In this document: positions 1 through 40,412 of the stretch, in pieces | How the letters are laid out: each line of letters starts with the position of its first letter | Numbering within the stretch: position 1 is the stretch's first letter | Assembly: GCA_903926385.1 (NCBI GenBank) | Contig: CAIYIS010000016.1 | Span: 1-40,412 of the forward strand | From: an uncultured Bacteroidota bacterium | Lineage (GTDB): Bacteria; Bacteroidota; Bacteroidia; 2-12-FULL-35-15 | DNA length: 40,412 nucleotides | Direction of reading: 5' to 3' | The notes under the pieces: generated by a model | What the model was told of the DNA's origin: nothing | The model's database searches: none | What the model saw: only the letters and a program-made list of their open reading frames with translations | Made by a program: the position numbers and the translations under genes

Positions 1-1392
1 TATGGTTCGAACAATGTAAAATGTTACAGGGGAAGTGATGGAAGTATCATCCTAACTGTAACCGGGGGTGTAACTTCTGCTACCGCACCATATAAATATG
101 AATGGAGCCACGGCAGTTTTAAACAAAATCCTAGTGGTTTGGGTGCAGGTAAATATTATGTTAGAGTGACTGATGTCAACGATGCATTTATAACCGACTC
201 TATAACATTAACCGAGCCTTCTGAATTCTCTGTAAAATTAACTCCTTCGAGTATGATAGGATATAATGTTTCGTGCAATGGATGTACGGATGGAACCATT
301 ACTACTACTGTTATCGGAGGTACTTCTGCCTTTACTTATTTATGGGAAGGCAGCCAAACTACTGCAAACAGGAGTGGATTGTCTGTAGGAGATTATAATG
401 TAACCGTTACCGATGCCAATGGTTGTACTGCCTATAACCAAACCCGCTTAAACGAACCTGCACAAGGTGGCTGGACGTTGAACAGCAATATTGGCGATAC
501 TACCAATTCTATTGGTACTAATAATAATGCTCCGCTTATTTTTAAGACTAATAACACGGAGAGGGCAAGAATAAGCGCAAGCGGAGATGTTACTATTAAT
601 AATAATGCTACTGTTAATGGGACGCTGACTACAGCAAATTTGAATATCTCAAATTCAGTGGCTGCCACAAAAGTTAGAACGCGAAGAATAACACCCTACC
701 CCGGTGATACAGCTGTTTACATCGGAGATAGTTCAATAGCTTTTGGATTTGGTAATAGAATGTGGCCGGATGCAGATGTTTCTATGATGAGCGGTCGTAC
801 TGCTCCAGTACATGGTATTTCAATAGGGAATTCCAATTCTTGGGCTACTGGTGATTATTCATTGGCGTTTGGAACGAATGTAAAAACAACAGCCACCAAT
901 TCAATCGCAATAGGAGGTGGCAATCTTACTTTTGCCAATACACATCCTAGTTCTTTAGCTGTAGGTTTTAACAGTGATGTACCTACATTATTTGTTTCAC
1001 CGGGCAATGGCACATCAGGTAGTATTGGAAATGTTTCAATCGGTTGTGTATGGATTAATACTAACTATAAGTTAGCGGTTGCCGGAAAAATTATTTGTGA
1101 GGAAGTAAATGTAAAACTTTATGGAGTTAATGGTACTGGATGGCCTGATTATGTTTTTGACAAAAAGTACAACCTAAGAAGTATAGATAAACTAAAAGAA
1201 TTTACTACAACTGAAAAACATTTACCCGATATGCCTACTGCCCAAGAAGTAGAAAAAGGCGGAGTAAACGTAAGTGAAATGATTACAAAACTCCTAAAAA
1301 CGCAGGAAGAACTTACACAATATATTATTTTGCTGAATGAGCAAAATAAACAACAGCAAAAAGAAATTGAACTTCTTAAAAAAGGGAAATGA
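1..1392 (+). CDS. 5'-truncated SprB-repeat cell-surface protein with C-terminal coiled coil
   Basis: The reading frame is open from the first base, so the true start lies left of the window. At least two SprB-type repeats are visible: one in the first ~60 codons and one ending in VTVTDANGC near base 424. This repeat family occurs in Bacteroidota surface adhesins such as the gliding protein SprB. A middle part rich in Asn/Thr/Gly (about 480-1070) reads like a beta-structured stalk. The last ~100 residues carry the pattern GKIICEEVxVK...WPDYVF...HLPDMPTAQEVEKGG and a Gln/Glu/Lys coiled coil, which I recognise as a common C-terminal module of Bacteroidota fibre-like proteins; it is not a classical T9SS sorting domain. 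Its stop overlaps the next start (ATGA at 1389-1392), implying translational coupling. Role as an exported adhesin or fibre is inferred. Confidence 0.8.
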   Translation, partial: YGSNNVKCYRGSDGSIILTVTGGVTSATAPYKYEWSHGSFKQNPSGLGAGKYYVRVTDVNDAFITDSITLTEPSEFSVKLTPSSMIGYNVSCNGCTDGTITTTVIGGTSAFTYLWEGSQTTANRSGLSVGDYNVTVTDANGCTAYNQTRLNEPAQGGWTLNSNIGDTTNSIGTNNNAPLIFKTNNTERARISASGDVTINNNATVNGTLTTANLNISNSVAATKVRTRRITPYPGDTAVYIGDSSIAFGFGNRMWPDADVSMMSGRTAPVHGISIGNSNSWATGDYSLAFGTNVKTTATNSIAIGGGNLTFANTHPSSLAVGFNSDVPTLFVSPGNGTSGSIGNVSIGCVWINTNYKLAVAGKIICEEVNVKLYGVNGTGWPDYVFDKKYNLRSIDKLKEFTTTEKHLPDMPTAQEVEKGGVNVSEMITKLLKTQEELTQYIILLNEQNKQQQKEIELLKKGK

Positions 1393-2300
1393 TGAAAAGG
1401 TATTTATTAATTATTTTATTGTCTTTGCATTTTATAAATGCAAAAGCACAGGCTTGGATTTACCATCCAATGCCCGATTCTAATGCTGTTTGGAGGGTGG
1501 ATTGGTATACTGGTTCAGCTTGCCCTCCAATGTCACTTTTCGCTTCTTATCAATATACGATAGAAGGAGATACTACAATTGGTATTTATACTTATAAAAA
1601 AATTTACGCATCAGGAATTAATAATATTTGTAATGGGCCTCTTTATTTAAACCTATATGAAGGTGCAATGAGACAGGATATTCTTAATAAGAAAGTGTAT
1701 TTTAAATGCCCGGGTAATTATAATGATACCATACTTTATGATTTTAATTTAAATATCGGAGATACAATTAAACATTTATTGCAATGTTATCCTTCGAGTG
1801 GTTTACCAGCTATAGTAGCATCAATAGATTCAGTGTTAGTAGGGGCTACTTTTCATAAGTGCTTTAATTGTACAGATGGTACTCGAATTATCGAAGGGGT
1901 TGGTTCAACCGCAGGATTAATAGAAGAGCATTTACCTTTTGAGAATGAATTTGACTTAATTTGTTTTTCACATGATACCGACATTTATCCTTCTACTACT
2001 TCAAGTTGCCCTTTAGTACAAAATACAATAGGTATTAGAGAAATTAATCATTTAAATGACGAATTAAGAATTGTTCCTAATCCAATAAATACTGAAGGTA
2101 TTATAGAATTTACGAATGGAAATGATATCATTAAAGATATTGAAATTTATAGTACTATTGGAGTAAAGGTTATTTGGGATACTAATGTTAATAAATCAAA
2201 ATACACTCTTTATAGAGACAAACTAAAGTCAGGTTTGTACATACTGAAAGTTACAACAAAGAAAAATAATTTATTTGTTTTAAAATTTATCACTAATTAA
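1389..2300 (+). CDS. Exported protein with T9SS type A sorting domain
   Basis: 303-aa protein of unknown function. The N terminus has a signal peptide (Lys-Arg, hydrophobic LLIILLSLHF, then AKAQA). The last ~85 residues have the T9SS type A sorting-domain pattern: a VPNP turn, alternating beta strands, a GLYILKV motif and a terminal Lys/Phe-rich strand. It should therefore cross the outer membrane by T9SS and be anchored or released. The central region contains several Cys residues and no domain I can name. The start overlaps the stop of the adhesin upstream by 4 nt, and the next gene begins 13 nt downstream, so the three form an apparent operon of surface cargo. Confidence 0.8.
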   Translation: MMKRYLLIILLSLHFINAKAQAWIYHPMPDSNAVWRVDWYTGSACPPMSLFASYQYTIEGDTTIGIYTYKKIYASGINNICNGPLYLNLYEGAMRQDILNKKVYFKCPGNYNDTILYDFNLNIGDTIKHLLQCYPSSGLPAIVASIDSVLVGATFHKCFNCTDGTRIIEGVGSTAGLIEEHLPFENEFDLICFSHDTDIYPSTTSSCPLVQNTIGIREINHLNDELRIVPNPINTEGIIEFTNGNDIIKDIEIYSTIGVKVIWDTNVNKSKYTLYRDKLKSGLYILKVTTKKNNLFVLKFITN

Positions 2301-2313
2301 AACATAAATAGAA

Positions 2314-5300
2314 ATGAAAAAAAATAGTTTATTACTTTTCTTAGTGCTCGCTGGTATCAGACTCTCTGCTCAAAGCACAACATCAAATTATTTTACAATT
2401 AAGGCGTATGAAGAACACTTGATTGATAGTTTACGCAATGTGTTGCCAGATAGCGCATTTAATTGCTAATCAGGAGAATACAATCAGTTTAAACGATGGG
2501 ACGAATTTTGGAAATATGCGGCAGATTCTCTTGGTGATTTCACATCTTTTTATAATAATTTAAATGGAACACAAAATCAAAATGAAGAAAAAAGCGGGTG
2601 TACAGTTGGAGGCAATTGGGAGGAAATTGGACCAAAAGAATATACTTCAGCAATGAATGGTATTGGCCCTGTTGAGTTTATTCGATTCTGTAAAAATCAA
2701 AGCCATAGCTTTCCAAATGATATGTTATGTGGCTCAACAAGGGGAGGTTTGTTTTACTCGAGCAATGGAGGTGCTGATTGGGTAAATGCGGGAACTGACA
2801 CATGGAAAAAACCAGCATCGTTAGGTGGAGGAGATTGGAAAGGCTGCTCTGCGGTTTCGTGGGCAGAATTTGATGTTAATAATCCATACAGAATTTTTGT
2901 TGCGAATTGTCCTTCCACCGACAATGAACCAGGTCCGATAGGGGATTGGTCAGAAAATGGGATTTACAGGTCTGATGGACTAAGTCCACCTAATGCATCA
3001 ACAACATGGGATTTCATAGCTGATAAAGCAACCTTTCAAAATGCTGTTGACTATAATACTCATTTTATAACTCCTTTCCCCATAGGTAGTGATTTTTACA
3101 TAAAAAAAATATTGACAGACACTTATGATGAAAATATTCTTTATGTTGCTACTTCTTATGGATTATTTAAGACAACTCATGCTTGTACTACGGCAGTAGC
3201 GTTGCCACTAAGTCCAGGTTGGGACCTATTATTAGCTGATAATATTTGGGATATTGAAATTCATCCGGGTTCGGGAAACCATGAAACAATTTATGTTTCA
3301 TTTAACAACCAAACAAATTATCAATATGTAATAAATAATCATCAACTATCTTCCAATTCAAATCATGTTAAATGTTCTACAGATGGAGGAAATAGTTGGA
3401 TTACTCTGCCAATTCCCAACCCTACATTAAACACAGCTTCAAATATTATGCATGTTTCTATTGAAGTTTCAGATGCCTTTCCTAATAATATTTACATGTA
3501 TTATATGGGTCCAACGAATAGTCAAATAGGAAATATATACCGCTATGATTACAGTACACAGAATACTACACAGACTTTTACTCAAATAAATCCTTCAACT
3601 CATCAGCATCCGTTCACATATGGGATTAATGACCCATATACTGTAGGTATGGGAAATAGCACCGCTTTTGCTGTTTCACAAAAAATTGATGGTACACAAA
3701 CACATGGCTTAGATGAGGTGATATTAGTAGAACATGCATTAAATTATACACAATATATCACTGATGCAAATGGTACTACAACATATACAGACGGTAGTCC
3801 AAATTTTCTAAATTACCATATGGATATGGAAGGTTTCGCCTTTAATCCTAATAATATTGACGAAGCTTGGATGGCTTGTCATGGTGGAGTCTTTAAATCT
3901 ACAAATAAAGGACAAGATTGGAATGGGAGTATGTCAGGGGTAGGAGTAGCTGATATAAAATATATGGCAACCGCTTACACTAATCCTGAACTGCTATTAA
4001 TTGGTTCATATCATGAAGGTGTTGAATTAACTCAAAATAGTCCGTATACTACAGGATGGGATCCAGAATGGAAAAGTATAGCAGAATTTGATGGTAGTAA
4101 CGTATTAATTGATGATAAAGAACCAGATTTTATGTATTATTTCGATGGTGGATGGGAAAAATCAACTGATGGAACCGCTGGAGCAACATTTGCTTATGAG
4201 GGTTTATCTTCGGATGTCCACTTAGATATTAATAAAGATGAACCAAATATTATCTACGGAAAATACACAAATTATAGTAATAATAGTCATGTGGAAATTT
4301 GGCGAACAAAGGATAGAGGAATTAATGCATCAAATACAGATAGATTTATTTCTGACCTATCCACAAAGGAAGGATTAACAGCTGTTACTAATAATGCTAC
4401 GACTCTGCAACAAGTAGGAGGATTTATGTCTTTTGATGGATACCCAGATTTGTTAATAGCAACGTTTATTAATAATGCTTCCGGTTTCATGCTAACTGAT
4501 GTATTTTATACTGATCATGCATCTGACCCTAATATTGACCCTGTTAACGACTGGCATAAAATTAATAATTTAGGAACATTGTTCAGGGAAATAAGAGATA
4601 TTAAATTAGACCCAATGGACCCTAATACTATTTATATAACATACACAGCTGATTGGAATAATCCCTCTCCTTATGTTTATAAAGTAACCAACTTTAGATC
4701 GGCAACACCTACTTCAATAGCTTATTCTAATAACTTACCAAACTATCAGTATGTAGATGTGAATCCTTTGGTAGTTGAAAAGGGAAGTGATGGTGGTATG
4801 TATTTACAATTAGGTACTAATGTTTATTATACCAATAATAAAATATATCCAATTTGTGGATGGATAAATTTCGCTGGTGATTCCTATCCAAACATAACAG
4901 GTGCAGGATTGGAAATTAATTATCAAGTAAATAAAATAAGAGCAGCAATATATGGTAGAGGTGTTTGGGAATCAGATTTACAATGTCCAGACCCTGGTCC
5001 ACTTAACATTACAGGAAATATGACTACTGACCGTTATGATGAAGTTGATGGCGTGATTACATCTACTGAAACCTTTAATACAGGTATATTAAAATATTAT
5101 CGTTCAACTACTGAAATTGACTTAAAACCACCTTTTGTTGCTAGTGCTGCCTCCAATAGTAATTTCAGGGCTTTTATTCACAATTGCAGTCATCCGGGCA
5201 ATAGTTTTAAGTCGCATGGTGGTAGTGCTTTTAGACCAGCAGAAGAAGAGGAGAATGAACCTAATAAAGCAGTTATTAATACATTAAAAATTCAACCCAA

Positions 5301-5526
5301 CCCCAACAACGGTACTTTTCAATTAACCCTAACAAAAAACCAAAAACCAATAGGGGTAAAGAAAATAGAAGTAATAGATATGATGGGAAGAATAGTTTGG
5401 CAAACAGGGGCATCGGCTAGTAACACTTTTACCATTGATATTTTAAATTGTTCTCAGGGCATTTATTATGTGCGCACCATTAATGAAGATGGTGAGACGG
5501 AAATGAAAAAATTAATTAAGGAATAA
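2314..5526 (+). pseudogene. Asp-box/propeller T9SS cargo interrupted by an in-frame TAA at codon 52
   Basis: An ATG at 2314 opens a frame with a signal peptide (MKKNSLLLFLVLAGIRLSAQ), stopped by TAA at 2467-2469. The same frame continues without another stop to 5526. The residues after the stop (SGEYNQFKRWDEFW) are the conserved N-terminal stretch of large Bacteroidota VPS10/sortilin-like, BNR-repeat exported proteins, usually written GSGYKQFxRW, so the stop sits inside a conserved block and probably replaces a Glu, Gln or Lys codon. Read through, the protein would be 1070 aa. Asp-box-like motifs (YSSNGGADW, CSTDGGNSW, KSTNKGQDW) lie near read-through residues 147, 354 and 527, and a T9SS sorting domain (QPNPNNGTFQL to MKKLIKE) ends it. 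Restarting at the ATG at 2653 would give 957 aa without a signal peptide. A true nonsense mutation, a sequencing error or read-through are all possible. Confidence 0.8.
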
Positions 5527-5561
5527 AAGGGTTGCACTCTTTTTTTAGAGTAAATAAATGT

Positions 5562-5597
5562 AAAAACTCCGAGCAGAGATGTTCGGAGTTTTTTTTA
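5562..5597 (+). terminator. Intrinsic terminator after the T9SS cargo genes
   Basis: A 9-bp stem AAACTCCGA / TCGGAGTTT (5564-5572 and 5583-5591) with a 10-nt loop is followed by a run of eight T. It closes the 1-5.5 kb cargo operon. A shorter ACTCT/AGAGT hairpin with a T-rich loop lies just upstream at 5536-5552. Confidence 0.8.
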
Positions 5598-5694
5598 TTA
5601 CCTCTCCCCTTCTCTTTCGATTATATAATGTGCAATTTTTGAAATCATGATTATACAGATGTGATTGCAAAGTGAAATAATTCCAAAAAAAAAA

Positions 5695-5723
5695 TTGCTC
5701 TAAAAGAATAATTATTACTTTAG
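5695..5723 (+). promoter_or_regulatory. Candidate promoter of the porE-like gene
   Basis: TTG at 5695-5697, an 18-nt spacer, then TACTTTAG at 5716-5723, one mismatch from the Bacteroidota -7 box TAnnTTTG. The start codon follows 33 nt downstream. No Shine-Dalgarno site is visible. Confidence 0.4.
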
Positions 5724-5756
5724 CACCCGTTAATAAAGTCAAAACCAATAAAAATT

Positions 5757-7862
5757 ATGAAGATAATTACAAAATTAGTAGTCGGATTAGGCGTAACACT
5801 ATTGTTTTCTGTTAATGCAAGTGCTCAGAAAAATTATTCTGATGATGCAAAAAAAGCCTTTGAAAGCGGAGAGTACTTTAATTCTATAGAGCTTTACAAG
5901 AAAGCCTATACAAAAGCAAAGAAAAAAGACGAGAAAGCGTTGATTATCTTTCAAACAGCTGAGTGTTATCGCAGAATTGGAGATAGCAAACAGGCTGAGG
6001 CATGGTATACAAAGGCAATTAAAGCCAATTATTCTGACCCTAAAGCTCAATTATACCTTGCTCAGGCAAAAAAGGCTCAGGAAAAATACAACGAAGCTTT
6101 AATAGAATATAAAAACTACACTAAAGTAAATCCATCAGATCCTAAGGGAGAACAGGGCGCTAAATCTTGTGAATTAGCTCAAAAATGGAAAGATAATCCA
6201 ACTCGTTACAAAGTAGAAAACATGGTTTTGATAAACAGTAAAGACCCTGATTTTGCTGCTTGTTATGCAGATAAAAAATACAATAAACTTTACTTTACTT
6301 CTATGCGCCCGGGAGGAATAGGAAGTGCTACAGATGCTACCATTGGAGAAAACTACAGCGATATATTTGAAACATCAATGGACAAAAATATGAAATGGAG
6401 CACGCCAACTGCTATTGCAGCTCCAATTAATTCAAAAGACAACGAAGGTAACCCATCGGTTACTAAAAAAGGAGATATGATTTTCTTTACAAAGTGTGTG
6501 GATGAAAGTAAAAAGGTTACTTTAAATCAACTGTGGTGTGCTCAGAAAAAGGGAAATGTTTGGGGCGATCCTGAAAAACTTTCTTTCTGTGTGGATAGTT
6601 TTAAATATGCAGCACCTTCTATTTCTGCAGATGGAACTACACTTTTCTTCTGCTCTAATATGACAGGAACATTGGGTGGCAACGATATATTTATGTCTAA
6701 ATATGACAAAAAAGATAAAAAATGGGGTAACCCAATTAACTTAGGTCCGAATATCAATACTCCTGGTGAAGAGGTTTGGCCGTTTATTCATGATGATGGA
6801 ACATTATATTTTTCTTCTGACGGACAATTAGGGATGGGAGGATTGGATATTTTTAAAGCAGAGAAAAAAGGAGAAGATAAATGGGCGAATGTTACCAATA
6901 TGAAATACCCGATCAATTCAGCAGCTGATGATTTTGCTATTATTTTTGAAGGTAAAAAAGAAAGAGGTTATCTTTCTTCTAACCGCGAAGGAACCAAAGG
7001 TGCTGATGATATCTGGTCGTTTGTGCTCCCTCCATTGATTTATACCCTTGATGGTATCGTTACCGACTGTAAATTTAAAGAGCCTATTCCAGGTGTAACA
7101 ATTAAATTAGTTGGTTCTGATGGTTCTTCGGTGGAAACTAAAACTGACAAAGCGGGTCACTATAGTTTTGCTGAAAATGGTCAAGACAGATACATTAATA
7201 CCAATACTTCTTACACCATATCTACAGATGTAGGAAAAGATGTAAAAACAGCAGAAGGAAAAGATGGTTTCTTCAACAGTTCTGAAAAAGCCAAAGAAAC
7301 TACCGTTGGCGAAGAAGTTGGAAAAGCATTTACTCACAATTTCTGTTTAGTTCCAATCGAGCGTTTTGTTCGTTTCCCTGATGTATTGTACGACTTAGGT
7401 TCATTTGAACTACGTCCTCAATCTAAAGATTCATTGGATTTCTTGTACCAAACATTGGTTGATAACCCTACTTTCGTTATCGAGTTAAGTTCTCACACAG
7501 ATTATAGAGATACAGATGATAAGAATAAAATACTTTCTGAAAATCGTGCTAAATCTTGTGTAGATTATTTAATTTCAAAAGGAATTCCTGCTGAGCGTAT
7601 GGTGGCAAAAGGATATGGAGAATCGCTTCCTTTGGTATTAGATACAGCTAAAACACTTCCAAGCGGAAAAGTTATTCCTAAAGGTACAACACTTACCGAA
7701 AAATGGATTGACAAAAATGTACCTATTGCCAAAAACAAAGACGATTACGAATTTGTGATGCAAATGAACAGACGTACTGTGTTTAGTGTATTAAGCAAAG
7801 ATTACGTTAATCCAAATGCTCCGAAAGAAGAGCCTAAAAAGAAAACAGAAGATGACGAATAG
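5757..7862 (+). CDS. porE: PorE-like TPR / beta-propeller / OmpA-domain outer-membrane protein
   Basis: 701 aa. The order of domains matches T9SS component PorE (PG1058 of Porphyromonas): signal peptide ending NASAQ (1-24), TPR helices (about 25-130), WD40/PD40-like propeller blades (about 150-420; e.g. LYFSSDGQLGMGGLDIFKA), a carboxypeptidase-regulatory-like beta sandwich (about 425-500; LDGIVTDCKFKEPIPGVTI), and an OmpA C-like peptidoglycan-binding domain (about 537-640; SHTDYRD...LSENRAKSCVDYL) holding the Asp and Arg that usually bind diaminopimelate. A charged tail (KEEPKKKTEDDE) ends it. In T9SS, PorE is proposed to link the outer-membrane complex to peptidoglycan. PorE of Porphyromonas is reported as a lipoprotein, but no lipobox Cys is present here. 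Bacteroidota carry several paralogues of this architecture, so the exact symbol is tentative. Confidence 0.72.
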   Translation: MKIITKLVVGLGVTLLFSVNASAQKNYSDDAKKAFESGEYFNSIELYKKAYTKAKKKDEKALIIFQTAECYRRIGDSKQAEAWYTKAIKANYSDPKAQLYLAQAKKAQEKYNEALIEYKNYTKVNPSDPKGEQGAKSCELAQKWKDNPTRYKVENMVLINSKDPDFAACYADKKYNKLYFTSMRPGGIGSATDATIGENYSDIFETSMDKNMKWSTPTAIAAPINSKDNEGNPSVTKKGDMIFFTKCVDESKKVTLNQLWCAQKKGNVWGDPEKLSFCVDSFKYAAPSISADGTTLFFCSNMTGTLGGNDIFMSKYDKKDKKWGNPINLGPNINTPGEEVWPFIHDDGTLYFSSDGQLGMGGLDIFKAEKKGEDKWANVTNMKYPINSAADDFAIIFEGKKERGYLSSNREGTKGADDIWSFVLPPLIYTLDGIVTDCKFKEPIPGVTIKLVGSDGSSVETKTDKAGHYSFAENGQDRYINTNTSYTISTDVGKDVKTAEGKDGFFNSSEKAKETTVGEEVGKAFTHNFCLVPIERFVRFPDVLYDLGSFELRPQSKDSLDFLYQTLVDNPTFVIELSSHTDYRDTDDKNKILSENRAKSCVDYLISKGIPAERMVAKGYGESLPLVLDTAKTLPSGKVIPKGTTLTEKWIDKNVPIAKNKDDYEFVMQMNRRTVFSVLSKDYVNPNAPKEEPKKKTEDDE

Positions 7863-7891
7863 TCATTCTTAATAATAGAATTAATACAAAT

Positions 7892-7930
7892 AACATCCCG
7901 TCCTGATTGCAATCGGGACGGGATGTTTCT
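7892..7930 (+). terminator. Strong GC-rich hairpin between porE-like gene and purM
   Basis: Arms AACATCCCGTCC (7892-7903) and GGACGGGATGTT (7916-7927) pair over 12 bp, continued inward by GATT/AATC and a T-G wobble with only GC as the loop. The T tract is weak (TTTCTTTT). It ends 15 nt before the purM start, so it may terminate porE transcription and also sit in the purM leader. Confidence 0.6.
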
Positions 7931-7942
7931 TTTAAAAACAAT

Positions 7943-9121
7943 ATGAGTTCAGAAAATAAATATAATTTGCGTGGCGTGTCGGCTTCCAAAGAAGATGTTC
8001 ACAATGCCATTGCAAATATTGACAAAGGATTATTTCCAAAAGCATTTTGCAAAATCGTTCCCGATTACTTATCGGGTGACGAAAACTATTGTATCGTAAT
8101 GCATGCTGATGGAGCAGGAACCAAATCGTCTCTGGCCTATGCTTATTGGAAAGAAACAGGAGATATTTCGGTATGGAAAGGAATTGCTCAGGATGCAATA
8201 GTGATGAATACTGACGACTTGCTTTGTGTAGGAGCACTTGATAATATCTTGTTGTCATCCACCATTGGAAGAAATAAAAATGTAATTCCTGGTGAAGTGA
8301 TTTCGGCTATCATTAGCGGAACAGAAACCTTGTTGGAGCAAATGCGTAGTTATGGAATAGGCATATACTCCACCGGAGGCGAAACTGCCGATGTGGGCGA
8401 TTTGGTGCGTACTATTATAGTCGATTCGACTGTGGTATGCCGAATGAAAAGAACTGATGTGATAGACAATGCAAATATTCAAGCAGGAGATGTAATTATC
8501 GGGTTGGCTTCATCGGGTAAGGCAACGTACGAAACGGAATACAACGGGGGGATGGGAAGCAATGGACTGACTTCGGCTCGTCACGATGTTTTCGAAAAGT
8601 CAATTGCAGCTAAATATCCTGAGAGTTATGATAGCATGGTTCCAGAGCAACTGGTGTATTCGGGTAAAATGAAATTGACAGATAGAATAAATATCGGAAA
8701 CCAAGCTCCAATAACAGCCGGCAAGCTGGTATTATCGCCAACACGAACGTATGCCCCGGTAATTAAAAAGATGCTTGATGCTTACCGTACACAAATTCAT
8801 GGAATGGTTCACTGTAGTGGAGGAGGTCAAACAAAGGTTTTACACTTTGTAGATAATTTACATATTATAAAAGATAACTTGTTTCCGATTCCTCCTTTGT
8901 TCGAGATGATAAAAGAACAAAGCGGTACCGATTGGAAAGAGATGTATCAGGTGTTTAACATTGGACATCGTATGGAGCTTTATGTGCCCGAAGCCGTAGC
9001 TGCACCGTTAATAGCCATAGCAGAGTCGTTTCAAGTAGATGCAAGAATAGTGGGAAGAGTAGAAAAAAGTGAGAAAAAGCAACTCACCATAAAAACTTCA
9101 GCAGGTACGTTTATTTATTAA
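7943..9121 (+). CDS. purM: Phosphoribosylformylglycinamidine cyclo-ligase (AIR synthase)
   Basis: 392 aa. It converts formylglycinamidine ribonucleotide to aminoimidazole ribonucleotide with ATP in purine synthesis (cytosol, EC 6.3.3.1). The N terminus YNLRGVSASKEDVHNAI and blocks HADGAGTK (54-61), WKGIAQDAIVMNTDDLLCVGA, IYSTGGETADVGDLVRT and GMVHCSGGGQTKVLHFVD are those of the Bacteroidota PurM branch. I chose ATG 7943 rather than an in-frame TTG at 7907, because the TTG lies inside the hairpin and the protein family begins at this point. The neighbourhood purM-prfA-pyrF is one I recall as conserved in Bacteroidota; here a small Lys-rich gene is inserted after purM. Confidence 0.95.
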   Translation: MSSENKYNLRGVSASKEDVHNAIANIDKGLFPKAFCKIVPDYLSGDENYCIVMHADGAGTKSSLAYAYWKETGDISVWKGIAQDAIVMNTDDLLCVGALDNILLSSTIGRNKNVIPGEVISAIISGTETLLEQMRSYGIGIYSTGGETADVGDLVRTIIVDSTVVCRMKRTDVIDNANIQAGDVIIGLASSGKATYETEYNGGMGSNGLTSARHDVFEKSIAAKYPESYDSMVPEQLVYSGKMKLTDRINIGNQAPITAGKLVLSPTRTYAPVIKKMLDAYRTQIHGMVHCSGGGQTKVLHFVDNLHIIKDNLFPIPPLFEMIKEQSGTDWKEMYQVFNIGHRMELYVPEAVAAPLIAIAESFQVDARIVGRVEKSEKKQLTIKTSAGTFIY

Positions 9122-9157
9122 AAAAAGTTAAAATATTTTTTCTGTCTGAATTAACTA

Positions 9158-9165
9158 TACTTTTA
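9158..9165 (+). promoter_or_regulatory. Candidate -7 box of the Lys/Ala-rich protein gene
   Basis: TACTTTTA, one mismatch from TAnnTTTG, 43 nt before the ATG. No convincing -33 TTTG is seen, so this is weak. Confidence 0.3.
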
Positions 9166-9208
9166 CGCCACAATTCATTCAAATTAACAAAACAAAAAAC
9201 AAAAACAA

Positions 9209-9433
9209 ATGAAAAAATCAATGACATTAGTTGCTTGTGCAGTATTTGCATTAAGCTCAATGGTTGCAGTTGCACAAAACGACACTAAAGCAGCACCAGC
9301 AAAAGCAGAAGCTAAAAAAGAAGTTACTAAAGCTGCTGACAAAAAAGTTGACGCTACTAAAGCTGACGCTAAAAAAGACGCTACTAAAGCTGCTGAGAAA
9401 AAAGTAGAAACTAAAGCTGCTGACAAAAAATAA
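9209..9433 (+). CDS. Small exported Lys/Ala-rich low-complexity protein
   Basis: 74 aa with a clear signal peptide (1-23, ending MVAVAQ) and a mature part of ~50 residues built almost only from Lys, Ala, Asp, Thr, Val and Glu. A degenerate TKAADKKV-like unit repeats about four times, visible in DNA as recurring ACTAAAGCTG(C/A)TGA. The mature protein would be strongly basic and probably helical or disordered; function is unknown. It stands as its own unit, with a likely promoter upstream and a strong terminator directly after. A similar Lys/Glu-rich exported protein lies at 24019-24228, so the organism keeps at least two of this type. Histone-H1-like or envelope-binding roles are speculation. 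Confidence 0.75.
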   Translation: MKKSMTLVACAVFALSSMVAVAQNDTKAAPAKAEAKKEVTKAADKKVDATKADAKKDATKAAEKKVETKAADKK

Positions 9434-9455
9434 TAACACCTCAAGTGTTGTTATT

Positions 9456-9487
9456 AAAAAAGCCCCGCATTTTGCGGGGCTTTTTTT
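9456..9487 (+). terminator. Strong intrinsic terminator
   Basis: Stem GCCCCGC / GCGGGGC (9462-9468, 9474-9480), loop ATTTT, flanked by A6 and T7. A second, AT-rich inverted repeat (TAATAACA...TGTTATTA with a bulge) overlaps the stop codon just before it at 9431-9456. Confidence 0.92.
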
Positions 9488-9876
9488 GTATTAGAACTAT
9501 TCTTTTGTCAATCTTGGAGAAGTAGCGGGTTATTGCCCAAATTGGCAAAATCTATAAATAGACCACTCCCCTTATCGATTCACTAATTACCCTCTGACAG
9601 TCCTCAATAGCCACCTTTAACAATCCAAATATCATCCGTTCCTCTCCAATCACGATATTTTATTACAAAATGATTACAAGATACCCTTCAATTAATCCCT
9701 GTTAACTCAAATCAATCCCTTTTAACTATATTTTTTATTCGAGTCTTTTATATACAATTTCCAAATGAACGATTCATCCAATGAACTAATGCACCAATGA
9801 ACAATTGAACCGATTTTATTTCTAACTTCGCCCTCCAATTTATAATTCAAAATATACAATTCATAATTTCAATTAA
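9488..9876. other. 389-bp intergenic region before prfA
   Basis: No coding sequence or tRNA is seen. It holds a near direct repeat with 19-nt period (AATCCCTGTTAACT at 9694-9707, AATCCCTTTTAACT at 9713-9726), scattered CAATGAAC-type words near 9765-9810, a small hairpin TTGCC/GGCAA near 9533-9548, and a possible prfA promoter: TTG at 9805-9807 and TAACTTCG at 9823-9830, one mismatch from TAnnTTTG. Confidence 0.5.
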
Positions 9877-10953
9877 GTGTTAGAAAAATTAGCAGCCATC
9901 AAAAGACGTTGGGAAGAGGTAGAGCAAAAACTCTCCGACCCCAAAGTGATTGGTGATATGAAAGAATTTAAAAAATTCAACAAAGAATACAAAGACCTCA
10001 CACAGGTAGTAAATGCCTATCACGAGTATAAAAATGTGGTAGAAAATATAGAATTCAACAAAGGGATTTTGGCCACCGAGAAAGACGATGAAATGAAGGA
10101 CATGGCCAAAATGGATTTGGACGAACTCTTGCCCAAAAAAGACAAAATGGAAGATGACATCCGTCAGCTGCTTGTTCCGAAAGACCCTGAAGATGCCAAA
10201 AATTGTGTCTTAGAAATTCGTGCAGGTACAGGAGGAGACGAGGCCAGTATTTTTGCCGGAGATTTATTCAGAATGTATTCTCGCTTTTGCGATAACAAAG
10301 GATTAAAACTCGAAGTGGTAGATTTTAACGATGGCACCATGGGAGGATATAAAGAAGTAATTTGCGAAATTACGGGAGAGAATGCCTATGGTATTCTTAA
10401 ATTCGAATCGGGTGTGCACCGTGTGCAGCGTGTGCCCAACACCGAAACAATGGGACGGGTGCACACCTCGGCAGCCACTGTTATTGTTATGCCCGAGGCT
10501 GACGAGGTGGATATTGTTATCAATCCTGCCGACCTGGAAATTCAGTTTGCTCGTTCGGGCGGAGCCGGTGGGCAAAATGTAAACAAGGTAGAATCGAAAG
10601 TAATGATTACTCACAAACCTACCGGAATAGTATGTATAAGCCAGAAAGACCGAAAACAGCTTGGTAACAGAGAAATTGCCATGACCATGCTTCGTACAAA
10701 ACTGTATGAAATAGAATTGAACAAAAAGCTGGAAGCCGAATCGAAACGTAGAAAAACAATGGTTTCTACAGGCGACCGTTCCGAAAAAATAAGAACCTAT
10801 AATTATCCGCAAAATAGAATTACCGATCATCGCATCAATATGACAGTATATAATCTTACCGATTTTATGGATGGAGATATAGAGCCGATGATAGAAGCAC
10901 TTAATTTAGCAGAAAATACAGAACGCCTCAAAGAAGGTGGAATTTCGGTATAG
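9877..10953 (+). CDS. prfA: Peptide chain release factor 1
   Basis: 358 aa, usual length for RF1. It recognises UAA and UAG in the ribosomal A site and triggers peptide release. The GGQ catalytic motif is at residues 231-233 within [14 protein letters not shown], and the PxT codon-recognition tripeptide is PNT at 187-189 in [19 protein letters not shown], which separates RF1 from RF2 (SPF). The start is GTG at 9877 ([14 protein letters not shown] follows); the next Met is 26 codons in and would cut the first helical domain. pyrF follows after 6 nt, so the two are co-transcribed. Confidence 0.96.
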
Positions 10954-10959
10954 CACACC

Positions 10960-11796
10960 ATGACCAAGAAAGAATTAGTTGAAAATATAAAAAGAAAAAA
11001 ATCTTTTCTTTGCATCGGACTGGATAGCGATATCAATAAAATTCCGGCTCATTTGCTCCAGTCGGAAGATCCCGTGTTCGAATTCAACAAGCAAATTATT
11101 GATGCCACTCGCGAGTATTGTGTTTCGTACAAACCCAACACAGCATTTTACGAAACACAAGGCGCTAAAGGTTGGATAAGTTTGGAAAAAACCATAGGTT
11201 ATTTAAACAAAACTTGCCCCGATATTTTTACCATTGCCGATGCCAAAAGAGGGGATATTGGTAACACATCAACCATGTATGCACAAGCATTTCTTGAAAA
11301 ATTAAATTTCGACTCGGTAACCGTAGCGCCATATATGGGCGAAGATAGTGTGAAACCATTTTTGGAATTCCAAAACAAATGGGCCATCGTTCTTGCGCTT
11401 ACTTCTAATAAAGGTGCTCACGATTTTCAAACCATTATGATTAATGCTGAAATGGAAAATCAAAACTTCTTGTATCAGGAAGTGATAGAAAAATCGATGC
11501 AATGGGGCACCTCCCAAAACATGATGTATGTGGTGGGAGCCACTCGTGCCGAAATGCTCTCAGATATCCGCAGCATCATTCCCGACCATTTTTTATTGGT
11601 TCCCGGAGTGGGAGCACAGGGCGGAAGCTTGGCCGATGTGGCTAAATACGGAATGAATAAGGAATGCGGATTGTTGGTCAATTCGTCAAGAGGAATTATC
11701 TTTGCCTCCTCAGGCAATGATTTTGCTGATAAAGCAAGAGAGGAAGCCCAAAAACTGCAAACCGAAATGCAGGTATTATTAGAAAACTATTTGTAA
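10960..11796 (+). CDS. pyrF: Orotidine 5'-phosphate decarboxylase, long (type 2) form
   Basis: 278 aa. Decarboxylates OMP to UMP, the last step of pyrimidine synthesis (EC 4.1.1.23). The catalytic motif D94-A-K96-R-G-D99 lies in [19 protein letters not shown], and the phosphate-binding end is seen in [11 protein letters not shown] and [10 protein letters not shown]. The ~270-280 aa length and KRGDIGNT wording are those of the type 2 PyrF group, longer than the ~230-aa E. coli form. It begins 6 nt after prfA and is followed 24 nt later by a membrane TPR gene in the same direction. Confidence 0.95.
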
Positions 11797-11820
11797 ACAA
11801 AAAAAACAAAAAATAATTAA

Positions 11821-12477
11821 ATGAAAAAGATTTTACATTATTACATCTTATATCGCTTACCAATTATTATAGTGCTTATCGGATTAGGAATTTTGTCGCA
11901 TTATCTCAAAGACGAAATCACAGCATGGTTGTTATATATTTTGGCTTTCTTTTCGTTATTGCTTTATTTTATGATGGGCACCATGCGTATAGTTCAGGAA
12001 GCAGTAACAGATGGAGAAGTAGAGAAAGCTCAGGAATATCTTAAGAAAATATATTTCCCCCGATTGCTTTTCAAACCTGTTCGCTCGGCTTTTTATATGA
12101 TACAAAGTAATTTGTTTATGGCTACCGATAACCTTGCCGGTGCCGAAAGTAATATTCGCAAGAGTATGAAAACAAAATCGAAAATAGTAGGAGATATGGA
12201 AGGTGCCAACTTAATGCAGCTTGCATTTATTCAACTAAAAAAAGGAGAAGCCAAGGAAGCGCGTCTGAATTTGATTGCTGCGGTTAAAGCCGGTATTCCC
12301 GATAAAGAAAGTCTTGCTGCTTGTTATCTTCAATTATCTTCTATCGAAATTCAGCGCAAACAAAATAAAATAGGTAAAGAATATTTCAGAAAAGCAAAAG
12401 CGTTAAAACCAAAAACAGAAGAATTGGTAAAACAAATTAAAGAGATGGATAAACACATTGCCCGACTGCCGGGATAA
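11821..12477 (+). CDS. Membrane-anchored TPR-like protein
   Basis: 218 aa. Two hydrophobic segments (about 12-28 and 34-54) form a hairpin anchor; the rest is a cytosolic helical region with TPR-like units, including AGAESNIRKSMK, MQLAFIQLKKGEAKEARLNLIAAVKAG and SSIEIQRKQNKIGKEYFRKAKALKP. No enzyme motif is visible. TPR domains usually mediate protein contacts, so a scaffold role is possible but unproven. It is the last gene of the prfA-pyrF run and ends before a bidirectional terminator. Confidence 0.7.
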   Translation: MKKILHYYILYRLPIIIVLIGLGILSHYLKDEITAWLLYILAFFSLLLYFMMGTMRIVQEAVTDGEVEKAQEYLKKIYFPRLLFKPVRSAFYMIQSNLFMATDNLAGAESNIRKSMKTKSKIVGDMEGANLMQLAFIQLKKGEAKEARLNLIAAVKAGIPDKESLAACYLQLSSIEIQRKQNKIGKEYFRKAKALKPKTEELVKQIKEMDKHIARLPG

Positions 12478-12498
12478 TTCCATTTAATATCATGCAAC

Positions 12499-12533
12499 AA
12501 AAAAGCTCACTGACCAATCAGTGAGCTTTTTTA
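12499..12533. terminator. Bidirectional terminator between convergent genes
   Basis: Near-perfect stem AAAAAGCTCACTGA / TCAGTGAGCTTTTT with loop CCAA, A-rich on one side and T-rich on the other. It serves both the plus-strand TPR gene and the minus-strand DinB-like gene. Confidence 0.92.
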
Positions 12534-12551
12534 TTATTGCACATATTTAAA

Positions 12552-13055
12552 TTACGGATTTACACGAATAGCTTCGGGCACCCAGGCATCCTTTGTTCCC
12601 AATTCGGGGCGGCCATTCATTTTTAAATAAAGAAACAACTCCATACGGTATGCCGCCAGCCATTTTATAGTTGCCGAAATTATAGCACTACCCAATGGCA
12701 TTTTTTCTTTCCAAGGTAATGTTACTTCCATTGTCATCAATTGTTCATCGGTAATGGATGCAAAGTATTGCTGAATGATATCCCACTGTTCGTCCAGTCG
12801 TGCACAGAAATTATCAATAGTTAATGTGGCTCGGTATTCTGTAATTTTAAGGCGTTCTTCCGGTGTAATGTCGTTGAGCAGCAGAATGCGCATAGAGGTC
12901 CCTCCGATACCCGACAAGTATTGCATCAGTTCATACGTGCTCCTTACCTTTTCGGCAGGGCGGAATTCAAGGTCGCTTTCTTTAATAAATGGAGCCAGTT
13001 GTTTCAGCAGTATAAGTTCTCTCTGAATATTCTGTAATAAGTGTTGTTTATACAT
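12552..13055 (-). CDS. DinB-superfamily protein lacking the metal-binding histidines
   Basis: 167 aa, the usual DinB four-helix length. The pattern fits DinB-like proteins of Bacteroidota: PFIKESDLEFRP, then YELMQYLSG where the first His region normally lies, and IKWLAAYRMELFLYLKMNG in place of the usual HHxxHRGQxxxYL. The only His in the whole protein is H5, so the three-His metal site of DinB/YfiT hydrolases and thiol transferases is absent. I infer a non-canonical or non-catalytic member. It is transcribed away from the DUF2851 gene and converges on the terminator at 12.5 kb. Confidence 0.65.
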   Translation of the reverse strand: MYKQHLLQNIQRELILLKQLAPFIKESDLEFRPAEKVRSTYELMQYLSGIGGTSMRILLLNDITPEERLKITEYRATLTIDNFCARLDEQWDIIQQYFASITDEQLMTMEVTLPWKEKMPLGSAIISATIKWLAAYRMELFLYLKMNGRPELGTKDAWVPEAIRVNP

Positions 13056-13126
13056 TGGTTTTAAATTTAGGTTGCGAAGGTAATTAATGTTAGGTGTATT
13101 CTTAAGTATCTTTTAAAACTTATTTG

Positions 13127-13134
13127 TAGTTTTG
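13127..13134 (+). promoter_or_regulatory. -7 box of the DUF2851 gene
   Basis: TAGTTTTG is a perfect TAnnTTTG box. An ATG at 13136 is only 1 nt further, upstream of the expected transcription start, so it cannot be the start codon. This supports the ATG at 13157. Confidence 0.55.
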
Positions 13135-13156
13135 TATGATTTCTTATTCTTTCTTT

Positions 13157-14431
13157 ATGACCGAAGAATTTTTGCATCATGTTTGGAAATTCAAATTGTT
13201 TAATCAATTCGAATTAACCACCACCACCGGAGAACCACTGGAAATACTGAAAGCGGGCGAACACAACACCGATTCGGGTCCTGATTTTTTTACTGCAAAA
13301 ATAAGAATAGGAGAAACCCTATGGGTAGGTAATATCGAAGTGCACATCCATTCTGACGACTGGCAGAAACACCATCATCAAAACGACACGGCTTACGACA
13401 ATATTATATTACATGTGGTACACCAAAACGGAAAACCACTTTTTAGAAAATCAGGGGAACAAATTCCAACACTGGTGCTGAAAGATAGAATTGACGAAAA
13501 ACTTTATGCATCGTATCTGAGATTTAAAACCAGCAACGATTGGATACCTTGTCAAAAACTAATTTCTTCTGTTCCGCGCATTATCGTCAACAGCACCATC
13601 GACCGATTATTACTGGAACGCCTCGAGCGGAAATCTGAAGCGATTAAAAACAGCTTGACATTAAATAAGAATAACTGGGAAGAAACTTTTTACCAAATGT
13701 TGGCCCGAAATTTTGGTTTTAAAACCAATGCCGAACCTTTTGAGATACTTGCCAAATCTCTTCCTTCGCTTATATTGGCCAAACATAAAAACAATTTAAT
13801 TCAGATTGAAGCATTACTGCTGGGGCAAGCTGGATTATTGGAAGAACATTATAAAGACAAATATTTACAGCAACTCCAGAACGAATATGTATTTCTGCAA
13901 AAGAAATTCAAGCTAAAACCAATGGACAAACATTTGTGGAAATTTCTGCGCTTGCGTCCGGTTAATTTTCCAACCATACGCATTGCTCAATTTGCACATC
14001 TTATTTATCAATCTTCCCATTTGTTTTCGAAAATTATTGAAGCCGAAAAATACACAGATATACATAAATTAATGAATGCAGAAGTTTCGGACTATTGGCT
14101 AACACACTATACCTTCGATAAAAGTTCGACTAAGAAAAGCAAAGCCCTGGGTACAGATGCCATCCATACCATTATCATCAATACGATTGTTCCTTTCCTG
14201 TTTGTGTATGGTAAAGCTAATAACGATGAGAAATATACTGAACGGGCATTAAAATTTCTGGAACAAACTACCGGAGAAAGCAACAGCATTATAGCCGGAT
14301 GGAAACAACTCGAAATGTCAGTTAAAACAGCCTATTCCACTCAGGCATTACTGCAGTTAAAAAACGAATACTGCAATAAAAAGAAATGCTTGAATTGCCC
14401 GATTGGTAATTACCTGTTAAAAAATTCGTAA
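13157..14431 (+). CDS. DUF2851 family protein
   Basis: 424 aa. The N-terminal half has the DUF2851 signatures (MTEEFLHHVWKFKLF, then EHNTDSGPDFFTAKIRIGETLWVGNIEVHIHSDDW), and the C terminus has the family's Cys cluster C406-x4-C411-x2-C414 followed by IG. The NTDSGPDF...GNIEVH...SDDW pattern resembles a nuclease-like core with acidic and His residues, but no function is established. The family is common in Bacteroidota. The start was placed at 13157 by homology of MTEE and because the earlier ATG at 13136 abuts the -7 box. A PspC-like gene follows 28 nt later. Confidence 0.85.
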   Translation: MTEEFLHHVWKFKLFNQFELTTTTGEPLEILKAGEHNTDSGPDFFTAKIRIGETLWVGNIEVHIHSDDWQKHHHQNDTAYDNIILHVVHQNGKPLFRKSGEQIPTLVLKDRIDEKLYASYLRFKTSNDWIPCQKLISSVPRIIVNSTIDRLLLERLERKSEAIKNSLTLNKNNWEETFYQMLARNFGFKTNAEPFEILAKSLPSLILAKHKNNLIQIEALLLGQAGLLEEHYKDKYLQQLQNEYVFLQKKFKLKPMDKHLWKFLRLRPVNFPTIRIAQFAHLIYQSSHLFSKIIEAEKYTDIHKLMNAEVSDYWLTHYTFDKSSTKKSKALGTDAIHTIIINTIVPFLFVYGKANNDEKYTERALKFLEQTTGESNSIIAGWKQLEMSVKTAYSTQALLQLKNEYCNKKKCLNCPIGNYLLKNS

Positions 14432-14459
14432 TTTTAGAGCGTTAATAAATGAAACAATT

Positions 14460-14690
14460 ATGATAAAATTAATTCAACACTGGTTTGAACAAAGAGCATT
14501 TGGTGTTTGCGAATGGTGGGGAAATAAACTGGGTATCAGAAGTACCAAAATAAGAATGTATTTTATATATCTTTCTTTCTTCACAGTTGGGTCGCCAATT
14601 ATCATTTATTTCATTATGGCATTTGTATTGGAACATAAAAAGTTTTTCAAACCATTTAAGCGCAAACGCAGAAGTGTATGGGATTTGTAA
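14460..14690 (+). CDS. Short PspC-domain membrane protein
   Basis: 76 aa. The segment GVCEWWGNKLGIRSTKIRMYFIYLSFFTVGSPIIIYFIMAFVL, taken in parts, shows the PspC pattern: a Gly-rich amphipathic start (GVCEWWGNKLGI), an RxxKIRxYF turn and a membrane-spanning helix ending before a Lys/Arg-rich cytosolic tail. PspC proteins sense or answer envelope stress in other phyla; here only the single domain is present, with no PspA or PspB nearby. It lies between the DUF2851 gene and a potassium channel in the same direction. Confidence 0.7.
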   Translation: MIKLIQHWFEQRAFGVCEWWGNKLGIRSTKIRMYFIYLSFFTVGSPIIIYFIMAFVLEHKKFFKPFKRKRRSVWDL

Positions 14691-14720
14691 TTTGTAATTT
14701 TTTAAATAAATAATAACATC

Positions 14721-15731
14721 TTGTCATTTTTTACTCACTTCCGGAAATTATACATTTTACTTGCAATGGTTATTTTAATCGTTTGCATTGGTGTTGTTGG
14801 TTTCAGTGTTATTGAGCATTATAGTTTTCTGGATGCATTTTACATGACCATCATTACTGTGGCCACCGTGGGTTTTCAGGAAGTCCATCCGCTGAGCGAC
14901 CCCGGCAAATTATTCACAGCATTTTTAATTATCACAAGTTTTGGTACTTTTGCTTTTGCAATTACAAGCATTTCGAAGTATCTGGTAGGAGGAGAGTTTA
15001 ACAAATATTATAATTATTTTAAGGTGAATGCAGCAATACAAAAATTAGAAAACCATGTGGTGATATGTGGTTACGGACGTAATGGCAAACAAGCCGCTCA
15101 TGTTTTGAAAAAACACAAAACTCGTTTTGTGGTTATCGAAAAGAAAAGTGAAATCATCACCACTATCAATCATGCTTATGCTGACCTGCAAGTGGAAGGC
15201 GATGCCACTCAAGATGAGACATTGATTAAAGCAGGAATAATAAAGGCAAAAGCCCTTATCACTACTTTACCTTTTGATGCTGATAATTTATTTATTGTTA
15301 TGTCGGCACGGGCCCTCAACCCTAATCTGGTTATCATCAGCCGTGCTTCCGAAGATAATTCGGATAAAAAACTTAAACGAGCCGGTGCCGACAATGTGAT
15401 AATGCCCGATAAGCTTGGTGGAGGACACATGGCTTCGCTGGTGATGAAACCCGATGTAATGGAATTTATAGATTACATCACCGGTCAGGGAGGAGATAAT
15501 ATACGACTGGAAGAAATTACATTTGCCACTCTTAAACCCGAGTTTCAAAACAGAACCATTCGCGACCTCGAAGTAAGAAATAAATCGGGTGCTAATATTA
15601 TCGGATTTAAAACTTCGCAAAGCGAATACATTATCAACCCATCAGCCGACACCAAAATTATTCCAGATGCTAAACTGTTTGTACTCGGTACTGCCGAACA
15701 GATAAGCAAACTGAGGGATTTACTGGCTTAA
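14721..15731 (+). CDS. Potassium channel with cytosolic RCK (TrkA-N/TrkA-C) domains
   Basis: 336 aa. Two membrane helices (about 10-32 and 68-90) flank a pore loop with the selectivity filter TVGF (49-52). An RCK domain follows, with the nucleotide-binding start GYGRNG (117-122) and a TrkA-C-like tail (about 250-336). This is the two-TM MthK-type layout, a ligand-gated K+ channel in the inner membrane. The start is TTG at 14721: an in-frame TAA lies 16 nt upstream, no ATG lies between, and the next Met (ATG 14766) would cut the first helix. TTG is therefore the best choice but not proven. Confidence 0.85.
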   Translation: MSFFTHFRKLYILLAMVILIVCIGVVGFSVIEHYSFLDAFYMTIITVATVGFQEVHPLSDPGKLFTAFLIITSFGTFAFAITSISKYLVGGEFNKYYNYFKVNAAIQKLENHVVICGYGRNGKQAAHVLKKHKTRFVVIEKKSEIITTINHAYADLQVEGDATQDETLIKAGIIKAKALITTLPFDADNLFIVMSARALNPNLVIISRASEDNSDKKLKRAGADNVIMPDKLGGGHMASLVMKPDVMEFIDYITGQGGDNIRLEEITFATLKPEFQNRTIRDLEVRNKSGANIIGFKTSQSEYIINPSADTKIIPDAKLFVLGTAEQISKLRDLLA

Positions 15732-15752
15732 TAAAAATATTACTTTAGAGAT

Positions 15753-16664
15753 ATGAAAACCATTTTAGTTACCGGAAGCAATGGCTTACTTGGTCAAAAA
15801 CTTGTTTACAATTTAATTCAACGCAGCGATGTAAAGCTTGTGGCCACTTCTATTGGCGAAAATCGACTGATTAGAAAAGAAGGATACCTTTACGAACCTC
15901 TTGATATAACTAACAAAGCTCAGGTTGAAAAAGTGGTAGCTAAATACAAACCCGATATAATTATCAATACAGCCGCCATGACCAATGTGGATGCCTGCGA
16001 AACCAAGCGCGAAGAAGCCTGGGCACTCAATGTTACAGCGGTTAAAAATTTTGCAGACGCCATTGCCGACAGCCCAACTCTCTTTGTTCACCTGTCTACT
16101 GACTTTATTTTTGATGGAGAAAAAGGAAGCGAATATTTGGAAACCGACACACCCAATCCCATCAGCTATTATGCCCTCACCAAATGGGAAGGCGAAAAAG
16201 TTTTGTTGCAAAGCAAGATTAAATGGGCTGTAGCGAGAACCATCATTGTGTATGGCATCGTAGATAACATGAGCCGTTCCAATGTTGTGCTTTGGGCCAA
16301 AGACGCACTCAGCAAAGGACAAAAAATTAATGTGGTTGACGACCAGTTTCGCTCGCCTACACTTGCCGAAGATTTGGCTGAGGGCTGCATAGCCATTGCC
16401 GACAAAGGAGCCTCAGGTGTTTTTAATCTTTCCGGAAAAGAAACCATGAGTGTGCTAGAGTTGGTGCATCGCGTGGCCGATTGCTGGAAACTCGACAAAA
16501 CTCTGGTAACAGCTATTAAATCGAACACACTTAACCAAGCTGCCAAACGCCCACCACGCACAGGTTTTATTATCGACAAAGCTAAAAAGGAACTTAATTA
16601 CAATCCGCATAGCTTTACCGAAGGCCTGCTAATACTCGATCAGCAGCTAAATGAAATTAAATAG
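15753..16664 (+). CDS. RmlD-like NAD(P)-dependent reductase/epimerase
   Basis: 303 aa. An extended short-chain dehydrogenase of the RmlD_sub_bind type: nucleotide-binding GSNGLLG (8-14), NTAAMTNVDACE, LSTDFIFDG and the catalytic Y140-x3-K144 in SYYALTKWEGE. RmlD reduces dTDP-4-dehydrorhamnose to dTDP-rhamnose. The wording here is that of stand-alone RmlD-like proteins, and rmlA/B/C are not adjacent, so the substrate is uncertain. It lies 21 nt after the K+ channel gene, followed by a strong terminator. Confidence 0.8.
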   Translation: MKTILVTGSNGLLGQKLVYNLIQRSDVKLVATSIGENRLIRKEGYLYEPLDITNKAQVEKVVAKYKPDIIINTAAMTNVDACETKREEAWALNVTAVKNFADAIADSPTLFVHLSTDFIFDGEKGSEYLETDTPNPISYYALTKWEGEKVLLQSKIKWAVARTIIVYGIVDNMSRSNVVLWAKDALSKGQKINVVDDQFRSPTLAEDLAEGCIAIADKGASGVFNLSGKETMSVLELVHRVADCWKLDKTLVTAIKSNTLNQAAKRPPRTGFIIDKAKKELNYNPHSFTEGLLILDQQLNEIK

Positions 16665-16720
16665 GAAGAATGAAGGTTTCATCTTTGGCATTTCCATCTG
16701 AAATGAAAGATAAACAGAAC

Positions 16721-16755
16721 AAAAAAATCCCGCTCATTTGAGCGGGATTTTTTGT
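16721..16755. terminator. Bidirectional terminator (copy 1 of a repeated hairpin)
   Basis: Stem AAAAAATCCCGCTCA / TGAGCGGGATTTTTT with a 2-nt loop, between the convergent RmlD-like gene and the minus-strand sorting-domain gene. A nearly identical hairpin is at 19268-19302. Confidence 0.9.
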
Positions 16756-16770
16756 TTTGCACTTTTATTC

Positions 16771-18021
16771 TTACTCCTTAATTATTTTCTTATTCACAAC
16801 ATTTCTATTCTCGTCTTCTATTCTTACAAAATAAATTCCTTTAGACAGAGAACTCATATCAATTGTTGATTGGCGAGTGTTGATTGTTGATTGAAACACA
16901 CATTCTCCCAAAACATTCATTACTTTAATAGAAGTGTTTTTTTGTTCTTCCGAAAAGGTAATAGTGGTGGAGGAGGTGAAAGGGTTAGGGGAAACCTGAA
17001 TTTGCTGATTTATTAATTCTTCATCCAATCCAACTGTTGTTGAAATAAGATAACAGGAAGATGTGTCTACACATCCGTTATCATTAATTATAACAGCAAA
17101 ATTTCCAAGTATGCCTGGTGTAAAACTTTGATTGGTTTCGCCTGCAATGGATGTGCTGTCTGAGCAATTTATCCATTGGTAGGTAATGCCAGTGCCAACA
17201 CTTGAAGCTGTAAGCGTTAAAGCTGTTGCTGTAACCCCAGTGTTTACATTACATATCAGAACCGTAAAACCTCTGCTTTCGGTGTGACTCCAATTTCCGT
17301 TTACATCTTTAGCTCTTACATTTATCTGGTGTGTACCGAGTGGTAATGCACTTGCGTCAATATTTTCTGCAACAATCACACTGTCGGCAACAGCAAACGG
17401 GGTAAATGCAATTCCATTGCCCACGCCCGGGTCGGTACCATCAAAATAATATTCCAGAGATGCTATTTGCGGTTGAATGTCAGGAACGGCAGGTGCTACT
17501 GTATCGTACACATAAAACAAGCGGTCTTCATAATGACTCCAGCTATTATTAACATCCTTTGCTCTAAAATATATGCGGTGAAAACCCTCTGTTAGTCCTG
17601 TTGACGAAACCGAATAATTCATAATTAATATAGAATCGGCAACTGAGGCCGACACAGGAGTACCGTTTCCTACACCCGGATCTGTGTCGAAGAAATACTC
17701 TGCTGATGCCACCTGAACAGAGGTAGAAACAGGAAGTGGGGGAACGGTATCATAAACATAAAATAAACGATCTTCATAATGACTCCATCTGCCATTGCTA
17801 TCGCAAAAGCGGAAATACACACGGTGAAAACCTGCACCCAATGATGTGGTAGAAATGACAGGTGTTATATCAACCGAATCACCTGCTGACACGGTTAATG
17901 AGATACCGTTGCCCGTGCCGGGATCAGTATCAATAAAATATTCTCCTTTGGTTATTGTCTGTGCATTTACTAATGCTGACGCAAACACAAGAAGAAACAA
18001 TTGTATTATTTTTTTATACAT
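16771..18021 (-). CDS. Exported repeat protein (three EYFxDTDPGxGNG modules) with T9SS sorting domain
   Basis: 416 aa. Signal peptide 1-21 (ends LVNAQ). Three tandem modules of ~81 residues start at about 27, 108 and 190; each opens with (E)Y(F/Y)FD(G)TDPGxGNG and the first two contain GFHR(V/I)YFR and NxxWSHYEDRLFYVYDTV. A fourth, Ig-like part with several Cys follows (about 255-325), then a T9SS type A sorting domain (about 340-416: QVSPNPFTSSTTITF to NVVNKKIIKE). The Asp/Gly-rich opening of each module looks suited to cation binding, an inference. Substrate or partner unknown. Likely cell-surface attached. Confidence 0.8.
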   Translation of the reverse strand: MYKKIIQLFLLVFASALVNAQTITKGEYFIDTDPGTGNGISLTVSAGDSVDITPVISTTSLGAGFHRVYFRFCDSNGRWSHYEDRLFYVYDTVPPLPVSTSVQVASAEYFFDTDPGVGNGTPVSASVADSILIMNYSVSSTGLTEGFHRIYFRAKDVNNSWSHYEDRLFYVYDTVAPAVPDIQPQIASLEYYFDGTDPGVGNGIAFTPFAVADSVIVAENIDASALPLGTHQINVRAKDVNGNWSHTESRGFTVLICNVNTGVTATALTLTASSVGTGITYQWINCSDSTSIAGETNQSFTPGILGNFAVIINDNGCVDTSSCYLISTTVGLDEELINQQIQVSPNPFTSSTTITFSEEQKNTSIKVMNVLGECVFQSTINTRQSTIDMSSLSKGIYFVRIEDENRNVVNKKIIKE

Positions 18022-18069
18022 AATTTCTGTTTTTTAGTGAATGGTTAGATTATTAATTCCAAATGGAAA

Positions 18070-19131
18070 TTAATTTTTCTTTCTTGCTTTAACATTCACA
18101 TTAAATGACCCTCCCAGAGGAACAGAAGAAGTTGGTACAACCTCATAATATACCTGAGGTATCGGTGGCTCCCCGGTTAAAACACCTGTTGGATAAATGT
18201 AAATAGGGCTTGCACCACCTGTTGGTCCTATATCTGTTCCGTCAGTTCCGGCATTAAGTGCAGGAGAGGTTGGATGCAATCTCCAATTATAGGTTGTATA
18301 ATTATTGGCATTATCCGGAGCATTTAAAAACACTGGGTCTTGATTGATTATATTACCAGAACCAACATTACTGCCTCTTGGGATATTTCCGTTCGCGCAA
18401 CTATAGGTAAGATTATTGTTGTAAGTAGATAATGTTACTCCTGAATTGGCAGCATCAAGAGGATCGCATTGATAAAATATATTGTTGCTGATATCGGTAT
18501 TTGAAATACTGCCAAAAGCATCCCAAAGATTAATAAATAAATTATTTTTAATGTGATTGGTTGGGCTTGAGGAGCCTCCAACACTGGTAGCAATTATGTT
18601 ATTTCGAATTTGTGTATTAGTTGCACCATTTAGTAAAATTGGTGAAAATATTAAAACATCATTTTGTTCAATTATAAATCCACTGCAATTAGAATTTAGA
18701 GCAATGCCAGGAGTAGGACCTGCATTACTTGTAATTGAATTCCTTTTAATGGTGATATTTGAAATTAGAACAGAATTAGAACAATTAAAATTTACTCCGG
18801 TCAGACCTGCTACAAGTGAGTTACTACATCCATTTCCAAAAGTTATAAAATTATTATAAAAAAAGTTAGCCACTAATGCGTTTTGTTTTTGCGGATTATA
18901 TCCGGGACCCAGTATCGTTAGTTTTTTGGTCAATGTCGCCCCAGCATAAATATTTGGCGATCCATGTATCAAAATAGTGTCACCTGCAAAAGCGGCAGTT
19001 ACTGCTGCCTGCAATGTAGTGTATTGCCCAGGACTGCCAGGTAAATTAGTTGCATTGCTTACAGTTAATGTTGTTGAGTTAGCCCTGCCGCATATAACAG
19101 CAAAAACTAAAAGGATAAGTGTTTTTTTCAT
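18070..19131 (-). CDS. Exported right-handed parallel beta-helix protein
   Basis: 353 aa from the ATG at 19131, chosen because MKKTLILLVFAVICGRANS is a signal peptide; an earlier in-frame ATG at 19179 would add 16 polar residues. The body (about 45-320) has the Asn/Ile-rich periodicity of PbH1 repeats (SNCSGFIIEQNDVLIF, TQIRNNIIAT, TNHIKNNLFINLWDAF, NTDISNNIFYQC) and the common ending WRLHPTSPALNAGTDGTDIGPTGG of such proteins. It stops soon after in VNVKARKKN without a typical T9SS sorting domain. Beta-helix proteins often bind or cleave polysaccharides; no catalytic residues can be assigned. Adjacent to the preceding sorting-domain gene on the same strand. Confidence 0.75.
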   Translation of the reverse strand: MKKTLILLVFAVICGRANSTTLTVSNATNLPGSPGQYTTLQAAVTAAFAGDTILIHGSPNIYAGATLTKKLTILGPGYNPQKQNALVANFFYNNFITFGNGCSNSLVAGLTGVNFNCSNSVLISNITIKRNSITSNAGPTPGIALNSNCSGFIIEQNDVLIFSPILLNGATNTQIRNNIIATSVGGSSSPTNHIKNNLFINLWDAFGSISNTDISNNIFYQCDPLDAANSGVTLSTYNNNLTYSCANGNIPRGSNVGSGNIINQDPVFLNAPDNANNYTTYNWRLHPTSPALNAGTDGTDIGPTGGASPIYIYPTGVLTGEPPIPQVYYEVVPTSSVPLGGSFNVNVKARKKN

Positions 19132-19267
19132 AAATTTAGTTTGTTTAGTTTGTTTATTGTAAAAAAAATAGTGGGACAAAATAAAGGAGATTATCGCAAA
19201 AAAACTATGACCTGAATCACAGAATTACCACAACCAATAACAGCACTATTAGTTCATTTAAAAACAC

Positions 19268-19302
19268 AAAAAAATCCCGCTCAAATGAGCGAGATTTTTT
19301 TG
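19268..19302 (-). terminator. Terminator (copy 2 of the repeated hairpin)
   Basis: Plus-strand arms AAAAAAATCCCGCTCA and TGAGCGAGATTTTTTT with loop AA, one mismatch in the stem. It lies 67 nt past the stop of the 220-aa minus-strand gene. Arm sequence matches the terminator at 16721-16755. Confidence 0.8.
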
Positions 19303-19368
19303 GCAATTGTTTTTCGGTTTTCGGATTTCGTTGTTGTTCGTTCGTTAATCGAAAATCAAAAAAACGGG

Positions 19369-20031
19369 TTAAATAATGGTAATCGACTCGGGGTTGCTGT
19401 CGGGCCCGGCTTCGCCAGTAGGGCTTAGGTAAAAACAAATTACCCACAGCACTTTCCCTACTTTATCTGAGGGGCAGGGCCATTCGAACTCCGTACGACC
19501 TTCGCTCTGCTGAATGCGATAATCATCAGCCGAGGGAGTAGCACCCACTCCGGCATAGCAAATTTTCACACCTATAGCCGCTACATCTTTTGGTTTGCCG
19601 CGTTTGGCCGGATGATTAGGGTCGGCCACAAAAAACACAGGCAACAAATGAGAGTTGCTGATACAAGATACCACCGGAGCATAACCTACCGCAGGAATAC
19701 GAGAGCGAGTTGTCTTTGGTTTAGGGATGTACAAATTAGCATAATCCAAGGCTGTAAGTGTAATAGAAGGATTAGACTTAATTTGTTGTTTTACCCCATC
19801 CACAGCACTTCTGTTGGCAATATACAAATCGTTCATAGCAGTAACGGTAATGGTGTTATGCGTATTCGGGTCGGTATATGCGTCAAAAGGGGTGCCCCAG
19901 TCGGTCCACATGGCTTGTATCTCATCCTTTTGGTCGGAAGTGAGAAAAAGATCGGCAAAGTTAACCACTATATAAGCCACAAAAAATTTTAACTCGAAGT
20001 TAAAAAGCAATATTTTAGTTGACAATTTCAT
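19369..20031 (-). CDS. Hypothetical two-domain protein, helical N terminus and Ig-like C terminus
   Basis: 220 aa, no family I can name with certainty. Residues ~15-105 are predicted helical and polar; a Pro-rich hinge with IPKPKTTRSRIPAVGY follows; the last ~95 residues look like a fibronectin/Ig-like beta sandwich (VKICYAGVGATPSADDYR...FEWPCPSDKVGKVLWVICFYLSPTGEAGP). This plan resembles a Bacteroidota/spirochaete group of small proteins with the same helical-hinge-sandwich order, from memory and unverified. No convincing signal peptide. It is preceded by a 34-codon basic ORF 13 nt upstream and, further up, by the 21-bp repeat array. Confidence 0.65.
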   Translation of the reverse strand: MKLSTKILLFNFELKFFVAYIVVNFADLFLTSDQKDEIQAMWTDWGTPFDAYTDPNTHNTITVTAMNDLYIANRSAVDGVKQQIKSNPSITLTALDYANLYIPKPKTTRSRIPAVGYAPVVSCISNSHLLPVFFVADPNHPAKRGKPKDVAAIGVKICYAGVGATPSADDYRIQQSEGRTEFEWPCPSDKVGKVLWVICFYLSPTGEAGPDSNPESITII

Positions 20032-20044
20032 TTTATTATATGTA

Positions 20045-20149
20045 TTAAATTTTCACTTTTTTACCTGTAACATTCTTTTTTTTCGCACGGCTACTACAGG
20101 TTTTGGTAGCCAGGTTACTTTTTTTTAGTTTTTTCTGGGTTTTGGTCAT
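20045..20149 (-). CDS. Possible 34-aa very basic small protein
   Basis: ATG at 20149 to TAA at 20045-20047, 34 codons. It contains 13 Lys, one Arg and one Cys and only isolated hydrophobic residues (starts MTKTQKKLKKSNLA, ends VTGKKVKI). It lies 13 nt before the start of the 220-aa gene on the same strand, as in an operon or a translated leader. The composition could partly reflect A-rich DNA, so coding status is uncertain. No homologue recognised. Confidence 0.35.
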   Translation of the reverse strand: MTKTQKKLKKSNLATKTCSSRAKKKNVTGKKVKI

Positions 20150-20290
20150 TAGCCTTTAATTTTATTAGTTTTTAATTGAATTGCCCTGTTAATTAATTAA
20201 GTATGTCAATAAAAACAGAGTTTATTTATTGCATACGGTATGTTTTAAGTGTCGTTTTTATTAAAAGGTGGTCGTTTTACATTAATTAAG

Positions 20291-20543
20291 CTTTACGATT
20301 CAATAATTAAACTTAATGATTGAATAATTAAGTTTTACGATTCAACCATTAAACTTTACGATTGAATAATTAACCTTAGTGATTGAATCTTTAACCTTAA
20401 TTAATGTATCATCACGACAAAATGATTGAATTATTAACCTTAGTGATTGAATCATTTTCCTTAATGATTGAATCATTAAACCTACTGATTGAACAATTAA
20501 CCTTAGCGATTGAATCATTTTCCTTAATGATTCAATCATAAAG
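20291..20543. repeat. Tandem array of twelve 21-bp units with palindromic core
   Basis: Units start at 20291, 20312, 20333, 20354, 20375, 20396, 20418, 20439, 20460, 20481, 20502 and 20523; all are 21 bp except the sixth (22 bp, the most diverged). The general form is CTTA, two variable bases, then GATTGAATCATTAA and a last base. The core TGATTGAATCA is an 11-bp palindrome. There are no spacers, so it is not a CRISPR. Period 21 equals two helical turns, so all units face one side of the DNA, as in operator or iteron arrays. Confidence 0.9.
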
Positions 20544-20650
20544 GTTCGCGGAACAATAGTGACACCTTTTTGTTGTTTTTCGCCTTAATTCAAAGAACTT
20601 TTCACCTTTCGAGAACAAAGGTAGAAGAGGCAAAACTGACTTGCAAGCGA

Positions 20651-20688
20651 TTTGACATAAGTGAGTATGGTTTTGACATAAGTGAGTA
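20651..20688. repeat. Two-copy 21-bp-period direct repeat
   Basis: TTTGACATAAGTGAGTA occurs identically at 20651-20667 and 20672-20688, separated by 4 nt. It is flanked by the 11-bp inverted repeat TTTTCACCTTT (20599) / AAAGGTGAAAA (20689). Confidence 0.85.
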
Positions 20689-20823
20689 AAAGGTGAAAAA
20701 ACAGGGTAATTGATGATATGAGAAAGTTGTTCGGGAGGGCAAAAATTGTAATTCGATTAACCAAAAAGAAAGGTTGGCTTTATGGCCTACTCTCTGCATA
20801 ATGAATTCGGTTTTAAACTTCGT

Positions 20824-21387
20824 TTACTTTTGGCAAAACCAAGCCAGAAAGCCTGCTTTGTTACGTTCCGAAATTTCGAGGGTGTGATTATAGCTCATAA
20901 TGGCTATTGCTGTGCGCACGCTTTCTATTACTTTAATTATATGTTTTCGATTAACGATATGACTATGGTGAGCGCGATAAAAATGGCGAGCAGGAAGCAT
21001 TTTCATCAAACAGTTGAGTCGCATTCGCGACACATATTCTTTATTATTGTAGGTATAGCAAATGGTATAGTTTCTAAAAGCTCCAATATATATAATATCA
21101 TCTTCCGGCACTTTTATCTCTTTGTTTCCTTCCCAAAAACTAATATAGCAAGGGTCTTCTTTCTGTTCGGCAGGGGAAGGCTGAGGTTCTTCTTCATTAT
21201 TAAATATGCTCTTGCTTTGATCAAAGTTGGTTAGCATGTCTATTAGTTTCGCTCCGTTTTCCATACGGGTAAGCACATACACCTCGTTGTTTACTATCAA
21301 TACCGAAGAGTTTGGATTAAGGCAAATTTCTCTATACTCTGTATTCAAAAACAGATTTACATCCACTTTATTGCCTTTTTGTTCCAT
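20824..21387 (-). CDS. Stand-alone LytTR-type DNA-binding regulator
   Basis: 187 aa. Residues ~84-183 form a LytTR domain: YISFWEGNKEIKVPEDDIIYIGAFRNYTICYT in parts, then the hallmark R138-AHHSHIVN and a terminal strand. The first ~60 residues (VNLFLNTEYREICLNPNSSVLIVNNEVYVL) are not a phosphoacceptor receiver domain; they are followed by an acidic linker rich in Glu and Pro (64-79). LytTR domains bind pairs of ~9-bp direct repeats spaced two helical turns apart. Its own upstream region carries three such repeats (21470-21520), so autoregulation is likely. Divergently transcribed from the 7TM-SpoIIE phosphatase gene. Signal input is unknown. Confidence 0.85.
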   Translation of the reverse strand: MEQKGNKVDVNLFLNTEYREICLNPNSSVLIVNNEVYVLTRMENGAKLIDMLTNFDQSKSIFNNEEEPQPSPAEQKEDPCYISFWEGNKEIKVPEDDIIYIGAFRNYTICYTYNNKEYVSRMRLNCLMKMLPARHFYRAHHSHIVNRKHIIKVIESVRTAIAIMSYNHTLEISERNKAGFLAWFCQK

Positions 21388-21441
21388 CTCGGTTTTTATT
21401 TAAAAAGATATTTAACCAAATGCTGCAACAAATTTCGGAAA

Positions 21442-21449
21442 CAGAAATA
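21442..21449 (-). promoter_or_regulatory. Candidate -7 box of the LytTR gene
   Basis: On the minus strand 21449-21442 reads TATTTCTG, one mismatch from TAnnTTTG, 21 nt downstream of the nearest repeat core of the operator-like array and 55 nt before the ATG. Confidence 0.35.
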
Positions 21450-21459
21450 ATATAAAAGG

Positions 21460-21530
21460 GGTAGTTTTAGAATATGGTAGTTTTGGGCATGTGAATGGTA
21501 CTTTTGGCAGGGTGAATGGCAGGAGGGGCA
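21460..21530 (-). promoter_or_regulatory. Operator-like 21-bp repeat array A, upstream of the LytTR gene
   Basis: On the minus strand the cores GCCATTCAC (21520-21512), ACCATTCAC (21499-21491) and ACCATATTC (21478-21470) lie exactly 21 bp apart, each followed by a C/A-rich arm such as TGCCAAAAG or GCCCAAAAC. The cores resemble the LytTR-family consensus [TA][AC][CA]GTTN[AG][TG], and the 12-bp gap is the expected one. The same repeat recurs at 40157-40227. It lies between divergent promoters. Confidence 0.7.
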
Positions 21531-21619
21531 GAAAAAAAAGTGCAGAATTTTAAAAATCGAAGCAATTAAAGAACACTTTTAGGCATTGGGCATTCTAGAA
21601 AACGAGATAAATATATATG

Positions 21620-21627
21620 TATATTTG
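21620..21627 (+). promoter_or_regulatory. -7 box of the 7TM-SpoIIE gene
   Basis: TATATTTG, a perfect TAnnTTTG, 17 nt before the ATG at 21645. The array A repeats lie 90-160 nt upstream. Confidence 0.6.
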
Positions 21628-21644
21628 TAAAAGATTTTTAGAAA

Positions 21645-23945
21645 ATGAGCAGACACCTATTTATACTTTTTATTTTTTTACTCACGCCATTTGTGCTCCC
21701 TGCTCAGATAAATGGGGTAAGCATGGAAGACAATGCCAGCTTGCAACACGAAATTGTTTTAACCAAAAACTGGAAATATACCTTAGGCGATTCTCTTAAT
21801 CGAAAAGAAATAAATTATGATGACTCGAAATGGGAAAACGTAAAATACTATGAAGGTTATGGGGGTGTGATAGCTGTTCCCAATAATAAATTTAAAGGGT
21901 GTGCATGGTTTCGGCTCCGACTGAAAACCGATACAGCCATGAATAGTGCCACTTATGTAATTTCTTTTTCGCATGATGGTGCAGCCGAGATATACATTGA
22001 CGGAAAGCTGCTTTGTAATTACGGCAACCCATCGAGCGATAGTTCCAAAGAAAACATTTCGGAAACTGTTACACTAGGCAGCCCAGTGTTTTCGTTTGGA
22101 AAAGGTTCAGAGCATACCATTGCTGTTCGTTATTCCTACTGGAAAATGTATTTGAAATACCACGATGCGAGTTTTATTAATTCTCAGATTTATGGCTTTA
22201 GACTTTCGCTCAAAGAATGGAAACAATATCAGGACGACACCATTAAAAACACTTCTAAAATTTCGGGAATTTATGGATGGTTGTCTGGTTTCTTTTATGC
22301 CTTGTGTGTATTGCATTTATTTTTGTTTCTGTATTTCCGTCAAAACAAATCGAATTTATATTACAGCCTTTACTCATTTGCCATAGCAGGAGTTTTTCTG
22401 CTTAAATTGATTGAACAAAACCACGATTCCAAAAGTTTTGATATTCTTTTAGACCTTTGCTACTTTGTGCTTCAAGTGGCTTTAATTCGTTTTTTGTATT
22501 CGCTTTTTTATTCCCGCCCACTCAAACTTATCTGGCTTATTCCGGTACTTTACGTTATTTATTATGTAATACATTTCACCATCGACCCCATTTTTCCGAT
22601 TAGTTATTTTTTCTTCGCGTTTATTTTCTTCCTCATCGCTGTCGAGAGTATAAGAGTTTTGGTTCAGGCCATGTGGCGAAAAAAAGAAGGAGCCAAAATA
22701 ATTGGAGCAGGTGTGGTGGTGCCTGTGGCCATGCCTTTAATACTTTTTGCAGTAGTTGTGCTCACTAGCGATACTGCATCAAACGGAGTAACACTTACAG
22801 GTTTTACCAAAGATATTGTAGTGGGTTTGCTGTGTTTTGCCACCATGAGTATTTCCATTTCTATGTCGGTTTTTCTGGCTCGACAATTCGGCACCGCCAA
22901 TAAAAAATTGAAAGAACAACTGGTGGAAATAAAAGACCTTTCAGAAAAAACTATAGAACAGGAAAAGGAAAAGAAAAAAATTCTGGAAGCTCAAAACATA
23001 GAACTGGAAGAGAAAGTAAAAGAGCGTACCTCAGAATTGGTGCATCAGAAAGAAGTGGTAGAAATAAAAAACCGCGAAATACTCGACAGTATAGAGTATG
23101 CACTGCGTATACAAACCGCCATACTGCCTCCTCAGCGCATTATCAAACAGTATCTCCAAAACTCATTTATACTTTACAAACCAAAAGATATTGTAGCCGG
23201 AGATTTTTATTGGATGGAAACCGTTCAATTACCTGATGAATCAATTAGCTTATTAGCTAATGAAACAAATAGGCATACAACCTCAACTTCTAATCAGCTA
23301 ATCAGTGCATCAGCTAATCAGTTAATTCTTTTTGCTGCCTGCGATTGCACTGGCCATGGTGTGCCCGGAGCAATGGTTTCGGTGGTTTGTCATAATGCAT
23401 TGAACAGAGCTGTGAGAGAATTTGGTTTAACCAAACCTTCGGAAATACTGGATAAAACTGCAGAAATAGTTATAGAAAACTTTGCTTCGAGCGAAGAAGA
23501 TATTAAAGACGGTATGGATATTTCTTTGTGTAGCGTCAACCTTCAAACATTGGAATTGCAATGGTCAGGAGCTAATAATCCATTATGGATTGTGCGCAAC
23601 ACCTCCTCCCCTTCTGAGAACTTGGGAGGGTCTTATGAACTACTAGAAACCAAAGCCGACAAGCAACCTATCGGAATGAACGATGACCATCATCCGTTCA
23701 CTAACCATACGTTTACATTAAACAGTGGAGACAGTGTATATCTGTTTACCGATGGTTTTGCCGACCAGTTTGGTGGGGAAACAGGAGATAAAAAACTTAC
23801 ACGAAAACATTTTAAAGAATTAATTCTTTCTGTTCAGCACCTCCCTATGCCCCAACAAGGCGAGGCTCTCGAAAAATTTATTGCAGACTACAGAAAAGAA
23901 ATAGAACAGATAGATGATATTCTGGTAATGGGAGTAAAAATTTAA
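21645..23945 (+). CDS. Membrane sensor with 7TM region, coiled coil and SpoIIE/PP2C phosphatase domain
   Basis: 766 aa. Signal peptide (ends VLPAQ), a periplasmic jelly-roll-like domain (about 35-195; WFRLRLKTD...EIYIDGKLL), about seven membrane helices (about 205-425), a coiled coil (about 430-490; EEKVKERTSELVHQKE) and a SpoIIE/PP2C domain (about 495-766). Metal-binding Asp residues are present: D520 in VAGDFYW, D567 in DCTGHGVPGA, D703 in TDGFAD and D757/D758 near the end. Such proteins dephosphorylate Ser/Thr on partner proteins in response to periplasmic signals. Two in-frame insertions break the domain: residues ~527-560, and ~652-664 with a palindromic DNA sequence. Divergent from the LytTR gene. 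Confidence 0.85.
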   Translation: MSRHLFILFIFLLTPFVLPAQINGVSMEDNASLQHEIVLTKNWKYTLGDSLNRKEINYDDSKWENVKYYEGYGGVIAVPNNKFKGCAWFRLRLKTDTAMNSATYVISFSHDGAAEIYIDGKLLCNYGNPSSDSSKENISETVTLGSPVFSFGKGSEHTIAVRYSYWKMYLKYHDASFINSQIYGFRLSLKEWKQYQDDTIKNTSKISGIYGWLSGFFYALCVLHLFLFLYFRQNKSNLYYSLYSFAIAGVFLLKLIEQNHDSKSFDILLDLCYFVLQVALIRFLYSLFYSRPLKLIWLIPVLYVIYYVIHFTIDPIFPISYFFFAFIFFLIAVESIRVLVQAMWRKKEGAKIIGAGVVVPVAMPLILFAVVVLTSDTASNGVTLTGFTKDIVVGLLCFATMSISISMSVFLARQFGTANKKLKEQLVEIKDLSEKTIEQEKEKKKILEAQNIELEEKVKERTSELVHQKEVVEIKNREILDSIEYALRIQTAILPPQRIIKQYLQNSFILYKPKDIVAGDFYWMETVQLPDESISLLANETNRHTTSTSNQLISASANQLILFAACDCTGHGVPGAMVSVVCHNALNRAVREFGLTKPSEILDKTAEIVIENFASSEEDIKDGMDISLCSVNLQTLELQWSGANNPLWIVRNTSSPSENLGGSYELLETKADKQPIGMNDDHHPFTNHTFTLNSGDSVYLFTDGFADQFGGETGDKKLTRKHFKELILSVQHLPMPQQGEALEKFIADYRKEIEQIDDILVMGVKI
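23223..23324 (+). repeat. In-frame low-complexity insertion built on CAGCTAATCAG-type repeats
   Basis: The stretch contains ATTAGC/GCTAAT inverted at 23244-23261 and two copies of CAGCTAATCAG near 23295-23322. It encodes ~34 Ser/Asn/Thr-rich residues between the conserved blocks DFYWME and LILFAACDCTGHG, which are adjacent or nearly so in relatives. Confidence 0.55.
23601..23630 (+). repeat. Palindromic element inside the phosphatase coding sequence
   Basis: Outer arms CCTCCC (23605-23610) and GGGAGG (23624-23629) enclose the inner palindrome TTCTGAGAA. It encodes about 13 extra residues between NPLWIVR and ELLETKADKQPIG. Similar CCTCCCC...GGGAGG elements occur between genes in Bacteroidota, from memory. 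Confidence 0.55.
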
Positions 23946-23968
23946 TAGAAATGAAAAAGATAGTAAAT

Positions 23969-24001
23969 AAAAAAGCTTCGCATTTCTGCGAAGCTTTTTT
24001 G
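23969..24001. terminator. Bidirectional terminator
   Basis: Stem AAAAGCTTCGCA / TGCGAAGCTTTT with loop TTTC, A-rich and T-rich ends. It separates the convergent phosphatase and Lys/Glu-rich genes. Confidence 0.9.
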
Positions 24002-24018
24002 TTGAAGAATAAGGTTAA

Positions 24019-24228
24019 CTATTTCGATTTTTTTTCTTCACCTTTTTTGTGATCGCCTTTGTTTTCCGCTTTCTTTTCGGTTTTCTTTTCTTCCTTTTTT
24101 TCTTCTTTAGCTTTTTCAGCTTTCTTTTCGGTTTTTACCGGCTCCTGTTTTTTCTCAGGTGTTTGTTGTGCAAAGGTAACAGTTGACATTAATAATGCTG
24201 CTGCTACAAATAAACTTACTTTTTTCAT
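24019..24228 (-). CDS. Small exported Lys/Glu-rich low-complexity protein
   Basis: 69 aa with a signal peptide (1-21, ends TVTFAQ) and a mature part almost wholly Lys and Glu with Ala, Thr and Gly (KKAEKAKEEKKEEKK type runs). Predicted highly charged and helical or disordered; about half the residues of the mature part are Lys. No function recognised. Same design as the protein at 9209-9433 (signal peptide ending in AQ, ~50 charged residues, own terminator), though the repeats differ (Ala/Asp there, Glu here). Confidence 0.7.
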   Translation of the reverse strand: MKKVSLFVAAALLMSTVTFAQQTPEKKQEPVKTEKKAEKAKEEKKEEKKTEKKAENKGDHKKGEEKKSK

Positions 24229-24428
24229 TGTTTTTTTTGTTTTAAAAAATTAATAATTGATTTATGCCAAGTAGTAGCCAATCGCTGTGCCACGAAATTA
24301 AGAATGCCCTATTTTGTGATATTTTAACAACAGAACAAAACAAAAAACAAAGAAATATAGATTACAAAATTTTGTCAAAAGCTGCTCTGAATAAGGGATA
24401 CAGAACAGTTCAAACTAATAAAAATCAA

Positions 24429-27400
24429 TTAACGCATGAGATACATTTTACCCCAGCCCTTTTTAAAATATTGGTCGGCATCTGTTTCGCGCTTGTCCAT
24501 ATCTTCTCCGTTGAGCTTAGTAATTACTCGATATAGGTACACTCCGTTTGCCAATCGGTCGCCATACTGGTCTCTCCCATCCCAGGCAGACTCAGTAATG
24601 TTTCTCCCTATATGTATCATACCTAAATCTTCTTCAAAAATTTCTTTCACCACTTTTCCGGAAATAGTCATAATCTGAATTTTAAAATTCGAGGGTAATT
24701 CCGAACCGGTAAGCGTAAACACAAATCGGGTGGAAGTAGTAAACGGATTCGGATAATTCATTACCTCAGTTATAGAGGCTTTATTTATTACTTCAAAATT
24801 TATTTTGTAATCCACCGCTCCCGATAAATTATTAGAAACGTCTTTGGCCTGCACCAATAACTGATAGGTGCCGTCCTGAGTAAACACAGGAGTAAAATTA
24901 ATTCTGCAACTATTGTTAGGCAAAACAGCAGGAACGAATGTCATATTCTGTCCGAACCAAACACGTCTGATTGTGCTGGATGAAGGTGTTTGCAGAAAAA
25001 CTTTAAAATCGTTGGTATCGTTCAATGCCAGAAACTGATTTTCGTCTTTCAACTTCATCATTATATTCGGTTTGGCCGAAACAATATCTGCATTCAAAAT
25101 ATGCACTCCATCAAAAGTCACATCCAGTAATGGATTCACCCTGTCGCCCGACACCTGAAACGGAATACGAACAATATTATTAAAATGTGTTTGCTCTAGT
25201 TGGGAGTGTGTTCTATGTAAAGGATTCACCTCCACCCAAAGTGCATTATTGCCTTTAAATCTTATATTATTATCATAGGTGTTAATTTTTACTGTATCCA
25301 TAATAACCTGATTAGGCACAAATGGCTGTTTCTTTAATTTATCTGGAAAGTGATGCACATTACCATTTGCATCCACCACATATTGGGTAATAAGCAAACT
25401 ATCGTAAAAAGGAATGCTATTCGAAAATGCAACACTGCCTATGTTCTGAATTGGTAACTGAACAATAAAATTATCTCCTTCCTGCACCGTCTGACTTGAA
25501 ATAACATGTATACCGCCAATAGCAGGATTAATGGCACATTCCGGAACAGGATCGAATGTTACATGCCAGCGCTTGAGCTGTGGTGCGGTATGCATCGAAT
25601 CGTCCTTCATATTTGCCACCAGTCGAATATATGGATAGGTACTTGCATTGGGTATGTAATTCCCACCTAAATCCAAAACATCCAGCGAATCTTTAGGAAA
25701 CGAACCCAACACATCTTCTTGTCCGTTGGCTTTTATTCCTATTACTGTTACACCTATACTATCTTTGGTGGTAGCTCCGTCAAGCGTTTTCCATCTCCAG
25801 TGCAGCGTATGCCAGGCTGTTGCTGGCCCAATAACAGGAGAGGAAATATATCCCTTGGTCCAGTTGGTAATAATGGTATTATACGAATGAATAATTGCAT
25901 TTGCCGAATCACCTATTATTTCTCTGGCGCTATCTTGTGCCAAACCTTTTTGTCCAAACAAAATATAAGGTCGGTTATCATGGAGAGTGTCTATTTTGCC
26001 TGCTCCTAATGTGTGAAAGGCATTGATAATATTTTGTGAATATTGCGGAGAAGTTTTTCCCGAAGTAAACGCTAAAACGTAGTCTCCGGCTTGTATTCCA
26101 TCTGCTAAATTGCTAGGGTTGTTAATAAAATTTGAAATGAGAGAATCTGAATAATTGTAAAAATCATAGGCGTTCTCACGGGTTCCGGCTATATATCCCG
26201 AAACATTTCCCCAATGCCCGCCCCCGTTTGGAGGGCCATCTGTACTCTGTTTTGGATTTCCATTGATAGGATCGAAAACTGCAAATGTAAGTCCCGAATT
26301 CTCTGTCCATGGTTCGAAATATTCCTGATAGCCATTTAGCTTGTATTCTCCAAAAGTAGGCACACCTGTGGTGCATTCAATGTTTTTTAAATCATTGTAA
26401 AATTCAAACTTTCGTTGCGGACGGTTAACATGTACATATTGAAAACCATCGTTTTTATATTGAAAAAAATGGGCTTGTTCCCAACCTTTTTTTCCGTTTA
26501 CGTGCTGAAATGAACTTTCATGCCACTTAAATCCGCTGGTTGGCGAAATAGAATCAGGGCTCACTCTCCAGAAATAAACAGTACTATCAGTGGATGTTAT
26601 GAACGATTGAGGTCTCCATTTCACAACTCCTCCTACAGATGTTACTGAAACAGTCTGCCTGAACGGACTATTGTATGTATCTGTAGTATCCATCTGAAAT
26701 ATGTAATGTCGGGAAGCGGCCATTGGATCAACAGTTGAGGCTTTTAAGGTAACTGTATCGGTAGGAACTATTGCGAAATTGTAGGGGTAAACCGGAATAA
26801 TATCTCCCCCATTAATAATATAATCTACCTCTCCTGTGGTATTATTATTTTCATACAATTCGTCCACCGTATTGTTTCTGTCGAGTGTAACATAAAATTT
26901 ATTTAAACCAACTCCACTCACTCCATTATTATCTATCTTCATTTTAAACTTAACAGTATCTCTGAAGTAAGGTTCTTTATTAATGATCATTTTTGTTACA
27001 GAAGAACCGTCAGGAAGAGTACGTATGAGTTCTGTAATAGTACTGTCGTTAGTTGCCTTTCCTATATTTGTTCTCACCACAGAGATTACAATTGTATCGG
27101 GAATGGCATCCATATTAAAAGAAATATCACTTCCTGTAATTTTATAATCTGGTTTTGCACCCGGATTAATTTTCAAAGCAGGGTCACCATGATAGGTCAT
27201 TTCCATACACGTCATGGTATCAAGAGGCATAACTCCCGGCATCATCTCCACATTAGTAATAGCTTGCTTAATCTGTGAACCTATTGAATGTCCATAATTC
27301 ATCTTGGCTATTTGCTTATACAACTCTCCTGAATATCTGTTCAAATCAACAGAAACGCCCAAAGCCACAGAGCCAAGATACCCTATCACTCCTTTTTGAG

Positions 27401-29525
27401 CAGTTAGAACAAAGTTTTCGCTCGTACTTCCATCAGCATGAATATCTCCTGCATAACATGAGTTGGCTAGAAGAAAAGGGTAGTGACCGGGTCGAGGATT
27501 GTAGGTGTTAATGTCATCTAGACTTTGATCAAAGCTTGTTCCCGAAGCGTGTCCAAAGAAAGTCATTATAGAAACTCCGTAGTTTATTAAATCACGTAAC
27601 GTATCTGAAGTATTAATTTGAATAGGCGCTGAACTGGTTTTGAAAAAAGGCCTAACATTCCCTCCATACCAAGTATTGCGAATAGTGGTAGCATAACTGT
27701 TCAAACAACCTTGAAACATATTTTGTTCGGCAGCATTCGAGCCTCCTCCAAAATGCAATACCTGTTTTTTCCAATCTCCCGTATCATTAACTGGCGATTC
27801 GAACAATTGCACTTTATTTAAATAATCAAACACCTGTTGAGAATTTCGAGCGGAAAGCCTTCCAGTTGGAATAGAAGGTGCCAAGTTTCCTGGAGTTAGA
27901 CCTGCAGTAAATAAATTATCGCTGGATGGATTACCAAACGATGGCACTAAACAACCAGAATAATACCATATGTTTTGACGAGTTAAAGCAACGTGATAGG
28001 ACTTACCGATAAGAAAAAGATTGTTTGGAGGATGCGAAGGATTTGCATTAATAATTGCATTGCAGAAACCACGAATGGATAACGGGCTCTTTACAATTCC
28101 GTATGCAAACTGATCATACAATTCGTCAATATCAGCAACTACAACATTTTGTGAGCCTCCACTCATAGAACTTCGGTAACCTTTGTACCCGTTCATCGGT
28201 GTTACTGCCGACATAAGTGATTTGTGGGTCACAATCAAGTAGGCCGAATCCACCGGACCAGCTGCAAAATTTGTAAACTGGGCATTTGGAGTTACCGGTA
28301 TTAATGCTGGAACATTAATAATATTTCCGTCAGAGGTAATAAAACACTTTTTGTCGTTTCCGCCTAAACCGTTTGGGATAAGAGCATCATAATTGCTACC
28401 GTTCTGCACTACAGTAATTCGTTTGGCGTTCGATAAATCATATAATCTGACTGTACCTGATGCACTGAAATTACTAAAATGGAAATACGATTTTAATTGT
28501 GAAGAACTATTGGGAACATACATTAAAAAAGAATTATTTCCCTCCAAATCTGAGGTGTGTGGATATTTAACATTAATGAACGATATTGCCGTTCGATTGT
28601 CGCTTATAAAACCACTAATACCGGTAGTTAAACTCTGAAACTGAAAATCTGTGGTGACACTTCCTAATAGCAAAGGTGAAAGATTATAGAGATATTGTCT
28701 CAAATCATATCCTTTAAAATAGTCATCAATCATCGCATTGTATCCTCCCCCTGTACCGTGATATTTTACAGTAATATGATGGTCGGGATTTCCTTGAATT
28801 ATTGATGAGGCATTCTGAGAAGCACCTGCAACAACAATTCTCACTGCTGCATTCGGCCCAGATGAATAAACGTTTTTTGTATTCAAAGACTTCGTAACCG
28901 TAGCTCCTAGTAAAAGAGGGTCGCCATTACCATCCATATCAAACCACCCTTCGGAACGTTTGTACCTTACATCTGTTCCTCCGGCAAAATCCGTTTCTCC
29001 GTCATAATATCCTACATGATATTCCTGAACTTCATCTTTTATAAAATAATTTGATGCGGGAATGTTGAAATTAACATCTGTTTCTGGCAACATTCTGTTG
29101 TTTGAAGTGAGATTATTCCAGGTAAGGAAATAAACTGCAGTGTCGTTAATTAAACTGTAATAAGGATTCGGAACAAAAGGGGTGTTTACATATAATAAAG
29201 AGTCAAGTGCTCCATCATTTTTCTGAGCATAAAACTCAATAAAGTCTCCTGTATTGAAAACTCCGTCACTTTCGCCCTCAACATATATGTATTGCTGAGC
29301 ACCTTTATTAAATATCTGAAAATTCTGAGGATTTATTCCCCCTGCTCCTACCGGAATTCCTGCATTGGCAAGGGTAGTTGAGTCAATACGGTAAACACCG
29401 TTTTGCGCAACTTTAACTTTGTAATAGTTTTGGGAATAATTAATCCATCCGTTAGCAAAAGTTTGGGCCTTTGAACTAATAAATGAAAATAGAATAAGAC
29501 TAACTACAAGTATTTTTTTAATCAT
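24429..29525 (-). CDS. porU2: PorU2-type giant C25 (gingipain-family) cysteine peptidase
   Basis: 1698 aa. Signal peptide 1-20 (ends SSKAQ). An N-terminal beta domain (about 25-400) precedes a peptidase C25 domain (about 427-785) with catalytic His659 in TFFGHASG and Cys690 in LLANSCYAGD, the spacing of gingipains and sortase PorU. A CARDB-like part (about 790-890, IVISVVRTNIGKATNDST), long beta-sandwich regions and a C-terminal FlgD-like/sorting-like domain (about 1582-1690; MNYPNPFTTSTRF...NGVYLYRV) follow. PorU proper is about 1100-1200 aa; the greater length and the PorV-like gene directly upstream match the group called PorU2, a putative T9SS sortase. It would act at the cell surface, perhaps removing sorting domains from a cargo subset; that role is inferred. 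Second gene of a two-gene operon. Confidence 0.82.
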   Translation of the reverse strand: MIKKILVVSLILFSFISSKAQTFANGWINYSQNYYKVKVAQNGVYRIDSTTLANAGIPVGAGGINPQNFQIFNKGAQQYIYVEGESDGVFNTGDFIEFYAQKNDGALDSLLYVNTPFVPNPYYSLINDTAVYFLTWNNLTSNNRMLPETDVNFNIPASNYFIKDEVQEYHVGYYDGETDFAGGTDVRYKRSEGWFDMDGNGDPLLLGATVTKSLNTKNVYSSGPNAAVRIVVAGASQNASSIIQGNPDHHITVKYHGTGGGYNAMIDDYFKGYDLRQYLYNLSPLLLGSVTTDFQFQSLTTGISGFISDNRTAISFINVKYPHTSDLEGNNSFLMYVPNSSSQLKSYFHFSNFSASGTVRLYDLSNAKRITVVQNGSNYDALIPNGLGGNDKKCFITSDGNIINVPALIPVTPNAQFTNFAAGPVDSAYLIVTHKSLMSAVTPMNGYKGYRSSMSGGSQNVVVADIDELYDQFAYGIVKSPLSIRGFCNAIINANPSHPPNNLFLIGKSYHVALTRQNIWYYSGCLVPSFGNPSSDNLFTAGLTPGNLAPSIPTGRLSARNSQQVFDYLNKVQLFESPVNDTGDWKKQVLHFGGGSNAAEQNMFQGCLNSYATTIRNTWYGGNVRPFFKTSSAPIQINTSDTLRDLINYGVSIMTFFGHASGTSFDQSLDDINTYNPRPGHYPFLLANSCYAGDIHADGSTSENFVLTAQKGVIGYLGSVALGVSVDLNRYSGELYKQIAKMNYGHSIGSQIKQAITNVEMMPGVMPLDTMTCMEMTYHGDPALKINPGAKPDYKITGSDISFNMDAIPDTIVISVVRTNIGKATNDSTITELIRTLPDGSSVTKMIINKEPYFRDTVKFKMKIDNNGVSGVGLNKFYVTLDRNNTVDELYENNNTTGEVDYIINGGDIIPVYPYNFAIVPTDTVTLKASTVDPMAASRHYIFQMDTTDTYNSPFRQTVSVTSVGGVVKWRPQSFITSTDSTVYFWRVSPDSISPTSGFKWHESSFQHVNGKKGWEQAHFFQYKNDGFQYVHVNRPQRKFEFYNDLKNIECTTGVPTFGEYKLNGYQEYFEPWTENSGLTFAVFDPINGNPKQSTDGPPNGGGHWGNVSGYIAGTRENAYDFYNYSDSLISNFINNPSNLADGIQAGDYVLAFTSGKTSPQYSQNIINAFHTLGAGKIDTLHDNRPYILFGQKGLAQDSAREIIGDSANAIIHSYNTIITNWTKGYISSPVIGPATAWHTLHWRWKTLDGATTKDSIGVTVIGIKANGQEDVLGSFPKDSLDVLDLGGNYIPNASTYPYIRLVANMKDDSMHTAPQLKRWHVTFDPVPECAINPAIGGIHVISSQTVQEGDNFIVQLPIQNIGSVAFSNSIPFYDSLLITQYVVDANGNVHHFPDKLKKQPFVPNQVIMDTVKINTYDNNIRFKGNNALWVEVNPLHRTHSQLEQTHFNNIVRIPFQVSGDRVNPLLDVTFDGVHILNADIVSAKPNIMMKLKDENQFLALNDTNDFKVFLQTPSSSTIRRVWFGQNMTFVPAVLPNNSCRINFTPVFTQDGTYQLLVQAKDVSNNLSGAVDYKINFEVINKASITEVMNYPNPFTTSTRFVFTLTGSELPSNFKIQIMTISGKVVKEIFEEDLGMIHIGRNITESAWDGRDQYGDRLANGVYLYRVITKLNGEDMDKRETDADQYFKKGWGKMYLMR

Positions 29526-29543
29526 TTATTAAACATATAGAAT

Positions 29544-30623
29544 TTACTTATGCTTTTTGTTCAAATCAACTTTTAAAGAAAACACATTAGAATATAGAGC
29601 CACTGATTTGTCACCAATATCAGTAAATGCATAATCAATATAAACAGTTTTAATACGAACCCCTACTCCAATATTTGGCTGAAAGGTATTGATGGTTTTT
29701 CCGTACGCATCGGTATAGGTTTGATAATTTCCGATACCACCTCTCAGGAATACAATATTCATAAATCCGGCTTCTAAACCAAAATGCGGGTCAACACAAA
29801 CCGCTTTAGTGCTTATTAAAACATTTCGTCTACCATCGAATGTCAGATCGCAGTTTACTTCTGCAAGCAATGATATTTTCTTAGTAAAATCGAACTTACG
29901 AGCAGAACCCAATAATAATTTTGGTAAGGTTACTTCTACAGAATTACTTGGTATATCATTATTGGTAGTAATAAACGTTTGTTTCATCTCATCTGACAAA
30001 TTAAAAGTCCAAGCATTAAAAGTGGAAGTAATGTCGCGAGCCATAGCTCCAAATTTCCATTTCTTATAATCGTATTGCAATCCTGCATCCAAACCAAATC
30101 CCCACGAACCAGCAAAATCACCCACTCGCCTGCGAACAACTTTTGCACTTCCGCCTAATCTTAATCCAGAGATTTTCATAGTTTTTGCATACGAAACTAT
30201 TGCCGCAAAATCAACTGCAGAAAACAAAGTGATTTTAGAATAGTCAACATCACCATTTGAATTTATCAGCTGAGTTGTATTGGGAATACCATCTACCCCA
30301 AATCGAACAAAACTTACTCCTAAAACTGAAGAAGAATCTAAACGGGTAGCCACAGCACCATAATCGTACTTTGCTATTCCTGCAAAATATTCACTATGCA
30401 TCAATGCTACCTGATGCTGATTTCCGATATTTGCTAATCCTGCCGGATTCCAGTATCCAGATGTTACATCATTAACTGATGCTACATAGGAACCCGACAT
30501 ACCCAAAGCACGAGCACCAACACCGATGCTCAGGAACTCGTTACTGTATTTTGGAGCCTGAGCATACACAGCAGAACTCATTAATACACATATAATATTT
30601 ATACCTGCGATTATTCTTTTCAT
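29544..30623 (-). CDS. porV2: PorV2-type outer-membrane beta-barrel protein
   Basis: 359 aa. Signal peptide 1-22 (ends AVYAQ), then a PorV/PorQ-family barrel with the diagnostic start FLSIGVGARALGMSGSYVASVNDVTSGYWNPAGLA, many aromatic beta strands and a C-terminal strand ending VFSLKVDLNKKHK. PorV shuttles T9SS cargo from the translocon to the PorU sortase. Here the gene lies 18 nt upstream of the giant C25 peptidase, the arrangement annotated as PorV2-PorU2. Binding partners beyond this are inference. Divergent from the methyltransferase gene, sharing a ~120-bp intergenic region. Confidence 0.85.
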   Translation of the reverse strand: MKRIIAGINIICVLMSSAVYAQAPKYSNEFLSIGVGARALGMSGSYVASVNDVTSGYWNPAGLANIGNQHQVALMHSEYFAGIAKYDYGAVATRLDSSSVLGVSFVRFGVDGIPNTTQLINSNGDVDYSKITLFSAVDFAAIVSYAKTMKISGLRLGGSAKVVRRRVGDFAGSWGFGLDAGLQYDYKKWKFGAMARDITSTFNAWTFNLSDEMKQTFITTNNDIPSNSVEVTLPKLLLGSARKFDFTKKISLLAEVNCDLTFDGRRNVLISTKAVCVDPHFGLEAGFMNIVFLRGGIGNYQTYTDAYGKTINTFQPNIGVGVRIKTVYIDYAFTDIGDKSVALYSNVFSLKVDLNKKHK

Positions 30624-30721
30624 AATTATGGTTTAAAATTAATTAATAAAATTAATATCTGAACAATTAAATAAACAAAATTTGTTTCATTTTATTGCTC
30701 AAAATGCAAAAAATACTTCCT

Positions 30722-30729
30722 TACATTTG
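30722..30729 (+). promoter_or_regulatory. -7 box of the methyltransferase/glycosyltransferase operon
   Basis: TACATTTG, perfect TAnnTTTG, 15 nt before the ATG at 30745, implying a very short leader. A TTG lies at 30695-30697, a rather long 24-nt gap. Confidence 0.55.
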
Positions 30730-30744
30730 TCGAATTAACTATTT

Positions 30745-31341
30745 ATGAGCAAAAACAGCTTAATATATAACAACATTTACACCTATCGCTTTTTGATGAA
30801 TTTGCTTTATAAAGGCAAGTACAGAAGTCGATTTGACAGTATTGGCAAATTAATTTCAGGCCAAAGTGTAACTGAATTATGCTTTGGGGATACTATTATT
30901 GCAGACACATGCAAGGCAAACAATATAAAATGGACAGGTTTGGATGTGAACGAGCAATTTTTGGCAAGTGCCAAAAAGAAAGGATACGCTGTAATTTCTG
31001 CCGACATTAATACCATTAAAGAATTTCCAAAGGCCGACACTTGTATTATTTGCGGTTCATTGTATCATTTCAATTCAAATTTGCCGGAGCTGTTGTCAAA
31101 AATGCTGGATTGTGCACCAGTAATAATTATCTCCGAACCAGTAAAAAACCTTTCGAACAGCAAGGGATTTATAGGCAAAATAGCTCGTGCTTCGGCTACT
31201 GTAAAGGGACAAAAACAAACATTCAGATATACAAAAGATTCTCTTACGGAAACATTAAGTAATTTAAGCGCCAAATTAAATTTTAAATTTACCATCATCG
31301 AACAATTTGATAAAGATTTGATTCTTGTAATCACCAAATGA
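30745..31341 (+). CDS. Class I SAM-dependent methyltransferase-like protein
   Basis: 198 aa. A reduced Rossmann pattern is seen: SVTELCFGDTIIADTCKANNIKWTGLDVNEQF, in parts, with ELCFGDT standing where the glycine-rich motif I usually lies and an acidic GLDVN as motif II; ADTCIICGSLYHF corresponds to motif IV. Acceptor unknown. As first gene of a coupled cassette (its stop overlaps the next start, ATGA at 31338-31341), it probably methylates a sugar or polyprenyl-linked glycan made with the two downstream genes, an inference from context. Confidence 0.7.
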   Translation: MSKNSLIYNNIYTYRFLMNLLYKGKYRSRFDSIGKLISGQSVTELCFGDTIIADTCKANNIKWTGLDVNEQFLASAKKKGYAVISADINTIKEFPKADTCIICGSLYHFNSNLPELLSKMLDCAPVIIISEPVKNLSNSKGFIGKIARASATVKGQKQTFRYTKDSLTETLSNLSAKLNFKFTIIEQFDKDLILVITK

Positions 31342-32279
31342 AAGAAATAGAAATTTCGATTGTTATACCTGTTTACAACAGCTCTCAAATAGTTGAAGAG
31401 TTGCACCAACTTATTGCCAACTCTCTGAGTAATGATATTGCCTATGAATTAATACTTGTAAATGATGGCAGTGCAGATGATAGTTGGCAAAAAATTACAG
31501 CCGTTGCTCACCAAAACAATGTGGTTACCGGAATAAACCTAAGAAAAAACTGCGGGCAGGATAATGCTATTCTTGCAGGTTTACGCATTGCCAGAGGTAA
31601 TTATGTGGTAATAATGGATGATGACCTGCAACATAACCCTTCAGATATTTTGAAATTGTACAATGAGATTAAAAAAGGATTTGATGTATGTTACGGCAAC
31701 TTTGTCGAATTAAAACAAAATAAAATAAAAAATATTGGCAGTAATTTTAATGGAAAAATGGCGGAATACCTTGTTGCTAAACCAAAGGGCATCTACCTTT
31801 CACCATTCAAAATAATTAATAAATCTACAGTGGAAGAGATTGCAAAATTTGCAGGGCCTTATCCTTATATAGACGGAATAATTTTAACCATTACTCATAA
31901 TTTAGCTCAAACAAATATTGAACATCAAAGCCGACACAGCGGAGAAAGTAATTATACTTTTTCTAAATCGGTATCAGTGTTTATGAAACTATTTACGGGC
32001 TTCTCTGTTGTTCCTTTGAGGCTGGCTACAGTAACCGGTATCATAGCAACTTTAGTGGGATTTTGCTTATTATTAAAATACCTCTACGATTATTTTATTG
32101 CAAAAAACTTTATTGAAGGGTGGACTACAGAAGTAGTTTTGATAATTCTATTCGGTGGATTAATTTTAACCACACTTGGTATAATTGGAGAGTACATCGG
32201 CAGAATGTATTTAACGCTTAACAACAAACCTCAGTACACCATTTCAGAAATAGTGAGAAGTAATACGGATGCAAAATAG
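31338..32279 (+). CDS. GT2 polyprenyl-phosphate glycosyltransferase (ArnC/GtrB/DPM1 type)
   Basis: 313 aa. GT-A fold with ISIVIPVYNSS (5-15), LVNDGSADDSW and the acidic triad D94-D96 in VVIMDDDLQHNP; SRHSGESNYTFSK precedes two C-terminal membrane helices (about 228-255 and 265-290). This layout belongs to enzymes that move a sugar from a nucleotide donor to undecaprenyl phosphate at the inner membrane. Donor sugar cannot be read from the sequence. Start and stop both overlap neighbours (4 nt upstream, 11 nt downstream), showing tight coupling. Confidence 0.88.
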   Translation: MKEIEISIVIPVYNSSQIVEELHQLIANSLSNDIAYELILVNDGSADDSWQKITAVAHQNNVVTGINLRKNCGQDNAILAGLRIARGNYVVIMDDDLQHNPSDILKLYNEIKKGFDVCYGNFVELKQNKIKNIGSNFNGKMAEYLVAKPKGIYLSPFKIINKSTVEEIAKFAGPYPYIDGIILTITHNLAQTNIEHQSRHSGESNYTFSKSVSVFMKLFTGFSVVPLRLATVTGIIATLVGFCLLLKYLYDYFIAKNFIEGWTTEVVLIILFGGLILTTLGIIGEYIGRMYLTLNNKPQYTISEIVRSNTDAK

Positions 32280-33660
32280 AATTCTACTCTCATTCACCTT
32301 TCTTTATTTTATTCTTATTACCGCATTAAGTATTAACATTCCTTTCTTTTGGGATGGAACCTTTTTCTCTGCTTCCGCTTTACATTTTTTCGAAAACGGA
32401 TTTCAATATGGTATTGCTCCTAAAGAACTCGACACTGGAGGATTCCCTATGTATTCCCTTTATCTGGCTATGGCATGGAAAGTGTTTAGTAAATCATTAG
32501 CAGTTTCTCACCTTGCCCTTTTGCCAGTATTGCTCGGTATAGCTTACGAATACCTAAAACTTGCCAATCGCTTTTTGAAAAAGCACGCACTAATATTTGC
32601 GGTACTTCTTTTATTTTTCGAACCAACACTCATCACCCAAACTATATTAATTGGTTATGATTTATTATTAGTTTATTTTTTCCTTCTTTCGCTAAATGCC
32701 CTGCTGGCGGGAAAAAGAAGACTATACATTCTCGCTTTTGCACTTCTTTGCCTGAGTAATGTAAGGGGACCGATGTTAGGATTATCATTACTCTTAATTG
32801 ATTTAACTTTGGTTTCGCCTACTATTAAAACAAAATTTCAGAAGTCAAAAACCTACTTTATCCCTTTTATTATTCTTTCCTTATGGACGGTTTTTCATTA
32901 TTACAAAACCGGATGGTGGTTCATTTCTCCTGAACGAGAACACACACATGAAGCTTTATTACCGGCAAGTATGATGTTGCGCCAACTCTTATTTATTTTT
33001 TGGAAAATTGCAGATTTCGGAAGAGTGGCATTGTGGTTATTTCTCTTTGTTGCCGGCTACTTTTTATTTCAAAAGAAAAACTCTTCATTATTTAAAACAC
33101 TTTTGAAAATTATTTTCATCCCGTTGATAACACTCTCCGTATTTATGATTCCGATAGCGAATCCCATTGGTCAAAAATATTTTATTGTCATCTTTCTGGT
33201 TTTGAATATCGGTGTATGCTTTTTGATTCAGGAAATAAAAACACGAAAAGGGCAATTAACAATAATCTCCTGTTTTTGCATAGCACTCTTATCAGGAAAT
33301 TTTTGGCTGTATCCCGAGCGTTTCGGAAACGGCTGGGACTCTTCTCTAAAAATAATTCCTTATTTTCATCTTCAAAAAGAAATGGATGTATTTATTAAAA
33401 ACAACAATATCTCCCCTGCTGATATTGGCACACAATTCCCTCTGATTGCAGATAAGCGGGTGGCTTACCTGAGCGACACCTCGTATTGTTATAATAATGT
33501 ATGGAGTGGCCCTGTAGGCAAGTTCAAGTATTTTTTATATACCAATATTATCAATACGGATATACCGCAACAGGTTGATGAGACCAAACAAAAATGGGAA
33601 TTAATAAAAGGAATTCATTCTGGGCAAGTGTATATTAACTTGTATAAAAGACCTGATTAA
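32269..33660 (+). CDS. Polytopic GT-C-like glycosyltransferase
   Basis: 463 aa with about ten membrane helices. The first periplasmic loop starts FFWDGTFFSASALHFFENG with an acidic residue (D29) where GT-C enzymes (ArnT/PMT/GT39 type) hold the catalytic Asp, followed by LDTGGFPMYSLYLA. The C-terminal ~110 residues are soluble. GT-C enzymes take sugars from polyprenyl phosphate, so pairing with the GT2 gene directly upstream is logical. Acceptor unknown. The start overlaps the GT2 stop by 11 nt, and its stop overlaps the convergent gene's stop by 4 nt. Confidence 0.75.
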   Translation: MQNRILLSFTFLYFILITALSINIPFFWDGTFFSASALHFFENGFQYGIAPKELDTGGFPMYSLYLAMAWKVFSKSLAVSHLALLPVLLGIAYEYLKLANRFLKKHALIFAVLLLFFEPTLITQTILIGYDLLLVYFFLLSLNALLAGKRRLYILAFALLCLSNVRGPMLGLSLLLIDLTLVSPTIKTKFQKSKTYFIPFIILSLWTVFHYYKTGWWFISPEREHTHEALLPASMMLRQLLFIFWKIADFGRVALWLFLFVAGYFLFQKKNSSLFKTLLKIIFIPLITLSVFMIPIANPIGQKYFIVIFLVLNIGVCFLIQEIKTRKGQLTIISCFCIALLSGNFWLYPERFGNGWDSSLKIIPYFHLQKEMDVFIKNNNISPADIGTQFPLIADKRVAYLSDTSYCYNNVWSGPVGKFKYFLYTNIINTDIPQQVDETKQKWELIKGIHSGQVYINLYKRPD

Positions 33661-35093
33661 TTTTTGCGAAACAGACGCTTTCTTAATTTATCTTCATCAA
33701 CTAATAGTAATAAAATAGGGATTAAGAACAACAAACCAATGGTTCGGTATCTAATCATAGAACCTACTACAGGAGTAGTAAACCCAATGATTGCAAAAAC
33801 TACAATACTAAAAACCAAACAAAAAAATAGTATCGATTTGTTTTTAATAACCTCTCTATCCACGAAAAAAATGGCAAGAAGAATAAAGACAAGTATCCAC
33901 ATATTTTCAATGGCAACAGCCAAATGCAACCATGATTTAATCCCGAAGATGGTTGGTTGAAACAAAACATTAAAAACAGCAAGGGGGGCATGTTTCAAAA
34001 ACATCATGACCTCCGGCTGCAACCTCTCGACATTCAAAACTGTTTTGGCAGGAACCACCGAATAGTAAAATCTGTATACAGCAGTATCGGATGAGTTCGT
34101 AATAAATGAAGTGTCTTTCATGTTATCCAATTTCCAACTTAAGTAATTGCTGCCTGCCCTTATTCTATAAGTACTATCCGGTTTCATTTCCAGCACACGC
34201 TCTTTATCGTTATACTCAACACAAATGAAATTTTTATCATTTACCAGAAACACTCCGCCTTTGGCCTCACTTATAGCCTTTGCCTGCCTGTCGGCTAATA
34301 GTTGAAGTACATTATAATCCGGATGAATTAATTTTACACCAATTAGCAGAATAATAAGTAAAGCAAATACACCAACATATTTTATTGCGCTATACCTCAC
34401 CGAAGTTTTTGCAATTATTCCATTTGCCAATAAAACAGGAAGAAGTGCGGCAGCAACAAATATTTTAATGAATATCAAAAACAAAATCAGAGCAAGTAAA
34501 ACTAACATTTCTTTGATGCTGTATTTCTGTTTTAAACCAAACATACTGATATAAACAATGAGGCCGACCACGGCTATCACCAAAGACTCTTTTAGTGCAG
34601 CCGAACTCCAGAACAATATGGTAGGGACAAGAAAAATAGAAAAAATGAGTTGTTTGCTTTTACCCGGAAAATAAAACACAAATGCATGGTAAAGTGCAGT
34701 TAGCCCTGCAAACGAAAAGAAGCAGAAGAAAACAATATGAACATATAAATTTCCGAAAGAGAAAATTAAAAGCAGAGCATTTATAACAATAATAACTTTT
34801 GAATTATTAAAAAGCACATGTTCGAATTCCGAATTCCAAACAGACATGTGTGTTTTCGGATGACTACCAAACAATTGTTCAGCGAAAACTTTACTATCGG
34901 CAAAATAGGTATTGTAATCGGAAAGTGCATAATGATAGGTGTACACAAAACAAACTACCAAAGCAGCCAATAGTTTTATGGCAAACAACAAAGCGAACCC
35001 GTTTCGTGACAACGAATCGAGGGCAAAGAATTTTATCTTGTAAATAATCAAAATAAAAACAGCCGAATAAAGCAAAGGAAGTACAAATTGCAT
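33657..35093 (-). CDS. Polytopic membrane protein of unknown function
   Basis: 478 aa with about ten hydrophobic segments and one large soluble loop (about 255-345). Conserved-looking stretches include HYALSDYNTYFADSK, FSFAGLTALYHAF and PTILFWSSAALKESLV; the last resembles a motif of Bacteroidota EpsG/O-antigen-polymerase-like proteins, but I cannot assign it. It converges tail to tail with the GT-C gene (4-nt overlap, no terminator between), and may belong functionally to the same surface-glycan region. Confidence 0.6.
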   Translation of the reverse strand: MQFVLPLLYSAVFILIIYKIKFFALDSLSRNGFALLFAIKLLAALVVCFVYTYHYALSDYNTYFADSKVFAEQLFGSHPKTHMSVWNSEFEHVLFNNSKVIIVINALLLIFSFGNLYVHIVFFCFFSFAGLTALYHAFVFYFPGKSKQLIFSIFLVPTILFWSSAALKESLVIAVVGLIVYISMFGLKQKYSIKEMLVLLALILFLIFIKIFVAAALLPVLLANGIIAKTSVRYSAIKYVGVFALLIILLIGVKLIHPDYNVLQLLADRQAKAISEAKGGVFLVNDKNFICVEYNDKERVLEMKPDSTYRIRAGSNYLSWKLDNMKDTSFITNSSDTAVYRFYYSVVPAKTVLNVERLQPEVMMFLKHAPLAVFNVLFQPTIFGIKSWLHLAVAIENMWILVFILLAIFFVDREVIKNKSILFFCLVFSIVVFAIIGFTTPVVGSMIRYRTIGLLFLIPILLLLVDEDKLRKRLFRKN

Positions 35094-35181
35094 TGGCTAA
35101 AGATATAAATTGTAGTTTTACCAGCACACAATATTTTTTTGATTCACCGGATTACACATAAAATCATTAATTTCGCCATCG

Positions 35182-35952
35182 ATGAACATTAAAAAGAACA
35201 TACCCAATGCAATTACTTGTGGCAATTTGCTCTGTGGCTGCCTGGCGGTTATTTTTGTTTTTACAGGAGACCTGCTTTGGGGTATCTATTTAATAGGTAT
35301 AGCTGCGGTTCTCGATTTTTTTGACGGATTTACCGCTCGTCTTCTTAAGGTACATTCTGAATTAGGCAAACAACTCGACACACTGGCCGACATGGTTTCG
35401 TTTGGTGTGGTGCCGGGCTTAGTGATGTATAAATTAATTCATGTTTCAGCTAGCATTGGTATTTACGATTTAGACATCGATGCCAATTCGTTTCAATACT
35501 GGTTCTATAACAATTGCGAGTACATCGCTTTGTTGTTAATCATTTTCTCTGCTATTCGATTGGCTAAATTTAATATCGACACCCGTCAGTCTTCTTCCTT
35601 TATTGGAGTGCCCACACCGGCTACAGCATTAATGGTTTGTTCCATTCCGCTTATCAACTGGTTTCAACCTTTAATAATGGGATATAATATTACTAACATT
35701 ACTTTGAATATTTATTTCCTTATTTCGCTTTCAATTGTGATGAGTTATTTGATGGTTGCCGAACTACCTTTGTTTGCGCTAAAATTCAAAAACTTCGGCT
35801 GGGGTGATAATAAGACACGCTATGCATTTTTAATAATTTCAGTATTATTGTTAATACTATTTCACTTCATCGCAATTCCTTTTATCATATTTTTGTACAT
35901 AATAATTTCCATTATAAATAACAGCATTAGTAAAAATAAAATCAGCGGTTAG
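35182..35952 (+). CDS. pssA: CDP-diacylglycerol-serine O-phosphatidyltransferase
   Basis: 256 aa membrane enzyme. It makes phosphatidylserine, precursor of phosphatidylethanolamine (EC 2.7.8.8). The CDP-alcohol phosphotransferase motif is complete: D45-x2-D48-G49-x2-A52-R53-x8-G62-x3-D66-x3-D70. The start MNIKKNIPNAITCGNLLCGC and ~7-8 membrane helices fit the Bacteroidota/Bacillus-type PssA. A candidate promoter, TTG at 35093 and TAGTTTTA at 35112-35119, lies upstream. purS follows 71 nt later in the same direction. Confidence 0.92.
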   Translation: MNIKKNIPNAITCGNLLCGCLAVIFVFTGDLLWGIYLIGIAAVLDFFDGFTARLLKVHSELGKQLDTLADMVSFGVVPGLVMYKLIHVSASIGIYDLDIDANSFQYWFYNNCEYIALLLIIFSAIRLAKFNIDTRQSSSFIGVPTPATALMVCSIPLINWFQPLIMGYNITNITLNIYFLISLSIVMSYLMVAELPLFALKFKNFGWGDNKTRYAFLIISVLLLILFHFIAIPFIIFLYIIISIINNSISKNKISG

Positions 35953-36023
35953 TTAATTTTTAATCACACGAAAATTAAGTAACCACAAACAACAATAACA
36001 ATAAAAAAACAAATACATAACAA

Positions 36024-36275
36024 ATGAAATTCAGAGCAGAAATAGATGTAATGCCGCTTAAAGCATTATTAGACCCGCAAGGAAAAGCAGTAACCGGAAG
36101 CATGAAAAACTTGGGATTACCCGAAATAGAGAATGTAAGAATAGGCAAACACATTACACTCGAAATAGAAGCGTCCTCAAAAGAAATTGCATCTGCCAAA
36201 GTGGATGAAGCATGTAAGAAATTACTTGCAAATCAAATTATGGAATTTTACGAATTCGAGTTATTCGAAAATTAA
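36024..36275 (+). CDS. purS: Phosphoribosylformylglycinamidine synthase subunit PurS
   Basis: 83 aa. PurS bridges PurL and PurQ in the three-part FGAM synthase of purine synthesis (EC 6.3.5.3). KFRAEIDVMPLKALLDPQGKAVTGSMKNLG, in parts, and IRIGKxIxLEIEA-like strands (VRIGKHITLEIEAS), then ACKKLLANQIMEFYEFEL are the family marks. Neither purL nor purQ is in the window, and purM is 28 kb away. Ends 4 nt from the convergent lptB stop. Confidence 0.92.
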   Translation: MKFRAEIDVMPLKALLDPQGKAVTGSMKNLGLPEIENVRIGKHITLEIEASSKEIASAKVDEACKKLLANQIMEFYEFELFEN

Positions 36276-36279
36276 TCAG

Positions 36280-37041
36280 TTACGGAGCAACTGAAGTTGC
36301 AGGCTTTCCTTTTTTCTTATCACGTAACACAAAATTCTGACCAAGATACACTCTGCGTACTTGTTCGTCACCGGCCAGCACTTCGGCAGAGCCGGCTTTC
36401 ATAATGCTGCCTTCAAAAAGCAAATAAGCCCTGTCGGTAATTTGCAATGTTTCCTGCACATTATGGTCGGTAATAAGTATGCCTATATTACGTTGTTTTA
36501 ATTTTTCTACAATAGATTGAATATCCTCCACCGCAATAGGGTCGACTCCGGCAAAGGGTTCGTCCAGCAATATAAATTTAGGGTCGGCAGCCAAACAACG
36601 AGCTATTTCAGTACGTCTTCGTTCGCCACCTGATAGGCGGTCGCCCATGTTTTTACGGATATGAGTCAAATGAAATTCGCTCAATAATTCTTCCAGTTTG
36701 TCCGACTGCTGCTGCTTGGTAAGTTTGGTCATTTCAAGAATGGCACGCACATTATCTTCAACACTTAATTTTCTGAAAACAGATGCTTCTTGCGCCAGAT
36801 AGCCTATACCTAATTGAGCTCTTCGGTACATAGGTTCATCAGTAATATCCACATCATCCAGATATATTCTTCCCGAATTAGGACGAATCATCCCAACAAT
36901 CATATAAAAGGAAGTAGTCTTTCCGGCTCCGTTCGGGCCTAATAACCCAACTATTTCGCCTTGATTTACCTCCACCGTAACGTCTTTGGCAACGGTTCGG
37001 TTTTTATATTTTTTAATTAATTTATCGGTACGTAATATCAT
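36280..37041 (-). CDS. lptB: LPS export ABC transporter ATPase LptB
   Basis: 253 aa. Powers extraction of LPS from the inner membrane by LptFG toward the LptA/C/D bridge. Walker A GPNGAGKT (35-42), [17 protein letters not shown] after the Q loop, signature LSGGE (136-140), Walker B FILLDE (156-161), and [13 protein letters not shown] with [10 protein letters not shown], all typical of LptB. The start at 37041 (MILRTDKL) was chosen over an ATG at 37086, because a perfect -7 box (37071-37064) lies between them and the family begins here. Divergent from the aminotransferase gene. Confidence 0.94.
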
Positions 37042-37063
37042 TTTCTGAAATTTTAAAGCACTG

Positions 37064-37071
37064 CAAATGTA
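37064..37071 (-). promoter_or_regulatory. -7 box of lptB
   Basis: Minus strand TACATTTG, perfect TAnnTTTG, 22 nt before the lptB ATG. The remaining 37072-37299 holds no gene I can support. Confidence 0.6.
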
Positions 37072-37299
37072 AAACAGTTTGTTCACACTGTTACATTATT
37101 TTCAGTCGATTTATTTTTTCTTCCATTGGCTAAAATGATGCCATACCTTTATTCCAAAATTCAGCATGCTGACAAAACCTTTCATTTTAAACGAAAAAAG
37201 TTTTTCTGACGATAAATCAATCCCTTCTGAAAATATGATTTTTGGCAATTTTGAGTAAAGAAATAATTAAGAATTTAACAGCAGGTATTCGGTTTTTAC

Positions 37300-37307
37300 T
37301 ACATTTG
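37300..37307 (+). promoter_or_regulatory. -7 box of the aminotransferase gene
   Basis: TACATTTG, perfect TAnnTTTG, 46 nt before the ATG at 37354. Confidence 0.6.
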
Positions 37308-37353
37308 TTTTTCTTTTAAAAACAAGATTATTATTATTTACTAAATTATAAAA

Positions 37354-38649
37354 ATGAGCACATCATCTATCGAAAAAACTGTTGATTTGAAAGTTTCTAA
37401 ACTTGCAGATAATATCATCGGGTCGGACATTATTAAGCTGGCTGCCGAAGTAAATGAAAAAATTAAAAAAGGTGAGAAAGTGTTTAATCTCACCATTGGA
37501 GATTTTAATCCTAAAGTATTTCCTATTCCTGCTCAACTAAAACGAAACATTATTAACGCTTACGAAGACGACCAAACCAATTACCCTGCTGCCGATGGTA
37601 TGCCCGAATTGCGCGAAGCGGTATCGAACCTGCTTAAACAAAGAGGTGGACTGGATTACAGCAAAGATGAAATAGTGATAGCCGGTGGTGCTCGTCCTGT
37701 AATTTATTCCATTTTCAGAACCCTGATTGACGAAGGCGATACCATTGTATTTCCGGTTCCATCGTGGAACAATAATCATTACACCATACTGAACAGTGCT
37801 AAGAGTGTGATATTAGAAACCAAAGCCGAAAACAAATTTATGCCTACCGCTGCCGATATTAAACCTCACATTGGTGTTGCCAATATCATCGCGCTGTGTT
37901 CTCCACTAAATCCTACAGGAACTACTTTTAAGAAAAAAGATTTGGAAGAAATTTGCGATTTAATTTTAACCGAAAACACAAAACGTAACGCAGAAAACAG
38001 GAAGCCTGTTTACCTTATGTACGATCAGATATATTGGGCACTAACATTGGGCGAAACCGAACACTACAGTCCGGTTGCATTGCGTCCGGAAATGAAAAAC
38101 TATACATTGTTTGTAGATGGAATTTCGAAATCGCTTGCAGCTACAGGTGTTCGTGTAGGCTGGAGTATGGGGCCCAAAAAAGTAATTGACAAAATGAAAA
38201 ACTTGCTTACTCATATCGGAGCGTGGGCTCCTAAAGCCGAACAATTAGCTGCTGCTAGCTATTTGAGCGACTTGAATCTTTACGACACCGATTTAAAAGA
38301 GATGAGAACCAAGATTCACGACAGACTGGTTGGGTTTTATAACGGGTTTAAAACATTGCAGTCCGAAGGATTTAAAGTGGACGCGATTGCTCCCGAAGCG
38401 GCTATTTACCTAACAGTTCAGATAGCATTGCATGGACAAAAAACTCCCGAAGGTGTAGAATTAAAAACGACTAAAGATGTTACCAAGTATATTCTCGATG
38501 AAGCGCATGTGGCCTTGGTGCCGTTCTATGCTTTTGGTGCATCGCCCGACTCCAGCTGGTATCGCCTATCTGTTGGCACTTGCAAACTAGAAGATGTGGA
38601 TGCTGTAATCGGCAATCTGCGTGCAGCTCTTGGCAAGTTGATTAAGTAA
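37354..38649 (+). CDS. PLP-dependent class I/II aminotransferase
   Basis: 431 aa, fold-type I. Landmarks: NLTIGDFNPKVFPIP, NYPAADGMPELREAVSNLL, CSPLNPTGTTF, the active-site lysine K259 in GISKSLAATGVRVGW, and a Bacteroidota-type C terminus. This is the aspartate/aromatic aminotransferase group (AspC-like). The amino-acid partner cannot be fixed from sequence. It stands alone with its own promoter, 66 nt before the GDP-mannose gene. Confidence 0.88.
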   Translation: MSTSSIEKTVDLKVSKLADNIIGSDIIKLAAEVNEKIKKGEKVFNLTIGDFNPKVFPIPAQLKRNIINAYEDDQTNYPAADGMPELREAVSNLLKQRGGLDYSKDEIVIAGGARPVIYSIFRTLIDEGDTIVFPVPSWNNNHYTILNSAKSVILETKAENKFMPTAADIKPHIGVANIIALCSPLNPTGTTFKKKDLEEICDLILTENTKRNAENRKPVYLMYDQIYWALTLGETEHYSPVALRPEMKNYTLFVDGISKSLAATGVRVGWSMGPKKVIDKMKNLLTHIGAWAPKAEQLAAASYLSDLNLYDTDLKEMRTKIHDRLVGFYNGFKTLQSEGFKVDAIAPEAAIYLTVQIALHGQKTPEGVELKTTKDVTKYILDEAHVALVPFYAFGASPDSSWYRLSVGTCKLEDVDAVIGNLRAALGKLIK

Positions 38650-38715
38650 TTCGTATATTCAGTAACCACTATTTTAATTAATAAATTTAATACTTAGAAT
38701 TTTCAACCCCTAACT

Positions 38716-39804
38716 ATGAAGAATAATTATTGTGTAATAATGGCAGGAGGTATTGGCAGCCGTTTTTGGCCAATGAGCCGCACATCGCACCCAAAACAGT
38801 TCATGGATATTTTGGGCACAGGCCATACATTGTTGCAACAAACCTATTCGCGGTTTGCACGACTTTGTCCGAACGCAAATATTTATATTGTTACCAACGA
38901 TGCTTATGTTGACCTGGTAAAAGAACAATTGCCCGATATTAATCCGGCTAATATATTAAGCGAACCTGCGCGTAAAAACACGGCACCTTGTGTGGCCTAT
39001 GCTTGTTATAAAATAGCTCAACTCAATCCGAATGCAGTAACTGTAATTGCTCCATCCGACCATTTGATAGCTAAAGAAGATACTTTTGTGAAAGCTATTA
39101 AATCGTGTTTCAAGAAAGCGTTAAAAGAAGAATGTTTGGTTACTCTTGGCATTCGCCCGAGCAGGCCCGACACAGGTTATGGCTACATTCAGTTTGTAGA
39201 ACCCGAAAACACAGAAAGCGACAAACGAATTAAAAAAGTAAAAACTTTTACCGAAAAACCCGATTTAGAAATGGCCAAGTTCTTTTTAAAAAGCGGGGAT
39301 TTCCTTTGGAATTCGGGCATTTTTATTTGGAGTGTTAAAAGTATTATTTCTGCATTCGAAAAACACGCTCCCGAACTGGATGTTATTTTTAAGGAAGGAA
39401 ATGATGTGTACAACACACCTAAAGAAGTTGATTTTATTGCGAAAGCTTACACCAACTGCAAAAACATTTCTATCGATTATGCTATTATGGAAAAAGCGGA
39501 CAATGTATATGTGCGTGCATCGGTAATAGGTTGGAGCGATTTGGGTACATGGGGCTCGCTTTACGACCACATAAAACAGGATAAAGACAGCAATGCCGTG
39601 GTTGGAAAAAATGTAATGCTCTACGATTCGAAAAACTGTATTGTGAATGTGGCTAAGGACAAACTAGTAATTTTGCAGGGCCTGGACGACTACATAGTGG
39701 TGGAAAGTGATGGCATATTATTAATTTGTAAAAAAGAAGACGAGCAGCAGATACGAACATTTGTGAATGATGTAAAAGTGGCCAAAGGCGAAAAATACAT
39801 TTAG
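38716..39804 (+). CDS. manC: Mannose-1-phosphate guanylyltransferase
   Basis: 362 aa. Makes GDP-mannose from mannose-1-phosphate and GTP (EC 2.7.7.13). The nucleotidyltransferase signature GGIGSRFWPMSR (11-22) with HPKQF (K27), EPARKNTAPCVAYA, PSDHLI and FTEKPDLEMAKFFLKSGDFLWNSGIF (in parts) is complete. It has only the transferase and short left-handed-helix tail, without the phosphomannose isomerase domain of longer ManC/CpsB. GDP-mannose could feed the surface glycans made by genes at 30.7-33.7 kb, an inference. A strong terminator follows. Confidence 0.92.
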   Translation: MKNNYCVIMAGGIGSRFWPMSRTSHPKQFMDILGTGHTLLQQTYSRFARLCPNANIYIVTNDAYVDLVKEQLPDINPANILSEPARKNTAPCVAYACYKIAQLNPNAVTVIAPSDHLIAKEDTFVKAIKSCFKKALKEECLVTLGIRPSRPDTGYGYIQFVEPENTESDKRIKKVKTFTEKPDLEMAKFFLKSGDFLWNSGIFIWSVKSIISAFEKHAPELDVIFKEGNDVYNTPKEVDFIAKAYTNCKNISIDYAIMEKADNVYVRASVIGWSDLGTWGSLYDHIKQDKDSNAVVGKNVMLYDSKNCIVNVAKDKLVILQGLDDYIVVESDGILLICKKEDEQQIRTFVNDVKVAKGEKYI

Positions 39805-39841
39805 CCCCTCGTTTACTATATATTATATATCCCTCTTTATT

Positions 39842-39883
39842 AAAGGGCAATTTCTGAAAGTTTACAGAAATTGCCCTTTTTTG
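39842..39883 (+). terminator. Strong intrinsic terminator after manC
   Basis: 15-bp perfect stem AAAGGGCAATTTCTG / CAGAAATTGCCCTTT (39842-39856, 39865-39879), 8-nt loop, followed by T6. Confidence 0.93.
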
Positions 39884-40154
39884 TTTTCCAAATTTCCGCT
39901 TATCTATTCTATCCTTTCCATAAAAAAGGAAGGTGTTTTTACATAAATAATCATCCCCGCATTTCACTCCATTTTTAAGTTTTTAAACTTCCATTTTTAC
40001 AAGAAATAAATTTTTAACCTTCCTAAAAAGTCCGTTTTACCCTAAAAACAGACACTGACATTTTGACAGCACAAAACTCCGCCATCTCCCCTACTCTTCT
40101 TTATTGACAAGGCTTTGGACGGAAAATGATAGTAGTTTTTAAAAAATAAAGCAA

Positions 40155-40241
40155 TTACCGTTCACAGGCTAAAACTACCATTCACAATGCCAAAAGTACC
40201 ATTCACAATGCCAAAAGTGCCGTTCGCCATATTGGCAGAAA
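40155..40241 (+). promoter_or_regulatory. Operator-like 21-bp repeat array B
   Basis: Cores ACCGTTCAC (40157), ACCATTCAC (40177), ACCATTCAC (40198) and GCCGTTCGC (40219) are spaced 20, 21 and 21 bp; the two middle units are identical over TACCATTCACAATGCCAAAA. The first core matches 8 of 9 positions of the LytTR consensus [TA][AC][CA]GTTN[AG][TG]. Same repeat as array A at 21460-21530 (on the opposite strand there). It ends ~20 nt before a perfect -7 box. Confidence 0.75.
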
Positions 40242-40260
40242 AAATTATTTTTTTATGCTA

Positions 40261-40268
40261 TATTTTTG
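40261..40268 (+). promoter_or_regulatory. -7 box downstream of array B
   Basis: TATTTTTG, perfect TAnnTTTG, reading toward the right edge. The last array core is 33 nt upstream, so a bound regulator would contact RNA polymerase near -40. Confidence 0.55.
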
Positions 40269-40412
40269 TACCCACAAATAGTTCATCACGGAGTGTTGCC
40301 GAAAATCCAAGTAAAGAGTAGGCCATAAACAAGGAGCGTGCAAAGGCTGAGGCACGTTAATCATAGAAAAGCAAAAACTGAAATTACATAGTAATAAATA
40401 GTATTCATTAAA

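Follow-up and report, generated by a model that had tools for sequence, protein, structure and literature searches.

The four LytTR-like boxes near the right end of the window, that is, the whole stretch of 40,412 nucleotides analyzed here (the complete contig C16 of genome G000), very probably form a switch worked by a conserved signalling protein of the LytTR type. Judged from sequence, they probably (roughly 0.6) belong to an activator-dependent four-box promoter within a genus-wide LytTR regulon, bound by a response regulator encoded on contig C25. The kind of box, the 12-bp gaps and the position are already known, since they match the sites of HdrR, BrsR and YpdB (PMC6193735, PMC4847170), whereas this member, along with its targets, appears to be new. 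Nor did the literature searched describe the regulon, arrays of three to four boxes, their 42-bp geometry or the palindrome treated below.

The array and its promoter

Direct reading places four 9-bp boxes on the plus strand, at 40157-40165 (ACCGTTCAC), 40177-40185 and 40198-40206 (both ACCATTCAC) and 40219-40227 (GCCGTTCGC, the promoter-proximal box); the first was also found by pattern and matrix scans, the second and third by the pattern scan. Their cores are spaced by 20, 21 and 21 bp, as an earlier note on this DNA had stated, and TRF reports a 21-bp tandem at 40156-40225 (86% matches). The gaps of 11, 12 and 12 bp fall within the range for LytTR direct repeats (repeats of 9-11 bp, gaps of 11-13 bp). 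The fit of eight in nine positions to the classical LytTR consensus given in the earlier note holds for box 1, whereas boxes 2-4 each agree at seven of nine.

By the 19-bp rule for the canonical Bacteroidota -33 spacing, some 10 bp separate the end of the proximal box from the expected -33 element, so that the repeats lie just upstream of the -35 region; no TTTG is found at the canonical -33 distance upstream of the -7 box. This box, TATTTTTG at 40261-40268 (+), is, as previously claimed, a perfect TAnnTTTG, the consensus of the Bacteroidota -7 box (PMC9723704), and begins 42 bp past the start of the last core at 40219. Overlapping the proximal box is the element TTCGCCATATTGGCAG at 40223-40238 (+), with the palindrome GCCATATTGGC at 40226-40236, which defines what we call class B promoters. 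From 40269 to the contig end at 40412 (+) runs an untranslated leader without an ORF of note, as had been reported, which can be aligned with leaders in two related genomes, G026 and G014. It contains a small hairpin (40334-40356) with the stem CGTGC/GCACG, which in G026 (L058, about 10772-10745, minus strand) reads CGCGC/GCGCG; pairing is kept despite the stem change, a weak observation from two sequences. The leader motif GCTGAAAATCC...AAAGAGTAGGC is also present in G030 (L016 1500-1535), there without boxes.

The array stands out from chance. With up to 3 mismatches allowed, a 23-bp search pattern, CCRTTCACNNNSCCAAAAGTACC, matched the 4.27-Mb genome 12 times, at six places and always with 0-1 mismatch; its reversed control had 2 matches. 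All 12 were in tandem and adjoined gene starts; the random scatter away from promoters that would have counted against a regulatory role was not seen. With a nine-base matrix built only from the arrays of other genomes, taken from the site immediately 3' of a conserved response regulator of the LytTR type, position 40157 was the top-scoring one in the window on either strand (38.1; 200 shuffles: mean 13.7, sd 3.1, maximum 31.2).

A second array lies on the minus strand of the window at 21470-21520, before a gene for a short LytTR protein (20824-21387, minus strand; 187 aa, Pfam LytTR 9.8e-16) that has no receiver domain. Its boxes are GCCATTCAC (21512-21520), ACCATTCAC (21491-21499) and ACCATATTC (21470-21478), and a -7-like box, GAAATTTG, follows 42 bp after the proximal one at 21429-21436 (minus strand). 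The matrix ranks this array, at 21512, best on its strand with 24.9, a level that the most extreme shuffles reach, and it therefore does not stand on the matrix score alone. A search of the short protein against the PDB with phmmer gave no significant relative, and the gene was not found in an operon with a membrane inhibitor gene, the arrangement by which LRS operons are recognized. Downstream of it lie an array of 21-bp repeats and an ORF of 220 aa that has no match in Pfam, and divergent from it, with the intergenic region in common, is a gene of the 7TMR-DISM/SpoIIE-phosphatase type (21645-23945, plus strand). Long arrays of 6-17 units, all with a 21-bp period but with unit sequences unrelated from one array to another, read as open 7-aa repeats and occur near regulon genes in several species (window 20285-20539; L058 9688-9920; L179 4738-4967; L180 420-781; L178 6321-6494; L192 6625-6792; L061 7553-7757), often separating a short LytTR or ~230-aa gene from the one that comes next. 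The window further encodes a 1698-aa protein with gingipain-type peptidase C25 and ILEI domains (24429-29525, minus strand).

A genus-wide set of arrays and candidate targets

The six places in this genome lie before the short LytTR gene of the window, before an exbB-exbD-exbD-tonB cluster (contig C45), at two sites on contig C25 and at two contig ends. On C25, the array at 28672 has the LytTR response regulator on one side and a 40-aa ORF plus aspS on the other, and the array at 32931 precedes an ECF sigma operon. The names exbB, exbD, tonB and aspS come from reading the translations rather than from a family search; those of the kinase, regulator, ECF sigma, LytTR and T9SS proteins are Pfam-based.

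As the boxes are spelled somewhat differently from species to species, the G000-spelled pattern yielded only scattered matches with 3 mismatches, and a single one with 2, across the genus, and the sequence-only models R1 and R2 were used in its place. Across 36 genomes, arrays of 2-4 boxes with the same 42-bp geometry lie before a recurring set of genes linked to the cell envelope: exbB-exbD-exbD-tonB, ECF sigma operons, short LytTR genes, T9SS-secreted proteins (in relatives, LRR/DUF7619 and M43 peptidase/PKD proteins) and a small-protein gene directly 3' of the regulator. A distance of 42 bp from the start of the proximal box to the -7 box holds at nearly all sites that were checked. The recurrence of motif and geometry at gene starts supports the link to a promoter made in the earlier note, whose contrast of four sites with the usual two needs correcting: 2-4 boxes are the norm in the genus, and the array is one of a regulon. 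A wider contig scan returned five contigs from four MAGs already in the comparison and two unrelated chance matches, in Parabacteroides and Chitinophagaceae, neither with an array.

Two classes of promoter can be told apart. Class B, to which the window promoter belongs, ends in TTCGCCAwATTGGCAG plus CTATATTTTTGT and occurs in G000 and G004 (twice each), G014, G026 and G034. Class A promoters, which precede the other regulon genes, often carry TTCTArAACTGCCCCTTTTAT or similar after the boxes and are without the class B palindrome. Within one genome, class B and exbB sites spell their boxes alike. A phased array of similar kind (ACCATTTAC...ACCGATTAT) was seen in genomes that lack a short LytTR, before a TonB-dependent receptor-like gene of ~780 aa (L182 in G016, L183 in G010, L184 in G035, L186 in G003, L187 in G025 and, weaker, L185).

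The response regulator (C25:27918-28664; 249 aa, Response_reg and LytTR in Pfam) is matched at roughly 59% identity or better in 30 of the 36 genomes, and its LytTR domain keeps the contact motif FhRhHRS. In NCBIfam it is closest to the BtsR model (8e-37, below cut-off). The kinase on C25 has 998 aa with the Pfam domains Reg_prop, Y_Y_Y, His_kinase and HATPase_c. A matrix made from sites of G000 and near relatives only finds a three-box array 3' of the regulator in 25 of the 29 genomes tested (p<=0.03); most show TAATATTG or a sequence like it at +42. The occurrence of arrays before LytTR genes and 3' of this regulator, together with their likeness to published boxes, supports the proposed identity of the boxes. 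What comes after the array 3' of the regulator is a small, conserved protein (~40-57 aa; MNRK...GIGTVTILLAIATV...) whose C-terminal half is hydrophobic, found in G000 (L063, C25, 6673-7000) and in most genomes of the genus (L194-L223).

The exbB arrays, which were scored without reference to the regulator, track its presence. Each of the 24 genomes that have the regulator reached a two-box score of 7.6 or more, and four of the five that do not stayed below 0.2, a split of 24/24 versus 1/5 for which the cut was chosen afterwards. At p<=0.01, arrays were found in 19 of 24 and 1 of 5 genomes, respectively (Fisher 0.022); as the genomes are related, such counts overstate independence. The exception is G013, which has an exbB array and in which no regulator ortholog was detected. 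Given the post hoc cut and the kinship of the genomes, we take this co-occurrence as support rather than proof.

The assembly break and the gene beyond it

The end of contig C78 repeats the same ~370 bp as that of C16 apart from a few SNPs, the last of which lies about 141 bp before the end; this places the assembly break inside a two-copy repeat, as a short-read assembler gives. There are therefore two copies of the promoter, while the gene that follows is absent from the assembly, so that there would be two such transcripts and not the single one proposed earlier. In G026 (contig C14) and G014 (C27), leaders alignable with that of the window run into proteins of 232 and 229 aa, respectively, which share 40% identity and have no match in Pfam or NCBIfam. 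Next in G026 comes an LRR/T9SS protein; in G014 it is one of 514 aa that looks exported. Other class B promoters, in G004, G014 (C5) and G034, lead into T9SS proteins or off the contig end. On this comparison, the odds are about even that the gene past the edge of the window encodes a ~230-aa protein of no recognized family, beside T9SS cargo. The 220-aa ORF near the short LytTR gene was considered as a homologue of the 232-aa protein and rejected on comparison.

Candidate binders and related systems

We rank the two-component response regulator as the likeliest binder and the short LytTR protein second, based on the fast divergence and loss of contact residues in the latter and on the co-occurrence of arrays with the former; both may act. 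The Reg_prop/Y_Y_Y histidine kinase would signal to the response regulator, which would bind the boxes on one helix face, at the window array probably as two dimers. The proximal box, starting two 21-bp periods before the -7 box, would set the regulator against RNA polymerase, and binding would raise rather than repress transcription of the gene past the contig edge, most likely that of a T9SS-associated protein of ~230 aa. At the window array, binding may be cooperative and regulation strong, as previously suggested.

The genome encodes 23 LytTR proteins, a number that counts against singling out this regulator, and the short LytTR is a possible, if rather unlikely, binder in its place, which would autoregulate via 21470-21520 and control class B promoters, the response regulator having other targets or sharing the boxes. 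Its gene is on the same contig as the window array, and class B is found in exactly those five genomes that have a short LytTR (G004, G014, G026 and G034 besides G000), the only other match at the cut-off being a longer response regulator in G028. Arrays also precede the short LytTR genes themselves, three times in G004, once in G026 and weakly in G014, and the G000 protein has retained the R, H and S residues of that motif (FYRAHHS). However, more than 20 genomes that have no short LytTR carry arrays of the same motif at exbB and 3' of the regulator, the short proteins are fast-evolving and in several of them residues of the contact motif are gone, and the identical box spelling of class B and exbB sites within a genome is more simply explained by one ancestral binder. 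Somewhat speculatively, the two proteins could form a two-layer network, in which the ancestral response regulator runs Ton energisation genus-wide, and the receiver-less LytTRs of one clade, multiplied, fast-evolving and driven by the same boxes, act on or against those boxes to tune the class B promoters of T9SS surface proteins.

We consider it improbable that an unrelated regulator reads the boxes, or that mainly the palindrome GCCATATTGGC matters, with the likeness to LytTR sites being convergent: the 16-bp TTCGCCAwATTGGCAG is better conserved than the boxes in class B, and LytTR sites have no consensus common to all (PMC4847170), yet the arrays adjoin two kinds of LytTR gene and, genus-wide, go together with one of the two, and the palindrome is absent from class A. 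Far less credible still are two other readings: that the array is a repeat, arisen by chance or as a minisatellite, where the assembly breaks, or that it is the leader of an rRNA operon missing from the assembly. The window does end in a two-copy repeat, the assembly has no 16S, and 21-bp minisatellites are common in these genomes; against this, the promoter geometry is constant across species and 200 shuffles fall short of 38.1. We rejected the rRNA leader because homologous promoters and leaders in relatives continue into protein genes; Rfam searches of the window and related loci found nothing for the leader and no rRNA at the relatives' leader loci.

Among known systems, HdrRM and BrsRM of Streptococcus mutans (PMC6193735) come closest in their sites: ACCnCTTAn direct repeats with 12-bp gaps (ACCTCTTAG-12-ACCACTTAA for HdrR, ACCACTTAT-12-ACCGCTTAT for BrsR), mostly ~10 bp before the -35 element and also before the regulator genes. 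A G026 box, ACCGCTTAA, is one position off BrsR ACCGCTTAT, and the window boxes, ACCRTTCAC, are near variants. In contrast, the streptococcal sites have two repeats instead of two to four, the promoter type is different, and their regulators are encoded with a membrane inhibitor protein, whereas no such protein was seen beside the short LytTR. YpdAB and BtsSR of E. coli (PMC4847170, PMC5552118) also pair a kinase with a receiver-LytTR regulator, and YpdB binds direct repeats with a 21-bp period, GGCATTTCAT (PMC4847170). Their sensor domain is LytS, whereas the C25 kinase has Reg_prop/Y_Y_Y (Pfam), which makes the C25 system alike in working but not a BtsSR member; their targets are pyruvate transporters rather than Ton, ECF sigma and T9SS genes. 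AgrA at agr P2/P3 of Staphylococcus aureus (PMC4227749) likewise binds as a LytTR dimer to two direct repeats upstream of a promoter and contacts DNA through the FhRhHRS motif, but its box sequence is another one and its proximal repeats are centred near -60, unlike the arrangement with a Bacteroidota -7 box found here.

LytTR control in Bacteroidota seems little studied. In the papers retrieved, no such regulon was described for the phylum, and literature searches on LytTR with exbB/tonB or T9SS turned up none of relevance. Our results point to an apparently undescribed LytTR regulon in a Bacteroidota genus known here from MAGs, which would link one two-component system to exbB-exbD-exbD-tonB, an ECF sigma factor and T9SS-secreted proteins. 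Its rigid geometry, with boxes ~21 bp apart and the final one placed 42 bp ahead of the -7 box, provides a simple rule by which targets can be found.
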